Source of the DNA: Bacteroidota bacterium
Lineage (GTDB): Bacteria > Bacteroidota > Bacteroidia > Palsa-965
DNA length: 64,000 nucleotides
Assembly (NCBI GenBank): GCA_020402865.1
Contig: JADBYT010000026.1
Span: 5,001-69,000, forward strand
Direction: 5' to 3'
The notes under the pieces are model-generated. The model had not been told where the DNA came from. It made no database searches and worked only from the letters and a program-made list of their open reading frames with translations. Below are positions 1-64,000 of the stretch, in pieces (the first letter of the stretch is position 1; each line of letters begins with the position of its first letter). Both the position numbers and the translations under genes were made by a program.

Positions 1-2258
<2,258 letters not shown>

Positions 2259-2319
2259 TTTGGTGCCCACTTTTGGTGTATTTTCTTCCAATATGTTTTT
2301 TATAGAATTGTAAAGATTC

Positions 2320-2429
2320 ATGGTGGCTATAGCATCGGTGATCACCTCTTCCCATATCGAACAGAGAAGTTAAGCCCGATTGCGCAGATGGTACTGCCCT
2401 ACAAGGTGGGAGAGTATGTCGCTGCCAGT
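2320..2429 (+). rRNA. rrf: 5S ribosomal RNA
   Basis: About 110 bases with the 5S core CCCATATCGAACAGAGAAG, the segment TTAAGCCCG and the closing GGTGGGAGAGTATG. The ends TGGTGGCTATAGC and GCTGCCAG can pair as helix I. It lies about 60 bases after 23S and directly before a strong terminator, so it is the last gene of the rRNA operon. Confidence 0.95.
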
Positions 2430-2438
2430 TTTAGATAG

Positions 2439-2470
2439 AAACCCCGGTCATTTGACCGGGGTTTCTTGTT
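2439..2470 (+). terminator. rRNA operon terminator
   Basis: Perfect 11-bp stem (AAACCCCGGTC at 2439-2449 with GACCGGGGTTT at 2454-2464) with a 4-base loop and T-rich 3' side. It lies ten bases after 5S. Confidence 0.9.
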
Positions 2471-2518
2471 TTATACCTTTTTCTGTTTTTACGTCTTTCC
2501 GTTACAATTGCTATTGCC

Positions 2519-2526
2519 TATTTTTG
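2519..2526 (+). promoter_or_regulatory. Promoter -7 element TATTTTTG for the porin gene
   Basis: Exact match to the Bacteroidota -7 consensus TAnnTTTG, twelve bases before the ATG at 2538. With the usual 6-7 base offset to +1 the mRNA leader would be about 5 nt. Because this element lies upstream of 2538, it argues against the longer in-frame start at 2466. Confidence 0.6.
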
Positions 2527-2537
2527 CTCTTCATACT

Positions 2538-4505
2538 ATGAATATCTCCCGATCCCGACTGCTATTTCATCTTTTCATTTTCGGGATAGCTTTTTTCTGT
2601 TCCGTTTCGGCGTTTGCTCAAACTCCTGTAAATAATCGCGTACCGAAAAAAGACACAATTTCGATCCCTGTGGATTCAACCAAGCATTTTCGTTTTCGCG
2701 AAGAAATGTTTGTGGCGGGGGGCGTAATTCCTGAACTTACCCCAATCAAAATAAAACTTGATAATTTTCAGTTTACAGGATTCCGGCATCTGACTCTGGG
2801 TAACTTAGGAGCACCTTCTCTATTACTTCAACTTCCGGGCGTGCCGTTTGAAGCATTCAGAAGCCGCAACAGCAGTTTTTCGTATTTCGGGTACTTTAAC
2901 TTTAACCGTGCATATTATACCTCGGTAAAGCCTTATACATTAATCCGTTACGTAGTAGGGCAGCGAAGGGCAAGTGAAACGGAAGTACTTCACGCTCACA
3001 ACTTTGGCCCTAATTGTAACATCACTTTTGGTTTTTTACGTCAACGGGCTGAGGGATTTTATAACAGGCAGGCCACAAACAACACAAGCGTCAGACTAAA
3101 TGGTTGGTATTGGTCGCCGGCAAACAGGTATGCTTTGACGGCTGATTTTTACTGGACAGGTCACGATGCCCAGGAGAACGGAGGAATTCGGTCAGTTTCT
3201 TCGTTTGAAAATACGCAGCAGCTCGATCGAAAGCTGGTGGCTGTGAACTTGTTTGATTCAGAAACAAGGCAGCGAGAAAGAAGTGGACGAGTGAAGCAGT
3301 ATTTTGCTTTTGGAAAAGTTGTGGATACACTGGTTTTTCGTGGCGACAGCCTTGATGAACGTGATACGGTAAAAATTAAATATAGAATCAGACCGCGGAC
3401 AGCATTTACGCATACACTTCGTTTCAGTGATGAGTCGTGGTGGTTTTCTTCGGGAACTTCTGATACTGCATATTTTGATGCTGTTTTTCGCGATAGTGCT
3501 CAAACGCTTGATTCAACCGGTTTGTGGCGGTTGAGTAATGCAATTGCAATTGAGCTTTTTCCTGCCTGGAAGCAAACTATTTTTCCTATATCGGGTTCGG
3601 CAGGACTCCGGCATGAAATAGGGAGGCTGCGAAACGACACTATCCGGCATGATTTTCAGAATGTATTTCTGGAGGCTGTAGCGCGGATTGCAGATAAAAA
3701 GTCATCTATGCTGCGAATGATAGAAGCTGGAGGCTGGTATGGTTTGGCCGGAGAGAACGCCGGCGACTTTAAGTTTTCAGTGACTGCAGCAGATCGGACT
3801 ATTTTATGGAAAAAATGGGTGCTTCAGGCTTCGGCAGATGTGTCGCAAACTTTACCCGTTTTTTTGACGCGGCATTTTTCGGGTAATCATTACCGCTGGA
3901 AAAATGAATTTGTGAAGGAAGGTGTACTTCGAGCCGGCCTCTCGGCTATGTATGGTACAAAAAACTTCTCGTGGGTACAGCTTGCTGCCGATCTGTTCAG
4001 TTACAGCCGTCCGGTGTATTTTAACAGTAACAGTATGCCGACTCAGCTCAACGGTTCGATTCAGGCATTGCAGGTGTCGCTTTCACATTTGTTGAACCTG
4101 AACGCGTTTCATATGCGTGGCTCGATTACGTGGAATAATTTGCCTGAAGCAGCAGTAATCAGACTGCCGGAGTTTGTGGTGCGTCAGTCGTTTTATTTCG
4201 ATTTCAGGCTGTTTAAACGGGCACTGCAAATGCAGGCAGGTATTGATGCCGAATGGTTTTCCGGCTATTTAGCTCAGGCCTACAATCCCAATCTGGCGCA
4301 GTTTTACCTGCAAGACAGCCAGGAAATTGGTAATTATCTTTATTTCGATCCGTGGCTAAGTATTCGTATAAAACCGGTTCGTGTGTTCATTAAAGCTGAT
4401 CATGTGAATGCTGGTTTATTTGGCCGTAAATACTATATCGCGCCGTTATATCCACACAATGATCTGGCATTGCGCTTTGGGATTTCGTGGGTGTTTAACG
4501 ATTAA
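2538..4505 (+). CDS. Putative outer-membrane porin (Porin_10-like)
   Basis: This encodes a 655-residue exported protein. A signal peptide covers residues 1-27 (cleavage after ...SAFA). The rest has alternating aromatic/polar strands and many Tyr, Phe, Arg and Asn, as in large beta-barrels, and ends in a strand finishing SWVFND. The early part (LDNFQFTGFRHLTLGNLGAP) resembles the Bacteroidota family annotated as putative porin. Function would be diffusion across the outer membrane; no substrate can be named. ATG 2538 was chosen over an in-frame TTG at 2466 because only 2538 gives a proper signal peptide and lies after the promoter. The gene is monocistronic, between the rRNA terminator and a bidirectional terminator. 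Confidence 0.75.
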   Translation: MNISRSRLLFHLFIFGIAFFCSVSAFAQTPVNNRVPKKDTISIPVDSTKHFRFREEMFVAGGVIPELTPIKIKLDNFQFTGFRHLTLGNLGAPSLLLQLPGVPFEAFRSRNSSFSYFGYFNFNRAYYTSVKPYTLIRYVVGQRRASETEVLHAHNFGPNCNITFGFLRQRAEGFYNRQATNNTSVRLNGWYWSPANRYALTADFYWTGHDAQENGGIRSVSSFENTQQLDRKLVAVNLFDSETRQRERSGRVKQYFAFGKVVDTLVFRGDSLDERDTVKIKYRIRPRTAFTHTLRFSDESWWFSSGTSDTAYFDAVFRDSAQTLDSTGLWRLSNAIAIELFPAWKQTIFPISGSAGLRHEIGRLRNDTIRHDFQNVFLEAVARIADKKSSMLRMIEAGGWYGLAGENAGDFKFSVTAADRTILWKKWVLQASADVSQTLPVFLTRHFSGNHYRWKNEFVKEGVLRAGLSAMYGTKNFSWVQLAADLFSYSRPVYFNSNSMPTQLNGSIQALQVSLSHLLNLNAFHMRGSITWNNLPEAAVIRLPEFVVRQSFYFDFRLFKRALQMQAGIDAEWFSGYLAQAYNPNLAQFYLQDSQEIGNYLYFDPWLSIRIKPVRVFIKADHVNAGLFGRKYYIAPLYPHNDLALRFGISWVFND

Positions 4506-4552
4506 AATATTAGTATTTATTCACTGATACAGATTTTCAAAAATCATTATCC

Positions 4553-4590
4553 AAAAAAAACGTCCGGTAAAATTCTGCCGGACGTTTTTT
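4553..4590. terminator. Bidirectional terminator between convergent genes
   Basis: Stem CGTCCGG (4561-4567) with CCGGACG (4578-4584), flanked by A8 on the left and T6 on the right, so it can work for the porin gene (+) and the cupin gene (-). Confidence 0.85.
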
Positions 4591-4595
4591 GTATT

Positions 4596-5825
4596 TCACA
4601 CAATTTTTCTGTTTAGCCATTGTTCTCTAATTATCTCCCTGAATTGCATAAAGTCGCAGTCTGAACCGGGCGTATAGCTTTCGATTTTCTCTTCGGCACC
4701 GATGTAGTCAAAGAATCCGTAATGCCCGGTGTCGTCTGCATCATACATATAACATTGTATGGTTATACAGGTTGGGCCCTGGGGGTTAGGATTAATGAGT
4801 TGGTGAAACTGATTTAGAGTGGGACTAATCCAGGTGATATCGTCTTTGCGAAAAACAGCACCTTCGGGGTTGTAGGTTTTTGCTGCACCGAGATAGGCGT
4901 AGAGATGTACTTTTATTTCGCCATGAAGTACTCTGATCAACGCGTTAGCGCCGGCATGGTTGTGTATGCTGCTGAAACTGCCGGGAGGCCACACTTCCAT
5001 TACATAGGGAATTCCAGGCGACTCACCGCCGTTCTGACCAAGTGTGATGCGGAGATAGATTTGTTTGGAAAGTCCGGCCGGCTTTTTATCGCTTTTATCT
5101 TTCAGTGTTTCATAACACCAGCAGCCGGGGGTGGCAATGTTGTATTCAATGGCTTCTGCAAAATCAGGGAATTCTTCATCATTTAGAATAAATTTTTCCC
5201 CAGCCACATTTTCATACAACTTCTGTCCGATGCTGTTCAGATTTGCTTTGGGCATAAATGCCGACGTAGCGATATCTTTCATGGTCAGCTCATCCATGCC
5301 TTTTACCTTTAGCGGTACATTTTGCTGAACCGGATCGCGGAGCAGGCGCAACGGTTGTATGAATGCCGGATTGAAATTGTAGTCGGAAAGGCTTTGAAGA
5401 AATGCGCCGGTGTCTTTGGACGGGAAAAAATATTCGAACATCATCGTTTCGAGCCGGGCCTCACCTACTCCAAAGCGGTAACAATGATTGTTTGCATCAA
5501 GACTTACCCACCAGAATGCGTTTTTATCTGTAGTTAGTCCTTTGGCTGTTTCGAATAAAACCTGTGTGTTTTGTGCTTTGTAGCGCAGCAGTTTGATAAA
5601 GCCGATATTTAGAATGAGTCGTAATCCTTCGGTGTTATCGGTATTACTGAAAGATAGTTCGGTAGAAAAGCCTGGTGTTACTGGTGTTTTAAATTTGAAG
5701 ATAAGCACACCCTGCCCGGCAATCAGGAATTTATTGGCAGCGCCGGGAGCTGATGCGCGCAGCGTCTGTGGTTGTCTGAAACGTACTTCGCGTGTAATAC
5801 TCTGGTTGGGATTGGAATGTGACAT
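4596..5825 (-). CDS. Cysteine dioxygenase-like cupin protein with N-terminal extension
   Basis: A 409-residue protein. The C-terminal 140 residues are a cupin of cysteine dioxygenase type I: HxH motif in SIHNHAGANALIRVLHGE (His288, His290) and a third ligand candidate His341 in QFHQL, the three-His iron site of that family. Known members oxidise cysteine to cysteine sulfinate with O2. The Cys that forms the Cys-Tyr cofactor in mammalian enzymes is Ala/Gly here, as in many bacterial homologues. The first 260 residues are not part of a normal CDO (about 200 residues in total) and match nothing I recognise. It is predicted to be cytoplasmic, with no signal peptide. Substrate could be another thiol. 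Confidence 0.7.
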   Translation of the reverse strand: MSHSNPNQSITREVRFRQPQTLRASAPGAANKFLIAGQGVLIFKFKTPVTPGFSTELSFSNTDNTEGLRLILNIGFIKLLRYKAQNTQVLFETAKGLTTDKNAFWWVSLDANNHCYRFGVGEARLETMMFEYFFPSKDTGAFLQSLSDYNFNPAFIQPLRLLRDPVQQNVPLKVKGMDELTMKDIATSAFMPKANLNSIGQKLYENVAGEKFILNDEEFPDFAEAIEYNIATPGCWCYETLKDKSDKKPAGLSKQIYLRITLGQNGGESPGIPYVMEVWPPGSFSSIHNHAGANALIRVLHGEIKVHLYAYLGAAKTYNPEGAVFRKDDITWISPTLNQFHQLINPNPQGPTCITIQCYMYDADDTGHYGFFDYIGAEEKIESYTPGSDCDFMQFREIIREQWLNRKIV

Positions 5826-6008
5826 AATTGGGTTATTGTGTTTAAAACAGACGATAAAGAACTAAAAAAATACACTTTTTCTTTCAGGTAGTTTTACCTG
5901 AAAGATGAGGGAATTGAATTTGAAATTGTAATTGAAAAGGAGGGGGGCTCGGAACGTGTTATCTGCAACCGGTATTTTCTTGCTGAACGAACAGGGATAA
6001 AATTCAGG

Positions 6009-7268
6009 CTATACCATTTTTTGTAGTTGAGAAAGAGCGAGTTGTGTAGCGCCTTTATGTTGCTGGACGTAATGCCCGGCTTTTTTTCCGGCCTGAGAAG
6101 AAAATCCGGTATCGGAGAGAATTTCGGCTAATATTTGCTTCAGCGAGTTTTCATCATTCACGGCAAAGCCGCCACCACAGCTAAGCAGCCCTAATGCTTC
6201 GTTAAATTTCTGATGTCTTGGGCCAAAAATTACGGGCACATTCCACACCGCGGCTTCGAGGGTATTGTGAATGCTTTTGCCAAAACCGCCGCCAATGTAG
6301 GCGGCTTGACCAAAGCCGTATAGTGCTGACAGCATGCCGATATTATCAACAATAAGAACGGTTGCTGAGGTTGCTGTTTGAGGCGTGGCTGCTGAAAAGC
6401 GGATGATGGAAGCAGGGGGGAGTTTTTCCTGAGCAAGCAGTTTTTCGATTTGCTGCAAATGTGTTTCGCCCAGTTCGTGCGGGGCGATGAGGAGTTTCCA
6501 TTTTGAGAGTAAGTATGGTGCCAGTGCCGGGATGAGCAACTGTTCATCGGCAGGCCAGGTGCTGCCGGCCACAAACACGCTGGCATTTGCCGCAAAGGCT
6601 TCGGCTACCGGGATGCTGCGCGATTGAGCGGCAATATCAGCCACCCGGTCGAATCGCGGATCGCCACCGCGACTGAGGTGTGTAATGCCAATTCCACGCA
6701 GCAGTTTTTCCGATTGTTCATCCTGCACAAAAACGTGTGTATATCCCTGCAGCGCCTCTCTGAAAATGCCGCCCCAGGGCTTAAAAAACGCCTGCGAAGG
6801 CCTGAAAATGCCAGCTACAAGAATGTGTGGCACCTGGCGTGCGCGCAATTCATTGAGGTGATTGAGCCAGAATTCGTATTTGATGAAAATGGCCGCTTGT
6901 GGTTTTACCAGCTCTGCAAATTTCCGGGCATTGGCAGGCGTATCGGCGGGAAGGTAACAGATGATGTCGGCCCCGGTATAGTTTTTTCTTACTTCGAATC
7001 CGGAGGGGGAGAAAAAAGTGAGTAACAGCCGGTGGCCGGGCTTTTCGCGGCGCAGTGCTTCGAGAATGGGGCGGCCCTGCTCAAACTCACCAAGCGAAGC
7101 GCAATGCATCCAGATTACCGGCTCATCGCTGCCTGCGAGTTTGGCGGCAAGTTGCTGTTGCCAGTTGCGGCGGCCGTTTACCCAGAGGCGGGCTTTGGGT
7201 ACAAACCATGCGGCAATGCCAATGGCTGCGCGGTAAAGCAGAATGCTAAGCGTGTACAGTGCCCGCAT
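6009..7268 (-). CDS. waaA: 3-deoxy-D-manno-octulosonic acid (Kdo) transferase
   Basis: A 419-residue protein. It transfers Kdo from CMP-Kdo to lipid IVA in lipopolysaccharide core synthesis, at the inner face of the inner membrane. Seen: an N-terminal hydrophobic anchor (LYTLSILLYRAAIGIAAW), the GT30 motif with the catalytic Glu in HCASLGEFEQGRP, the KYEFW segment, and the C-terminal donor site with YIGGGFGKSIHNTLEAAVW. ATG 7268 (MRALYTL) is chosen over an upstream in-frame start at 7355, because the family begins with this membrane segment. The gene lies 7 bases after the stop of the small outer-membrane protein gene (7276-8034), so the two are likely co-transcribed. Confidence 0.93.
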   Translation of the reverse strand: MRALYTLSILLYRAAIGIAAWFVPKARLWVNGRRNWQQQLAAKLAGSDEPVIWMHCASLGEFEQGRPILEALRREKPGHRLLLTFFSPSGFEVRKNYTGADIICYLPADTPANARKFAELVKPQAAIFIKYEFWLNHLNELRARQVPHILVAGIFRPSQAFFKPWGGIFREALQGYTHVFVQDEQSEKLLRGIGITHLSRGGDPRFDRVADIAAQSRSIPVAEAFAANASVFVAGSTWPADEQLLIPALAPYLLSKWKLLIAPHELGETHLQQIEKLLAQEKLPPASIIRFSAATPQTATSATVLIVDNIGMLSALYGFGQAAYIGGGFGKSIHNTLEAAVWNVPVIFGPRHQKFNEALGLLSCGGGFAVNDENSLKQILAEILSDTGFSSQAGKKAGHYVQQHKGATQLALSQLQKMV

Positions 7269-7275
7269 AAAGAAA

Positions 7276-8034
7276 TCAGTAGTAGTAGTAATCGCGTGCC
7301 GGGCGGCGGTAAATTGGAATGTTCCAGCCCACACGTATGCCCCAGAGCAGGTCAACCCGCTGCTGCGTATCGGGCCGCATCAGATCATAATCCCACGAAC
7401 GCATGCTGCGTGTGAAGCCTTGCATACATTCAATGCCAGCAAAAAAGTTAACCCGCTTCTTACGCCCCTGAAACCAGTAGCCCAGAAATTCCTGCGTAAG
7501 AAACCCGCCGGTAAGACGATCATAGCCTTTCAGGTATTGGTCGCTGAGCGGAGGCGTAAGGCTGCCGTTGTCGATGATGCGTATGCGATGCTGGATATAG
7601 CCTACACCGCCGGTAAGCATGAGGCCTGAGTTTTTATTAAGACCAAAAGCTTTCGGGAAAATTTTACCTGCAGAAATGCTGAGAGTAAATCCGCGCTGGT
7701 AAAGCTGCACATCGGAGTATTTTCCTTCTTTATTTATTACCAGTCCGTCGCTGGTGGCAATACTGTCGAGGATGCCGGTTTCTCTAAGGTTTTGTCCGAA
7801 CATATAGCCCCATTGCATCCCGAACCAGTAGTTTTTTTTTGTTTTGCCCCAGAACGATGCACCTGCACTGGAATTATTGCCAAAACGCAGGGCAAGATCA
7901 CCTCCGGGCATTTGTGCGGCATACGAAAAGCCGAAGCCAACACAGCTTACTGTGGAGTCTTTAACATTTTGCTGGGCCTGTGCCGCTGAAAAAGCGGTTA
8001 GTGCCATAAGCGTTAAAAGCAGGTGTCGGATCAT
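7276..8034 (-). CDS. Outer-membrane beta-barrel protein, unknown function
   Basis: A 252-residue exported protein. The signal peptide ends ...FSAAQA. The mature part has alternating beta strands rich in Gly, Tyr and Phe (FGFSYAAQMPGGDLALRFG, YWFGMQWGYMFGQ), typical of small 8-12-strand barrels; the tail is RDYYYY. No known family recognised. The start at 8034 is supported by the signal peptide and by a TATCTTTA element directly upstream. It is probably the first gene of a two-gene unit with waaA, which suggests an envelope role. Confidence 0.65.
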   Translation of the reverse strand: MIRHLLLTLMALTAFSAAQAQQNVKDSTVSCVGFGFSYAAQMPGGDLALRFGNNSSAGASFWGKTKKNYWFGMQWGYMFGQNLRETGILDSIATSDGLVINKEGKYSDVQLYQRGFTLSISAGKIFPKAFGLNKNSGLMLTGGVGYIQHRIRIIDNGSLTPPLSDQYLKGYDRLTGGFLTQEFLGYWFQGRKKRVNFFAGIECMQGFTRSMRSWDYDLMRPDTQQRVDLLWGIRVGWNIPIYRRPARDYYYY

Positions 8035-8040
8035 TGTTTG

Positions 8041-8048
8041 TAAAGATA
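8041..8048 (-). promoter_or_regulatory. Promoter -7 element TATCTTTA (minus strand)
   Basis: One mismatch to TAnnTTTG. It ends 7 bases before the ATG at 8034, so +1 would fall on the start codon itself (leaderless mRNA). Confidence 0.4.
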
Positions 8049-8102
8049 TGCAAAAACGCATCCTGAAAGGGAAGTAAGCACCTGCGGGCGGGCGAAAATG
8101 CC

Positions 8103-8143
8103 TATCTTCGTGCCGTTTTCCGCAGTTGAAATAATGGCGGAAA
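8103..8143 (+). promoter_or_regulatory. Promoter TATCTTCG and 5' hairpin of the nucleotide-sugar operon
   Basis: The TATCTTCG element (8103-8110) is one mismatch from TAnnTTTG. Predicted +1 near 8117 coincides with the left arm TTTCCGC (8117-8123) of an inverted repeat whose right arm GCGGAAA is at 8137-8143. The leader to the ATG at 8179 would be about 62 nt, clearly longer than at other promoters in this window. Confidence 0.4.
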
Positions 8144-8178
8144 GGTAAATCATCGTTCACGTTATTGCTACCGGCATT

Positions 8179-9321
8179 ATGCAACAGGCAACGAAAAAAA
8201 TACAAATGGTCGATTTGCTCGGCCAGTATGAACATATACAGGCAGAAATTGATGCTGCAGTTCTCGGTGTTATCCGTTCTTCGGCTTACATCAACGGGCC
8301 TGAGGTAAAAGAGTTTAAGGCCGAACTGGAAGCCTATCTCGGTGTAAAGCACGTAATTCCCTGCGCCAATGGTACCGATGCCTTGCAAATTGCCATGATG
8401 GCGCTTGGCCTCAAGCCGGGCGATGAGGTAATTACTGCCAACTTCACCTACGTAGCCACTGCCGAAGTAATTGCCCTGCTTGGCTTAACGCCGGTACTGG
8501 TTGATGTATATCCCGGCACGATGGATATTGACGTGGAAGCCATTGAGCGTGCCATTACACCCAAAACCAAAGCCATTGTACCCGTGCACCTCTTTGGTCA
8601 GTGTGCCGATATGGAACGCATAATGAAACTGGCCGAAAAGCACAACCTCTTTGTAATTGAAGATACTGCTCAGGCCATTGGTTCAGATTATACATTCAGT
8701 GACGGGCGTAAAGCCAAAGCCGGCACCATTGGTACAATTGGCTGTACATCGTTTTTCCCTTCAAAAAACTTAGGCTGCTACGGCGACGGCGGCGCCATTT
8801 ATACCCACAGCGACGAGCTGGCCGATAAAATGCGCATGATTGCCAATCACGGCCAGAGCGTGCAGTATTACCACGATTCAATTGGTGTAAACTCGCGTCT
8901 CGACAGTATTCAGGCAGCCATATTGCGTATCAAGCTTCGTCATCTCGATAACTATGCTGCCGCACGTAACCGCGCAGCAGCGTGGTATGATTCGCACCTG
9001 GGCAATCATCCTAAACTCACCATTCCGGCCCGTGTTAAGCACAGCGATCATGTATTTCACCAATATACGCTTCAGCTGAAAGGCACAGATCGTCAGGCTT
9101 TCCGCGATTTTATGGCTGAGCGCGGTATTCCTACCATGATTTACTATCCGGTGCCGCTGCATTTGCAGAAAGCATACCGCGATGAGCGTTACCGCGAAGG
9201 TGATTTTCCGGTTACCGAACAACTTTGCGCTTCGGTAGTATCCCTCCCCATTCATACCGAACTCGACGAAACCACACTGCAGTTTATTACCGACAGTGTG
9301 CTTGAGTTTGTGAACCGATAA
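8179..9321 (+). CDS. wbpE: DegT/DnrJ/EryC1/StrS-family sugar aminotransferase (WbpE/WlbC-like)
   Basis: A 380-residue PLP enzyme. Seen: the DegT-family N-terminus (IQMVDLLGQYEHIQAEID), PLP-phosphate segment ANGTDALQIA, EDTAQAIGSDY, and the PLP lysine Lys196 in FFPSKNLGCYGDGGA. Family knowledge: WbpE/WlbC converts UDP-3-keto-GlcNAcA to the 3-amino sugar. The other three enzymes of that route (WbpA-, WbpB- and WbpD-like) are at 14071-16993, which makes this assignment likely; other sugar aminotransferases of the family remain possible. It is the first gene of a run with ugd (24-base gap) and uxs. Confidence 0.85.
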   Translation: MQQATKKIQMVDLLGQYEHIQAEIDAAVLGVIRSSAYINGPEVKEFKAELEAYLGVKHVIPCANGTDALQIAMMALGLKPGDEVITANFTYVATAEVIALLGLTPVLVDVYPGTMDIDVEAIERAITPKTKAIVPVHLFGQCADMERIMKLAEKHNLFVIEDTAQAIGSDYTFSDGRKAKAGTIGTIGCTSFFPSKNLGCYGDGGAIYTHSDELADKMRMIANHGQSVQYYHDSIGVNSRLDSIQAAILRIKLRHLDNYAAARNRAAAWYDSHLGNHPKLTIPARVKHSDHVFHQYTLQLKGTDRQAFRDFMAERGIPTMIYYPVPLHLQKAYRDERYREGDFPVTEQLCASVVSLPIHTELDETTLQFITDSVLEFVNR

Positions 9322-9345
9322 CTGACACTCCTTTTACAGAACGAT

Positions 9346-10659
9346 ATGAATATTGCAGTAGTAGGCACCGGCTATGTCGGTCTGGTTACCGGCACTTGTC
9401 TGGCCGAAACCGGAAATCATGTAATCTGCGTGGACATTGATGCCGCTAAGGTGGAGAAGATGCGCAACGGTATCATTCCCATTTACGAGCCGCACCTTGA
9501 TGTGCTTTTCGAACGTAACATCAAACAAAACCGGTTGCAGTTTACCACTAACCTGGAGCAGGCTATTGAAAAAGCGCAGATTATTTTTCTGGCGCTGCCC
9601 ACCCCTCCGGGTGAAGACGGGTCTGCTGATCTTTCCTACGTATTGGGCGTGGCAAAACAGCTGGGTAATCTGATGAAGGAATACAAAATTGTGGTGGATA
9701 AAAGCACTGTGCCTGTAGGTACGGCCGAAAAAGTACACGCCGCCATTGCCGAAAACTGTAAAACCGATTTTGACGTGGTTTCGAATCCCGAATTTCTTCG
9801 TGAGGGATTTGCAGTAGATGATTTCCTGAAACCGGATCGTGTGGTGATTGGTACCAGCAGTGAGCGTGCCCGCAAACTCATGGAAGAGCTTTACAAGCCA
9901 TACGTGCGTCAGGGCAATCCGATTATTTTCATGGACGAAAAATCGGCTGAGCTTACCAAGTATGCTGCCAATGCATTTCTGGCCACCAAGATTACATTCA
10001 TGAACGAAATAGCCAACCTCTGTGAGCGTGTTGGCGCTGATGTGGATAAGGTGCGCATTGGTATTGGCTCTGACGATCGCATCGGTAAACGCTTTTTGTT
10101 TCCCGGCATTGGTTACGGCGGAAGCTGTTTTCCGAAAGATGTGCAGGCGCTTGCCCGCTCAGCTTCTGAAGTAAATCAGGAAATGCGCATTCTGGAAGCT
10201 GTAATGAGCATTAACGAAAAGCAAAAAACAATTATTCTGCCCAAGCTCAACCGTTATTTCGATGGTAACCTTAGCGGGAAGAAAATTGCCATCTGGGGCC
10301 TGGCGTTTAAGCCGGATACAGATGATATACGCGAAGCTCCGGCGCTGTACATAATTGACGAGTTGCTCAAAGCCGGCGCTTCAGTTGCTGCTTATGATCC
10401 GGAGGCAATGGATAATGTAAGCAAACAGCTGAACGGCAAAATTGAATTCGGTATGGATGAATATGCCGTGCTGCAGGGCGCTGATGCATTGGTTATCTGC
10501 ACCGAGTGGAGCCTGTTTCGCACACCCGATTTTGCACGCATGAAAGGACTGCTGAAAAATGCTGCCATTTTTGATGGCCGTAATCTTTACGGACTTGATC
10601 AGATGGAAGAAAACGGATTTTATTACGCCAGCATCGGCCGCGCCGTTGTACTCAACTAA
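9346..10659 (+). CDS. ugd: UDP-glucose 6-dehydrogenase
   Basis: A 437-residue enzyme oxidising UDP-glucose to UDP-glucuronate with 2 NAD+. Seen: N-terminal Rossmann motif VVGTGYVGLVTGTCLAETG, PTPPGEDGSADLS, central helix with EIANLCERVGADV, catalytic Cys261 in GYGGSCFPKDVQAL, and C-terminal Rossmann domain starting near AIWGLAFKPDTDDIREAP. Length is normal. The product is the substrate of the UDP-xylose synthase encoded 9 bases downstream. Confidence 0.95.
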   Translation: MNIAVVGTGYVGLVTGTCLAETGNHVICVDIDAAKVEKMRNGIIPIYEPHLDVLFERNIKQNRLQFTTNLEQAIEKAQIIFLALPTPPGEDGSADLSYVLGVAKQLGNLMKEYKIVVDKSTVPVGTAEKVHAAIAENCKTDFDVVSNPEFLREGFAVDDFLKPDRVVIGTSSERARKLMEELYKPYVRQGNPIIFMDEKSAELTKYAANAFLATKITFMNEIANLCERVGADVDKVRIGIGSDDRIGKRFLFPGIGYGGSCFPKDVQALARSASEVNQEMRILEAVMSINEKQKTIILPKLNRYFDGNLSGKKIAIWGLAFKPDTDDIREAPALYIIDELLKAGASVAAYDPEAMDNVSKQLNGKIEFGMDEYAVLQGADALVICTEWSLFRTPDFARMKGLLKNAAIFDGRNLYGLDQMEENGFYYASIGRAVVLN

Positions 10660-10668
10660 GCATTACGT

Positions 10669-11658
10669 ATGAGCACTCACCGCAAACGTGTATTAATTAC
10701 CGGTGCCGCCGGTTTTCTGGGTTCGCACCTCTGCGACCGTTTCATTGCCGAAGGGTGTCATGTAATTGGCATGGACAACCTCATTACCGGCGATCTGAAA
10801 AACATCGAACATTTGTTTCATCTTGAACAATTTGAATTTTATCATCACGATGTTTCAAAGTTTGTACATGTCCCCGGTGAGCTCGATTACATATTACACT
10901 TTGCTTCTCCCGCAAGCCCGATCGACTATCTGAAAATACCAATTCAAACGCTCAAAGTAAGCTCGCTGGGCACACATAACCTGCTTGGTCTTGCGCGGGT
11001 GAAGAAAGCGCGAATTCTGGTGGCTTCTACTTCTGAGGTTTATGGCGATCCGATGGTGCATCCGCAAACCGAAGATTACTGGGGCAATGTAAACCCGATT
11101 GGCCCGCGCGGGGTATATGATGAAGCCAAGCGATTTATGGAAGCCATGACAATGGCTTATCACACCTATCACGGCTTGGAAACACGCATTGTCCGTATTT
11201 TCAATACTTACGGGCCCCGTATGCGTTTAAACGACGGACGTGTATTGCCGGCGTTTATCGGACAGGCGCTGCGCGGCGAAGACCTTACCATTTTTGGCGA
11301 CGGTACGCAAACCCGCTCGTTTTGCTATGTGGATGATCTGGTAGAAGGTATTTACCGCCTGCTGATGAGCGATTGTGCCGAACCGGTTAACGTGGGCAAT
11401 CCGCAGGAAATAACCATCAGCGACTTTGCCGAAGAGATCATTAAACTCACCGGGACTTCACAAAAAGTAGTCTATCATCCGCTACCTCAGGATGATCCGA
11501 AACAACGCCAGCCCGATATTACACGTGCCCGCAACCTGCTTGGCTGGGAACCCAAAGTGGACCGTGCAGAAGGCTTGCGCCGCACGTATGCCTATTTTAA
11601 AGGTCTCAGCCACGACGAACTTTACAAAAAAGATCACCGGCAATTTGATAAAAAGTGA
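10669..11658 (+). CDS. uxs: UDP-glucuronate decarboxylase (UDP-xylose synthase)
   Basis: A 329-residue extended SDR enzyme. It converts UDP-glucuronate to UDP-xylose with bound NAD+. Seen: [14 protein letters not shown] dinucleotide motif (residues 12-25), [10 protein letters not shown] with the catalytic Ser/Thr, and Tyr150/Lys154 in GVYDEAKRF. The [13 protein letters not shown] stretch is typical of UXS and distinguishes it from 4-epimerases. Its stop overlaps a GTG start of the next gene (GTGA), so translational coupling is possible. Confidence 0.9.
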
Positions 11659-12041
11659 GCAGAGTACTTCTTACCGAAATGGCCGAAGTGACACTGCACG
11701 AGAATAATATTCTTCGGGTAAAACTTCTGGTGGACGATGAAATCACCTTAGACATGCTCAAGCGTTACAAGGCGCAGGTGTTCGAGTTTTTAGGCCCTGA
11801 TCTTCGTTGTGGTGTGTTGCTCGATACACGGGATGTTTCACTTTACAGAATAAAACCGGAAGTACTGGCTTATCAGTCGGATAATGAATTTTCGAAATTT
11901 CAGACCGGTATGGCAGTGATTGTCAATAATCGTGTGGTGAAACAACTTTTTGCAATGTACAACCTGATGTACAGGCCTACTGTAATTACTAAGGTTTTCC
12001 GTGACGAAGAAACCGCCATTGATTGGTTGACGAGTTTGTAA
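11655..12041 (+). CDS. Small STAS/SEC14-like domain protein, paralogue A of five
   Basis: 128 residues from a GTG that overlaps the uxs stop; an internal ATG at 11679 ([10 protein letters not shown]) would give 120 residues. Layout shared by the paralogues: a N-terminal strand pair ([14 protein letters not shown]), a central [10 protein letters not shown] segment, a hydrophobic [21 protein letters not shown] helix and a C-terminal [13 protein letters not shown]. This is the fold outline of STAS/SEC14-like domains, where the FTDEEKALEWL-type ending is common in Bacteroidota proteins of unknown function. No catalytic residues are seen. Cytoplasmic. Role unknown; it may bind a small molecule or protein partner. 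Confidence 0.6.
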
Positions 12042-12099
12042 TTCTGCATGTAATTAATTTTTCAAGGTATTTCAGTTGGGTTGATGTTCTTGTTTTCAT

Positions 12100-12107
12100 C
12101 ATCTTTG
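12100..12107 (+). promoter_or_regulatory. Candidate -7 element CATCTTTG for paralogue B
   Basis: One mismatch to TAnnTTTG; predicted leader to the ATG at 12135 is about 21 nt. It supports 12135 as the start rather than in-frame codons at 12081 or 12084. Confidence 0.35.
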
Positions 12108-12134
12108 TATGAAAATAAAAATCTCCCATTACCA

Positions 12135-12548
12135 ATGACTAATTCCGGGCATGCTGTTTTTCGAGCTGTTTTTGCTGATGTAAAGACAGAAGAGAACGGA
12201 TTGTTACATGTTCAGGTGAAATTTGAGGGTGAACTCACCAGAGAAATGCTGCTCGAACATAAACAGATTATTTTCGAGCGCACCCGTCACGTTATCGCTG
12301 CAGGCGAAAAACTAGGTGTGTTATTTGATGTCAGGCAGATTTCGGTGCTGAAAATTCCGCAAACGGTAATGAAAGAAAACGCCACAGAAGATCCGTTTCT
12401 TGAGCTACAGAAAGGGGTTGCTTTATTGGTAAATTCCAAACTTTTTCAGCAAATAGCTACTTTTTACATTCGCATTTACAGGCCTTCAGTGGCCACGCGT
12501 GTTTTTACCGATGAAGCAAATGCCCGTCAATGGTTACTGAACCTCTAA
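12135..12548 (+). CDS. Small STAS/SEC14-like domain protein, paralogue B of five
   Basis: 137 residues. It aligns with paralogue A across its length: ENGLLHVQVKFEGELTREML, GVLFDVRQISVLKIP, GVALLVNSKLFQQIATFYIR and RVFTDEANARQWLLNL. The GVLFDVRQI and RVFTDEA segments are the best conserved among the five. No signal peptide or catalytic motif. Starts at 12084 or 12135 are possible; 12135 is preferred because a promoter-like element lies between them. The gap to the previous gene is about 90 bases, so it may be transcribed on its own. Confidence 0.6.
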   Translation: MTNSGHAVFRAVFADVKTEENGLLHVQVKFEGELTREMLLEHKQIIFERTRHVIAAGEKLGVLFDVRQISVLKIPQTVMKENATEDPFLELQKGVALLVNSKLFQQIATFYIRIYRPSVATRVFTDEANARQWLLNL

Positions 12549-12687
12549 TCTTTCCTCCAATTTTCTTCAGTCCCTTTTTTGCAGCTTGTTTCCGGTCTGA
12601 ATGTCGTCCCGGCGTTCCCAGTGAAAATTTTATCGGTGGTTTTTGTTAGCTAATCGAAATAATACGCTCACCGGGGAGTTGCGGTTA

Positions 12688-12695
12688 TACTTTTG
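12688..12695 (+). promoter_or_regulatory. Promoter -7 element TACTTTTG for paralogue C
   Basis: Exact TAnnTTTG match, ten bases before the ATG at 12705; predicted leader is about 3 nt (12 nt if the ATG at 12714 is used). Confidence 0.55.
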
Positions 12696-12704
12696 CGCCA
12701 TAAA

Positions 12705-13121
12705 ATGTCCCCCATGATACCTAAGGTTACAATGAAAAGCATTGACATTCAGACAAAAGAGCATTCGGCAGGTACACTAGGGATTGTGTTGAATTTCGAC
12801 GAAGAACTAACACCGGATTTTGCCGAATTTTTGGGGCGGGAAGTGTCGGAGCGGGTAAGGCCGGCTTATTCCGGACTGCTGATCGAAACGGGCGATACAC
12901 TTTTTCTGACCATTGATAATGTGGTGGTTCAGAATCTGATTCACCAGCTTGCGTTGCAACAATTTACCCGTGGAGTAGCTGTGGTAAGCCAAAGCCGAAT
13001 CACCCGTCAATTGTTGAGCGGGGTTCTTTTACGGAGCATTACTCCCGTGCCGATCAGGGTTTTTTCAGACACGATTTCTGCATTTGACTGGCTTGAAAAC
13101 CGGACCCTACTCTTTCAATAG
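12705..13121 (+). CDS. Small STAS/SEC14-like domain protein, paralogue C of five (divergent)
   Basis: 138 residues. It has the same order of elements as paralogues A and B but is more divergent: LGIVLNFDEELTPDF, a central GLLIETGDTLFL, GVAVVSQSRITRQLL and IRVFSDTISAFDWLEN. Its own promoter lies directly upstream. The start could also be ATG 12714. No motif points to an enzyme. Similarity to its neighbours was judged by eye from these blocks, so the shared ancestry is an inference. Confidence 0.5.
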   Translation: MSPMIPKVTMKSIDIQTKEHSAGTLGIVLNFDEELTPDFAEFLGREVSERVRPAYSGLLIETGDTLFLTIDNVVVQNLIHQLALQQFTRGVAVVSQSRITRQLLSGVLLRSITPVPIRVFSDTISAFDWLENRTLLFQ

Positions 13122-13217
13122 TCGGTGCGTTCTTTGCGCTGGTCGATTGATAATTGTCAGCAATCGAACTGTATTGAAAACCGCAGGAAAAGGAATTGAA
13201 TTTGATAAGGGTAGGCA

Positions 13218-13592
13218 ATGAGGCGAAATCAACAAGCTAAGGATATACCCACATTTTATACAGATATGGCCGAAGTCAGTGTAACCGGTGGCATACTAAT
13301 GGTCAGAATACTGGATGAGCAGCCGGATAAAGAAGCCATTGTAAGGCATTGCCGCATATTAAACGGAAAGCTGAACGGGGTAAATTATCCGGCAATACTT
13401 GATTTGCGTTATCTTGAGAATATAGCTGATCTCAAAATCGATGATTTTCTTTGCTTTGAGAAAGCTGTTTCATCGGAAGTGATAATCTTGGTAAGGACAG
13501 CTGCAAAGGCGTCTGGATGTAGTATTTTCACGGTTTGTGAAAATGAAAGTGATGCCATTGGCAGGCTCCGAAAATCTGTGCAATTTGACTGA
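13218..13592 (+). CDS. Small STAS/SEC14-like domain protein, paralogue D of five (shortest)
   Basis: 124 residues. N-terminal TDMAEVSVTGGILMVRIL matches the [19 protein letters not shown] of paralogue A; the middle PAILDLRYLENIADL corresponds to the [14 protein letters not shown] block. The C-terminal part (VIILVRTAAKASGCS, NESDAIGRLRKSV) is shorter and lacks the FxD-E-A-WL ending of the others. A TGAATTTG element at 13197-13204 may be its promoter (leader about 7 nt). Paralogue E follows after 3 bases, so D and E are likely one transcript. Confidence 0.5.
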   Translation: MRRNQQAKDIPTFYTDMAEVSVTGGILMVRILDEQPDKEAIVRHCRILNGKLNGVNYPAILDLRYLENIADLKIDDFLCFEKAVSSEVIILVRTAAKASGCSIFTVCENESDAIGRLRKSVQFD

Positions 13593-13595
13593 ACT

Positions 13596-14018
13596 ATGCA
13601 GGAACTGATTTACAATGAGCACGCATTTGTTGTGAAGGGTAGTTATTCATCGCTGATGGCTAATGTAACCTGCTATGAAAACCGGCTGTTGCATGTAAAA
13701 GTGGTGCTTGATGCGGAGCTTACGCTGGATATTATTAAGGCACATAATCAGATGTCTGTTGAGTATCTGGGAGAATGCGTTTTTGATGTGTTGTTTGATA
13801 TACAGGATGTTTCGTTGTTCAGGGTGCCCAATAAGGTGTTGCGCTACTGGGCCGAGCCCAATGAATACAGCCAATACGTGGGTAAAATGGCGATATTGGT
13901 AAAAAGCAAACCACATATGCAGCTGGCTAATTTTTACATCCGTTTTTTCAGGCCGGTGAACCCGAGTCGTTTTTTTACTGAAAAGGACAAAGCACTGAGC
14001 TGGATTTATGGCGGTTAA
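13596..14018 (+). CDS. Small STAS/SEC14-like domain protein, paralogue E of five
   Basis: 140 residues, closest to paralogue A: SLMANVTCYENRLLHVKVV, AELTLDIIKAHNQ, DVLFDIQDVSLFRVPNKVL, KMAILVKSKPHMQLANFYIR and RFFTEKDKALSWIYGG. About 25 extra residues precede the domain (the start could be internal ATG 13656). It lies 3 bases after paralogue D and 52 bases before wbpD, which has its own promoter. Confidence 0.6.
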   Translation: MQELIYNEHAFVVKGSYSSLMANVTCYENRLLHVKVVLDAELTLDIIKAHNQMSVEYLGECVFDVLFDIQDVSLFRVPNKVLRYWAEPNEYSQYVGKMAILVKSKPHMQLANFYIRFFRPVNPSRFFTEKDKALSWIYGG

Positions 14019-14045
14019 ATAGCATTCTTTTGTGCTGAAAACGCC

Positions 14046-14053
14046 TATCTTTG
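14046..14053 (+). promoter_or_regulatory. Promoter -7 element TATCTTTG for wbpD
   Basis: Exact TAnnTTTG match; predicted leader to the ATG at 14071 is about 11 nt. It starts the second half of the sugar cluster (wbpD-wbpB-wbpA-rfbB) independently of the small-gene array. Confidence 0.65.
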
Positions 14054-14070
14054 AACCTCTTTGGTAAACT

Positions 14071-14658
14071 ATGGAAAAAGAATGGTATGCCCACCCCACA
14101 GCCGTTATTGATGAAGGTTGTGTAATTGGCAAGGGATCCAAAATCTGGCATTTCTCGCATCTTATGCCCGGCTGTGTGCTGGGCGAAAACTGCAACATCG
14201 GACAGAACGTGGTGATTTCGCCTGAAGTAATTCTGGGGCGGAATGTGAAAGTGCAGAACAACGTTTCCATTTACACGGGTGTAAGCTGTGATGATGATGT
14301 GTTTTTGGGCCCTTCGTGCGTTTTCACCAATGTGGTTAATCCGCGCAGTGCAGTTAACCGCCGCGGACAGTATTCGAAAACCCACGTGGGGCGCGGCGCC
14401 AGTATCGGGGCTAATGCCACGATTGTGTGCGGCCATGATATCGGCGAGTTTGCTTTTATCGGCGCAGGTGCGGTAGTTACCAAAACTGTTCCGGCTTATG
14501 CGCTGGTAGTGGGTAACCCTGCACGGCAAATGGGCTGGATGAGCGAATATGGCCACCGCCTTGAATTTAACACCGAGGGGATTGCTGTTTGTCCGGAAAG
14601 CGATGAACCGTACAAACTCGAAAACGGCGCCGTGCGCAAACTGGGAAAAGCCTTATGA
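14071..14658 (+). CDS. wbpD: UDP-3-amino sugar N-acetyltransferase (WbpD/WlbB-like)
   Basis: 195 residues, left-handed beta-helix acyltransferase. Many hexapeptide turns are seen (AVIDEGCVIGKGSKIWHFSH, VLGENCNIGQNVVI, ASIGANATIVCGHDIGEFA), followed by GAVVTKTVPAYALVVGNPA. Family knowledge: WbpD/WlbB acetylates the 3-amino group to give UDP-2,3-diacetamido-2,3-dideoxyglucuronate using acetyl-CoA. The IWHFSHL segment early in the protein is characteristic of this group. Its stop overlaps the ATG of the next gene (ATGA), so the two are coupled. Confidence 0.88.
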   Translation: MEKEWYAHPTAVIDEGCVIGKGSKIWHFSHLMPGCVLGENCNIGQNVVISPEVILGRNVKVQNNVSIYTGVSCDDDVFLGPSCVFTNVVNPRSAVNRRGQYSKTHVGRGASIGANATIVCGHDIGEFAFIGAGAVVTKTVPAYALVVGNPARQMGWMSEYGHRLEFNTEGIAVCPESDEPYKLENGAVRKLGKAL

Positions 14659-15683
14659 GTGAACCAATAAAATTTGCCGTAGTAGGCCAGGGGCATATCG
14701 GAAAACGCCATGCCGAAATGGTGCGCCGAAATCCTGATACCCGCCTGGTGGCCGTGTGCGATGTAATGCCGAAAGAACAACTGGGGCTTGCCGGCATTGA
14801 AGAACCCTGCTATCAGTCGATAGACGATTTGCTTGCCGCACATCCCGATGTGGAAGTTGTGAACGTGTGTACACCCAATGGTTTGCATTCCTCACATGCA
14901 CTCAAAGCACTTTCGGCCGGCCGCCATGTAGTGGTGGAAAAACCAATGGCGCTGTCGCGCCGCGACTGTGAGCAGATCATTCACACTGCGCTCGACAAGC
15001 ATAAACAGGTTTTCTGCGTGATGCAAAACCGGTATTCGCCACCATCCGTGTGGATGAAAGACGTGGTGGAAAACAAGATTATTGGTGATGTGTATATGGT
15101 GCAGCTAAACTGCTACTGGAACCGCGATGCCCGCTATTACAAAGCCGGCTCATGGAAAGGCAAGCAGGATCTTGACGGCGGCACCCTGTTTACACAGTTC
15201 TCGCATTGGATTGATTTGCTCTACTGGCTTTTCGGCGATATCGACAATATACAGGCCCGCTTTGCCGATTTCAATCATGCCGGGCTTACCGAGTTTGAAG
15301 ATTCGGGTTTTGTAAGTTTCCGTTTCGTAAACGGCGGTATGGGCTGCATCAACTTTTCTACTGCGGTTTGGGACACCAACCTCGAAAGCAGTATTACTGT
15401 GGTAGGCAGCAAAGGCAGTGTAAAAGTAGGCGGTCAGTATATGGATAAAGTAGAATACTGCCATATTGATGGCTATACATTGCCCGAACTCGCGCCCACC
15501 AATCCGGCCAACGACTACGGGTCATACAAGGGCTCTGCCAACAACCACCATTACGTAATTCAGAATGTGGTTGATGCGCTTCGCGGGAAAACGTCTATTA
15601 CTACCAATGCACTCGAAGGCCTTAAAGTGGTAGATATGATAGAACGCATTTATGCCCTGCGCGGGACCGACCGTAAATCCTGA
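14655..15683 (+). CDS. wbpB: Gfo/Idh/MocA-family oxidoreductase (WbpB/WlbA-like)
   Basis: 342 residues. N-terminal Rossmann fold (FAVVGQGHIGKRHAEMVRR, CTPNGLHSSHALKAL) with the family EKP motif in VVEKPMALSRRDCEQI, and a C-terminal alpha/beta domain (DLDGGTLFTQFSHWIDLLYWLFG). WbpB/WlbA oxidises the 3-hydroxyl of UDP-GlcNAcA to the keto intermediate used by WbpE, recycling NAD with 2-oxoglutarate. Overlap with wbpD and a 5-base gap to wbpA show an operon. Substrate assignment rests on these neighbours. Confidence 0.87.
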   Translation: MSEPIKFAVVGQGHIGKRHAEMVRRNPDTRLVAVCDVMPKEQLGLAGIEEPCYQSIDDLLAAHPDVEVVNVCTPNGLHSSHALKALSAGRHVVVEKPMALSRRDCEQIIHTALDKHKQVFCVMQNRYSPPSVWMKDVVENKIIGDVYMVQLNCYWNRDARYYKAGSWKGKQDLDGGTLFTQFSHWIDLLYWLFGDIDNIQARFADFNHAGLTEFEDSGFVSFRFVNGGMGCINFSTAVWDTNLESSITVVGSKGSVKVGGQYMDKVEYCHIDGYTLPELAPTNPANDYGSYKGSANNHHYVIQNVVDALRGKTSITTNALEGLKVVDMIERIYALRGTDRKS

Positions 15684-15688
15684 TTTTA

Positions 15689-16993
15689 ATGAGCAACACC
15701 ATGAGCATTTATAACGATATTCTGAATAAAAAAGCCAAAGTAGCCGTAATTGGTCTTGGTTATGTGGGCCTTCCCATTGCCCTTGCTTTTGCGCGTAAGG
15801 TAAAAGTGATCGGCTTCGACATTAACGCCTCACGTGTGGCGATGATGAAGAAGGGCGTTGATCCCAGCAATGAACTTGCCAAAGAAGATTTCAAAGGCTG
15901 TGACATAGAGTTTACTGCCTCGCCCGATAAACTGCGGGAAGCACAGTTTTTTATCATTGCTGTGCCCACGCCTATTGACGAACACAATCTTCCCGACCTC
16001 AAGCCGCTCATCGGAGCTTCAAACACGGTTGGTAAAGTGCTCAAGAAAGGTGATTATGTAGTGTATGAGTCCACGGTTTATCCAGGATGTACTGAGGAAG
16101 ACTGTATTCCGATTCTTGAACGTGAATCGAAGCTGAAATTCAAAACGGATTTCAAAGTGGGTTACTCGCCTGAGCGTATTAATCCGGGCGATAAAGAGCA
16201 TACCATTACCAAAATTCTTAAAGTGGTATCGGGTTGTGACAAGGAAAGCCTTGATAATATTGCAAAGGTTTACGAAATTATTGTAGAGCCGGGTACACAC
16301 CGTGCTCCCAGTATCAAAGCTGCTGAGGCCGCCAAGATTATTGAGAACACCCAGCGCGACGTGAATATTGCACTGATGAATGAGCTCTCGATTATTTTCG
16401 GGCGTATGGGGATTAATACGTATGATGTACTTGAAGCCGCCGGCACCAAGTGGAACTTTCTGAAATTTTCGCCCGGGCTTGTGGGCGGGCATTGTATAGG
16501 AGTGGATCCTTACTACCTCACATACAAAGCGGAAGCGCTGGGCTATCATGCCCGTGTAATTAATTCGGGACGATATGTAAACGACTCGATGGGTTACTAT
16601 GTGGCCAAGAACACGGTTAAAAAAATTATTGCAGCCGGTAAAAATATTTCAAAGTCGAAAGTGCTTGTAATGGGCGCCACGTTTAAGGAAGACGTGAGCG
16701 ACATCCGCAATTCGAAAGTGGCTGATATTGTAAAAGAGCTTAAATCGTTTGGGGTAACCGTACATGTGGCCGATCCTCATGCCGATAGTGAAGAATTGAA
16801 ACATGAATACGGTTTCGGACTGAACAAAACCGGCAAAGGCTACGATGGCGTTATTCTGGCAGTAAGTCATAAGGAGTATAAAAACCTTGATGAAAAGTAT
16901 TTTGCATCACTGCTTTCGCCCAAAGGGGTTGTGGTAGATGTGAAAGGTATGCTGCGCGGGAAAATCCGCAAACTCAATTACTGGAGCTTGTAA
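15689..16993 (+). CDS. wbpA: UDP-N-acetylglucosamine 6-dehydrogenase-like nucleotide-sugar dehydrogenase (WbpA/TviB type)
   Basis: 434 residues. Rossmann motif VIGLGYVGLPIALAFA, PTPIDEHNLPDL, STVYPGCTEE, and the catalytic Cys269 in GLVGGHCIGVDPYYL, the form typical of TviB/WbpA-type dehydrogenases acting on UDP-HexNAc. It differs from the window's ugd (GYGGSCFPKD), so the two dehydrogenases should have different substrates. Likely product is UDP-GlcNAcA, the entry of the diacetamido-glucuronate route completed by wbpB, wbpE and wbpD. UDP-GalNAc is an alternative substrate. Confidence 0.88.
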   Translation: MSNTMSIYNDILNKKAKVAVIGLGYVGLPIALAFARKVKVIGFDINASRVAMMKKGVDPSNELAKEDFKGCDIEFTASPDKLREAQFFIIAVPTPIDEHNLPDLKPLIGASNTVGKVLKKGDYVVYESTVYPGCTEEDCIPILERESKLKFKTDFKVGYSPERINPGDKEHTITKILKVVSGCDKESLDNIAKVYEIIVEPGTHRAPSIKAAEAAKIIENTQRDVNIALMNELSIIFGRMGINTYDVLEAAGTKWNFLKFSPGLVGGHCIGVDPYYLTYKAEALGYHARVINSGRYVNDSMGYYVAKNTVKKIIAAGKNISKSKVLVMGATFKEDVSDIRNSKVADIVKELKSFGVTVHVADPHADSEELKHEYGFGLNKTGKGYDGVILAVSHKEYKNLDEKYFASLLSPKGVVVDVKGMLRGKIRKLNYWSL

Positions 16994-17012
16994 CAAAAAA
17001 TAAGTCACGGAA

Positions 17013-18065
17013 ATGAAAAACGTACTTGTTACCGGAGGAGCCGGATTTATCGGGTCGCATGTAGTTAGAAGGCTGGCGAATGCCTATCCTGATTATCATA
17101 TTGTAAATCTGGATAAACTCACTTATGCCGGAAACCTTGCCAACCTGAAAGATGTGGAAGGCCGCACAAACTACACCTTTGTGCGTGGCGATATTGTTGA
17201 CGGTGCTTTTGTGCAGGAATTATTTGCCAAGTACGATTTCAGTTTTGTGGTTCACCTTGCGGCTGAGTCGCATGTGGACCGGTCAATCTCAAACCCCATT
17301 GAGTTTGTAATGACCAATGTGGTAGGTACGGTTAATTTGCTGAATGCGGCCAAACATCACTGGCAGGGCAATTACGAAGGCCGCCGGTTCTATCATGTTT
17401 CTACCGATGAGGTGTACGGCTCGCTTGGCGATACCGGTATGTTTACCGAAGAAACCCGCTACGACCCGCACAGTCCTTATTCGGCATCCAAAGCAAGCTC
17501 CGATCATTTCGTGCGTGCTTATCACGATACCTATCAGCTTCCGGTGGTGCTTTCAAATTGCTCCAACAATTACGGCTCACATCATTTCCCCGAAAAACTC
17601 ATTCCGCTTGCCATTCACAATATTGTAAACCGCCGGCCCATTCCGGTTTACGGCACCGGCGAAAATGTGCGCGACTGGCTTTGGGTTGAAGATCATGCCC
17701 GCGCCATTGACGTAATTCTGCACAAAGGTAAACTGGGCGAAACCTACAACATTGGCGGCCACAATGAGTGGAAGAATATTGATCTGATACGTTTGCTTTG
17801 CAGTTTGCTTGATAAGAAACTCAACCGCAAAGAAGGCGAATCGGCCAGTCTGATTACGTTTGTAAAAGACCGTGCCGGGCATGATATGCGATATGCTATT
17901 GACGCGTCGAAACTGAAAGACGAACTTGGCTGGGTGCCCAGCGTAACGTTTGAAGAAGGCCTCGATAAAACGGTTGACTGGTATCTTGCCAATCACGATT
18001 GGTTGCAAAATGTGACCTCGGGCGATTACATGAATTACTATGAGCAGCAGTATGTAAAGCGTTAA
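17013..18065 (+). CDS. rfbB: dTDP-glucose 4,6-dehydratase
   Basis: 350 residues, extended SDR. GGAGFIGSHVVRRL nucleotide motif, HLAAESHVDRS, catalytic triad-type residues Thr131-Asp132-Glu133 in VSTDEVYGSLG and Tyr156/Lys160 in YSASKASSDH, NNYGSHHFPEKLIP. It makes dTDP-4-keto-6-deoxyglucose, precursor of rhamnose and other deoxysugars. It lies 19 bases after wbpA and ends the operon before a strong terminator. The partners rfbA, rfbC and rfbD are not in this window. Confidence 0.93.
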   Translation: MKNVLVTGGAGFIGSHVVRRLANAYPDYHIVNLDKLTYAGNLANLKDVEGRTNYTFVRGDIVDGAFVQELFAKYDFSFVVHLAAESHVDRSISNPIEFVMTNVVGTVNLLNAAKHHWQGNYEGRRFYHVSTDEVYGSLGDTGMFTEETRYDPHSPYSASKASSDHFVRAYHDTYQLPVVLSNCSNNYGSHHFPEKLIPLAIHNIVNRRPIPVYGTGENVRDWLWVEDHARAIDVILHKGKLGETYNIGGHNEWKNIDLIRLLCSLLDKKLNRKEGESASLITFVKDRAGHDMRYAIDASKLKDELGWVPSVTFEEGLDKTVDWYLANHDWLQNVTSGDYMNYYEQQYVKR

Positions 18066-18082
18066 ACGTTTCGTACTACATG

Positions 18083-18120
18083 AAAAGCGACAACAGGTGA
18101 ATTCCTGTTGTCGCTTTTTA
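18083..18120. terminator. Bidirectional terminator after rfbB
   Basis: Perfect 15-bp stem (AAAAGCGACAACAGG with CCTGTTGTCGCTTTT), 6-base loop, followed by T's. It serves rfbB (+) and the YceI lipoprotein gene (-). Confidence 0.92.
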
Positions 18121-18126
18121 TTTTGG

Positions 18127-19185
18127 TTATTTCGAGCTGGCCGAAAGTATAAACTGAATTTTCATTTCGTTTTTAATGGCCTGGTCGCCGAGGCCGCTGA
18201 AGAAGGAGGATGAATTGTATTTCACACCCCATCTGGTACGGTCTATGATAACTACGGCGAGTAGTTGGGTAAGCCCCGGATAGTTCATTACGCGGGCATT
18301 AAATGTAATCGGCTGTGTATTTCCGCAGAGCGTGAGGTTTCCGCTAAGCCGGCAGGAATCATTGTTTAATGCTTCAGATTGGCTGAGTACGAAGCGGGCT
18401 TCGGGAAATTTTCCGGTATTGAAAAAGTCGGGGCTTTTGAGGTGGCTGAGCAGGTCGGTGTTGGAGTGATTCATTGCCTGCATATTCATCACGAGTTCGC
18501 CTTTTACGGGCAGGTTGCCGTTGAAGCTGCACCAGCCGCTTTTTACAGGTAAGCTGCCCGTGAGGCTGTAGTCGCCCACTTCGCCGTAGCCGGTCCAGAT
18601 GGCGGTGCTTTTGGCGGGATCGAAAGAGCTCGCGGCAGTGTCGTTTGCCCCGGCGGGTGCAAGTGTGGCTTCGGTTTCGATAAGTGCGGTGCCCTTGTAA
18701 CGTTTGCCGTTTTGATCTTCGGCAATGTAGAACCACAAGGCATCGCCGCCGGTTAACACTTCCTGCCGGCGCCAGCTGGCCGGGTCAATGTAGGTAACGC
18801 CGGCTTTGAGTATGGCACCGGGGCAGTTGTAGGTTTTGGCAAATTCGTCGGGCGTCATGGTGATGCGCAGGTACCAGCCTTCATCGGTATATACATAGCT
18901 GCCATACTCAATGAGTTTGAGGTCGCCTGCAACGGCTGTAACGGAGGTGTTGTGTTTCCAGATATACATGCCGTTTTCGAACACCGCCGGCGTGGGATTC
19001 GGATCATGTCCGCCGATAAGGCCAACCGGCAGGCCGCGAAGTTTTTTGGGGAGGAGCCGGTTTGGTTCGGTATCGGTGGTGTCGATGCCGGGATTTTTGG
19101 CTGTGGTTTTTGGTTGGAGACTATCGCCGCAGGCATTAAAAAGCAGTGAGGCAAAAAGCAGGGCGGAGGAGAAAATGAGTTTCAT
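18127..19185 (-). CDS. YceI-domain lipoprotein
   Basis: 352 residues. Lipoprotein signal with lipobox LFNAC (Cys19) followed by GDS. Residues of about 190 to the end form a YceI-like lipocalin-type beta-barrel (GDYSLTGSLPVKSG, TGKFPEARFVLSQ, LTLCGNTQPITFNA, DRTRWGVKYNSSSFFSGLGD). YceI domains bind polyisoprenoid or other amphiphilic molecules. Residues 45-185 are a separate unrecognised domain (GGHDPNPTPAVFENGMYIWK). It is probably anchored in a membrane facing the periplasm. A CACCTTTG promoter-like element lies at 19218-19225. Confidence 0.8.
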   Translation of the reverse strand: MKLIFSSALLFASLLFNACGDSLQPKTTAKNPGIDTTDTEPNRLLPKKLRGLPVGLIGGHDPNPTPAVFENGMYIWKHNTSVTAVAGDLKLIEYGSYVYTDEGWYLRITMTPDEFAKTYNCPGAILKAGVTYIDPASWRRQEVLTGGDALWFYIAEDQNGKRYKGTALIETEATLAPAGANDTAASSFDPAKSTAIWTGYGEVGDYSLTGSLPVKSGWCSFNGNLPVKGELVMNMQAMNHSNTDLLSHLKSPDFFNTGKFPEARFVLSQSEALNNDSCRLSGNLTLCGNTQPITFNARVMNYPGLTQLLAVVIIDRTRWGVKYNSSSFFSGLGDQAIKNEMKIQFILSASSK

Positions 19186-19217
19186 TTCGGTTGCTGATTT
19201 AGGGTGAATGACCGTGG

Positions 19218-19225
19218 CAAAGGTG
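19218..19225 (-). promoter_or_regulatory. Candidate -7 element CACCTTTG (minus strand)
   Basis: One mismatch to TAnnTTTG; predicted leader to the ATG at 19185 is about 26 nt. Confidence 0.35.
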
Positions 19226-19296
19226 CAATGCCCGCAAACAGCAATCGCCTCAGAACAGGATCTGAGGCTTTGGGCTAATTGTCTGATAATGAATAA

Positions 19297-20448
19297 TCAG
19301 GAATGAATTGAGACGAATTCGCCCGGCGTTTTTCCGGTTTGCGCGCGGAAAACACGGTTAAATGTGGCCTTTGAATTGAAGCCGGCATCGAGCGCGATGG
19401 CCAGCAGTGTATGTTGTTTGTGCTGCCCGTTTTCGATTTGCCGCATTACCTCTTTTACCCGGTATGCATTAACAAATGCCTGAAAGGTTTGCCCGGTGCC
19501 ACGGTTAATGGTGGAAGAAACCAGTTTGGCCGGCTGGTTAAGTTGCCGCGCCAGTTGATAAAGTGATAATTCGGGATTGAGAAACGGTTTTTCGGTTTCC
19601 ATCAGGCTGATGATTCCGGCCAGCAGTTCTTCATTGACCCGCAGCGGTTCGGTTTTATCTGCAGCCGGAATATCCATATCCACCACCAACCCCGGCTCAT
19701 CTTCCAAAAGCTGCGGCAACGTTTCAGTTTGCACATGTGTGTGTATTACCGAAATCTGGTTTTGTCTGATACTGAACCAGCACACACCGAGCAACATAAT
19801 TCCCTTTACAAGATCAGAAGGAAGAATAATACTGTTTATTCCGGTAATTTGCTGCGCAATGCGCCAGCCGGCACCGGCTACCAACAGCAGGAAAACCCCG
19901 GTTAACAGTTTGCGTAATGCGGAAAGCGAAATCTTATCTGTATCCGAAAACTGGTTTTCCACCCGCTTTTTCCAACGCACCAGCTGTAATAGCGATAAAA
20001 TGAGGTAGCCGGTAAGCTGTAACTGATAAATCCAGAAATACACCTGATTCCAATACCATTCAATTTTCTGCCAGAGCTGCCATTTGGCCTCCACATCAAG
20101 CGAAAAAGCATAGCATTCGAACAGAAACACGAAAGCAACCGGCAGCAGATGAAAGGCAATGAACAGCTTTTTGCCACCGGTAAGTTTATGCACATACCAC
20201 CAAAGCAGCGGCCCGATTGCAAAACGCAGACTTACGGGCAAGAAGTACAGTTGCGGATTTGCATCATACACACCACCCGCCAGCAAGAGATTATGAAACA
20301 GGCCGCCCGCCACAACCAGCTGCACCGCGGCAAGAATACGGTTTGCTGCTTTATTGCTTTTGTTTAAAAGGAGCACAGGTACCGAGAGTAAACCGGCGGC
20401 AATTACAAGAAGTAAAAAAACAGTTTCTGTATGTAAGGATAATGTCAT
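19297..20448 (-). CDS. AraC-family regulator with membrane-embedded sensor domain
   Basis: 383 residues. The N-terminal 230 residues hold about seven hydrophobic segments (TVFLLLVIAAGLLSVPVLLL, ILAAVQLVVAGGLFHNLLL, LLPVAFVFLFECYAF and others). The C-terminal 100 residues are an AraC DNA-binding domain with two helix-turn-helix motifs (LSLYQLARQLNQPAKLVSSTI; LLAIALDAGFNSKATFNRVF) and the family ending GKTPGEF. Such membrane-bound AraC proteins are common in Bacteroidota; signal and target are unknown. No partner gene adjoins it. Confidence 0.85.
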   Translation of the reverse strand: MTLSLHTETVFLLLVIAAGLLSVPVLLLNKSNKAANRILAAVQLVVAGGLFHNLLLAGGVYDANPQLYFLPVSLRFAIGPLLWWYVHKLTGGKKLFIAFHLLPVAFVFLFECYAFSLDVEAKWQLWQKIEWYWNQVYFWIYQLQLTGYLILSLLQLVRWKKRVENQFSDTDKISLSALRKLLTGVFLLLVAGAGWRIAQQITGINSIILPSDLVKGIMLLGVCWFSIRQNQISVIHTHVQTETLPQLLEDEPGLVVDMDIPAADKTEPLRVNEELLAGIISLMETEKPFLNPELSLYQLARQLNQPAKLVSSTINRGTGQTFQAFVNAYRVKEVMRQIENGQHKQHTLLAIALDAGFNSKATFNRVFRAQTGKTPGEFVSIHS

Positions 20449-20767
20449 GTGCGGCCAAATTACTCATACCATCCGAATTAATATACACCCTACCCGCACG
20501 TGTAAGGCTGAACGTCTGTTGAAAAGTAAACAGCCTTAAAATTGGAGCAGATATGAAATTTGAAATACTTTCGCGGCCTTGAATTGAATCGTACAATTTA
20601 TTTTTTACTTGTTTATCACTTGAAAAGATGGTTACTCAAAGACGAAAGATGCACAGCGAGACGAAAAAATAATCCATTGTAAATTATTGGGTTAGGCCTT
20701 AAGGGCTGAGGAAAGAGTGTTGAATTTTTAAAAAAAATTGTTTCCTTATGGGGAAACTTGTAATTTT
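20449..20767. other. 319-base intergenic stretch with an unassigned + strand promoter
   Basis: Between the AraC gene and the toxin gene there is no clear protein gene. A TTG (20542-20544) - 21 bases - TACTTTCG (20566-20573) promoter-like pair reads to the right, with predicted +1 near 20580, about 190 bases before the toxin start. A 14-codon reading frame (20628-20672, MVTQRRKMHSETKK) lies downstream. It could be a long toxin leader, a small RNA or a tiny peptide; nothing here decides between them. Confidence 0.3.
20740..20757. promoter_or_regulatory. Palindrome upstream of the toxin-antitoxin pair (candidate operator)
   Basis: GTTTCC (20740-20745) and GGAAAC (20752-20757) form an inverted repeat with a 6-base centre, ending ten bases before the toxin start. 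Position and symmetry fit autoregulation by the HTH antitoxin. Confidence 0.45.
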
Positions 20768-21109
20768 ATGGAGAAAAGGAAGTTCAGGGTGGAGTTTCTG
20801 GATGAAGCTGCCTCATTTTTGGAATCTTTGGACAGGAAGGCGCGGGCAAAGATTATTTACAACATTACAAAAGCGCAGTATGCAAACGACCAGGAATTAT
20901 TTAAAAAGCTAACGGATGAAGTCTGGGAGTTCAGAACACTGTATAACCAAACCTGCTACCGGATGTTTGCCTTCTGGGATAAGCGAAACGGGACAGATAC
21001 GGTGGTTATTGCTACACACGGCATGGTAAAGAAAACAATGAAAGTGCCCGGTGGAGAAATAGACAGGACTGTGCGCTGGATGCGTGTTTATTTTGAGAAG
21101 AATAAATAA
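20768..21109 (+). CDS. higB: RelE/ParE-superfamily toxin (HigB/Gp49-like)
   Basis: 113 residues. Seen: FRVEFLDEAASFLESL, KLTDEVWEFRTLYNQTCYRMFAFWD and VVIATHGMVKKTMKVPGGEI, the pattern of Gp49-like HigB toxins, which are ribosome-dependent mRNA nucleases in studied members. It lies directly before an XRE-type antitoxin gene (58-base gap); toxin-first order is the HigBA arrangement. ATG 20768 was chosen over an in-frame TTG at 20738, which would overlap the palindrome. Activity is inferred only. Confidence 0.75.
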   Translation: MEKRKFRVEFLDEAASFLESLDRKARAKIIYNITKAQYANDQELFKKLTDEVWEFRTLYNQTCYRMFAFWDKRNGTDTVVIATHGMVKKTMKVPGGEIDRTVRWMRVYFEKNK

Positions 21110-21167
21110 CACGTACAGATTCTGCACAATAACTAAGAATGACAGTTTGAATTAACTATACATTGAA

Positions 21168-21467
21168 ATGGCAAAATTGAAAACTCATACCCTCGAAGCA
21201 ATTACCGATAAATATATTGGTAAGCGGGGCACTGTGCGTCGTGAAGTATTCGAATACGAGCTTCGTCTTGATCTGCTTGGTCAGGCGGTGCGCGATGCGC
21301 GTAAAAAGCGCAATCTTACACAGGAAGAACTCGGGCGTCTGGTGGGCGTGCAAAAGGCACAGATTTCGAAAATTGAAAACAGTACGAAGGATGTGCGTCT
21401 GGAAACGATTATGAAAGTATTTGCTGCATTGGATGCTCAGGTGAGTTTTGTGGTGAAACTGGCCTGA
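21168..21467 (+). CDS. higA: XRE-family antitoxin (HigA-like)
   Basis: 99 residues. The C-terminal half is a lambda-repressor-type HTH: LGQAVRDARKKRNLTQEELG, VGVQKAQISKIENSTKD, RLETIMKVFAAL. The first 45 residues (THTLEAITDKYIGKRGTVRREVFE) resemble the N-terminal segment of antitoxins paired with Gp49 toxins. Expected to neutralise the neighbouring toxin and to bind the palindrome at 20740-20757. Confidence 0.75.
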   Translation: MAKLKTHTLEAITDKYIGKRGTVRREVFEYELRLDLLGQAVRDARKKRNLTQEELGRLVGVQKAQISKIENSTKDVRLETIMKVFAALDAQVSFVVKLA

Positions 21468-21534
21468 TTTTCAGCACAGAAACTTATTCACACGGTGTTG
21501 ATTTTTACTTGTGCGGCGGCGGGCTCCGGGCGCT

Positions 21535-21542
21535 TACCTTTG
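21535..21542 (+). promoter_or_regulatory. Promoter -7 element TACCTTTG for tex
   Basis: Exact TAnnTTTG match with a TTG at 21509-21511 (spacing 23). Predicted leader to the ATG at 21566 is about 17 nt. It excludes an in-frame upstream start at 21509. Confidence 0.65.
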
Positions 21543-21565
21543 CGGCTCAACCATATTCATTTTAC

Positions 21566-23842
21566 ATGTCATCAGAAGTTTTAGACCGCCTGCTGATCCG
21601 TAAGCTGGCTGCGCAGATGGGTGTGCAGCCGGGGCAGGTAAGCGCCACAGTTACCTTGCTTGATGAGGGTGCCACAGTACCTTTTGTTTCGCGCTACCGG
21701 AAGGAGATGACGGGCAGTCTCGACGAAGTGCAGATTGCGGCTGTGCGCGATGGTATTGCACTTTTGCGCAGTACCGAACAGCGCCGCGCATTTATTCTCG
21801 AAACCATAGAAGGGCAGGGGAAACTTACTGATGAACTTCGCGGCAAAATTGAAGCGGCAGAAACCATGCTTCAGCTTGAAGATTTATATCTGCCTTACAA
21901 GCCCAAGCGCAAAACACGTGCTACCGTGGCCCGCGAAAAAGGGCTGGAGCCGCTGGCGCTGATGCTGCTTGAGCAAACCAATTTTGATGTGGATGCCGAA
22001 GCCGCAAAGTATATTGATGCTTCAAAAGAGGTGAACGACTCAGATGAGGCGCTGGACGGTGCACGTGATATTCTTGCCGAGATGTTCAGCGAAGATGCTT
22101 CGGCGCGCGAAAGTTTGCGTAAACTTTTCCGCGAGGAGGCACTGGTCCGAAGCCGTGTGGTAGCAGGCAAAGAGGAAGCCGGCGAAAAATTCCGCGACTA
22201 TTTCGAGTGGGATGAAAAACTCATGCAGTGCCCCTCGCACCGTATGCTGGCCATGCGTCGCGGCGAAAACGAAGGCGTGCTCATGCTTGATATTGCGCCC
22301 GATGCCGACCACGCCATCGAACTGCTTGAAAAGCTGTTTGTGAAAGCACGCAACAAAGCGGCCGATCATGTAAAAGCGGCTATCAGCGGCTCATACAAAC
22401 GCCTGCTTCAACCCTCGCTCGAAACCGAATTCCGTCAGCTTACCAAAGAAGCGGCCGACATCAAAGCCATTGAAGTGTTTGCGCAAAACCTGCGCGAACT
22501 GCTGCTGGCCTCGCCGCTGGGGCAAAAAGCCATTCTTGCCATCGACCCCGGCTTCCGCACAGGCTGCAAAGTAGTGGCGCTCGACCGGCAGGGCAAGCTG
22601 CTCGATAATGATGTAATCTTCCCGCATCAGTCGCAACGCGAAAAACAGGAAGCGGAAGACACACTCTTCCGCATGCTGGCCAAACATAATATCGAAGCCA
22701 TTGCCATTGGCAACGGCACCGCCGGCCGCGAAACCGAAGAGTTTGTGCGAAGCATTGCCGAACTGCCCAAAGAAATTGCGGTGGTAATGGTAAACGAAAG
22801 CGGCGCATCCATTTACTCGGCGTCTGATGTGGCCCGCGAAGAATTTCCCACATACGACGTTACCGTGCGCGGAGCCGTGTCTATTGGCCGCCGTCTGGCC
22901 GATCCGCTGGCCGAACTCGTGAAGATTGATCCAAAGTCAATTGGCGTGGGGCAATATCAGCACGATGTGGATCAGCCCATGCTGAAGAAGAAACTCGACG
23001 AAGTGGTGGAAAGCTGTGTAAACGGCGTGGGCGTAGAGCTTAACACCGCCAGCAAACAGCTTCTGGCCTACGTATCGGGCATTGGTTCGGCGCTGGCTAA
23101 AAATATTGTGGAATACCGCAATGAAAACGGCCCGTTCCGCTCACGCAAAGACCTGCTTGATGTGCCGCGCCTCGGCGAAAAAGCTTTTGAGCAGGCAGCC
23201 GGCTTTTTACGCATACGCGGCGGCAAACATCCGCTCGACAGCTCGGCGGTGCATCCTGAGTCGTACCACATTGTAGAGCAAATGGCCAAAGACCTCGGCT
23301 GCGAACTTGCTGATTTGCTCGGTGATAAAGAGCTGCGCAAAAAAATCGAGCTCAAAAAGTATGTAAGCGATACCGTAGGACTTCCTACTCTCACCGACAT
23401 CATCGCCGAGCTTGACAAACCCGGCCGCGATCCGCGCAAAGAATTTGAAGTGTTCAAATTTGAAGAAGGTGTGAGCGAAATCAAACACCTGCGCGAAGGT
23501 ATGCGCCTGCCCGGTATCGTAACCAACGTCACCAACTTCGGGGCGTTTGTAGATATTGGCGTGCATCAGGACGGGCTTGTACACATCAGCCAGCTGGCAG
23601 ATACGTTTGTGGACGATCCGAACCGTGTGGTGAAAGCCGGTCAGAAAGTGATGGTGACTGTGGTGGAGGTTGATGAAAAACGCAAACGTATTGCGCTGTC
23701 AATGAAAGGCGAAAAGCCGGCAGCTAAATCACCTCCCGCAAAACCGCAAATCAAACAAACACCTCCACCTGCCGGGAAGAAAAAAGACAAGGGCAACGAC
23801 TGGCAGGATCAGCTGGAAGCGCTGAAGAATAAGTTTAAATAA
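21566..23842 (+). CDS. tex: Tex-family RNA-binding transcription accessory protein
   Basis: 758 residues. In order: N-terminal helical region (VTLLDEGATVPFVSRYRKEMTG, LEDLYLPYKPKRKT), a YqgF/RNase H-like domain (ILAIDPGFRTGCKVVALD, AIGNGTAGRETEEFV), helix-hairpin-helix motifs (VGVELNTASKQLLAYVSGIG; FRSRKDLLDVPRLGEKAFEQ), an S1 domain (GIVTNVTNFGAFVDIGVHQD, GLVHISQL) and a Lys/Pro-rich tail. Tex binds nucleic acid and affects transcription and ribosome-linked processes; its exact role is unsettled. The gene is monocistronic with a clear terminator. Confidence 0.95.
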   Translation: MSSEVLDRLLIRKLAAQMGVQPGQVSATVTLLDEGATVPFVSRYRKEMTGSLDEVQIAAVRDGIALLRSTEQRRAFILETIEGQGKLTDELRGKIEAAETMLQLEDLYLPYKPKRKTRATVAREKGLEPLALMLLEQTNFDVDAEAAKYIDASKEVNDSDEALDGARDILAEMFSEDASARESLRKLFREEALVRSRVVAGKEEAGEKFRDYFEWDEKLMQCPSHRMLAMRRGENEGVLMLDIAPDADHAIELLEKLFVKARNKAADHVKAAISGSYKRLLQPSLETEFRQLTKEAADIKAIEVFAQNLRELLLASPLGQKAILAIDPGFRTGCKVVALDRQGKLLDNDVIFPHQSQREKQEAEDTLFRMLAKHNIEAIAIGNGTAGRETEEFVRSIAELPKEIAVVMVNESGASIYSASDVAREEFPTYDVTVRGAVSIGRRLADPLAELVKIDPKSIGVGQYQHDVDQPMLKKKLDEVVESCVNGVGVELNTASKQLLAYVSGIGSALAKNIVEYRNENGPFRSRKDLLDVPRLGEKAFEQAAGFLRIRGGKHPLDSSAVHPESYHIVEQMAKDLGCELADLLGDKELRKKIELKKYVSDTVGLPTLTDIIAELDKPGRDPRKEFEVFKFEEGVSEIKHLREGMRLPGIVTNVTNFGAFVDIGVHQDGLVHISQLADTFVDDPNRVVKAGQKVMVTVVEVDEKRKRIALSMKGEKPAAKSPPAKPQIKQTPPPAGKKKDKGNDWQDQLEALKNKFK

Positions 23843-23845
23843 CAC

Positions 23846-23873
23846 AAAGCGGAGCAAGTCTCCGCTTTTTTTA
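23846..23873. terminator. Terminator after tex
   Basis: Stem AAAGCGGAG (23846-23854) with CTCCGCTTT (23860-23868), 5-base loop, T7 tract. It overlaps the 3' end of the convergent gene by two bases. Confidence 0.85.
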
Positions 23874-25199
23874 TTGCACAATGAATTTGTGATTAGTTTG
23901 CAAGCCCGATGAATAGGTTATCGTAGCCACATAGTGGCCCGGAGGAAGCGCGTTCAGGCTGAGTTCGGTTGCGTTTGTTCCGTTTATACGTGCTGTGTTT
24001 ACAACACGGCCTGAAATGTCGCGGAGGGTAATTGCAGAAAGTGTTTCGTTTGAGCGTATGTAAATTACATCGGTTGCGGGAACCGGGTAAATTAGCGTAT
24101 GTGGTGTGATGGAATACGCCTGATGGCTAAAGCCGGTATAAAATGTACTTCGTGCAAGACCAATATCCCACGAGTAATTGGTGAGATTGGGAAACACGGT
24201 GCTGTCGCGTCCGGTGTAATACATGAACAACTCGCCGGTTTGAGCATTGTACATTACGCCCGGATGTGCAGCCCAGTAGCGATCCCAGCTGCCCGGACCG
24301 CCAAGCGGTAATACAGGGTTGCCCACATATTTAATCCAGTTAATGCCATCAGTAGAATGAGCCAGACCGGTAGTGAAATTTTCAATTGTCCAGCTGTTAA
24401 TCATCGAATACCACATGTAATATTGGTTGCCGATTTTGAGTACTGACGGTTCGGCCACGGCAGCCGAATCGGGGCTGTAGCCTGCACCCGCAACCAGCAC
24501 AGGATTGGGATATTTTGTCCAGTTAATCCCATCGGTAGAGGTGGCGTAACCGATGTTTCCCTTTCCGTCGGTAGGCTGATTGTTTGGGTAGCCATCGGGT
24601 GAGGCGAACCAGAGCTTGAGTGTATCCCCATCGCGCAGCACACTTACGTTTGAAATAAGCAGGTTGTTCCAGTCGCTTGCTGTTCCGGCGGTGAGCACGG
24701 GATTTCCGGCATACTTTGTCCAGTTTATTCCGTTGGGTGAAGTGGCGTAGCAAATTTTGTAATTCCCTGCACTGAGCGATGTGTCGTTCTGTTTTCCGGC
24801 ATACCACATGCGGTATCGTTCGGCGGGAGGTGCGGCAGTATCATAAATTACATTGGCGGTTTCCACGCCCCAGTGGTCGGGCGCATTTACGTTGCTGCTG
24901 CTGCGGTCGAGCACCGGATTGGCTGCAAATTCATTCCAGCTTATACCATCCAGCGACCAGGCATAGCCGATTCGGACATGTACCACAGTATCACCGGGCG
25001 AAAGCCAGCCAGCCCCTGAATACCAGAGTTTAAACGTGTCATTGACAAGCAACGCACAGGCATCGGCTGTGGCCACGCCATCCCAGTTCGGGTACACCGC
25101 TGAGCGGGGCAGCACAGGCAGGGCCTGTTTTATCCAGTTAAACTGAGCCTGCAAGGCCAGTGAAACCATACAAAGTAAACAGACGAAAACCGGCTTCAT
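23871..25199 (-). CDS. Secreted beta-propeller protein with T9SS C-terminal sorting tail
   Basis: 442 residues. Signal peptide ends ...LALQA. At least four repeats of the form DGINWTKY-GNPVL (SLDGISWNEFAANPVL, PNGINWTKYAGNPVL, TDGINWTKYPNPVL, TDGINWIKYVGNPVL) separated by YRMWYAG, LKLWFAS, YYMWYS and LFMYYTG strands indicate a five-bladed propeller like glycoside hydrolase families 43/32/130. No convincing catalytic triad was found, so enzyme activity is uncertain. The last 75 residues (IYPVPATDVIYI, ITLRDISGRVV, LPPGHYVATI, HKFIVQ) form a type A T9SS sorting domain. GTG 25205 would add two residues. Confidence 0.75.
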   Translation of the reverse strand: MKPVFVCLLCMVSLALQAQFNWIKQALPVLPRSAVYPNWDGVATADACALLVNDTFKLWYSGAGWLSPGDTVVHVRIGYAWSLDGISWNEFAANPVLDRSSSNVNAPDHWGVETANVIYDTAAPPAERYRMWYAGKQNDTSLSAGNYKICYATSPNGINWTKYAGNPVLTAGTASDWNNLLISNVSVLRDGDTLKLWFASPDGYPNNQPTDGKGNIGYATSTDGINWTKYPNPVLVAGAGYSPDSAAVAEPSVLKIGNQYYMWYSMINSWTIENFTTGLAHSTDGINWIKYVGNPVLPLGGPGSWDRYWAAHPGVMYNAQTGELFMYYTGRDSTVFPNLTNYSWDIGLARSTFYTGFSHQAYSITPHTLIYPVPATDVIYIRSNETLSAITLRDISGRVVNTARINGTNATELSLNALPPGHYVATITYSSGLQTNHKFIVQ

Positions 25200-25248
25200 G
25201 TTCACAATTTACAAATCATTTATTCAAACTCACCGCAAACATTTCTCC

Positions 25249-25256
25249 TATCTTTA
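25249..25256 (+). promoter_or_regulatory. Candidate -7 element TATCTTTA
   Basis: One mismatch to TAnnTTTG; predicted leader to the ATG at 25281 is about 18 nt. Confidence 0.4.
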
Positions 25257-25280
25257 TCCACATACCCTTAACGTTTGCCG

Positions 25281-26027
25281 ATGAACTTTTTCAGCCGCAT
25301 ATTCAGCAAACCGGATCCGGTAATTGCAGCCGATTTATCAATAGTTGGTGTGGACATGCATTCGCACTTTATTCCGGGTATTGATGACGGAGCCAAAACA
25401 ATGGAAGATACGCTTCAGATGTTGCGCGGCATGCAGGAGTTTGGTTACCGCAAAGTAATTACCACGCCGCACATCATGAGCGATTTTTTCCGCAATACGC
25501 CCGAAATAATTCTTGGCGGACTTGAGCATGTGCGAAAGGCTGCGGCTGCAGATGGATTAAGTCTGGAGATTGATGCCGCGGCAGAGTATTACGATGATTT
25601 TGACCTCGACAAAAAATTAGATCAGGAAAAACTGCTTACGTTCGGTGGCAATTACCTGCTGTTTGAAGTATCGTACCTCAATGAGCCGCAGAATATAAAC
25701 AGTTTGATTTTTCGGTTCATTACAAACGGTTATAAGCCGGTACTGGCTCATCCCGAACGTTATCCGTTCTGGTACCGCCGGCTTGATGTGTTTGAGGAGA
25801 TGAAAGAAAAAGGCGTATTGCTTCAGCTGAACATCAATTCGCTCACCGGGCATTATTCGCCCGATGCAAAAAAAGTAGCCGAGCATCTGATAGATAAAAA
25901 CATGGTTGATTTTCTCGGCAGCGATTGTCATCATGCCGGGCACCAGCAACTCATGCAGCGCGCCGTGCGCACCAAAGCGTTACACAAACTGCTGGGCAGC
26001 GGTCTGCTGCGCAACAACCAGCTTTAA
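25281..26027 (+). CDS. PHP-domain tyrosine-protein phosphatase (CpsB/YwqE-like)
   Basis: 248 residues. Metal-binding motifs of the CpsB group: DMHSHFIPGIDDGA (His27, His29), TTPHIM, a Glu in AAAEYYDD, LAHPERY and LGSDCHH. CpsB-type enzymes dephosphorylate the tyrosine kinase that controls capsule or exopolysaccharide export. No matching Wzz/Wzc-type kinase is in the window, although the sugar cluster at 8179-18065 is close by. The ATG at 25281 is preferred to the in-frame TTG at 25275. The gene is convergent with the receptor gene, with a 7-base gap and no terminator. Confidence 0.88.
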   Translation: MNFFSRIFSKPDPVIAADLSIVGVDMHSHFIPGIDDGAKTMEDTLQMLRGMQEFGYRKVITTPHIMSDFFRNTPEIILGGLEHVRKAAAADGLSLEIDAAAEYYDDFDLDKKLDQEKLLTFGGNYLLFEVSYLNEPQNINSLIFRFITNGYKPVLAHPERYPFWYRRLDVFEEMKEKGVLLQLNINSLTGHYSPDAKKVAEHLIDKNMVDFLGSDCHHAGHQQLMQRAVRTKALHKLLGSGLLRNNQL

Positions 26028-26034
26028 AACCAGA

Positions 26035-28467
26035 TCAGTCTTTCTTTCCGGCACGTTTCTGAATTTCTTCCGATGCACTCTTGTATTGTGTTTTGCGAGC
26101 CGCTTTAGCATTGCCAAAATTATAGCTCACCCGCAGCATCACCCGACGAGATTCCTGTTTGTTGATGAGAAATACATTTTGATTCTGATAATTTACCCGA
26201 ACACGGGTATTTGAAGTATAGAGAATGTCGCTTGCATTCAAACTCGCATTGAGTTTTTTATTGAAGAATGATTTTGAAACACCAATATCAAGATAACCCT
26301 GACGCTCAACCTCAAACATTCCATACAACAATCCGGTTTGTAGAAATCCTGAAACCTGGACTTTCCATTCGTTTGGCAGTGAAATAGTATGTTGTTGGTA
26401 AAAATTCCACATTACACTTTGATTGTTCAGTACTCCGCCAAAAAGCTGTGATTGATAATCAAGATAAACACATGATACATTATTTTCAATTATCCACGAC
26501 TTACCGATTGGTACACCAAACCCGAGATTTGCCCAGGCATTGGTAACCTGATTAAGGTTTGTGGTAGTTTGAAATGTAGCACCGGTTGAATCATTTTGAT
26601 CAGTCACATCCATTATGCCATCGAACGTTCTGCTTGCTCCTACAGTAGTAAAAATGAAATCCATAAAACTATGTGTGGCTTCAACCGTATGCGCAATTTC
26701 GGGTTGGAGGTACGGATTACCGACACGGTAAGTAAATTGATCGAGATAGTACAGGAACGGATTCAGGTTTTCGTAATCCGGCCGGTTAATGCGGCGGTTG
26801 TAGGAAAAGTTAACCGTGTTTTTGTCATTAAACTTATGGGTAAAATACAAGCTTGGAAAGAGTTGTGTATAGGTACGCTTCAGATTTTGTCCGGTAGTGG
26901 GCGATTGTCCGTCGGCAGTAGTTTGTTCTACCCGCAATCCGACCTGGATTTGAGTTTTCCCGAAATCGGCAGCACCTTGCGCATAGGCCGCATTTATCTG
27001 CTCTTTATAAATAAACCGGTTTGAGCGGGTCGTGTCGTTTTTCCAGCTTCCGTTATCATAAATATCAAATAAAAGATTGTTATCGGTTTCCACAAAGCTA
27101 CTCTTCAGGCCGGTTTCAATTTTATATTTTTTGCCAATCGGATGTGTGTAATCAACTTGCGCCACGTAAATGTTAATATCGGTTTCGGCCAGGTTTTGCT
27201 GATAAAAAGGTAACCCGATTTCATTTCCCGAATTACCATAAAAGTGAGAGTTGAAATCAGCATGTCCGTAATTCCTGTATCCCAATATATCAGCACTGAC
27301 ATTAAGTTCACGACCTGTTGTATCGAATACATGATTGTACCACAAACCTCCGCGTAAATTGAAGTTTCTGTCGTACATATTGTTCAGCTGCTTCAATACA
27401 AAAGCCGAGTCCTGATTCTCTAATGAAATGTTGGTAACGTTGTCTGTAATGTCGGTTCCGAAGAAATGATTTGTACTTAACTGGATGCCAAAAGTATTTG
27501 CATCATTGGGTTTGAAGTCGAAACCTGTTGTAATTGCATGTGAAAAAGGTTTGTTCTTTTCGGCTGAGTTTTGTTCAAACAATGTTACATCGTTATCATA
27601 CGGTACAGTGCGTTTGATATAGGTTGAATCTAAGCTGTTCCAGTTTGCAAAATCATACCGGGCATAGAAGTTTGCTTTGGGCATTCCGTAATTCATGGAA
27701 AAGCCTGCAGTCTCTTTAAGTACGCGGCCATATCCGGTACCTACGCGAACCCGTCCGTTCAACCCTTGCTGAGTCCCTTTTTTTGTTACAATATTAAGTA
27801 TGCCGGAGTTCCCTTCGGCATCATACTTTGAAGAAGGATTGGTAATAATTTCCACGCGCGACACATCGGCGGCGGGCATATTTTCGAGGAACTGTTTGAG
27901 CTGATCGCCAGCCAGATAAGTGGGTTTCCCATCTACATATACCTGTACCCCTGAGCGTCCTTTCATGGTAATCACTCCGTTTTGATTAACGGTAACGCCC
28001 GGCACTTTCTGAATCAGGTCGAACACGGTGCCGCTCATTCGTACTGGGCTGTTCTCTACATTCATGATCAGCATGTCGGCCTTTTGTACAAACAGTGGTT
28101 GTATGGCAGTTACGGTTACTTCATTCATATTCACTGCAGCACTGAGTGTAATGGCCGGAATGTTTATTTCGGGCGTGGCCGCCTCCACCTCAAAAGGGCC
28201 ATACCAGTTTTTGGCATAGCCGGTGAGCATTGTAGTGAGCAGAAATTTCCCCGGTGCGATACCTTCCATCGCAAAACTCCCGTCGGCAGCCACAATAGCA
28301 CCTTTTACAAGTGATGAATCGTTGGCACTGAGCAGGGTAACTACGGCAAACTCGGCTGGTTGCTGTTCGGCGGTTTGGACTGTCCCTTTAAGTGTAGTGC
28401 CGTTTAAGGCGCCAAAAGCCTGTACATTTAAAAAGCACAGTGATAATAGGAGGAAAACTGATTTCAT
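26035..28467 (-). CDS. TonB-type outer-membrane beta-barrel receptor with N-terminal regulatory-like domain
   Basis: 810 residues. Signal peptide, then a carboxypeptidase-regulatory-like beta-sandwich (TLKGTVQTAEQQPAEFAVV, residues about 22-110), a plug domain (VFDLIQKVPGVTVNQNGV, YVDGKPTYLAGDQLKQFLE, VEIITNPSSKYDAEGNSG), and a large barrel with many aromatic strands (YNRRINRPDYENLNPFLYYL). This is the outer membrane beta-barrel family common in Bacteroidota. No SusD partner adjoins it, so it is not a standard polysaccharide-utilisation pair. Substrate unknown. It is paralogous to the broken gene next to it. A GTAAC-N17-CGTC element lies upstream. Confidence 0.85.
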   Translation of the reverse strand: MKSVFLLLSLCFLNVQAFGALNGTTLKGTVQTAEQQPAEFAVVTLLSANDSSLVKGAIVAADGSFAMEGIAPGKFLLTTMLTGYAKNWYGPFEVEAATPEINIPAITLSAAVNMNEVTVTAIQPLFVQKADMLIMNVENSPVRMSGTVFDLIQKVPGVTVNQNGVITMKGRSGVQVYVDGKPTYLAGDQLKQFLENMPAADVSRVEIITNPSSKYDAEGNSGILNIVTKKGTQQGLNGRVRVGTGYGRVLKETAGFSMNYGMPKANFYARYDFANWNSLDSTYIKRTVPYDNDVTLFEQNSAEKNKPFSHAITTGFDFKPNDANTFGIQLSTNHFFGTDITDNVTNISLENQDSAFVLKQLNNMYDRNFNLRGGLWYNHVFDTTGRELNVSADILGYRNYGHADFNSHFYGNSGNEIGLPFYQQNLAETDINIYVAQVDYTHPIGKKYKIETGLKSSFVETDNNLLFDIYDNGSWKNDTTRSNRFIYKEQINAAYAQGAADFGKTQIQVGLRVEQTTADGQSPTTGQNLKRTYTQLFPSLYFTHKFNDKNTVNFSYNRRINRPDYENLNPFLYYLDQFTYRVGNPYLQPEIAHTVEATHSFMDFIFTTVGASRTFDGIMDVTDQNDSTGATFQTTTNLNQVTNAWANLGFGVPIGKSWIIENNVSCVYLDYQSQLFGGVLNNQSVMWNFYQQHTISLPNEWKVQVSGFLQTGLLYGMFEVERQGYLDIGVSKSFFNKKLNASLNASDILYTSNTRVRVNYQNQNVFLINKQESRRVMLRVSYNFGNAKAARKTQYKSASEEIQKRAGKKD

Positions 28468-28535
28468 GTGTGTGCGTTTGGGAAAACGTGAATCAGCGGC
28501 CGCATGTTAGTTACACTCAGGCCGCTGTTTCATGA

Positions 28536-28561
28536 GACGCACAAAGATTGACAGATGTTAC
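28536..28561 (-). promoter_or_regulatory. Candidate ECF sigma-type promoter GTAAC-N17-CGTC (receptor gene 1)
   Basis: On the minus strand GTAAC (28561-28557) is followed after exactly 17 bases by CGTC (28539-28536), the usual -35/-10 form for ECF sigma factors. The larger block CTGTAACATCT is repeated in front of the paralogous gene with the same spacing. Predicted leader is about 60 nt. Confidence 0.55.
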
Positions 28562-28667
28562 AGCTAAATAAAGAAAAATTATGTTAACGGTTTTCAAATT
28601 GTACAGGTGGCGCAATTCAACAGAAATAGCCATTGCCTGCATTTGATTTTCCTTTCAGGCTGCCCTT

Positions 28668-31093
28668 TTATAAACCCCCGCGTTGCAGAATATCGTCGGC
28701 TGTGCCTTTATACAATGACCGCCGCGCTGCTTTTTCATTGCCAAATGTCCAGGTTAAACGTGCCAGCACGTAGTTGTTCTCATAGCGGCTGGCAATGAAG
28801 GTGTCCTGATTCATATATGTAGAGTAAGCACGGGGAAAGTTTGTAACGAAGATATCATTGGCATTTATGGTAAGACTGAGTTTGTTTTTCAGAAAAGAAG
28901 TAGAGAGCCCTGCATTAACTCCGCCCCTTGTTTTTACGTAATAGGTGCCGTATTGTATGGGTGTACTGAGTGAGCCTGAAAGCTGAAGTTTGATGTTAAA
29001 TGGTAATACGAATGTTTGCTGCACATTGAAGTTCCACATGCTGCTTTCCACATCAAGTGTTCCGCCAAACAGCTCAGACTGAAAAGAAAACCAGTTAAAC
29101 GAAACGGTGCCTTCCACCATCCAGAATTTGGCAATGGGTAGTCCGGCACTCATACTCATATAGGCATTGTTTATAGTTTGGAGGTTTGAGGTGGTTAAAA
29201 TGATGGTAAGCAGTGAATCATTCTGTCGGCAGCTTCGGATATGCCATTTAAGGTATGACTCAGGCCAACTGATGTGAACAGAAATTCGTTGAAACTGTGA
29301 CTGATTTCGCCGTTCCATGAGGTTTCGGGTTGTAGAAACGGGTTGCCCACACGGTAAGTGTATTGGTCGAGATACATCCGGAAGGGATTCAGATCATCAT
29401 ACTCAGGCCGGTTGATACGGCGGGTAAGCGAATAGGTGATGTTGTGTTTTTCGTTGAGGGTATGTGTAAGAAAAATACTTGGAAAAAGATTACCATACTT
29501 ACGTGTCTGCCGCTCACCGGTAGTTGGTGAATTAGCGTCGGTTTGGGTGTATTCGTAGCGCAGGCCCAATTGTAGCTGTAGTTTACCCCAATCGGCATAA
29601 AACTGGGAATAGGCGGCGTGAATATTTTCCGTGTAAATAAAATTATTGGAGCGTGTGGTGTCTTTCTGCCAGCTGTTGTTTTGAAGGATATCAAATACCA
29701 GCGAGTTGTCGGTTTTTACCGAGCTTGATTTCATACCGGCTTCGAGTTTGAATTTTTCGTTAATCGGATGTATGTAGTCAATTTGCCCGACATAAATTGC
29801 CATATTCATTCCGGTGAAGTGGCGTTGAATAAAAGGGGCTGAAATTTCGGAGCCGGTGAAATTTAAATAGCGGCTGTTGTAATCCCCGTTTCCGTTGTAG
29901 CGGTGAAAAATTGCATCGCCGCTTATTGATAGTTCGCGGCCAAGTGTATCGAGCGTATGTTTAAACCACACACCGCCGCGCAGGTTCTGATGATCGTCGA
30001 ATGTGTTGTTTAACTGATAGAGTTTGTAGGCAGAATCCTGCACCAATTGCTGAATGTCGGTATTGTTGGTTGTCCTGTTATCGGCGGTAAAAAGGCTGCC
30101 TCTGGCCTGAAAACCGAAGGAGGTACGTTTGCCCGGTGTAAAATCAGCGCCAAGAATGAGTGCGTTTGAGAAGTTTGTGTTATCGTTGTCAGCGTTGCCG
30201 TTAAATGTATTTCTTTCGCCGTTAAATTGAATTACACGGCGGCTGTCGTAAAGCGAGAGCGAGTTCCAGTTTGAGAAATGATACCTGGCATACAGATTCG
30301 TTTTAGGCATACCATAATTTACGGCTATTCCTGCGCCTGATTTGGCCCGCCGTCCGTACCCGCAGGTAAGTGATGTGCGGCCGTTAAACCCCTGCCGGCT
30401 TCCGGTTTGTGTAATAATGTTCAGGATGCCGGCACTGCCTTCGGCATCGTATCTTGCCGAAGGGTTTGAGATGATTTCGATGCGAATGACTTCTGTGGCG
30501 GGCATGGCTTCGAGAAATTGTTTGAGCTGATCGCCGGCAAGGTATGCGGGCTTTCCGTCGATGTAAATTTGCACGCCGCTGCGGCCTTTTAGCGAGATAT
30601 TGCCGTTCTGATCAGCCACCACGCCGGGCACTTTTTGTATCAGGTCATATACAGTGCCGCTCATTTTTACCGGACTGTTTTCCACGTTCATGATCAGCAT
30701 GTCGGGCTTTTGAATGAAAAGCGGCTGCACGGCCGTTACGGTTACAGGGCCCAGATCGGCTGAGGTGGCAAGTGTAATCAGCGGAAGCCGTAAGGATGCC
30801 TGCCCGTCGGAAATAACCAGCGGTACTGACCAGTATTTGGCAAAGCCGGTAAGCGAAGCCGTAAGCAGGTAATTTCCCGGCATTAACGCATCGAGGGCGT
30901 AACTTCCCGCGGCATCGGTTACATCGCCTTTTACGAGCGAAGAGTCTGAAGCGGCAAGCAGCATCACGACTGCCATTTCTGCCGGTTTGCCGTCGGGTGT
31001 ATGGATTTGTCCGGATAAAGAAATGCTGGTGTGTTGGGCACTGACCGATACGGGTAAAAGCAGCAGAAAAAGAAGGCGAAGGTGGTGTGGCAT
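28668..31093 (-). pseudogene. TonB-type outer-membrane receptor paralogue, broken by a one-base deletion
   Basis: A paralogue of the gene at 26035-28467 with signal peptide (LLLPVSVSAQ), regulatory-like domain, plug (VYDLIQKVPGVVADQNGN, YIDGKPAYLAGDQLKQFLE) and barrel. The frame from the start stops at 29195 after GISEAADRMIHCLPSF. A second frame from about 29224 on carries the rest (QNDSLL..., ending DDILQRGGL). Adding one G on the + strand at 29224/29225 gives GISEAADQNDSLL, matching DVTDQNDSTG of the paralogue, and restores about 808 codons. It may be a true mutation or an assembly error. No other damage is seen. Confidence 0.85.
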
Positions 31094-31114
31094 TTTGGTC
31101 GGTTTTGAAACTGC

Positions 31115-31140
31115 GACGTTTCATTTTTTTTAGATGTTAC
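31115..31140 (-). promoter_or_regulatory. Candidate ECF sigma-type promoter GTAAC-N17-CGTC (receptor gene 2)
   Basis: Same element as at 28536-28561: GTAAC (31140-31136), 17 bases, CGTC (31118-31115), inside a repeated CTGTAACATCT block. Predicted leader to the ATG at 31093 is about 15 nt. Confidence 0.55.
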
Positions 31141-31257
31141 AGTCTTAAACCGCTTTTTTTAAATTATTTGAGGCTAAATAGTTAGGTCAGGCTGGCTGTT
31201 TGTTGCAGATTGTGAGTAAGGGGCAAAAAACGATAGCTGTTGTTTACAGCCGTTTGT

Positions 31258-31265
31258 TATTTTTA
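31258..31265 (+). promoter_or_regulatory. Candidate -7 element TATTTTTA
   Basis: One mismatch to TAnnTTTG; predicted leader to the ATG at 31284 is about 12 nt. It lies downstream of an in-frame TTG at 31200, which therefore should not be the start. Confidence 0.4.
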
Positions 31266-31283
31266 CACGATTCAATTCAAACT

Positions 31284-32447
31284 ATGGCCCGTATTCTCAT
31301 CATCGACGACGAAAAAAGTATTCGCCGCACACTTCGTGAAATTCTGGAGTATGAAAATTTTAAGGTAGAAGAAGCGGCCGACGGGCTGGAAGGGCTTACT
31401 ATGGCCCAGAAAGAGAAGTTTGATATTATTCTCTGTGATATCAAGATGCCGAAGATGGACGGCATGGAGGCGCTTGATAAGCTGATGGAAGCGGCGGTGG
31501 ATGCACCTGTAATTATGATTTCGGGCCACGGCAACATTGAAACGGCAGTGGAAGCGGTGAAGAAAGGTGCGTTTGACTTTATTCAGAAGCCGCTTGATCT
31601 GAACCGCCTTCTGGTAACGCTGCGCAATGCGCTCGATAAATCGAAGCTGGTTACTGAAACACGCACCCTGCGCAAGAAGATTTCGAAAACGTTTGATATG
31701 ATCGGCGAGTCGAAAGGCATTGCCGAAATCAAGGATATGATTGAGCGTGTGGCGCCCACTGATGCGCGCGTGCTCATTACCGGCCAGAACGGCACGGGCA
31801 AGGAACTTGTGGCGCGGTGGCTGCACGAGAAAAGCAGCAGGGCAGGGGCACCGCTTATTGAAGTAAACTGCGCCGCTATTCCCTCTGAACTCATCGAAAG
31901 CGAATTGTTTGGCCACGAAAAAGGCGCATTTACATCGGCTGTGGCCCAGCGCAAAGGCAAGTTTGAACTGGCCGAAGGCGGCACGTTGTTTCTTGACGAG
32001 ATCGGCGACATGAGCCTTTCGGCGCAGGCCAAGGTACTCCGCGCATTGCAGGAAAATAAAATTACCCGCGTGGGCGGCGACAAGGAAATTAAAGTGAATG
32101 TGCGCGTGGTGGCGGCCACCAACAAGGATCTTAAACAGGAAATCCTTAAAGGCAATTTCCGCGAAGATCTTTACCACCGCCTCAGCGTGATTCTCATTCA
32201 CGTACCCTCGCTCAACGAACGCATTGACGATATTCCGCTGCTGGCCGACCATTTCCTTAAACTTATCAGCGATGAGCATGGCACGCAGGCCAAACCCATT
32301 AGCAAAGAGGCCATCAAAGAACTTCAGAAAATAAACTGGACCGGCAACATCCGCGAATTCCGCAACGTGATGGAACGACTTCTCATTCTCTGCGACAAAA
32401 CCATTACCGACAAAGATGTGCAGGCGTATGCCCGTCCGCGCGGCTAA
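31284..32447 (+). CDS. NtrC-type sigma-54 response regulator lacking a DNA-binding domain
   Basis: 387 residues. Receiver domain (ARILIIDDEKS; phospho-acceptor Asp52 in LCDIKMPKMDG; QKPLD), then an AAA+ domain: Walker A GQNGTGKE (167-174), sigma-54 contact loop GAFTSA (214-219, canonical GAFTGA), Walker B LFLDEI (235-240), and the sensor regions up to WTGNIREFRNVMERL. It ends about 15 residues later (AYARPRG), so the Fis-type helix-turn-helix seen in full-length NtrC proteins is absent. It might act on RNA polymerase from solution or need a partner. No histidine kinase gene adjoins it. Confidence 0.9.
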   Translation: MARILIIDDEKSIRRTLREILEYENFKVEEAADGLEGLTMAQKEKFDIILCDIKMPKMDGMEALDKLMEAAVDAPVIMISGHGNIETAVEAVKKGAFDFIQKPLDLNRLLVTLRNALDKSKLVTETRTLRKKISKTFDMIGESKGIAEIKDMIERVAPTDARVLITGQNGTGKELVARWLHEKSSRAGAPLIEVNCAAIPSELIESELFGHEKGAFTSAVAQRKGKFELAEGGTLFLDEIGDMSLSAQAKVLRALQENKITRVGGDKEIKVNVRVVAATNKDLKQEILKGNFREDLYHRLSVILIHVPSLNERIDDIPLLADHFLKLISDEHGTQAKPISKEAIKELQKINWTGNIREFRNVMERLLILCDKTITDKDVQAYARPRG

Positions 32448-32457
32448 GGCTATACAT

Positions 32458-32985
32458 TTACTTCTTTGCAGGAGCGGCAGCCGGTTTGGCTGCCGTTTTT
32501 GGTTTGGCTGCCGGCACTTTTTTCTTTTTGTAAATTGGGGCGGTGCCCACCACTTCAAGCCTTACGGGTGTGAGGCCGGCACGCAGGAAATTGAGCTGCC
32601 GTGCAGCCCGTGGTGTTAAATCAATGCAACGTTTGGAGTTTTGCGGCAGGCGGTCGGTAATTTTCACAATTACCACCGAGTCGTTTTTGAGGTTGGTTAC
32701 CTTAACCAGTGTGCCAAACGGCAGCTTTTTATGGGCCGCCGTGAGGCTGTCAACCCTGAAGATTTCGCCGCTGCTGGTGTACCGGCCTTCGAATTTCTGT
32801 CCGTACCAGCTTGCAATGCCGGTTTCTTGGTAAGAGGTATCGGCTGCGGCAGGTTTCGGTGCTTCAGGCTTCAGGCTGTCGGCCGCCACACTTGTAACTG
32901 AGTCTGTTTTCGGGCGCAGCGAATCGGTCTGGGCAGTGAGAATGAGGGCCGGAAGCAGGGCGAAAAGGCAAAAAATCAATCGCAT
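32458..32985 (-). CDS. RlpA-like double-psi beta-barrel protein
   Basis: 175 residues. Signal peptide ends ...ALILTAQ. A Pro/Ala-rich linker is followed by an RlpA domain (ETGIASWYGQKFEGRYTSSG, LTAAHKKLPFGTLVKV, VKITDRLPQ, IDLTPRAARQL). RlpA in some bacteria is a lytic transglycosylase acting on peptidoglycan without stem peptides and sits at the division septum; here there is no SPOR domain. The C-terminal tail is Lys/Ala/Pro-rich (KPKTAAKPAAAPAKK). Its stop lies 10 bases from that of the sigma-54 regulator (convergent), with no terminator between. Confidence 0.85.
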   Translation of the reverse strand: MRLIFCLFALLPALILTAQTDSLRPKTDSVTSVAADSLKPEAPKPAAADTSYQETGIASWYGQKFEGRYTSSGEIFRVDSLTAAHKKLPFGTLVKVTNLKNDSVVIVKITDRLPQNSKRCIDLTPRAARQLNFLRAGLTPVRLEVVGTAPIYKKKKVPAAKPKTAAKPAAAPAKK

Positions 32986-33085
32986 TGATACAAGTTACTG
33001 TTTCTTTTTGGCTTCATTCGCATTATTTATGCCAGAGATTCTTCCTAAAACTTCCAAAGCCGTTGGAGGTTATGGGTTCGTCTGT

Positions 33086-33093
33086 TATCTTCG
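33086..33093 (+). promoter_or_regulatory. Candidate -7 element TATCTTCG
   Basis: One mismatch to TAnnTTTG; predicted leader to a TTG start at 33116 is about 16 nt. Confidence 0.45.
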
Positions 33094-33115
33094 CTGATTC
33101 AAAATTGCTGTCAAG

Positions 33116-33847
33116 TTGCCTGAACGCATTGTCATAATTCCCACTTACAACGAAAAGGAAAACGTTGAAAAAATGATCCGCAAAGTGATGGGGCTCGACG
33201 GAGGCTATCATTTGCTGATTGTTGACGACGGTTCGCCCGACGGCACGGCCGATATTGTGAAGCGGCTGATGCTGGAATACGACGGACGTTTGTTTATTGA
33301 GGAACGCAAGGGCAAACTCGGTCTGGGCACGGCCTACATTCACGGTTTCCGCTGGTCGCTGGCAAAAGGCTACGAATACATTTTTGAGATGGATTGCGAT
33401 TTTTCGCATAATCCTGACGATCTGAACCGTCTTTTCGGGGCCTGTGCACAAGGAGGTGCCGATGTGGCTGTGGGGTCGCGCTATGTAAAAGGCGGTAAGG
33501 TGAAAAACTGGCCCATGGGGCGCCTGCTCATGTCGTACTTTGCTTCCGTGTATGTACGCATGGTGCTTTGGCTGGGAGTAAGCGATACTACAGCCGGCTT
33601 TAAATGCTACAAACGTCGTGTGCTTGAAACAATCGACCTGAGCGCAGTGCACTTTGTAGGTTATGCATTTCAGATTGAAATGAAATACACCGCCTACAAA
33701 CTGGGTTTCCGCATTGCCGAGGTGCCCATTACGTTTATCGACCGTCAGGAAGGTGTGTCAAAAATGAGCACCCGCATTTTCCGCGAAGCTTTTCTGGGTG
33801 TACTTCAGATGCGTTTCCGCAGTTACAGGCCAGCCGCCAAAGGCTGA
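33116..33847 (+). CDS. Polyprenol-phosphate mannosyltransferase-like GT2 (Dpm1 type)
   Basis: 243 residues. GT2 fold with VIIPTYNEKENVEKMI, nucleotide site VDDGSPDGTADIV and the DxD-type metal site MDCDFSHNPDDL, then SRYVKGGKVKNWPMGR, GFKCYKRRVLE and GYAFQIEM as in polyprenol monophosphomannose synthases. It transfers a sugar (usually mannose) from its GDP donor to a membrane polyprenyl phosphate for later use by GT-C enzymes; a GT-C-like gene is at 38399-39886. The start appears to be TTG: no in-frame ATG precedes the first motif, and the promoter distance fits. Confidence 0.85.
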   Translation: MPERIVIIPTYNEKENVEKMIRKVMGLDGGYHLLIVDDGSPDGTADIVKRLMLEYDGRLFIEERKGKLGLGTAYIHGFRWSLAKGYEYIFEMDCDFSHNPDDLNRLFGACAQGGADVAVGSRYVKGGKVKNWPMGRLLMSYFASVYVRMVLWLGVSDTTAGFKCYKRRVLETIDLSAVHFVGYAFQIEMKYTAYKLGFRIAEVPITFIDRQEGVSKMSTRIFREAFLGVLQMRFRSYRPAAKG

Positions 33848-33905
33848 ATTCACTGAGTTTTATCAGTTAAGGCATTTTTAAGCCCGCCTGTTCCGGCACG
33901 AGCCT

Positions 33906-33913
33906 TATCTTTG
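33906..33913 (+). promoter_or_regulatory. Promoter -7 element TATCTTTG
   Basis: Exact TAnnTTTG match; predicted leader to the ATG at 33936 is about 16 nt. Confidence 0.65.
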
Positions 33914-33935
33914 CCGCATCAATCACCTTTTCAAT

Positions 33936-35006
33936 ATGCGTAAACTTGCGTTTGCCCTGCTGGCGCTCATCCCGGCAGTGCTTTTTACCGCTGGCAAAAA
34001 GCCGAAAGTTTCAATAGATAACCCCCAGGAAAAGCACCTGCGCAATTTGCGCCAACTCACCTTTGGCGGTGATAATGCCGAAGCCTATTTCAGCCCCGAT
34101 GGCAAATGGCTCACCTTTCAGAGCAACAAAGGCATTCCTTGCGACCAGATTTTTGCCATGAACGTGAAGGCTGCTGCTAAGGACAGTCTCTACAGGCCGC
34201 TGCAAATCAGCAATGGCGACGGCCGCACCACCTGTTCGTATTTTATGCCTGATGGAAAGCACATCCTCTTTGCCTCTACACACGTGGGCGGCAAAACCTG
34301 TCCGCCTTCGCCCAACCTTCGTCAGGGCGGCAAATACCTCTGGCCGGTTTACGACAGCTACGATATTTTTGTGGCCGACCTCAAAGGCAATATCGTAAAG
34401 CAACTTACCAATGAGCCGGGCTACGATGCCGAAGCCGTACTCTCGCCCAAAGGCGACAAAATCCTTTTCACCTCTACCCGCAGCGGCGACCTCGAACTCT
34501 GGACCATGAACATTGATGGCAGTAACCCGAAGCAAATTACTTTCGGGCTGGGCTACGATGGTGGCGCATTTTTCTCGGCCGACGGCAGTAAAATTGTGTT
34601 CCGCGCTTCACGCCCGCAGTCGGAAGAAGACATAAAAGAATACAAAGACCTGCTGGCCCAGGGCCTTGTGGCACCCACCAACATGGAAATTTATACCTGC
34701 AACGCCGATGGCTCAAATCTCAAGCAGATTACCAAACTGGGCAAGGCAAACTGGGCGCCGTTTTTCTCGCCCTCCGGGAAAAAAATTATTTTCAGTTCCA
34801 ATCACGCATCACAGCGTGGCTACGATTTTCAGCTTTACATGGTAAATGCCGAAGACGGAACCGGCATGGAACAAATTACGTTCGAAAGCATTTTTAATTC
34901 ATTCCCCATGTTTTCGCCCGATGGAAAGAAACTGGTATTCTGCTCGAATCGCCGCAACTGGGGAACGCGTGATACGAATGTATTTATTGCCGACTGGGTA
35001 GAATAA
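33936..35006 (+). CDS. Exported PD40/TolB-like beta-propeller protein
   Basis: 356 residues. N-terminal signal-like segment (LAFALLALIPAVLFTAG). Six PD40 repeats: YFSPDGKWLTFQS, YFMPDGKHILFAS, VLSPKGDKILFTS, FFSADGSKIVFRA, FFSPSGKKIIFSS and MFSPDGKKLVFCS, making a six-bladed propeller. TolB-like propellers usually bind proteins in the periplasm. The next gene, an exported M28 peptidase, follows after 14 bases, so they are co-transcribed and may work together. Confidence 0.8.
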   Translation: MRKLAFALLALIPAVLFTAGKKPKVSIDNPQEKHLRNLRQLTFGGDNAEAYFSPDGKWLTFQSNKGIPCDQIFAMNVKAAAKDSLYRPLQISNGDGRTTCSYFMPDGKHILFASTHVGGKTCPPSPNLRQGGKYLWPVYDSYDIFVADLKGNIVKQLTNEPGYDAEAVLSPKGDKILFTSTRSGDLELWTMNIDGSNPKQITFGLGYDGGAFFSADGSKIVFRASRPQSEEDIKEYKDLLAQGLVAPTNMEIYTCNADGSNLKQITKLGKANWAPFFSPSGKKIIFSSNHASQRGYDFQLYMVNAEDGTGMEQITFESIFNSFPMFSPDGKKLVFCSNRRNWGTRDTNVFIADWVE

Positions 35007-35020
35007 TTTAACACCACCGA

Positions 35021-36253
35021 ATGATGAAACACACCGCACTCACCATTTTCGCGCTGCTTTTTGCCGTGGCTGTGTCTGCTCAGGACATCAGCGCCGAGCG
35101 CATCCGTAAAGACGTAACCTATCTCAGTGCCGATAAGCTTAAAGGGCGCGGCACCGGCAGCAAGGGCGAGAAAAAAGCGGCAAAGTATATTGCAAAGCAG
35201 TTTAAGGAAATTGGTTTGCAGCCCAAAGGCACCGATGGCTTTTATCAGACATTTACCTTCCGCAAAAACTCTAATCCGCACGATACTTCTACTGCCAATG
35301 TAAAAGAACGCAGCGGCAAAAACGTGGTTGGCTTTCTCGATAACGGAGCTGCCTACACCATTGTAATCGGTGCGCATTACGATCACCTCGGCCTCGGGCA
35401 TGATCACAACTCGCTGGAGGCAAATCCCGACGGCAAAATTCACAACGGAGCTGATGATAACGCATCGGGCACAGCCGGTGTACTTGAGCTGGCGCGCTAT
35501 TACACAGGCAATAACGTGAAAGAGAAATACAATTTCCTGTTCATCTGTTTCTCCGGCGAAGAACTCGGCCTGATCGGTTCAAAGAAGTTTTGCGAAAATC
35601 CTACCATCGACCTCAAAACGGTGAATTACATGATAAACATGGATATGATTGGCCGTTTGAACGATTCCACAAAATCACTCATCATCTACGGCGTGGGTAC
35701 TGCGCCCGACTGGGTGCCCATGATTAACAGTTTTCGCTCTGTGTTCCGCATTAAGCAGGACAGCTCCGGAATCGGGCCCAGTGATCAGACTTCATTTTAC
35801 CTTAAAGATATTCCCGTGCTGCATTTCTTCACCGGCCAGCACAGCGATTATCATAAACCTACCGATGATGCGGCCAAAGTAAATTACACCGGCGAGAAAA
35901 TGGTGCTTGAATACATTGTCAACATCATCGCCCTCACCGACAGTAAGCCCAAACTTCAGTTCCTTGCCACCAAAAGCAACATGACCGCCACGCCGAAAAT
36001 GAAAGTGACAATGGGTATCATGCCCGACTATGCGTGGGAAGGTAAAGGGGTGCATGTGGATGGAGTGACCGATGGTCGTCCGGCGGCAAATGCAGGAATC
36101 AAAAAAGGCGATATCATTCTCCAGCTTGGCGATACACCTGTAAACAACATGATGGATTACATGGCCTGCCTTGCGAAGTTTGAAAAGGGAAGCACCATGC
36201 CGGTACTGATAAAACGCGGCGAAGAACTACTCACGCTGCAGGTGAAGTTTTAA
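35021..36253 (+). CDS. Exported M28-family metallopeptidase with PDZ domain
   Basis: 410 residues. Signal peptide ends ...AVAVSAQ. Two-zinc M28 aminopeptidase motifs: GAHYDHLG (His119), GADDNASGTAG (bridging Asp), FSGEELGLIGS (catalytic Glu), MDMIGRLND and FFTGQHSDYHKPTDD (last His). The C-terminal 90 residues are a PDZ domain (GVTDGRPAANAGIKKGDIIL, NNMMDYMACL). It is expected to cleave peptides in the periplasm or outside. Second gene of a pair with the PD40 protein. Confidence 0.9.
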   Translation: MMKHTALTIFALLFAVAVSAQDISAERIRKDVTYLSADKLKGRGTGSKGEKKAAKYIAKQFKEIGLQPKGTDGFYQTFTFRKNSNPHDTSTANVKERSGKNVVGFLDNGAAYTIVIGAHYDHLGLGHDHNSLEANPDGKIHNGADDNASGTAGVLELARYYTGNNVKEKYNFLFICFSGEELGLIGSKKFCENPTIDLKTVNYMINMDMIGRLNDSTKSLIIYGVGTAPDWVPMINSFRSVFRIKQDSSGIGPSDQTSFYLKDIPVLHFFTGQHSDYHKPTDDAAKVNYTGEKMVLEYIVNIIALTDSKPKLQFLATKSNMTATPKMKVTMGIMPDYAWEGKGVHVDGVTDGRPAANAGIKKGDIILQLGDTPVNNMMDYMACLAKFEKGSTMPVLIKRGEELLTLQVKF

Positions 36254-36354
36254 CACTGCAGTATCTGGTGGCTGAGCTTGCAGGTGGCTGAGTCTCCGCA
36301 AGCTTGAGGGAATCGAAGCTACCGAAAAAGTATAAAGTAAAAAGTTCAAAATTC

Positions 36355-37698
36355 ATGAATACAACGTATCTCATACAGCGTGCAACAGTAGTTAACGAAG
36401 GCCGCAGTGTGGTGGCCGATGTGCTTGTGCGCGACGGGAAAATTGAAGCCGTATCGGAAGCGCCGCTCAGTGCAGATGGTGCGGAGGTGATTGATGCCGC
36501 CGGGTTGCATCTTTTTCCGGGCGTAATTGACGATCAGGTGCATTTCCGCGAACCCGGGCTTACACATAAAGGCGATTTATACACCGAAGCAAAATCGGCC
36601 GTGGCTGGTGGCGTTACCTCTTATATGGAAATGCCGAATACGGTTCCATCGGCGGTAACGCAGGAGCTGCTTGAACAGAAGTATCAGCGAGCTGCCGATG
36701 TATCGCTTGCCAACTATTCGTTTTACATCGGCACTACCAATACCAATATTGATGAACTGCTGAAAACCGATCCGGCTTCGGTATGCGGCGTGAAAATTTT
36801 CCTCGGTTCATCAACCGGCGATATGCTGGTGGATAATGAAGAAGCACTCGAACGGATTTTCCGTGAGGTGAAAATGCTTATTGCTGTGCATGCCGAAGAT
36901 GATCCGATGATTAAGCAGAACATGGCGGCTTACAAGGAAAAGTATGGCGATGATATTCCTTCAAAATATCACCCGCTTATCCGCAGCCGCGAGGCCTGTT
37001 ATGCATCGTCATCCAAAGCCGTGGCGCGGGCAAAGAAATACGGCACACGCCTGCATGTACTGCACATTTCCACCGCCGAAGAGTTAGACCTGTTTGACAA
37101 CAGCAAGCCGCTGCGCGAGAAAAATATCACCTCAGAGGCCTGTGTGCATCACCTCTGGTTTTCGGCCGAAGATTATGATGCAAAAGGCAACTACATTAAA
37201 TGGAATCCGGCCGTTAAAGATGCGGCCGACCGCGAAGCCATCTGGCAGGCTGTGCTCGATAACCGCATCGACGTAATTGCCACCGACCACGCGCCGCACA
37301 CCATTGAAGAAAAGGAGCAGCTTTATGCCAAAGCCCCTTCGGGCGGCCCGCTCATTCAGCACACGCTGGTGGCCATGCTCGAAGCGGCGCGCAACGGCCG
37401 CATCAGCCTCGAACGTGTGGCCGAAAAAATGTGCCACGCCCCCGCCGATTTATTCCGCATCGAAAAACGCGGCTACATCCGCCCCGGCTACTGGGCCGAT
37501 CTGGTGCTGGTAAACCTCAATGCCCCGTGGACAGTGGAAAAAAGCAACCTGCACTACAAATGCGGCTGGTCGCCGTTTGAAGGCACCACGTTTCACAGCC
37601 GCGTGGAAAAAACATTTGTAAGCGGGCACCTTGTCTATAACAACGGCGCATTCAACGAATCGAAAAAGGGCATGCGTTTGCGCTTTGAAGTGAAGTAA
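36355..37698 (+). CDS. pyrC: Dihydroorotase (class I)
   Basis: 447 residues of the amidohydrolase superfamily. It cyclises N-carbamoyl-aspartate to dihydroorotate in pyrimidine synthesis. Seen: the metal motif DDQVHFREPGLTHKGD, MPNTVPSAV, LHVLHISTAEEL and ATDHAPHTIEEKEQ with the catalytic Asp, and C-terminal GYWADLVLVN. ATG 36355 (MNTTYLIQRA) is preferred over an in-frame TTG at 36304. A hydantoinase/allantoinase role is less likely because of the REPG motif. The 100-base gap to the peptidase gene shows no clear promoter. Confidence 0.88.
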   Translation: MNTTYLIQRATVVNEGRSVVADVLVRDGKIEAVSEAPLSADGAEVIDAAGLHLFPGVIDDQVHFREPGLTHKGDLYTEAKSAVAGGVTSYMEMPNTVPSAVTQELLEQKYQRAADVSLANYSFYIGTTNTNIDELLKTDPASVCGVKIFLGSSTGDMLVDNEEALERIFREVKMLIAVHAEDDPMIKQNMAAYKEKYGDDIPSKYHPLIRSREACYASSSKAVARAKKYGTRLHVLHISTAEELDLFDNSKPLREKNITSEACVHHLWFSAEDYDAKGNYIKWNPAVKDAADREAIWQAVLDNRIDVIATDHAPHTIEEKEQLYAKAPSGGPLIQHTLVAMLEAARNGRISLERVAEKMCHAPADLFRIEKRGYIRPGYWADLVLVNLNAPWTVEKSNLHYKCGWSPFEGTTFHSRVEKTFVSGHLVYNNGAFNESKKGMRLRFEVK

Positions 37699-37717
37699 CG
37701 CATACGTATAAAATTGC

Positions 37718-37755
37718 AAAACGGGTTTGAGCAAATTGCCTCAAACCCGTTTTTG
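37718..37755. terminator. Bidirectional terminator between pyrC and the DinB gene
   Basis: Perfect 14-bp stem AAAACGGGTTTGAG with CTCAAACCCGTTTT, 8-base loop and T tract. Confidence 0.92.
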
Positions 37756-37757
37756 GT

Positions 37758-38255
37758 TTACATGCCTGTATCATCCGCGCTCGGCCCGTAGCTGCCGGGA
37801 AGCGGAATATTCAGCAAACGCAGATACACACCAAGCTGCGCGCGGTGATGAATAATCTGGCTCATGCTCATACGCATCATTTCCCATTTTGCACCTTTGC
37901 TCAATTCCATATCGCCATGGCGAAGAATCCAGATTTGTGTCAGATCAATGTCTTTCCCGTTTTGCAAGGCCTGCATTGCTTCGGCAATCTGCTCTTCAGC
38001 AAACCGCATAAGTTCACTGTTGCTGTCAAACACATTCGGTACATAAGGAGAAACCGCAAAATCAAGACCATCATTAAGCAAACTCATGGTAATCCAGCCC
38101 GGAAGTTCGGCTACGTGATTGGCCAGATTGCCCAATTTCATGCTCTTCTCATGCGGTGCCCAGTTGTTTTTGTCGGCAGGCACCAGCGCCAGCATTTTGC
38201 GGGTTGTTGCGCATTCCTTTTCAAATTCGCGGGTAAAGGCTTCAATAAAATTCAT
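37758..38255 (-). CDS. DinB-family four-helix protein
   Basis: 165 residues. Four-helix-bundle layout with metal-ligand-type histidines: His47 in LANHVAELPGW, and IIHHRAQLGVYLR near the C-terminus. The ending IPLPGSYGPSADD is typical of the DinB group. Members are thiol-dependent transferases or metal proteins; the substrate here is unknown. A promoter-like AATCTTTG lies at 38277-38284. Confidence 0.85.
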   Translation of the reverse strand: MNFIEAFTREFEKECATTRKMLALVPADKNNWAPHEKSMKLGNLANHVAELPGWITMSLLNDGLDFAVSPYVPNVFDSNSELMRFAEEQIAEAMQALQNGKDIDLTQIWILRHGDMELSKGAKWEMMRMSMSQIIHHRAQLGVYLRLLNIPLPGSYGPSADDTGM

Positions 38256-38276
38256 AGTGAGTGGTTTTGTTTACTG

Positions 38277-38284
38277 CAAAGATT
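38277..38284 (-). promoter_or_regulatory. Candidate -7 element AATCTTTG (minus strand)
   Basis: One mismatch to TAnnTTTG; predicted leader to the ATG at 38255 is about 15 nt. Confidence 0.35.
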
Positions 38285-38398
38285 ATACTGGGGTGTGACT
38301 ACAGTATGTCAGCAGACATTTACCAATATTTTAAAACGGGTTTCGGGTATGCAAAAAAGGCAAAACAACACTGCAATAAGTAAAGTTATGAAGATGTA

Positions 38399-39886
38399 CT
38401 ACCGGGCATTCTTAACGCGATAAAGCCTGAACTGACTGGTGCGAAATAGTTGTTCAAATGCAGCCGTATCTTTTAAAGGATAATTTCTGATGGGATCGGT
38501 ATTGAGCGAATTGCCGGTTAAATAGTATGCGGCTTTCAATCGCGTAAGATCATTTTTTATTTCTTCATCGGAAGCTGTCGGGCTGAGCGCAAACGAATGC
38601 GCGTGTGTATAAAGTGCAAGCGCACGTGGTTTATCAAAAGCCACAATACATTTTGCCGGCAACGTAGAATTGATGTAACGAAACAATGAATCGGCCTCTG
38701 ACGTTTGCGGCCCGTCTATTACAACCGCTTCTGTTTTTATTATTTTTTCAATTTCATAATTGTATGAAAACAGAATCAGCGCCCCGGCAATCACGGCAAT
38801 CCATTTGTTTTTTGTAAGGTTAAGGTTTTGCAGATTTTTACGCAGCGCAATTGCGGCAAACAAAAACAGGATGAACAGCACCGGATAAATAAAGCGCATG
38901 CCCTGATGCCCCGAACGATGCAGGAATATCATAAGCAGGTAGCTTGCAGTGTAAATAAGTAAAATTGATTTCCTGTCTTTCTGAAAAGTATAACACATGC
39001 CCAGTATAGCGAAAACCAACAGCGACGAGGAGGTAAGAATACCAATTGACGAGTATTCCTTCATGTCATACCACCTGAACATCCACGATAGCTGGTGTAC
39101 GGTGTAGGAAAAATGGTCGTTCACCATTTTCCAGTATTCAGCCTGCTGGCCGGCAAGTTTATAATTCACCACAGTGGGGAAAAGTGTGTCGATGGCGAAA
39201 TACACTGCAAGGCCGGCCAGCAGCGCAATAAAAGTGTGCTGATGCAGTTTGAACGAAAACTGGCGCCAGTGTTTATCAAGGAAAAAACGGTGAAGGACAA
39301 ACACAAATAATAGCGGTAAACCAGCCATGCGTATATGAATAGCCAGCGCAATCAGTACCACAATCAATATGTTTTTTAACAGCGTTTGTTTTTGAAGCAT
39401 CAGCCAGATGCTCAGCATGGAGAGAAACGTAAAAGGCAGATCAGAAACAATTTCGGTTTTAAACTGCAGAAGCAGAGGGTTGTAGGCAAGTATAATTGTG
39501 ATTATCCATGCCGACACAAAAGATAATGACGTACGCAACAAAAGAAACCCCGTAAAGCAGCACAATACCCAGAACATCGTGAGGTATAAATTCAAGCTTG
39601 CCACATCAAGTCCGTTGAAATAGATAAGCGGGGCAAGCAACAGCGGAAAGCCGGGCGGATAAGCCTGCGGGCCGAGGTCGGGATTATTCTCGTTGAAAAT
39701 ATAACCGGTTTCGTTTTGCGATTGTCCGGTTACTATATTTTTGGCCTGATGCAGATATTGTGCAAAATCATCGCCCCAGTCGCAGCTTGTTTTGATGTTT
39801 ATGAAAAACAACGGCACTAAAGAGAGCAGCACAACACAATATCCGATAAACCGGTTTCTGTTGAATGTGGTGAAAAAGGATGACAT
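38399..39886 (-). CDS. GT-C-type integral membrane glycosyltransferase-like protein
   Basis: 495 residues with about 10-12 membrane segments. Features of the ArnT/PMT-like GT-C fold: an acidic pair in the first periplasmic loop (CDWGDDFAQYL), YPPGFPLLLAP, a second acidic loop site (KTEIVSDLPF) and AIHIRMAGLPLL, plus a soluble C-terminal domain of about 100 residues. Such enzymes use polyprenyl-phosphate sugars, which a Dpm1-like enzyme at 33116-33847 could supply; this link is inferred. A TACTTTTA element at 39918-39925 may be the promoter. Confidence 0.7.
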   Translation of the reverse strand: MSSFFTTFNRNRFIGYCVVLLSLVPLFFINIKTSCDWGDDFAQYLHQAKNIVTGQSQNETGYIFNENNPDLGPQAYPPGFPLLLAPLIYFNGLDVASLNLYLTMFWVLCCFTGFLLLRTSLSFVSAWIITIILAYNPLLLQFKTEIVSDLPFTFLSMLSIWLMLQKQTLLKNILIVVLIALAIHIRMAGLPLLFVFVLHRFFLDKHWRQFSFKLHQHTFIALLAGLAVYFAIDTLFPTVVNYKLAGQQAEYWKMVNDHFSYTVHQLSWMFRWYDMKEYSSIGILTSSSLLVFAILGMCYTFQKDRKSILLIYTASYLLMIFLHRSGHQGMRFIYPVLFILFLFAAIALRKNLQNLNLTKNKWIAVIAGALILFSYNYEIEKIIKTEAVVIDGPQTSEADSLFRYINSTLPAKCIVAFDKPRALALYTHAHSFALSPTASDEEIKNDLTRLKAAYYLTGNSLNTDPIRNYPLKDTAAFEQLFRTSQFRLYRVKNAR

Positions 39887-40020
39887 GCTTTGTCTTTGTG
39901 CTTGCTGATGCGTTGGTTAAAAGTACTATTTCTGCGCTGCTCCTGATAAGTCCGGAGTGTTTTTTGTGGTGTGCCTTATGTGGTTTCGCGTGGGAGTTTG
40001 TTGCCGCTGTGCAAGGTGTA

Positions 40021-40050
40021 AAAAAGAAAAGCCCGCAAACGCAGGCTTTT
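40021..40050 (-). terminator. Terminator after dnaJ (minus strand)
   Basis: Stem AAAAGCC...GC with GC...GGCTTTT (40027-40050, one mismatch, 4-base loop), followed on the minus strand by a T-rich tract. Confidence 0.75.
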
Positions 40051-40072
40051 CGTGATTGATGATTGTGTGTGA

Positions 40073-41218
40073 TTAGTCAAACATCTCTTTCATGCGGTCG
40101 AAGAATGATTTTTCTTTCTTACCGGCTTTGGGCTGGAAGTTGGGCGAATCGCGGAGTTTTTCCATGATTTTCTTTTCTTCCGAGGAAAGATTGGTGGGTG
40201 TCCACACAAAAAGTGTTACACGTAAATCGCCGCGGATGTAGCCGTTCAGGTCGGGCAGGCCTTTGCCTTTGAGGCGGATTACTTTGCCCGAAGGTGTGCC
40301 GGCGTCTATTTTAACGCGGGCTTTGCCTTCGAGTGTGGGGATTTCTATTGTGGCGCCAAGTGCAGCGTCGGCAATGCTTACGTAGTGTTCGTAGTAGAGG
40401 TGGTTGCCGTCGCGGTTGAAGTGCGGGTGTTCGGCTTCTTCAATTACAATAATCAGGTCGCCGGGCACGCCGCCGCGCGGGGCTGCATTGCCTTTGCCGT
40501 TCATGCTGAGCTGGATGCCGTCGTGTACACCGGGTGGTATGCGCACGGATATCACTTCTTCGCCGCGCATCACACCGTCGCCATGGCAGCTGCGGCATTT
40601 GTCGGTTACGGTTTGTCCTTCGCCGTTGCAGGTGGGGCAGGTGGTGGTGGTTTGCATCTGCCCCAGCATGGTATTCATAAGCCGGGTTACCTGGCCCGTG
40701 CCGCGGCAGGTGTTACACGTGCTGATGCCGGTTTTGCTGGCCGCACCGGTACCGTCGCATTTGTCGCAGCTAACGTGTTTGGCTACTTTGAGTTTTTTCT
40801 CGGCGCCGGTGGCAATTTCTTCGAGTGTGAGTTTCACTTTCACCCGCAGGTTAGAGCCTTTCTGCACCCGTCGTCCGCCGCGACCGCCACCGCCAAAACC
40901 ACCGCCAAAGCCGCTGCCGAAAATATCGCCAAACTGGCTGAAGATGTCTTCCATGGAGAACCCGCCTCCGGCGCCGCCACTGGCGGCACTGCTGCCCACG
41001 CCGGCATGCCCGAACTGGTCGTAACGCTGGCGTTTTTGCGGATCACTCAGCACTTCGTAGGCTTCGGCAGCTTCTTTAAACTTTTCCTCGGCGGCTTTAT
41101 CTCCCTCGTTTTTATCGGGGTGATATTTAATAGCCAGTTTGCGGTAGGCTTTTTTAATTTCCTCCGCATCGGCCTTTCGCCCTACACCGAGCACATCATA
41201 ATAATCACGTTTCGACAT
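40073..41218 (-). CDS. dnaJ: Chaperone DnaJ
   Basis: 381 residues. J domain with the HPD motif in [11 protein letters not shown], Gly/Phe-rich linker (about 75-110), zinc-binding domain with four CxxCxGxG repeats ([32 protein letters not shown]) and C-terminal substrate-binding domains. It delivers clients to DnaK and stimulates its ATPase. It lies 34 bases downstream of grpE and is co-transcribed with it; dnaK is not in the window. Confidence 0.97.
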
Positions 41219-41252
41219 GGAAACTGGTTCTAAAAAAATCAGTACTGCGCGC

Positions 41253-41822
41253 TTAGCTGCCTACAACCACTTTGGCGTAGCGGATTACTTTTCCGCCCAG
41301 CAGGTAGCCTTTTTCCACCTCATCCACCACCTTGCCTTTGAGTTCGGGGGCGGGGGCAGGAATTTCGGTAATGGCTTCGTGAAACTCAGGATCAAACGGC
41401 TGGCCGCCGGCGTTCATGGCTTCGAGGCCCTGCTGGGTAAGTACATGGTGGAATTTCCCGGCCACCAGCTGCACGCCTTCGGTTACCGCAGCCAGATCGG
41501 TGGCGGTGGCGTTGTTGCGCACGGCGCGGTCGAAATCGTCGAGCACGGGCAGGAGTTTTTTAATTACTTCTTCGGCAGCCGTTTTGCGGAGCTCGAGGTT
41601 TTCCTTTGCCGTACGGCGGCGGTAATTGTCAAACTCCGAGTACAGGCGCAGGTATTTATCATTCAATGTGGCCACCTGCTGTTCGAGTTCTGCAATACGC
41701 GCGGCATCGCCGGTAGCTTCAGGTGTTTCAGGCATTTCCACAGGTTTTTGTCCGTTTTCGGCAACGGTTTCGGTAGCAGGTGTTTCCTGCTGTGCTTCTT
41801 TCGGGTCGAGATTTTCGCTCAT
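41253..41822 (-). CDS. grpE: Nucleotide exchange factor GrpE
   Basis: 189 residues. Acidic unstructured N-terminus, long coiled-coil ([20 protein letters not shown]), the family segment [22 protein letters not shown] and the C-terminal beta part ([32 protein letters not shown]). Releases ADP from DnaK. ATG 41822 is preferred to an in-frame TTG at 41828. A TAATGTTTG stretch about 18 bases upstream may be the promoter, with one base more than the usual spacing. Confidence 0.95.
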
Positions 41823-41980
41823 GGTCAATCAGAAATAAACAAACATTAGCCCCATTGGCTAAGTACTCGGCTTCGCCGGGGCAAAAAACAAGCCATGCGG
41901 GGAATTCCCGCCAAACTGGCAGTAAATGGCCGGAAAGGAATGTTTTTGTGTCAGTTTTGCGGCTCAGCCCTTAGTAACTG

Positions 41981-42652
41981 TTACTTAGTGGCTTTTGCCA
42001 CGGAAGCACGGCGTTTGAGCGCGCCTTTTACTTTGGCGCGGTCGGTTTCAAGCTGTGTGCGGATGGCGGCCGAAAGCGCATTGCCGCGCAGGTTCTTGGC
42101 CAGAATCACGCCGTTGCCGTCAATAAGCACGTTGGTAGGAATAGAACGTACACCGTAACGCACGGCAGCCGCATTGCCCCAAAAGCCCAGATCGCTTACA
42201 TGATAAGGCCATGATAGCTTATCGGTAATGATTGCTTTTTCCCAGGCCTCTTTGTTTTTATCGAGCGAAACACCATACACCGTAAAGCCTTCCTGCGCAC
42301 CCGCAAAAACCGAGTCCTTGTAAGTGTTGTAAGTTTGCACCACGTTGGGGTTTTCGCCCCTGCAGGGGCCGCACCACGAAGCCCAAAAGTCGATGAGGAC
42401 TAATTTGCCGCGCAGCGAACTAAGCGGAATGAGTGAGTCTTTCGGGTTTTTCTGTTCAATATTAGGAGCAATATTGCCCACGTTAAGCCCTTCCACGGCG
42501 GTGGCAGGCGGCGTGTAGTCGGGCATGGCGGTAATGGGCTCCTCGGTTTTTTGGCCTCCGTCTTTGCCAAATTTACAGGCTGATACAGCCATCGAAATTC
42601 CTGCCATAAGTACGGCAGCTGCGGTAAGACGGATAAACGGATTCAGCTTCAT
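41981..42652 (-). CDS. TlpA-type thioredoxin-like lipoprotein
   Basis: 223 residues. Lipoprotein signal with lipobox VSAC (Cys26). Thioredoxin fold of the TlpA/AhpC-TSA group with active site DFWASWCGPCRGENP (CxxC), VYGVSLDKNKEAWEKAI and the cis-proline segment RSIPTNVLIDGNG. It probably reduces disulfides in the periplasm. It follows murA by 47 bases in the same direction. Confidence 0.85.
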   Translation of the reverse strand: MKLNPFIRLTAAAVLMAGISMAVSACKFGKDGGQKTEEPITAMPDYTPPATAVEGLNVGNIAPNIEQKNPKDSLIPLSSLRGKLVLIDFWASWCGPCRGENPNVVQTYNTYKDSVFAGAQEGFTVYGVSLDKNKEAWEKAIITDKLSWPYHVSDLGFWGNAAAVRYGVRSIPTNVLIDGNGVILAKNLRGNALSAAIRTQLETDRAKVKGALKRRASVAKATK

Positions 42653-42699
42653 GGTAAAAACGATAAAAAGTATTACTGCAAGTTACGGAAGTTTTGGCG

Positions 42700-44019
42700 T
42701 TACATCGATACACCGTCGTGGCGCACAATGTCGGCACCGAGATTGCGCAGGCGGCCGTCAATATTCTGGTAGCCGCGGTCAATCTGCTCGATGTTGTGAA
42801 TGGTGCTTTTCCCTTTGGCCGAAAGCGCCGCAATAAGCAGCGATACCCCGGCGCGGATGTCGGGCGAAGTCATGGTTACGCCGCGCAGCTGGTGTTCGCG
42901 GTTCAGGCCGATGACCGTGGCGCGGTGCGGGTCGCAGAGAATAATCTGCGCGCCCATGTCGATGAGCTTATCCACAAAAAACAGGCGGCTTTCAAACATT
43001 TTCTGGTGTACCAGCACGCTGCCTTTGGCCTGCGTGGCGGTAACCAGCACAATGCTCAGCAGGTCGGGCGTAAAGCCGGGCCAGGGCGCATCGGCAATGG
43101 TGAGGATGGAGCCGTCTATGAAGGTGTCGATTTCGTAGCGGTCCTGCGCCGGAATAAAAAGGTCTTCACCACGGCGTTCCATTTTAATACCGAGGTGGGC
43201 AAACACATCGGGAATCACACCAAGCTCATCATAAGCTACATCCTTAATGGTGATTTCCGACTGGGTCATGGCGGCCAGGCCAATGAAGCTGCCTACTTCA
43301 ATCATATCAGGCAGCATGCGGTGTGTGGTGCCGCCGAGTTTTTCAACGCCTTCAATGGTGAGCAGGTTGGAGCCGATGCCTGAAATTTTGGCACCCATGC
43401 GGTTCAGCATTTTGCAAAGCTGCTGCAGATAAGGTTCGCAGGCGGCGTTGTAAATGGTGGTTACGCCTTCGGCCAGTGAGGCGGCCATTACAATATTGGC
43501 CGTGCCGGTTACCGATGCTTCGTCGAGCAGCATGTATGCCCCTTTGAGGCGCTTGGCTTCGGCTTTGAAGAACTCGTTGGTGGCGTCGTACTCAAATTTT
43601 GCACCCAGCTTTTCAAACCCGATAAAGTGGGTATCCAAACGGCGGCGGCCGATTTTGTCGCCACCGGGTTTTGGAATGTAGCCACGGCCAAAACGTGCCA
43701 GCAGCGGCCCCACAATCATAATTGAGCCACGCAGCGCTGCTCCTTTTTTCTTGAATTTTTCGGAATTGATATAGTCAATATCAATGTCGTCGGCCTGAAA
43801 CGTATAGGTTTCGTGACCGGTTTTCTCCACCTTCACGCCCAAATCGCGCAGCAGGTCGATGAGTTTATTTACATCAATAATATCGGGGATATTGCTGATG
43901 GTTACTTTTTCTGGGGTGAGGAGAACCGCCGAAAGAATTTGCAGGGCTTCGTTTTTGGCGCCCTGAGGAATTACTTCGCCCGAGAGGCGTTTTCCACCGG
44001 TAATTACGAATGAGCTCAT
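42700..44019 (-). CDS. murA: UDP-N-acetylglucosamine 1-carboxyvinyltransferase, Asp variant
   Basis: 439 residues. First committed step of peptidoglycan synthesis: enolpyruvyl transfer from PEP to UDP-GlcNAc. Seen: GGKRLSGEVIPQGAKNEALQ, RGSIMIVGPLLARFGRG, EVGSFIGLAAMTQSEI and DIRAGVSLLIAALSAKG. The residue equivalent to the catalytic Cys115 of E. coli is Asp121 (PGGDKIGRR instead of PGGCxIGxR). Cys-to-Asp MurA is known to stay active and to resist fosfomycin. It lies 9 bases after the DUF4290 gene. Confidence 0.96.
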   Translation of the reverse strand: MSSFVITGGKRLSGEVIPQGAKNEALQILSAVLLTPEKVTISNIPDIIDVNKLIDLLRDLGVKVEKTGHETYTFQADDIDIDYINSEKFKKKGAALRGSIMIVGPLLARFGRGYIPKPGGDKIGRRRLDTHFIGFEKLGAKFEYDATNEFFKAEAKRLKGAYMLLDEASVTGTANIVMAASLAEGVTTIYNAACEPYLQQLCKMLNRMGAKISGIGSNLLTIEGVEKLGGTTHRMLPDMIEVGSFIGLAAMTQSEITIKDVAYDELGVIPDVFAHLGIKMERRGEDLFIPAQDRYEIDTFIDGSILTIADAPWPGFTPDLLSIVLVTATQAKGSVLVHQKMFESRLFFVDKLIDMGAQIILCDPHRATVIGLNREHQLRGVTMTSPDIRAGVSLLIAALSAKGKSTIHNIEQIDRGYQNIDGRLRNLGADIVRHDGVSM

Positions 44020-44028
44020 ACGCAGCGA

Positions 44029-44697
44029 TCAGTACTTGCCTTTTTTCTTCTTGTTGTTGTTTTTCTTCTTGTTGGTGGCAAACTGCGGCTGCTGGTTGGC
44101 AGGCACCGCATTGCGCGGAAGAATATCATTGGTGTGAAGGAATTTGAAATCTTCGGCCACCTTTAATTGCCCCTTGCTCAGCATGTCAAGCTGTTCAATA
44201 ATCAGCTGGTCGTTCACTGAATCACGGTTCCAGTTCAGGTAATGTTTTTTCATTAACTGCGCCAGCTGGCCGGTAAAGATTTCGCGGTTCTTCGGATCTT
44301 CTTCCTTAATGGCCTTGCGCACCAGATCCTCCAGAATTTTGCCGTAGTGGCGGAAGCGGATATCGCTTTGCGGGTAAGCCACACGTTCGGGCGGAGCGGC
44401 AAGCACATTGGCCTCCGGCTTGGGATAGGGCGAATCCACATCAAGCTTGTAATCCGACATAATATGCAGGTGATCCCAGAGCTTGTGTTCGTAATCCTGA
44501 TATTCTTTAAGCTGCGGATTGAGCAGCGCCATTGCTTTGATAATTGTGCGCGCACAACGGTTGCGCTCGTTGCGGTCTTCAATAGTCAGACAAATGTCAA
44601 TCATGCGCTGCACACTGCGCCCGTACTCCGAAATAACCATCGGCGGAAGGTCGGTATTGTACTCCATCCCCGTGGCGTTCAAATTTGATTCTTGCAT
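44029..44697 (-). CDS. DUF4290-family protein
   Basis: 222 residues, no signal peptide. Seen: MEYNTDLPPMVISEYGRSVQ, IKAMALLNPQLKEYQDYEHK, YGKILEDLVRKAI and a very Lys/Asn-rich C-terminus (KKKNNNKKKKGKY) that suggests nucleic acid or membrane contact. This Bacteroidota family is often found just before murA, as here. Function unknown. ATG 44697 or 44667 are possible starts; longer in-frame versions reaching 44889 would run over the TATTTTTG promoter and overlap the divergent region. Confidence 0.8.
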   Translation of the reverse strand: MQESNLNATGMEYNTDLPPMVISEYGRSVQRMIDICLTIEDRNERNRCARTIIKAMALLNPQLKEYQDYEHKLWDHLHIMSDYKLDVDSPYPKPEANVLAAPPERVAYPQSDIRFRHYGKILEDLVRKAIKEEDPKNREIFTGQLAQLMKKHYLNWNRDSVNDQLIIEQLDMLSKGQLKVAEDFKFLHTNDILPRNAVPANQQPQFATNKKKNNNKKKKGKY

Positions 44698-44750
44698 GTA
44701 AATTGTGATAAGAAATTGCTGTGGTCGTGAGGAAATTCGGCAGACCGTGT

Positions 44751-44758
44751 CAAAAATA
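44751..44758 (-). promoter_or_regulatory. Promoter -7 element TATTTTTG (minus strand)
   Basis: Exact TAnnTTTG match for the DUF4290-murA-TlpA unit; predicted leader to the ATG at 44697 is about 47 nt. Confidence 0.55.
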
Positions 44759-44909
44759 GTCATTTTGGATGGTTGCACGGTTATTTTTGAGGAATATAAT
44801 GCCTGTTTTGGGGGGAAATAACGGGAGAAAGTAATCGCCGCAGGCAGATACTTGCGGTGTAAATTAGTTTTGGCATTTTTGCAGTACATTTTTAACAGCC
44901 GGATTACCC

Positions 44910-45800
44910 ATGCAGGCCATCAGCTATTATCTTTTACTTCCCTTACTGTATTTCATTTCCATCCTTCCGTTTCCCTTGCTTTACGGTTTGTCGTGGGTGG
45001 TGTATGTGATGTTGTTTTATGTGTTTGGTTACCGGAAAAAAGTGGTTTATTCCAATCTGCGAAATTCATTCCCTCAAAAAACGGAAGAGGAGATTAAACG
45101 GATTCAAAAAAACTATTTTAAGTTTCTGGCTGATTTGCTGGTGGAAGTATTTAAGTCGCTTACTATTTCCAATGCGCAGCTTGCCAAACGTTGCAGTTAT
45201 ACGCCCGAAACTGCGGTGTTACTAAATCGCCTTATAGAAAAGAATCAGAATGTGGTAATTGTTCTTGGACATCATGGCAACTGGGAATGGGCCGCCACAT
45301 CTTTCGGTATTACGCAGAAACATAAACTCTGGGGCGTATATGTGCCGCTTAAAAACAAGTATTTCAATAACATGGTGGTGCGTATGCGCTCACGTTTCGG
45401 TACAGGTTTGATTCCGATTAAAGAGAATGCCGAGTACATTGAGCGGCTCAGCAAGACCAATAATTTTGCACTCGGACTAATTGCCGATCAAACACCCCGG
45501 CCCGAACGAGCGCACTGGATGACCTTTTTAAATCAGGATACTCCCGTGTATCTTGGGGCTGAGAAGTTTTCGCAGAAATTAAATTACCCGGTTGTTTATA
45601 TGAGCATTACCCGTGTGAAGCGCGGGTATTACACCGTGGCAGGTGAGCTGCTGATTGAAAATCCGGGCGATTACAAGCCGGGTGAAATTACCGAGATTCA
45701 TACCCGACGGCTTGAGCAGGATATTATCCGCGATCCCGATGTGTGGGCATGGTCGCATAAGCGGTGGAAGCATAAGCGGCCAGCGGCAGCTCAGCCCTGA
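44910..45800 (+). CDS. Lipid A-type lysophospholipid acyltransferase (LpxL/HtrB-like)
   Basis: 296 residues. N-terminal membrane segments (YYLLLPLLYFISILPFPLL), then the acyltransferase HX4E motif in LGHHGNWEWAA (His121, Glu126), a glycerophosphate-binding-type block (GLIPIKEN) and LIADQTPRP. It adds a secondary acyl chain to lipid A or a related lipid at the inner membrane. A CATTTTTG promoter-like element is at 44874-44881. Its stop overlaps that of the convergent Ppx/GppA gene by 10 bases. Confidence 0.88.
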   Translation: MQAISYYLLLPLLYFISILPFPLLYGLSWVVYVMLFYVFGYRKKVVYSNLRNSFPQKTEEEIKRIQKNYFKFLADLLVEVFKSLTISNAQLAKRCSYTPETAVLLNRLIEKNQNVVIVLGHHGNWEWAATSFGITQKHKLWGVYVPLKNKYFNNMVVRMRSRFGTGLIPIKENAEYIERLSKTNNFALGLIADQTPRPERAHWMTFLNQDTPVYLGAEKFSQKLNYPVVYMSITRVKRGYYTVAGELLIENPGDYKPGEITEIHTRRLEQDIIRDPDVWAWSHKRWKHKRPAAAQP

Positions 45801-46735
45801 TTTGATCTGAACATTGAAATCGTTTCCCACAACGCACCTTCCTTCAGCGCGTAAACAGAAAGCCGCATGTGCTTAAGTTCAAGCTGTTTCAGTACCGTTT
45901 CCACGAGCAGGGTGGATACCACAATCATGTCCACACGCATGGCTACAAGGCCTTTCATATCCAGTCGTTCGGCCTTGGTCGATTGCAGCAGCCGGCGGTG
46001 AATGAAATCGACTTCGCTGAGCGAAAAAGTGTATTCTGTAATGCCTTCGAACACTGCGGGTGTGTGAAATTCCCACGCTACCATTTCGGCCAGCGAATCG
46101 AATGAGCCTGATGCACCGATGAGTTCCTGCGGCTTGTGCAGGGCGGCGGCATCAAACAGTGGCTGCAGCGCATTGCAAAGGAATAGCGAAATGGCTTCGT
46201 GCTCGGCGGCGGTGAGCGGATCAGACGGCGCAAAGGTATCGAGCAAACGTGCGGCACCTACTTCAAAGCTGTGTTTCCAGCGTATGCCGGCTTCATCGGC
46301 AATGATAAACTCCGTACTGCCGCCGCCTATGTCCATAATCAGCGAGGGTGTGCTGTGAAGCTGCACGGCCTGCTTTACGCCTTTGTAAATGAACTCGGCC
46401 TCGCGGCTGCCGGAAATGATTTCGATGTTTATGCCAGTTTCGGCTTTTACGGCTTCGGCAAATTCTTTTCCGTTTACCGCATTGCGCACCGCCGAAGTGG
46501 CGAAAGCCAGCACCCGCTCCGTATCAAGCGACTGAATGACGGTGGCGTAATTTCGCATGGCGTTGATGCCGCGCTCAAATGCGGGCGGGGCTATATAGCC
46601 TTTATTTATGCCGCCTTCGCCCAGTTTCACAGGCACTTTTTCGTTGTAAATAATTGAAAAAGCATTGCCCGCTCCCGTATCGGCTACCAGAAGATTAAAT
46701 GTGTTTGTACCTAAGTCGATAACGGCAACGCGCAT
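45791..46735 (-). CDS. Ppx/GppA-family phosphatase
   Basis: 314 residues, ASKHA fold. Phosphate motifs: VAVIDLGTNTFNLLVAD at the start, FATSAVRNA, ISGSREAEFIYKGV and LIMDIGGGSTEFIIAD. The protein is as short as single-domain bacterial Ppx2/GppA proteins and lacks the C-terminal HD-like domain of E. coli Ppx. It hydrolyses polyphosphate or pppGpp; the sequence does not tell which. A TACCTTCA element at 46767-46774 may be its promoter. Confidence 0.9.
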   Translation of the reverse strand: MRVAVIDLGTNTFNLLVADTGAGNAFSIIYNEKVPVKLGEGGINKGYIAPPAFERGINAMRNYATVIQSLDTERVLAFATSAVRNAVNGKEFAEAVKAETGINIEIISGSREAEFIYKGVKQAVQLHSTPSLIMDIGGGSTEFIIADEAGIRWKHSFEVGAARLLDTFAPSDPLTAAEHEAISLFLCNALQPLFDAAALHKPQELIGASGSFDSLAEMVAWEFHTPAVFEGITEYTFSLSEVDFIHRRLLQSTKAERLDMKGLVAMRVDMIVVSTLLVETVLKQLELKHMRLSVYALKEGALWETISMFRSNQG

Positions 46736-46798
46736 AATCAGTTTGTGTGTGAAATAAGGCGATGCGTGAAGGTACGATATTCACGCATGTTGCACCAC

Positions 46799-48169
46799 TC
46801 AGCCGCGCCAGAACAACCATTTTGCCAGTTCACGCCAGCTTGCCTTTTTGCCATACATGAGGATCCCCACACGGTAAATCCGCGCAGCAATCATGGTCAT
46901 AAACAGGAACGAGGCAAGCAGAATCAACATCGAAAGCAGCAGTTCGGAAACACTCACACCGTTGTATGGCAAACGAATAAGCATCGATACCGGTGAGGTG
47001 AAAGGAATCATCGAAAGCCATTGCATAGCCTGCCCGTTCGGATTGTTCATTGCCATGCCCGACGAGGCCATGGCAATGACAAGGGGAATGGTGAGCGGCA
47101 GTGAAAACTGCTGCGTATCGGTTTCCGTATCGCTTGCAGCGCCCACTGCAGCAAACATTGCTGCATACATGAGGTAACCGAAAATAAAGTAAAACACAAA
47201 CGCCATCAGTATCAGTCCCCATTGGATTGAACGAATAGTATCTATCGTTCCTTCAAGCGTTTCGTTTACTGAAATAGGTAAGGCGTCACTGTTCTGCATG
47301 GTTGGAGCAATGGCCGTGGGATTTAGCTGGGCCTGTGTTACATCCATACGTTTGTCGTTTACTTTGTTGATGATGGGCATGATGATAAGGAACGAAAGAA
47401 GCGCCCACACCAGAAACTGGGTAAGTCCCGCCATTGCCGTGGCAATAATCTTTCCGGTCATCAACTGGAATGGTTTCACAGACGAAACAATGATTTCTAC
47501 AATACGTGTGTTTTTCTCTTCGAGTACACTGCGCATCACCTGCACGCCAAAGAAAAGCACGTAGAAATAGATAATAATGCCAAAGCCAATGCCGGTTATC
47601 GCTTTAATGTCGCTTTTGCTGACATCGCCCTTTACGTTGCTGTACACCATAATCTGCCGTTTCATCTCCTCAATTTTATCGTAAGACAGTGTACTGTCGG
47701 ATTTAAAGATGAACTGGCGGTATGATTCGCTGAACAGTTTGGAGATATGATTAATGGTTTGCTGCCCGGGCTCGTTTTTAGAAAACAGCGTCACATTGTA
47801 AGATGCTGCGGTTCCTGTTGAATCACATGCGCCCATGAAACTGGCCGGAATCACAAGCAGTGAGGTTTGTTGCGAGTCGTTAAACAGCTTTTTTACTTCG
47901 TCCAACGGTTTTTCTGCAAAGCGTGTGTCGAAATGCAGATTAAACGTATCGCGGAACATTTTTTCGTAATTGAAAAGCTGTCCGCATCCTGCAGCTACCT
48001 GATCTACTACCACAATGCTTCGCGGATCGCTGGGCAGTGTGCTGAGGTAAGAAGGGAGAATGACCGTTGCGGCAAACAACAAGGGTGCCACAATACTCAT
48101 AATGATGAACGTTCTGTTCTTAACCCGGTTCAGGTATTCACGAACAATGATAATGCCGATTTTTCCCAT
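46799..48169 (-). CDS. ABC-2-type transporter permease (NatB-like)
   Basis: 456 residues. One N-terminal membrane helix (FIIMSIVAPLLFAATVILPS), a large external domain of about 150 residues, then five or more membrane segments (GFGIIIYFYVLFFGVQVMRSVLEEK, AGLTQFLVWALLSFLIIMPII, LILMAFVFYFIFGYLMYAAM). The RSVLEEKNTRIVEIIVSSVKP segment is typical of ABC-2 exporters of the NatAB group. It follows its ATPase gene by 17 bases. Substrate unknown. Confidence 0.85.
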   Translation of the reverse strand: MGKIGIIIVREYLNRVKNRTFIIMSIVAPLLFAATVILPSYLSTLPSDPRSIVVVDQVAAGCGQLFNYEKMFRDTFNLHFDTRFAEKPLDEVKKLFNDSQQTSLLVIPASFMGACDSTGTAASYNVTLFSKNEPGQQTINHISKLFSESYRQFIFKSDSTLSYDKIEEMKRQIMVYSNVKGDVSKSDIKAITGIGFGIIIYFYVLFFGVQVMRSVLEEKNTRIVEIIVSSVKPFQLMTGKIIATAMAGLTQFLVWALLSFLIIMPIINKVNDKRMDVTQAQLNPTAIAPTMQNSDALPISVNETLEGTIDTIRSIQWGLILMAFVFYFIFGYLMYAAMFAAVGAASDTETDTQQFSLPLTIPLVIAMASSGMAMNNPNGQAMQWLSMIPFTSPVSMLIRLPYNGVSVSELLLSMLILLASFLFMTMIAARIYRVGILMYGKKASWRELAKWLFWRG

Positions 48170-48186
48170 AACTAGTCGGGGTAAGA

Positions 48187-49152
48187 TTATTCCGTGTAGT
48201 TGCTTTTTGTGCCAGCCACATTGGTATCGAGGCCGTTTGTTTCGTTCACTTTTCTGATGAACACATCGTTCATGGTAGGCAGTACTTCCTGGAAGCCTGT
48301 AATTTCGGCTGTACTCATCACGGCCTGCAGAAGCTGGTTGGGCGTGGTATTGCCCAGCAGTTTAATGCGCACCTGTTTGTGTTCTTCGTCTTCGTGCTGA
48401 GATATGAGTTCGGCACCTGTCCACATGGCATTGGTAAAGCCCATGAGGTTACCTTTAAACGATATATCCCACATATTCATGGCAAACGAACGGCGGATTT
48501 CTTTTACCCGGCCTTCGAGAATGTTTTTCGATTTGTTGATGAGTGCAATATGGTCGCATAGTTCTTCCACTGAGCCCATGTTGTGGGTGGACAGAATAAT
48601 GGTTGCACCGCGTTCGCGCAGGCGCAGCAGCTCGTCGCGTATAAGTTGGGCGTTGATAGGATCAAAACCGCTGAAAGGCTCGTCGAGAATGAGCAGTCGG
48701 GGTTCGTGCAGCACGGTTACAATGAACTGAACTTTCTGCTGCATGCCTTTAGAAAGTTCCTCGACTTTCTTTTTCCACCAGCCTTCAATGCCAAAGCGTT
48801 CGAACCACTCGCGCACACGTTTTTTTGCTTCTGCGGCGCTCATTCCTTTGAGGCGGGCAAGATATACGGCCTGTTCGCCCACGGGCATTTTACGGTAGAG
48901 TCCGCGCTCTTCGGGCAGGTATCCAATTTGCCGCACATGTTCGGGCGCCAGCAGCCTGTCTTCAAAAAGCACATGGCCGCTGTCGGGGCCGGTAATCTGG
49001 TTAATGATGCGGATGAGTGTAGTTTTGCCGGCTCCGTTGGGCCCCAGCAATCCGTAAACGCAGCCTTCGGGCACGGTAATGCTCACATCGTCGAGTGCCG
49101 TGTGGCTGGCATAGCGTTTAGTAATGTTCTTTGCAGTCAGCAAATTGCTCAT
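48187..49152 (-). CDS. ABC transporter ATP-binding protein (NatA-like)
   Basis: 321 residues. Walker A GLLGPNGAGKTTLIR, Q-loop GYLPEERGLYRKM, signature LSKGMQQKVQF, Walker B LLILDEPFSGFDP and switch His in STHNMGS. A C-terminal extension of about 90 residues is typical of the DUF4162-type NatA group. It powers the permease encoded next to it. ATG 49152 fits a TACCTTTG promoter directly upstream; an in-frame start at 49173 would lie inside or before that promoter. Confidence 0.93.
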   Translation of the reverse strand: MSNLLTAKNITKRYASHTALDDVSITVPEGCVYGLLGPNGAGKTTLIRIINQITGPDSGHVLFEDRLLAPEHVRQIGYLPEERGLYRKMPVGEQAVYLARLKGMSAAEAKKRVREWFERFGIEGWWKKKVEELSKGMQQKVQFIVTVLHEPRLLILDEPFSGFDPINAQLIRDELLRLRERGATIILSTHNMGSVEELCDHIALINKSKNILEGRVKEIRRSFAMNMWDISFKGNLMGFTNAMWTGAELISQHEDEEHKQVRIKLLGNTTPNQLLQAVMSTAEITGFQEVLPTMNDVFIRKVNETNGLDTNVAGTKSNYTE

Positions 49153-49158
49153 AGACTG

Positions 49159-49166
49159 CAAAGGTA
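49159..49166 (-). promoter_or_regulatory. Promoter -7 element TACCTTTG (minus strand)
   Basis: Exact TAnnTTTG match that ends 7 bases before the ATG at 49152; +1 would be the A of the start codon (leaderless). Confidence 0.6.
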
Positions 49167-49230
49167 AGCACACAAGCGCATACCGATTACATCATTTTAT
49201 ATTACGTTTCACAAATTCACATCTTCTCAA

Positions 49231-49273
49231 GTAAAAAAAGAACACCTTCGAAACTGGCGTTCCGAAGGTGTTC
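49231..49273 (-). terminator. Terminator after the PKD protein gene (minus strand)
   Basis: Perfect 11-bp stem GAACACCTTCG/CGAAGGTGTTC (49240-49250 and 49263-49273) with 12-base loop, followed on the minus strand by a T7 tract. Confidence 0.8.
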
Positions 49274-49375
49274 AGGATTAGTTTCCGGCATGTAGTGTGT
49301 GGATCCACCCCGGAAACCTGATGCAGGCAAACATCAGTTAAATATACGCCTTTATGCTATCCGGGTCAAGTGCGA

Positions 49376-51148
49376 CTAGTCTTTAATGAAAGATTTTTTC
49401 ATCACTTCGCCCGTGTGTGTGCGGATCACCACAAAGTAATTGCCGGGAGCCAGTCCGCTTACGTCGGCCTGCCATGAACGGCTGCTTTGCTGTGTGCCGG
49501 TAGCTACTTCCTGTCCGGTTGCATTCATGATGCGCACCTGAGCGGCATTGGCATTCGCCACCACAATGTTAATTTGCGAAGATGCCGGGCTCGGGAAAAT
49601 CTGAAGTGCATCAGGCTGAACCGAAGTGCCTCCGTCGCTGTTACCAATGCGCAGCGGCTGGATAATGTTACAGGTCTCTACTTTGAAGCATACTTTGTCT
49701 GAGCAGCGGTCAATTACATTGCCGGCGGCGTCATACACACATACAATCACTTCAATGCAGGCTTCCCAGCTTCCCTGCGGATATACGTGCGGCGGAATGG
49801 TTGTGCTGGAGAAACTTGGAGTACCGTCGCCATAGTCAATCTGATAACCGCAAACTGAACCGCCGGTAGCCACTGAGAAGTCAGTGAAGATGATTTCCGA
49901 CGGATTGTTGCGGTTGCACTCCCAGCGTACTTCGGGAATTACACCACACGGAGGCGGCGGGCAGGCTTCTACTTCGTAGCAGATACGGTCGCAGCAGGTT
50001 TCGCCATCAGAACCACGGCTTATGATGGTGAGACATACTTTGTAGCTGCCGGCAGCAGCATAGGTATGCAGCGGGTTTTGCTGGTTTGAGAAGGTACCAT
50101 CACCAAAATCCCAGAACCAGGATACTACCGGCGATACACCGTTGTTTACACCCTGAAACTGAATCGGGTTGCAGCCGTCCCATTTGAAATCAGGCTTTGC
50201 TTCGCAAGGATAGGTGCAGGTTTGTCCGCAGTTTGATTGCCAGTAGAGGCCTGTTACTGCGTAGTTGTAGCAATCAAACTGTACGTTATTGCCAAATGTG
50301 GCAGCAGCCTGACCGGCAGCTACCGTGGTGGGCACATCCACCCAATCCCACCAGTCTTCCTGTGCCGGAATGCCGGTAACACCGTTTATCTCAAGCTGTG
50401 AACCGAGACCCTGAAGGTCGCCGATGCCTACAAAAGCACGGGCATTGAAGCCGCCGGTTCCGCACACGGTGAAGCCATTCATGGTAGTCACCATGGGTAC
50501 ACCCAAGCGTACAATGGCACCGTCCCAGATTACCAGATCGCCGGTAAATGTAGCGGTGGGATCGCTGTAAATGATTACCAGTGTGGCGCCGTCAATGTCG
50601 TTCGGCGGGCCTACCGGGAACCCGCTCAGGGTGTAGTTGCCGTTGGCAGCTAAACCATTCGGCACAGAACCGGTAAGGTCTGCGCGATACGTGTGTGAGC
50701 CGTTGTAGCCCCAGCACTTATCCACATCGCTTCCTACCAGTACAGAAGGCGCAATGGCTAAACCGCCCGGACCGTTTTTGGTAATGTTAAATCCGGCTCC
50801 GTTGCCCGATGCATCAGACCAAACAAATGCACGCTCAATAATGGCTGTGGCCGGAATGCCGGCAATGGTAAATATGGCCGGTTGCGGAACACCTGCCGGG
50901 AAGAAACGCTGTCCCAGCCGTTGTTTGGCAAATACATAGTTCAGGCCGCATTTGCTGTCCTGATAGGCTACGCTGTGCGAGCCGTTGCCATTGAGCGGAA
51001 TCGGATTGCCGGGAGCCGCCTGTGTGCTGTTGCCCGGTTTTGCCGGATAGGGTTGTGTGTTGGCCTGCGTTGTAACTCCGTTTTGCGCGCCGAGCTGAAT
51101 GGCGCCAAACAGGAAGAGGCCTGCAAGCAGTTTGAATGTAATTTTCAT
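49376..51148 (-). CDS. Cysteine-rich secreted PKD-domain protein with T9SS sorting tail
   Basis: 590 residues. Signal peptide ends ...AIQLGAQ. The N-terminal 290 residues are an unrecognised beta-rich domain (TIAGIPATAIIERAFVWSD, YSDPTATFTGDLVIWDGA). Two PKD-type domains follow (SWFWDFGDGTFSNQQNPLHTY; YQIDYGDGTPSF...PPHVYPQG), with many cysteines in pairs (CGQTCTYPC, CCDRICYEVEACPPPPC, CSDKVCFKVETC). The last 80 residues (LQIFPSPASSQINI, VRIMNATGQEVA, LAPGNYFVVI, KKSFIKD) are a type A T9SS sorting domain. Expected on the cell surface or outside the cell. Role unknown; adhesion or matrix is plausible. Confidence 0.82.
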   Translation of the reverse strand: MKITFKLLAGLFLFGAIQLGAQNGVTTQANTQPYPAKPGNSTQAAPGNPIPLNGNGSHSVAYQDSKCGLNYVFAKQRLGQRFFPAGVPQPAIFTIAGIPATAIIERAFVWSDASGNGAGFNITKNGPGGLAIAPSVLVGSDVDKCWGYNGSHTYRADLTGSVPNGLAANGNYTLSGFPVGPPNDIDGATLVIIYSDPTATFTGDLVIWDGAIVRLGVPMVTTMNGFTVCGTGGFNARAFVGIGDLQGLGSQLEINGVTGIPAQEDWWDWVDVPTTVAAGQAAATFGNNVQFDCYNYAVTGLYWQSNCGQTCTYPCEAKPDFKWDGCNPIQFQGVNNGVSPVVSWFWDFGDGTFSNQQNPLHTYAAAGSYKVCLTIISRGSDGETCCDRICYEVEACPPPPCGVIPEVRWECNRNNPSEIIFTDFSVATGGSVCGYQIDYGDGTPSFSSTTIPPHVYPQGSWEACIEVIVCVYDAAGNVIDRCSDKVCFKVETCNIIQPLRIGNSDGGTSVQPDALQIFPSPASSQINIVVANANAAQVRIMNATGQEVATGTQQSSRSWQADVSGLAPGNYFVVIRTHTGEVMKKSFIKD

Positions 51149-51170
51149 GGGTTCTGTTTTTGGTGTTAGG

Positions 51171-51178
51171 CAAACCTA
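51171..51178 (-). promoter_or_regulatory. Promoter -7 element TAGGTTTG (minus strand)
   Basis: Exact TAnnTTTG match for the PKD protein gene; predicted leader to the ATG at 51148 is about 16 nt. Confidence 0.6.
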
Positions 51179-51524
51179 ATACATGAATTATCACTATGGT
51201 ATGTCTGAAGTAAATCGGTGAATAAATAATAAATATTCAATGTTTTCAAGTGATTACCTGATTGAAAACAGATGTTATGATAAATAGTATGTGTGTTTAT
51301 GAACAGATTTAGTTATTAATATTAATGGTATATACAGCGATTTATCGGGATTATTCATTTGTAAATAATTGCAAGATGGTAGGATGGTAGTTTGTAGAAT
51401 AATAATTATTTATCTGAATTGTGCTTTTGAAGTAAATTATATAGTGTGTTAATATTCGTGTAACGATAGGGTGATTTGGGGCTGCTGTTTGCCTGCGGAG
51501 TAATTACCGGGAGCAAAAAATGTG

Positions 51525-51532
51525 TATTTTCA
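51525..51532 (+). promoter_or_regulatory. Candidate -7 element TATTTTCA
   Basis: Two mismatches to TAnnTTTG; predicted leader to the ATG at 51554 is about 15 nt. Confidence 0.3.
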
Positions 51533-51553
51533 ACTAAACACCTCAATTCAGAA

Positions 51554-53275
51554 ATGGTTAAAACAGCATTTCGTATATGTGTGCTGCTTGCACTGGTTGT
51601 GATAACCGGTGCCGGGCGCTGCCGTGGCGGCAAAGGGAACAACGATTTACTGGTTCGCCTGTACTCCAGAGCATACGTAGAGCCACAGCCTTTGCGTCAG
51701 CCGGCCGAGCCGGTTTATGAACCGCTTCTGGGCAACTGGAACCTGATGAACGACAGGCCGTTGCGCATCAGCCGCTCAACGTCAAATACTTACGAAATGC
51801 GTTTCGTGAGTCCGTACCTCAGCGAGCGCGATGTGGTGTATGAAGCGCATATCACCACGCTGGGCGGTGTGCGCTACCTGAACATGAAGAGTTACATGGA
51901 TAACTACATGTTCTTTCGTGTGCCGGCCATTCAACATCCCGAAGCTGTGCTGTATATGCTCGCCGAAGCGGCAGCTGAATACAAAGGAGAAATGCCACTT
52001 ACCACTTTTCTGCAAAACAATGCACGGGGTATTGATACGGCTTCGTACTGGGAAAAATTAGTAATGCGGCGTATTACAGCCGGTGGCGCTGATTCGATGC
52101 AGCGTGAACTGCATCGCAGCGAAGTGAACTCAATACGCTACTATACGCTTTTTGCGGAGCGCTATCCGGCCGACGCCGGGCTTATGAAGCTGAAAAAAGA
52201 AGTGGCACGCAAAGAAATTGCCGAAGCCACTACCTTTAAAGACCTTGTGGCTGTGGCCGAATTTGATGCCGCCTTTGCCGATAGCGTGCGCACATTGGCA
52301 CGGCGGCGTTGCACAAGTGTGAATTGGTGCATCGACTATATCAGTTACTACAAAAATTCGCCCGATCAGGCCGCCATTGCCGATACGGCTTTTTTGCTTC
52401 AGAAAACAACCGAAGAGGGTTTGCGCCTGCTCGAATTTTTTCCGCAGCACCCCAAAGCAGCGCGGGCTGCATTTATAATTGCCGATGCCGAATTGGCTGC
52501 ACAACCGGAACCGGGAGAGGTTGATGATTTTGAGTTGCTGTATGCCCGCACACCGGCAGTATTAAGTGCAGGCAGGCGCATCGTGTTAACCGAATGGCTA
52601 ACACTCGACTCGACTTGTTTCTTTGCCAGTTCGCACCTGCTTACTTCTGCCGGAAAGCTGCAGCTCGACAAATTGCTTGCCTATATTTCTCCCGCATCTG
52701 GCTCACAGCCCGAAAGCAACGATTTGTTTGCCATACTCTACGCACCCGATCATATTGCAGGCCGTACGCAATATACTTCGCTGCATCTGGCGGCCAATCG
52801 CTGCAAGGCAGTAAACGATTATCTCGCCCCGAAACTTCCGGCCGGAATGAAAATTCATTTCATTCCCGGTATCCACGACAGCGGGGGCGAAAACGGAATT
52901 ACTCAAAATCAACGCGACTATGGTCGTTTCACCATTCGCAGTAAAACTGCCGAACCCTGGCGAGCCGGCTTCTTCAAATACACAATCAATAATTCCGGTG
53001 CGCAGGCTGTGCCAAACGGCGAAAGAGACTACCCTGCCGCCAAACTCATCCGCCTGCCCGAAATTGAACAACAGATTTTGCAGGAATTCACCGCCGAGGC
53101 CGCCCGCTACCGCAGCAAACAACCCTACCGGAAAGTGATCCCGCCCAACTACTGGAAACCGGAGTATGCCACCGAACAGCCCGGCTTTGCCGAGTTTCAG
53201 CAGCAGTTGAAGGCGGCAGCCAAAAAGGCGAAGGTGAAAAAGAAACGGGTAGTGTTGTTTTGTGTGGAGGAGTGA
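51554..53275 (+). CDS. Exported protein of unknown function
   Basis: 573 residues. An N-terminal hydrophobic signal (ICVLLALVVITGAG) is followed by RCRGG, which is not a clear lipobox. The middle is helical. Residues of about 370-450 (LLTSAGKLQLDKLLAYI, LHLAANRCKAVNDYLAPKL, DYGRFTIRS) recall the order of an OmpA-like peptidoglycan-binding domain but lack its full motif. The C-terminus is Lys-rich (KAAAKKAKVKKKRVV). No family recognised. ATG 51554 was chosen because it gives the signal peptide; a longer frame from 51476 does not. Confidence 0.55.
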   Translation: MVKTAFRICVLLALVVITGAGRCRGGKGNNDLLVRLYSRAYVEPQPLRQPAEPVYEPLLGNWNLMNDRPLRISRSTSNTYEMRFVSPYLSERDVVYEAHITTLGGVRYLNMKSYMDNYMFFRVPAIQHPEAVLYMLAEAAAEYKGEMPLTTFLQNNARGIDTASYWEKLVMRRITAGGADSMQRELHRSEVNSIRYYTLFAERYPADAGLMKLKKEVARKEIAEATTFKDLVAVAEFDAAFADSVRTLARRRCTSVNWCIDYISYYKNSPDQAAIADTAFLLQKTTEEGLRLLEFFPQHPKAARAAFIIADAELAAQPEPGEVDDFELLYARTPAVLSAGRRIVLTEWLTLDSTCFFASSHLLTSAGKLQLDKLLAYISPASGSQPESNDLFAILYAPDHIAGRTQYTSLHLAANRCKAVNDYLAPKLPAGMKIHFIPGIHDSGGENGITQNQRDYGRFTIRSKTAEPWRAGFFKYTINNSGAQAVPNGERDYPAAKLIRLPEIEQQILQEFTAEAARYRSKQPYRKVIPPNYWKPEYATEQPGFAEFQQQLKAAAKKAKVKKKRVVLFCVEE

Positions 53276-53316
53276 GCATACTCACTGCTTTGCTTTAACA
53301 AAAGCCGCTTCCTTCG

Positions 53317-53324
53317 TATCTTCG
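53317..53324 (+). promoter_or_regulatory. Candidate -7 element TATCTTCG
   Basis: One mismatch to TAnnTTTG, with a TTTG about 24 bases upstream. Predicted leader to the GTG at 53353 is about 22 nt. Confidence 0.45.
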
Positions 53325-53352
53325 CTTTTCAATCACGCACCAACTCAATCCT

Positions 53353-54699
53353 GTGCAGCTTCTTTTTCATCTCTGGCTCAAGCATACGCTTCACTTTCTG
53401 GTAGGCTTCTTTTACCGCTACTCGCGCCGCCTGCATGTTACCGGTCACGAAAACGTGCCGCACGGCGTGCCGTTGCTGCTGTGTTCCAATCACCCCAATG
53501 CGTTTATGGATGCCATAATTGTGGGCATGACCGTGAAACGCCGCTCGTGGTTTCTGGTGCGCAGCGATGTGTTCCGGAAAAAATGGATGGCCGCCGCGTT
53601 TGAGTTTATCGGGATGCTGCCCATTTACCGCCTGCAGGAAGGGGTGGAAAATCTGGCAAAGAACGACGAAACCTTTGCGCGCTGCACGGCCATGCTTGAG
53701 CGTAAAAAGGCCATCATTATTTTCTCCGAAGGCCTTTGTATTCAGGAGCGCCGCCTGCGCAAACTGAAAAAAGGTACCGCACGTATTGCTTTTACGGCCG
53801 AGGAAGCAAACAACTTTCAGCTGGGTCTGCAAATTGTGCCAGTGGGCATCAACTATTCTTCCACACCGTGGAAATTCCGCACCACCGTGCATGTGCGTTT
53901 TGGTAAACCGTTTGCCGCAGCCGATTATGCCGAGGCTTACCGCGAGTCGCCGGCAAAAGCGGTAAACCAATTTACGCGCGAACTCGAAACGCGCATGGCA
54001 AAGGAAATTGTAATCATCGAAAATTCTGCCGATGATGAACTTGTGGCCGGACTCGAAGAAATGTTTCTGCGCGAACGCACCCGCGAAGCCGGCGGCAATC
54101 CTTCAAACCAATGCGACACACATTTAACTACACTTAAAATTGCAGGCTTTGTGAATGAACTTTCGCGCACACAACCCGAAAAGGCCGAAGCACTGCGCAT
54201 TCAGGTGAAGGATTATTTACAACGGCTTAAAGACCTCGGCATCCGCGACTGGAACCTGCGTCCTTCGTCGATCGAAAAAATGGGTGGCGGCGATGTACTT
54301 GGCGATGCGGCTTTCTTTACACTCGGCTTTCCGGTGTGGGTGTTTGGTGTAATTACCAATTACATTCCCTACAAAGTCCCGTATCTCCTCACGCAAAAAA
54401 TTGTACGCAATATTGAGTGGCATGCTTCCATCAATGCCACAGTGGGCGCGTTTCTCTGGCTCATCTGCTGGGGGCTCGAAAGTCTGGCGGTAGCTTTGTT
54501 GTTTCGCAACTGGTGGCTGCTTGCTGCCTTTATGGTGGCCATGCCGCTGAGCGGTATGTTTGCGCAGTATTATTATGTGCGCATCCGCCGCTCGAACGGA
54601 AAATCGGCACTGCTTCGGGCTATGCGAAAGAACAAAGCCGAAGTGCAGGCGCTGGTTGATTTACGCAACGAAATTGACCTTGAAACGGCCTTTTCATAA
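53353..54699 (+). CDS. PlsC-type 1-acyl-glycerol-3-phosphate acyltransferase-like protein
   Basis: 448 residues from a GTG start. Acyltransferase motif I is SNHPNAFMD (His47, Asp53, one residue wider than the usual HX4D), then FLVRSDVFRKKW, MLPIYRLQEG and the motif III-type IIFSEGLCIQE. The C-terminal part has two or three membrane helices (TVGAFLWLICWGLESLAVALL, WLLAAFMVAMPLSGMF) that normal PlsC proteins lack. It probably acylates lysophospholipids at the inner membrane. It is followed by the gldN cluster 132 bases later. Confidence 0.82.
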   Translation: MQLLFHLWLKHTLHFLVGFFYRYSRRLHVTGHENVPHGVPLLLCSNHPNAFMDAIIVGMTVKRRSWFLVRSDVFRKKWMAAAFEFIGMLPIYRLQEGVENLAKNDETFARCTAMLERKKAIIIFSEGLCIQERRLRKLKKGTARIAFTAEEANNFQLGLQIVPVGINYSSTPWKFRTTVHVRFGKPFAAADYAEAYRESPAKAVNQFTRELETRMAKEIVIIENSADDELVAGLEEMFLRERTREAGGNPSNQCDTHLTTLKIAGFVNELSRTQPEKAEALRIQVKDYLQRLKDLGIRDWNLRPSSIEKMGGGDVLGDAAFFTLGFPVWVFGVITNYIPYKVPYLLTQKIVRNIEWHASINATVGAFLWLICWGLESLAVALLFRNWWLLAAFMVAMPLSGMFAQYYYVRIRRSNGKSALLRAMRKNKAEVQALVDLRNEIDLETAFS

Positions 54700-54831
54700 T
54701 GCTGTTTTGTATTGTAACTGGATGGAAACCAGTGTTTCGTAAATTATTTTACAAAGCAACGTCACTTTCACACTTTCCGGGCTTTATGGTTTCGAAACCG
54801 CAGAAAACTATTCTGCACAGCACAAGAAGCC

Positions 54832-55728
54832 ATGAACGCACAAGCCTTCGTTATTCCAGCCGGCCGCAGCATTGCTGCATTTTATCTGCTCGTTGTTTTT
54901 CTGCTTACCTCGCTTTCGCTGCATGCGCAGGTGCTTATGCCCGATAATTTTTATGTGCGCGAAAATGTGCAGAACAAGCGTGCCGTACCTTATGTACACG
55001 AACGCGAAGCCGATATTATGTGGTCGAAACGCGTGTGGCGCACGATTGATTTACGCGAGAAATTCAATCATCCGCTCTATTATCCCGAAACACAAATAAA
55101 CAACCGCCGCAGTTTGTTTGATGTGGTGAAACGCGCCATCATTGCCGGCGATCTTACCGCTTTCGATAATGCCGCACTCGACGATGAGTTTACCACGCCC
55201 ATGTCGCCCGCCACCACGCGCGAACTGTTTAACGCGGGCTACTGGACGGTGCAGGAAGATCCCAATGAGCCGGGTACGTATGACAGTGTGTGGGTAGCGC
55301 AACCGCTTGAATCGCGTATGATTAAAGCGTGGTGGGTGAAAGAAGACTGGTTCTGGGACCGTCAGCGCGGAGTGATGGATGTGCGCATTGTGGGCATTTG
55401 TCCGTTGCAGGAAAAACTTGCTCCGGCTGTGGAAGGAAGCAGCGAAAGCGGTGAAGTGATTGGCTACAAGGCACTGTTCTGGATTCATTTTGATCAGCTT
55501 CGTCCGATCCTTGCCAAAGAAGAATGCTACAACACCCGCAACGATGCCCAGCGTTTGAGCTACGACGATGTATTCCGCAAACGCATGTTCAGCAGCTACA
55601 TTCATAAAGAGTCGAATGTATTTGACCGGAGTGTGGGCAGCTATGCCACAGGACTGGAAGTACAGTTTGAATCAGAGCGTATCAAGAACGATATTTTCAT
55701 CAACGAGCACGATTACTGGCATCTTTAA
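54832..55728 (+). CDS. gldN: GldN/PorN-like T9SS and gliding component, copy 1
   Basis: 298 residues. Signal peptide ends ...SLSLHAQ. Conserved blocks shared by all three copies: ADIMWSKRVWRTIDLREKFN, HPLYYPET, SLFDVV, AWWVKEDWFWDRQRGVMDVR, ICPLQ, LFWIHFDQLRP, LSYDDVFRKRMFSSYIHKES. In studied T9SS, GldN/PorN forms a periplasmic ring with the lipoprotein GldK/PorK and contacts GldM. Here no gldK, gldL or gldM is present. F. johnsoniae has a similar adjacent pair, gldN and gldO. A terminator lies directly after this gene. Confidence 0.88.
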   Translation: MNAQAFVIPAGRSIAAFYLLVVFLLTSLSLHAQVLMPDNFYVRENVQNKRAVPYVHEREADIMWSKRVWRTIDLREKFNHPLYYPETQINNRRSLFDVVKRAIIAGDLTAFDNAALDDEFTTPMSPATTRELFNAGYWTVQEDPNEPGTYDSVWVAQPLESRMIKAWWVKEDWFWDRQRGVMDVRIVGICPLQEKLAPAVEGSSESGEVIGYKALFWIHFDQLRPILAKEECYNTRNDAQRLSYDDVFRKRMFSSYIHKESNVFDRSVGSYATGLEVQFESERIKNDIFINEHDYWHL

Positions 55729-55734
55729 TCCCGG

Positions 55735-55770
55735 CAGCCGGGGCGGTACATACTTCCCCGGCTGTTTTTT
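55735..55770 (+). terminator. Terminator between gldN copies 1 and 2
   Basis: Stem CAGCCGGGG (55735-55743) with CCCCGGCTG (55756-55764), 12-base loop, T6 tract. It begins 7 bases after the copy 1 stop. Confidence 0.85.
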
Positions 55771-55800
55771 CCGTTTTTCATTACTTAACCTTTCTCCCCG

Positions 55801-56616
55801 ATGAAAATAGCTGCTGTACTTTCCCTGTTCGGTTTTGTAATGCTTTGCAATCGTTCTGAAGCGCAAACTCATGCGTATGACGGACCTTCGCAAATGCAGC
55901 ATCGTAAAAGCGTGAGTTGTTACCCGACCACGGATAAAGACCTGATGTGGGCCAAGCGGGTGTGGCGCACAATGGATCTGCGCGAGAAATTCAATCACCC
56001 GCTTTATTTCCCGGAAACACCGGTGCAGGGCCGCAGCAGTTTGTTTGATGCCATTAAAGCGGGAATGCTGAGCGGTGAAATAAACGGGTACGATGTAAAT
56101 GATAACGGGGTGATGTTTTCGGTGGAGCTGAGTAAGGGTCAGGTGCAGCAAATTTTCAATGGCAGTTCAGAGTCGGTGCGGAACAATACGCTTGAGCCGT
56201 TTGAGGATGCGCCGGTTACTTCGGCCGATGTAAAAGCCTGGTGGATGATGGAAGACTGGTTTTTTGATAAACAGCGCAGTGTAATGGATGTGCGTATCAG
56301 AGGCATGTGTCCGCTTCGCGAACGTAAAACAGCAACCGGGCAGGTGAGAGGTTATCAGCCTATGTTCTGGCTGTATTTCGATCAGGTGCGTCCGGTGCTT
56401 GTGCGCTTTGCATATTTCAATTCAAAGAATGATGCGTCAGGTTTAAGTTATGATGATGTGTTTCAGAAGCGCATGTTTTCAAGCTACATTCACAAGGAAC
56501 TGAATATGTACAGTTCAGGCACTGAAATGGTGGTGAAAGGTATGGATGCGCAATTAGAGGCTGATCGTATCCGTATTGGTCTCTCAACGATGGAGCACGA
56601 TTTCTGGAATTACTGA
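55801..56616 (+). CDS. gldN: GldN/PorN-like protein, copy 2
   Basis: 271 residues, the shortest copy. Signal peptide (LSLFGFVMLCNRSEA). It keeps DLMWAKRVWRTMDLREKFN, HPLYFPET, SLFDAI, AWWMMEDWFFDKQRSVMDVR, MCPLRE, MFWLYFDQVRP and LSYDDVFQKRMFSSYIHKEL, but the middle (EINGYDVNDNGVMFSVELSK) is shorter than in copies 1 and 3, which both have AFDN-A-DDEFTT there. The gene sits between two terminator-like hairpins, so it either has its own promoter in the 30 bases upstream or depends on read-through. Confidence 0.85.
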   Translation: MKIAAVLSLFGFVMLCNRSEAQTHAYDGPSQMQHRKSVSCYPTTDKDLMWAKRVWRTMDLREKFNHPLYFPETPVQGRSSLFDAIKAGMLSGEINGYDVNDNGVMFSVELSKGQVQQIFNGSSESVRNNTLEPFEDAPVTSADVKAWWMMEDWFFDKQRSVMDVRIRGMCPLRERKTATGQVRGYQPMFWLYFDQVRPVLVRFAYFNSKNDASGLSYDDVFQKRMFSSYIHKELNMYSSGTEMVVKGMDAQLEADRIRIGLSTMEHDFWNY

Positions 56617-56643
56617 AAGAGATCGTGTCTTTTGCGGCGGCCG

Positions 56644-56681
56644 GTGCCTGCTTCTTTTTTTGGGAGCAGGCCCGGTTGTTT
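56644..56681 (+). terminator. Terminator-like hairpin between gldN copies 2 and 3
   Basis: Stem GCCTGCT (56644-56650) with AGCAGGC (56663-56669), loop containing T7, then GGTTGTTTTTTT. The stem is only 7 bp, so activity is less certain than at the first one. Confidence 0.6.
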
Positions 56682-56831
56682 TTTTGGGGGGATGAAAAAA
56701 ACTTTTTCCATTCACACACCAATTCCGGCACGATATTCGTTTATTATAAACAAACACCCGATATAAACCGCGCATGAAGCACTTGTTTACCAGTTCAAAC
56801 TACCTAACCATTGTGTTTGAGCGTTTGTGGT

Positions 56832-57785
56832 ATGAAAAGCAATCGTTCTGTATTCAGGCCGTCGCGGGTTTTTACGTGGCACGAAAAGTGGCGGCCGTTT
56901 GCGCATGAGCTCCGGTTTGCGCTCCGCGTAATTTTGTTTTTTGCCTTACTCTTTCTCGCTTCGCACCTTTGGGCGCAATCACCTCCGCCCTGCGATCCGC
57001 CTGCGCCCTCACGCATTATCTCGCCCGAAACTACCGGTGCTACTGCCACACGCCGCCCGGCTCCGTTGCCGTACGTGCGTGAAGCGGATGTAATGTGGTC
57101 GAAACGGGTGTGGCGTACGCTCGACATGCGCGAGAAAATGAATCATCCGTATTACTATCCCGAAACACCGCACAACGGACTGATGAGTCTTTTTGATGTG
57201 GTGCGCAGCGGGGTGCTGGGCGGCTGCATCACTGCATTCGACAATCCGGCCATTGATGATGAGTTTACCACCAAAATGAGCGCCGAAGCTGTATCGGGAC
57301 TGCTGAACAGTGTGGATTATCTGGAAGTGGAAGATCCGAATAATCCGGGCACCTATCGCATTGATACGATACGCACCACACTGCAAACATCAGAAATTAT
57401 GGCGTGGTGGGTAAAGGAAGACTGGTTTTTCGATAAGCAGCGCAGTGTAATGGATGTGCGCATCATCGGGCTTTGTCCGCTGCAGGCCAAGCGCGATCCG
57501 CAAACGGGCGAAGTAATGGGTTACAAGCCGTTATTCTGGGTGTATTATCCGCAATTGCGCCCGCTGCTGGTGAAGCATGAAGTATTTCTCGGGCAAAATT
57601 TTTTCCCGCGCCTGAGTTTTGATGATATATTACTGAAGCGTTTTTTCAGCAGTTATGTCCACAAGGAATCAAATGTGTACGACCGCACCATAAACGGCTA
57701 CACACAAGGGCTTGATGCGATGTATGAATCGGAACGCGTAAAGGAAACAATACGAAATTACGAAAGCGATTTGTGGCATTACTGA
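56832..57785 (+). CDS. gldN: GldN/PorN-like protein, copy 3
   Basis: 317 residues, the longest copy. A long charged N-terminus (about 30 residues) precedes the hydrophobic signal core (VILFFALLFLASHLWAQ), followed by a Pro-rich stretch. Conserved blocks: ADVMWSKRVWRTLDMREKMN, HPYYYPET, SLFDVV, AWWVKEDWFFDKQRSVMDVR, LCPLQ, LFWVYYPQLRP, LSFDDILLKRFFSSYVHKES. It shares AFDNPAIDDEFTT with copy 1, so copies 1 and 3 look closer. ATG 56832 is preferred to an in-frame TTG at 56811. Confidence 0.87.
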   Translation: MKSNRSVFRPSRVFTWHEKWRPFAHELRFALRVILFFALLFLASHLWAQSPPPCDPPAPSRIISPETTGATATRRPAPLPYVREADVMWSKRVWRTLDMREKMNHPYYYPETPHNGLMSLFDVVRSGVLGGCITAFDNPAIDDEFTTKMSAEAVSGLLNSVDYLEVEDPNNPGTYRIDTIRTTLQTSEIMAWWVKEDWFFDKQRSVMDVRIIGLCPLQAKRDPQTGEVMGYKPLFWVYYPQLRPLLVKHEVFLGQNFFPRLSFDDILLKRFFSSYVHKESNVYDRTINGYTQGLDAMYESERVKETIRNYESDLWHY

Positions 57786-57855
57786 TGTGCCATTTAAAAT
57801 ACCGACTGCCCGGAAGCGAAAGGAAACTACATTTTGGGAACGCAGAACGGCAGCA

Positions 57856-57890
57856 AAAAGGGCGGATGTGATTCCGCCCTTTTCTTTTGT
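57856..57890. terminator. Bidirectional terminator after the gldN cluster
   Basis: Perfect 11-bp stem AAAAGGGCGGA (57856-57866) with TCCGCCCTTTT (57873-57883), 6-base loop, T-rich 3' side. Confidence 0.88.
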
Positions 57891-57892
57891 AA

Positions 57893-58564
57893 TTAGTCAA
57901 TAGCCCGTTGCAGAAAACTCAGGAACGGGTGCATGGCTTTGCAGGCAGCAATGGCGTTTTTGGTGAAGTTTTTATGCATCACTTCTTCATCGCTGAAGAG
58001 GTGTGAGAGGGTGAAGCTTTTGTATTTCAAAAACTCCACAGCCGGATTATCGGGTGTGTAGCCTTTGGGCGGACGGCTGAGTGTGTAGCCTTCGTCGTTG
58101 TCTAAGCCGGCGTAGAATTTTTTAAAGTTTTTGTCTTTCAGCAGTGCTTTAAATTCGTCGAGGTTATAGTCAATTTCCTGACGGATTTTTGCAAGCTGCG
58201 GCGCTTCGGGCATCCACATGCCACCGGCTACAAAGCTGTTTCCGTCGGGCTGAATGTGTATGTAGTAGCCGGGCGTTGGCGCCATTCGTCCGCCAGGATT
58301 GATGCTTGCGCCGAGATTATTTTTGTACGGTGCTTTGTTTGCCGAAAAGCGCACATCGCGGTAAATGCGAAACATGGCTTTGCGGGCTTCAAGATCATCG
58401 CCAATTCGTTTATCGAATGTGCGGATGCCGGCAATAATTTCGGCCACATTGGCTTCTACATTGTCTTTAGCGGTGGTATAGTGGGCTTTGTTTTTTTCAA
58501 ACCACTCGCGGTTGTTGTTTTTATTGAGCTTTTTAAGAAAGCTGAGTGTATCAGTGTGTATCAT
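57893..58564 (-). CDS. DUF2461-family protein
   Basis: 223 residues, cytoplasmic. Seen: LSFLKKLNKNNNREWFEKNK, FRIYRDVRFSANKAPYKNNL, PGYYIHIQPDGNSFVAGGMW and KGYTPDNPAVEFLKYKSF, the pattern of the DUF2461 (TIGR02453) family. Function unknown in all members. No operon partner is clear; the AI-2E transporter gene lies upstream (41-base gap) in the same direction and may share a transcript. Confidence 0.88.
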   Translation of the reverse strand: MIHTDTLSFLKKLNKNNNREWFEKNKAHYTTAKDNVEANVAEIIAGIRTFDKRIGDDLEARKAMFRIYRDVRFSANKAPYKNNLGASINPGGRMAPTPGYYIHIQPDGNSFVAGGMWMPEAPQLAKIRQEIDYNLDEFKALLKDKNFKKFYAGLDNDEGYTLSRPPKGYTPDNPAVEFLKYKSFTLSHLFSDEEVMHKNFTKNAIAACKAMHPFLSFLQRAID

Positions 58565-58605
58565 AACCAGTGTGTATGGTTGTTGATTTTTATTCGGTGC
58601 AGATG

Positions 58606-59751
58606 TTATTCCTTTTCATGGTTACCGGGTTCGGCTTCCGGGTTGGTTATTTCTTCAAGATCGTCGGTAAGGCGCTGCACGAACTGATAGCCGCTGAAGA
58701 ATTCTTTCGCAATAATTCGAAGAACCGTGTATGCCGGAACCGCTACCACCATACCGCCAATACCCGCTAATGTGCCTGCAATAAGAATTACGATGAAAAT
58801 TTCTATCGGATGCGCTTTTACCGAATTGGAGAATATGTAGGGCTGCACCAGAAACCCGTCGGTAAGATTCATGGCTACAAACACCGCCATAATTTTTCCC
58901 GCAAGCGGCAGCATGCCTGTGTAGAAATCGAGATTAAGATTGGTGGTAATGCCGATAATTACTGCAAATGCACCTCCGATTAATGGACCTACGTACGGAA
59001 TAATATTCATTACACCGGCAAACAACCCGATAATAATAGCATTTCGTACACCCAGCAAAGCCATACCGATGCTTACAAAAGTGGCTACAAACAGAATGTC
59101 GAGCAGCACGCCGGTAAAGTATTTCGTGAGCAGGATGCGCGTATCGCCGAATACGTTATACATCTGCTGTTTGTATTTTTTAGGCACAAGCAGCATCAGC
59201 GTATCGAAAATTGCGGTGCCGTCTTTCAGAAAAAAGAACGTGAGGAATGAAATCACAAAGAAGCCGGTAATAAGGCTTCCGAGCGTAGAGAAAACAGAGT
59301 TAGCCAGTGTTGACACTTTGGTAAGGCCCAGAAATGCGGTAATCTGTTGCTGTACATACTGCTCAAGCGTTTGTTGTTCAGCACCAGTATTCTGCTGCAC
59401 CTGTGAAAAGGCCGTTTCGAGTTGGGTGAGTGGTTCGTGCAGTGCTTTTTGCAACTGGTTGCTGTCAACTGTGGAAATAATTTTTACTTCATCAATAATT
59501 AACGGAATAAAAATTGCCACAAACGCACCGATTACTGCATACACAGAGAACAGCAGAATTAAAGCCCTGAGCGAACGCGGAATTTTCTTGTTTTTGAGTT
59601 TGATCCGTTCCAGGTATTTATCGAGCGGAGTTACAACCATAGCAATTACTGCTGCAATAATTACGTACAGCAAAATTGAGCGCAGGTACCAGCAGGCTGC
59701 AATTACAAGTGCGGCAATGAGAAATATAAAAAGAGGATGTTTTCGGATCAC
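58606..59751 (-). CDS. AI-2E/PerM-family transporter
   Basis: 381 residues with about eight membrane helices (FIFLIAALVIAACWYL, LYVIIAAVIAMVVTPLDKYL, VITGFFVISFLTFFFLKD). Family marks: FLTFFFLKDG, GLFAGVMNIIPYVGPLIGG, and the C-terminal VQPYIFSNSVKAHPIEIFIVILIAG segment with GGMVVAVPAYTVLR. Members export small molecules or act as Na+/H+ antiporters; transport of autoinducer-2 is shown for only a few. The start is GTG 59751; no in-frame ATG is nearby. A TATCTTCA element is at 59787-59794. Confidence 0.88.
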   Translation of the reverse strand: MIRKHPLFIFLIAALVIAACWYLRSILLYVIIAAVIAMVVTPLDKYLERIKLKNKKIPRSLRALILLFSVYAVIGAFVAIFIPLIIDEVKIISTVDSNQLQKALHEPLTQLETAFSQVQQNTGAEQQTLEQYVQQQITAFLGLTKVSTLANSVFSTLGSLITGFFVISFLTFFFLKDGTAIFDTLMLLVPKKYKQQMYNVFGDTRILLTKYFTGVLLDILFVATFVSIGMALLGVRNAIIIGLFAGVMNIIPYVGPLIGGAFAVIIGITTNLNLDFYTGMLPLAGKIMAVFVAMNLTDGFLVQPYIFSNSVKAHPIEIFIVILIAGTLAGIGGMVVAVPAYTVLRIIAKEFFSGYQFVQRLTDDLEEITNPEAEPGNHEKE

Positions 59752-59804
59752 AATTGCGTATTTCTGATAAAGTTAAGAATATGATGTGAAGATAGGTGCA
59801 ACGG

Positions 59805-61181
59805 TTAGTATAAACGCCTGAGTGTGGCGGGGGCTTTTTGACTGAGGTGCTTACGCAGCCAGAAGAGCGGGAAACGATTGTAAAAATGAGGCTGGGAAAG
59901 CGCCTGGGATAATTCATCGGTAATTTCTAACCTTGTGTTAACATTGTCATCAGTGGCTAGTTTTTCAATCAGTGTAAGCAGTAATTTGGTTTCGGGCTCG
60001 GCAGTTTTCTTTACGGCGGGATTTTGCTTTAGTTTTTTGAGTTCGCCGCTAATATTGAGAGCTCCCTGCTGCACCAGATTGATGCAGAGTTGGGCAAGAG
60101 CCGTTTCCGGTGTTTGGCCTGATGCATTTTTGATACGCTTTTGTGCTTGATCAGATTCATTGCAAAGCAGCAGGGCGTATATGCAGGGGAGAAAATTATC
60201 ATTCAGTTTTCCGAGAATGTGAGCAGCTTCCTTGTATTCTTCGAGGAGGAAAAGGCATTGCCCGTACTCGTCAATTACATTTTGCTGCGCATAGTAATCG
60301 GTAAATTCCGGCAGTTTCAGCAAACGATCAAACAACAGCCGGGCTTCGTCGAAGTTGCCTGTGGCTTGCGTGGCAGATGCCATCACAAAATAAAGGTCGG
60401 GTACATCTGTGCTTCGGTTGATGAGGGGCGAGTTTACCTGCTCAAGCTGCAGCAGCGTTTTGATGGCAAGTTGTGGTTGTAAAGCCGGTTCGGCCTGAAG
60501 TGTTTGAACAAACAGTCTGAAATAGTTTACCACTTCATCGCTGCCGTGTTCGCTGCCCGCATTATGCAGGTGAGGAACCGCAATGCCTTTTTTGCGTGTA
60601 TGCCAGGCTACGAGTGCGTGACGAGCATACAGTGCTTCACTCCGGCGGCGTGCCTGTGTGCGGATCAGCTCAAGTTCGGTAAACATGGCTTCAGAGGTAT
60701 CAGCCAGTTTTCCGGGCTTTCCGGCGTATCGGATCAGGTTGTATTCACTGTAAACATGCAGGAGTTCAGCTTCGGCTTCCACATCGCCCGCGTCTTGTAT
60801 GCGGCCAAGCAGTTCGTCGAACGCTGCCCTGAACGCCGCATGTTGTCCGGCTTTCATCATCCTTCGGAGCAAGGATGTTTTTTTGCGGATATACAGAAAC
60901 TCGTCCTGCTGCTGTTCAAGCAGAAAATTTTCAATTTCGGTATGAAGCAGCCGGAAAAGGTTGCGGATGAGATAGTCTTTATCTCTCGTCCAGGCTTGTT
61001 CAAACACCCTTGCAAATGCTTTTTTCTTGTCTGCCGGTTGTCCCGACTCAAGCTGGCGGATAAGAATATCATAAAGCCGGAGTTGCTGAATACTGCCCGT
61101 TTCGCGGAGTATGCGTCTGAAGGCATTACGTTCAGGCACACTCAGCAGGGCTATCCGTTCGGCAACTTTATAGTCGGGCAT
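59805..61181 (-). CDS. Helical-repeat protein of unknown function
   Basis: 458 residues, no signal peptide. The sequence is almost all helix, with TPR-like pairs (LLHVYSEYNLIRYAGKPGKLA, FDEARLLFDRLLKLPEFTDYYAQ, YGQCLFLLEEYKEAAHILGKL), and a N-terminus MPDYKVAERIALLSVPERNA. It may be a protein-protein scaffold. No family name can be given. An exact TATATTTG promoter element lies about 20 bases upstream, so it is transcribed alone, divergently from the ABC-F gene. Confidence 0.6.
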   Translation of the reverse strand: MPDYKVAERIALLSVPERNAFRRILRETGSIQQLRLYDILIRQLESGQPADKKKAFARVFEQAWTRDKDYLIRNLFRLLHTEIENFLLEQQQDEFLYIRKKTSLLRRMMKAGQHAAFRAAFDELLGRIQDAGDVEAEAELLHVYSEYNLIRYAGKPGKLADTSEAMFTELELIRTQARRRSEALYARHALVAWHTRKKGIAVPHLHNAGSEHGSDEVVNYFRLFVQTLQAEPALQPQLAIKTLLQLEQVNSPLINRSTDVPDLYFVMASATQATGNFDEARLLFDRLLKLPEFTDYYAQQNVIDEYGQCLFLLEEYKEAAHILGKLNDNFLPCIYALLLCNESDQAQKRIKNASGQTPETALAQLCINLVQQGALNISGELKKLKQNPAVKKTAEPETKLLLTLIEKLATDDNVNTRLEITDELSQALSQPHFYNRFPLFWLRKHLSQKAPATLRRLY

Positions 61182-61201
61182 ACGAAGTACTGCATTTGTT
61201 T

Positions 61202-61209
61202 CAAATATA
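61202..61209 (-). promoter_or_regulatory. Promoter -7 element TATATTTG (minus strand)
   Basis: Exact TAnnTTTG match; predicted leader to the ATG at 61181 is about 14 nt. Confidence 0.6.
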
Positions 61210-61307
61210 GGCTTTACTGTTTATTTCTGCTTCTTGCGCAGCCACTGCATCAGCCATTTCGTTTTTGCTTTTATCGCCGCAATCTTCCGTAAACGCCTCA
61301 AAATCCC

Positions 61308-61315
61308 TACCTTTG
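61308..61315 (+). promoter_or_regulatory. Promoter -7 element TACCTTTG
   Basis: Exact TAnnTTTG match; predicted leader to the ATG at 61326 is only about 4 nt. Confidence 0.6.
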
Positions 61316-61325
61316 CGGCCGTTCC

Positions 61326-63275
61326 ATGATTTCAGTAAACAACATCACCGTAAGTTTCGGCGGCACTACGCTGTACGACGATATCTCTTTCCTCATCAAC
61401 ACCCGCGACCGTATTGGTCTGGCGGGCCGCAACGGTGCAGGAAAATCAACCATGCTGCGCATCATTGCCGGCGAGCAGCGCCCCACCACAGGCGAAGTGG
61501 CCCGCCCCAACGAATGCACCATCGGCTATCTGGCACAGGATCTTGTGGCCACGCTGGGCAAAACCGTGTTCGACGAAACCGCTACTGCTTTCCGCGAACT
61601 CCGCGACCTTGAAGCGCGTGTGGAATTTATCGGCAACGAACTCGCTACACGCACTGATTACGAAAGCGATGCGTACATGAACCTCATTCATGAACTCACC
61701 GAAGCCAACGAAAGGCTGCACCTGCTCGGCGGCGAGTCGATGGATGCGCAGATTGAACAAACGCTTTTCGGTCTCGGCTTCGAGCGCAAGGATATGAATC
61801 GCCTCACCGACGAGTTCAGCGGCGGCTGGCGTATGCGCATTGAGCTTGCAAAAATTCTGCTGCAAAAGCCGAATGTGCTGCTGCTCGACGAGCCCACTAA
61901 CCACCTTGATATCGAATCCATTCAATGGCTCGAAAATTTCCTGAAAGATTATTACGGCGCGGTTGTGCTCGTATCGCACGATAAAGCGTTTCTCGATAAT
62001 ATTACTACACGTACCATCGAAATTTCGCTCGGTAAGGCATTCGATTACAAAGCCAACTATTCGCGCTACCTCGAACTTCGCAAAGAACGCCGTGATACGC
62101 AAATGGCTGCGGCCAAAAACCAGCAGAAGTTTATTGATAAAACCGAGCAGCTTATTGATAAGTATCGTGCCAAAGCCAACAAGGCTTCGTTTGCGCAGTC
62201 GCTCATTAAAAAGCTCGACAAGCTTGAAATTATTGAGGTTGACGATGAAGACAACCTTTCTATGCGTTTCCGTTTTCCGCCTGCGCCCCGTTCGGGCAAA
62301 GTAGTGGTGGAGGCGCAGCGCGCAAAAAAAATGTATGGCGAGAAAACCATCTTCGCCGATGTGGATGTGATGATTGAACGCGGCGATCGGATTGCACTTG
62401 TGGGGCGTAACGGCGAAGGTAAGTCCACTTTCAGCCGCCTCATTATGGGAGAAGCCGCTACCGATGGTTTTGTAAACGTAGGCCACAACGTAAACATCGG
62501 CTATTTTGCGCAGGATGATGCCGATACGCTGGACGGCGACAAAACCGTGTTTGATACCATCGACGAAATTGCGCTTGGCGATGTACGCAAGCAGGTGCGC
62601 GGCATTCTCGGGTCGTTTCTGTTCAGCGGCGATACCGTGGACAAAAAAGTAAAAGTGCTTTCGGGCGGCGAACGCACACGCCTTGCACTTTGCCGTTTGA
62701 TGCTGCAGCCCTACAACCTGCTGCTGCTCGACGAACCTACCAACCACCTTGACATGCGCTCGAAAGAAGTGCTTAAAGGTGCGCTGATGAATTACGACGG
62801 TACGCTCATTGTGGTATCACACGACCGCGATTTTCTTCAGGGACTTACCGGCAAGGTGCTTGAGTTCAGAAGTGGCCGTGTAAAAGAATACATCGGCGAT
62901 GTGTACGACTTCCTGCGCGACAGGAAGATCGACAACTTTGCAGCGCTTGAGAAGAAAGACAATCCCTTTGTAAGCCAAACGCCCAAAGCCGAAACACCCA
63001 AGGCCGAAGCCGGCGAAAATGCCGCTCAGCGCGAGCAGAAGAAACTGCAGGAAAAAGAACTCCGCCAGATCAAAACCCGCGTAGCCCGTCTTGAAGAAGA
63101 AATCGGTAAACTCGAAGCCGAAATAAAAGTATTCGACGAGCAGCTTGCTGATCCCGAAAAGTATCAGAAACTCATTAACGATAAAGCTGCATTTGCCGAA
63201 TACGAGGCGAAACGCAAGCGGCTGGATAATGTGATGAACGAGTGGGAAGCGGCTTTGCTGGAACTGGAAGGGTAA
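61326..63275 (+). CDS. ABC-F-family ATPase (Uup/YdiF group)
   Basis: 649 residues, two ABC domains and no membrane part. First domain: GLAGRNGAGKSTMLRI, signature EFSGGWRMRIELAK, Walker B LLLDEPTNHLDIES. A charged linker of about 70 residues follows. Second domain: ALVGRNGEGKSTFSRL, LSGGERTRLALCRL, LLLDEPTNHLDMRS. The C-terminal 90 residues are a coiled coil (KTRVARLEEEIGKLEAEIKV). ABC-F proteins act on ribosomes, either as translation factors or in antibiotic protection; nothing in the sequence decides which. It has a strong terminator downstream. Confidence 0.94.
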   Translation: MISVNNITVSFGGTTLYDDISFLINTRDRIGLAGRNGAGKSTMLRIIAGEQRPTTGEVARPNECTIGYLAQDLVATLGKTVFDETATAFRELRDLEARVEFIGNELATRTDYESDAYMNLIHELTEANERLHLLGGESMDAQIEQTLFGLGFERKDMNRLTDEFSGGWRMRIELAKILLQKPNVLLLDEPTNHLDIESIQWLENFLKDYYGAVVLVSHDKAFLDNITTRTIEISLGKAFDYKANYSRYLELRKERRDTQMAAAKNQQKFIDKTEQLIDKYRAKANKASFAQSLIKKLDKLEIIEVDDEDNLSMRFRFPPAPRSGKVVVEAQRAKKMYGEKTIFADVDVMIERGDRIALVGRNGEGKSTFSRLIMGEAATDGFVNVGHNVNIGYFAQDDADTLDGDKTVFDTIDEIALGDVRKQVRGILGSFLFSGDTVDKKVKVLSGGERTRLALCRLMLQPYNLLLLDEPTNHLDMRSKEVLKGALMNYDGTLIVVSHDRDFLQGLTGKVLEFRSGRVKEYIGDVYDFLRDRKIDNFAALEKKDNPFVSQTPKAETPKAEAGENAAQREQKKLQEKELRQIKTRVARLEEEIGKLEAEIKVFDEQLADPEKYQKLINDKAAFAEYEAKRKRLDNVMNEWEAALLELEG

Positions 63276-63306
63276 GCGAGTAGGTTGATTTTCGTTTCTG
63301 TATATA

Positions 63307-63338
63307 AATCGTCTTCCATTTGGGAGACGATTTTTTTT
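63307..63338 (+). terminator. Terminator after the ABC-F gene
   Basis: 11-bp stem with one G-T pair (AATCGTCTTCC with GGGAGACGATT), 4-base loop, T8 tract. Confidence 0.9.
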
Positions 63339-63450
63339 GTGCAGTATTTGTAAATTTTAATTTTCTTTTTAAAATTAAATTATTCAATTGTAAACGTTTT
63401 TATTCGATTAAATCGCATTGGTTATTCTAAATTGTCTTAAAACAAAAATC

Positions 63451-64000
63451 ATGAAAAATATTCGATTATTTTTTCTGCTGTTTGCCGTGTTTTTGATCGG
63501 TATTCATTCCTGTCGTAAAGAACCTCAAACTCTAAAGAATAGCAAAGCCAATCTGTCAAGACAAAGCAATTGTCAGATTGAAGTAAGTTCAGTGTGTGGC
63601 AATACCATGCTTTCGTTTCCTTCCCAAGCGGCTTATGACTATGCTTACGATTGTTTGTTTGAGGAGTACGAAACCTGGAACGACAATTTCGATGCTCAAT
63701 ATGCAAATCTGAACGACGAAGATTTGAACGATCTGATAGAAGCCACCGGCTGGGAGGAAGAACAAACACTCATTGATTTTGAAAACAGTCAGGGGCTGTA
63801 TTCCCTTCGCACAAAACTTCGTGCCGATGAATTGGTGTGGCTTGCCACCGGCACGTTCGACCCGCTTACCGATCCTAATAATCATTATGTGGATGATCCG
63901 GTAGAACAGGCGTTGCTTAACGATAAAGGGATGATTATGATTGACGGGGAAATATTTATTTACCGGGAAGATGGTTCTATTTACCGAATCACCAATGGTG
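63451..64000 (+). CDS. Lipoprotein of unknown function, 3' end outside window
   Basis: An open frame of 183 codons runs to the window edge without a stop. Lipoprotein signal: KNIRLFFLLFAVFLIG then lipobox IHSC (Cys21) and RKEP. The mature part is acidic and Asn/Asp-rich (YETWNDNFDAQYANLNDEDL), with an EEYE-W pattern and GEIFIYREDGSIYRITNG at the edge. No family recognised. Likely anchored in a membrane and facing the periplasm or surface. The upstream region 63340-63450 is AT-rich and probably holds the promoter, but no exact TAnnTTTG was found. Confidence 0.75.
   Translation, partial: MKNIRLFFLLFAVFLIGIHSCRKEPQTLKNSKANLSRQSNCQIEVSSVCGNTMLSFPSQAAYDYAYDCLFEEYETWNDNFDAQYANLNDEDLNDLIEATGWEEEQTLIDFENSQGLYSLRTKLRADELVWLATGTFDPLTDPNNHYVDDPVEQALLNDKGMIMIDGEIFIYREDGSIYRITNG

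Follow-up and report, generated by a model that had tools for sequence, protein, structure and literature searches.

Three gldN paralogues in the window

The window, by which we mean the whole 64,000-nucleotide stretch analyzed here, spans positions 5001 to 69000 of contig C26 in the genome of an uncultured Bacteroidota bacterium (G000; 4.89-Mb assembly, 49 contigs, estimated completeness of 100%). Three gldN-like open reading frames (ORFs) follow one another on its forward strand at the coordinates given in the initial annotation: N1 (54832..55728, 298 aa), N2 (55801..56616, 271 aa), and N3 (56811..57785, up to 324 aa). The sequence blocks typical of GldN are present in all three, and their assignment as gldN paralogues was borne out by family searches, in which N1, N2, and N3 scored 193.4, 174.1, and 198.1 bits against TIGR03523, above the GldN equivalog cutoff of 85.9 bits, and 223, 197, and 224 bits against PF19841. 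Each ORF is intact and has a signal-like N terminus. N1 to N3 are genuine GldN/PorN paralogues and are not the only gldN genes of the cell. The reported absence of the DDEF stretch from the second copy was also evident in the alignment, where N2 has a short deletion at that place. The ORF of N3 opens with a TTG codon at 56811, and the true start is probably a later ATG at about 56832. In N3, as in its orthologues, the N-terminal stretch ahead of the signal-like hydrophobic helix is unusually long (window 56811-56985); the helix occupies residues 24 to 52 in an AF2 model of N3 (pLDDT 80). N0, the gldM-adjacent copy of the same genome described below, differs from N3 in this respect.

An acyltransferase gene (53353..54699, + strand; PF01553, 68.6 bits) lies immediately upstream of N1. 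Farther upstream, window positions 51476-53275 encode a 599-aa protein with a signal-like N terminus, for which searches of Pfam and NCBIfam gave no match. The right flank begins with a DUF2461 gene (57893..58564, − strand; PF09365, 240.6 bits) and a gene for an AI-2E family transporter (58606..59751, − strand; PF01594, 155.9 bits, and synteny) and includes a gene for a two-domain ABC ATPase (61326..63275, + strand), which was recognized by synteny and assigned to the ABC-F type by reading of the sequence. The two T9SS cargo proteins noted earlier in the window carry type A sorting domains (TIGR04183, 40.5 and 38.6 bits). The Bacteroidota-type promoter pattern TTTG-N17-23-TAnnTTTG was matched once across the window (at 39715), which is below the chance expectation, and nowhere near the triplet.

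Canonical operon and origin of the split locus

As the initial annotation had reported, gldK, gldL, and gldM are absent from the surroundings of the triplet: none is among the ORFs listed for window positions 48 to 64 kb, and genome-wide family searches placed the sole gldK and gldL genes above the family cutoffs, together with two gldM genes, on contigs C8 and C12. Contig C8 carries a complete porP-gldK-gldL-gldM1-gldN0 operon, read directly from the contig, in which the fourth GldN match of the genome (N0) is the gene directly after gldM. This position is the usual one for GldN/PorN, though not a strict requirement, and none of the window copies occupies it. The presence of gldN0 on C8 rules out N1 to N3 as the only gldN genes of the genome; gldKLM has its own gldN. 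The genome also encodes GldJ (464.6 bits). A further 603-aa protein on contig C7 (L187:6398-8209) contains a domain like that of formylglycine-generating enzyme and scores 147 bits against the GldK model (cutoff, 350), which makes it the third GldK-like protein of the genome besides GldK and GldJ.

Four other genomes of the same genus (G002, G003, G004, and G005) have the gene order porP-gldKLM-N0-N1-N3, followed by the DUF2461, AI-2E, and ABC-F genes. In these intact operons gldM and N0 are about 25 bp apart, and N0 and N1 about 120 to 150 bp. The operons of the four sister genomes are followed by the right flank seen in the window, and the triplet is therefore the end portion of an ancestral porP-gldK-gldL-gldM-gldN0-gldN1-gldN3 operon that was cut between N0 and N1. 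The locus had been presented as a stand-alone triplet; this synteny rules out a new stand-alone locus. The simplest reading is that a rearrangement took away the gldKLM-N0 stretch, which is now on C8, and that N1 and N3 stayed in place. In a search of the genus, the best matches of the window acyltransferase in G001 and G004 were found on the contig of the gld operon, about 30 to 55 kb away, and its gene appears to mark the point of rearrangement. The tail of gldN genes is partly parted from the gldKLM operon in three genomes of the genus; in G006, gldKLM-N0 and N1-N3 are on different contigs, and in G001, gldKLM-N0-N1 is separate from N3. The flank of DUF2461, AI-2E, and ABC-F genes also occurs at many loci of other lineages.

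Phylogeny and selection

Across all seven genomes of the genus, N0, N1, and N3 form separate clades (support of 93/75, 99/95, and 100/98, respectively), and each of these orthologue groups has conserved residues specific to it. In this genus the three are conserved GldN subunits, each distinct from the others. N2 is the product of a duplication of N1; it is sister to N1 (SH-aLRT of 95), evolves fast, sits on a long branch, and is confined to the window genome among the genus. N1 to N3 are 38 to 62% identical to each other and to N0 (39 to 44% for N2 and the other copies), which rules out the earlier alternative of recent, identical duplicates beside a gldKLM cluster lacking gldN. Mean identity inside the groups is 76% for N0, 57% for N1, and 58% for N3. 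The corresponding mean dN values are 0.18, 0.38, and 0.37, so N1 and N3 evolve about twice as fast as N0 by this measure, with most dS values saturated. The dN/dS values of N1 and N3 are low, with synonymous sites near saturation. On the basis of the group identities, and of dN set against near-saturated dS, all three genes are under purifying selection, which is looser for N1 and N3 than for N0.

The N3 lineage may extend beyond the genus. The second gldN copies of 12 genomes of another lineage group with N3 and its relative in G007 (82/92, and 96/96 for the same split in a later tree test), and derived residues, such as an R-to-L change at Porphyromonas gingivalis position 75, are shared by N3 and these second copies. 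Most of the 12 genomes also have a right flank of the window type. We therefore favor a duplication shared with another clade, in which case the N3 lineage would be older than the family; an independent origin of the N3-like copies was not rejected by the AU test (p = 0.15).

Duplication of gldN as such is already known from GldO of Flavobacterium johnsoniae, likewise a gldN paralogue beside gldN in gldKLMN, and N1 and N3 are so placed in the sister genomes. We found such duplication to be common in the class, and many of the duplications look lineage specific. The present case differs from GldO in that there are up to three extra copies, the orthologue groups are maintained over the long term, the locus is split, and the genome has a second GldM. 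A GldKN/O complex has been spoken of in the literature (PMC9127263, PMC8986121, and PMC10202324). Searches of the open-access literature found no account of conserved gldN triplets, of recurrent loop loss in GldN, or of an old second GldM.

Conservation of ring contacts

GldN/PorN belongs to the T9SS core (TIGR03523 and PF19841; PDB 7PVH, 9OTS, and 9MZU). The structure of the PorKN ring names the PorN residues that touch PorK, PorN, and PorM (PMC12421860); the PorN numbering of that work corresponds to the PDB chain minus 21, as derived from an alignment. The set of PorK contacts used here comprised W47, W154, the loop F156-D162, D220, and the C-terminal Phe and Trp. W47, W154, and D220 are identical in N0, N1, N2, and N3, as is N236, a PorN-PorN contact, and the F156-D162 loop is nearly the same in all four copies. 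The terminal Trp is present throughout, its equivalence to W278 being judged from spacing, and the C-terminal Phe (F271 by spacing) is present in N0 and N1 and gone from N2 and N3. N2 also lacks the D-R pair after N236, beside a residue that was cross-linked to PorM. An AF2 model of N2 (pLDDT 85) matched PorN (9mzu_B) with a Z score of 19.4 over 185 aligned residues, and the next, unrelated matches had a Z score of 2.6, so the predicted fold of N2 is still PorN-like. N1 to N3 resemble the known family in sequence and in PorK-contact residues, and the N2 model resembles it in fold; they differ from canonical GldN, which in this genome is N0 on C8, in being extra copies, in being split from gldKLM, and in the loss or alteration of an E-R-R loop motif.

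Recurrent loss of the E-R-R motif in extra copies

We asked of each alignment column whether a residue conserved in GldN encoded next to gldM is lost in extra copies. The analysis compared 96 gldM-adjacent GldN sequences with 66 extra copies, most of them assigned to 25 duplication groups that were drawn by hand from trees and are not each a proven separate duplication. Losses were counted in 13 independent pairs taken from a tree built without the loop. Three mutually adjacent residues, E229, R230, and R231 (N0 numbering; P. gingivalis positions 214 to 216), ranked highest for loss among the 97 conserved columns, being lost in 10.4, 7.8, and 9.6 of the 13 pairs. Averaged over the 97 conserved columns the loss was 2.0, and the 39 best-conserved ones averaged 1.0. 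Control columns were flat (1.0 for R180 and 0.6 for D235, the equivalent of D220), and most conserved columns show no excess of loss. Next after E-R-R came the neighboring E220, D227, and T232 and parts of the N-terminal segment.

The extra copies from these approximately 25 gldN duplications retain most PorK-contact residues, and W47 and N236 are lost in 0 of the 25 groups. The E-R-R motif lies 4 to 6 residues ahead of the PorK-contacting D220 (P. gingivalis numbering) and, placed by residue order, should fall in PorN-PorN contact region 8. Relaxed constraint could account for part of the excess of E-R-R losses.

A second GldM protein

The genome encodes a second, full-length GldM (GldM2) of 533 aa on contig C12 (L186:8750-10351; C12:12749-14350). 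GldM2 scores 338.6 bits against TIGR03517 (cutoff, 180) and shares with GldM/PorM the transmembrane helix and all four domains (PF12081, PF21601, PF21602, and PF12080, each above cutoff). It falls in a clade of 15 sequences from several families (SH-aLRT of 100), a placement that identifies it as an old paralogue of GldM. Unlike known GldM/PorM, GldM2 is encoded alone, amid T9SS cargo genes of both type A and type B sorting, and has a strongly diverged, fast-changing docking domain. Identity between GldM2 and GldM1 is 75% in residues 1 to 40, which include the transmembrane helix, and 22 to 29% in residues 441 to 550, the GldN-docking domain. Identity in the docking domain is 69 to 81% among GldM1 proteins and 26 to 42% among GldM2 proteins; given this difference between species, GldM2 may bind something other than GldN. 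The flanks of gldM2, which encode a Ycf48-like protein and a choice-of-anchor-L cargo protein, reappear in part of the genus.

An extra GldM tends to go with an extra GldN. Among other genomes of the class, sampled at one per family and counted by hand, 10 have both, 9 have only an extra GldN, 2 have only an extra GldM, and 22 have neither (Fisher p = 0.002, uncorrected for phylogeny). Lineage-specific duplications of GldM were found in G012, G022, G023, G042, G048, and L148, in all cases with an extra GldN. The exceptions are G016 and G057, which have an extra GldM and one strong GldN match.

Interpretation

The T9SS ring is usually pictured as a uniform GldK/GldN ring driven by one type of GldLM motor. 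For the present genome we favor, with moderate confidence, a different arrangement, in which N1, N3, and perhaps N2 are specialized subunits of a mixed GldKN ring. After export to the periplasm, these proteins would dock on the one GldK ring as ordinary GldN does, giving either a heterotypic GldKN ring or an N layer that varies with condition. Their terminal anchors and the loop that precedes the PorK-contacting Asp are not those of N0, and we propose that these differences change neighbor contacts, ring geometry, or motor docking. GldM2, whose conserved transmembrane helix would let it join the sole GldL pentamer and whose docking domain is very different, would be the likeliest partner of the specialized GldN copies. 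The outcome would be a T9SS/gliding motor with two types of shaft and several types of rim. Alternative or mixed rings had been suggested in the initial annotation; retained ring-contact residues together with diverged surfaces make that suggestion plausible, with a mechanism that we infer from sequence.

In favor of a mixed ring are the presence of one GldK and one GldL alongside several GldN and two GldM proteins, the three orthologue groups under purifying selection with PorK contacts kept and E-R-R recurrently lost, and the co-occurrence of extra GldM with extra GldN. In two-hybrid assays, GldM of F. johnsoniae contacts GldN as well as GldO (PMC8986121). Observations that argue against a mixed ring include the weak PorN-PorN contacts reported in PMC12421860, the divergence of the GldM2 docking domain between species, and the occurrence in G016 and G057 of an extra GldM beside one strong GldN match.

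The same unbroken PorK-contact core would be expected if the extra copies were interchangeable back-ups that provide redundancy or dosage, as has been proposed for GldO of F. johnsoniae, with permissive loops left to drift. According to Rhodes 2010, cited in PMC9127263, GldO and GldN are partly redundant, and the frequency and apparent lineage specificity of gldN duplications also suit such a role. We nevertheless consider plain redundancy unlikely, since the three groups persist with their own conserved residues in 7/7 genomes of the genus, one loop is lost repeatedly in separate duplications, and extra GldM accompanies extra GldN. Retention of GldK contacts in the extra copies also weighs against a second ring devoted to gliding rather than secretion, in which extra GldN would pair with GldJ or with the 603-aa GldK-like protein of C7, and GldM2 with the shared GldL would form the motor. 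GldJ, a GldK paralogue, does take part in an outer membrane complex (PMC10202324), both GldJ and GldM2 are available in this genome, and where a genome lacks a good GldJ match it has one strong GldN, the divergent G012 excepted. Nearly all sampled genomes have GldJ, however, many of them with a single GldN, so its presence is ruled out as the cause of gldN duplication, and a separate gliding ring seems improbable to us. It is very improbable that the copies, N2 foremost, are heading for loss or a role outside the motor, with separation from gldKLM reflecting lost cofunction. The divergence and long branch of N2, its lack of the DDEF stretch, the D-R pair, and the C-terminal Phe, and the parting of the gldN tail from the operon in three genomes of the genus would fit such a fate; every ORF is nonetheless intact with a signal-like N terminus, dN/dS is low for N1 and N3, and N2 keeps the PorK-contact residues and a PorN-like model.

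The mixed-ring reading might extend beyond this genus. Many Bacteroidota may combine a single GldK ring and a single GldL stator with several specialized GldN subunits in the rim and with two GldM shafts that have different docking heads, the GldN proteins without E-R-R occupying a subset of the approximately 33 positions or serving the alternative shaft; we put this forward tentatively, as somewhat less than an even prospect. For the coupling of about 18 motor pillars to about 33 ring subunits, a lineage that maintains three or four distinct GldN and two GldM proteins but one GldK and one GldL offers a natural experiment. The recurrent loss of E-R-R in separate duplications singles out one surface for mutation. 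GldO, treated in the papers cited here as a feature of Flavobacterium, falls into a pattern of gldN duplication that is common in the class, and extra GldN proteins, often found with a second GldM, suggest motors built from mixed, specialized parts.

Other GldN-like arrangements in related genomes

Several further arrangements of GldN-like genes were seen in related genomes. A divergent GldN-like gene overlaps an upstream GldK-like gene by a few bases at L042:3866-5772 (G003) and L060:6332-8145 (G029); the GldN-like products score 121 and 192 bits, respectively, against the GldN model built here, and these pairs may form a miniature K-N module separate from the T9SS operon. L039 and L044 carry related GldN-like genes that are also divergent. 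A GldN-like domain is joined to MORN_2 repeats in a single protein at L076:3698-5440 (G035) and L042:4765-5772 (G003), with the MORN match of L042 below the curated cutoff. Proteins of 470 to 490 aa encoded at L074:746-3704 and L075:1035-2513 (G042) contain two GldN-like stretches (PF19841) per chain, and several of their genes stand in tandem. Finally, the locus L069:6383-14700 (G048) has the order porP-gldK-gldL-gldM-gldN-gldM-gldN, in which the gldM-gldN pair is repeated in tandem.
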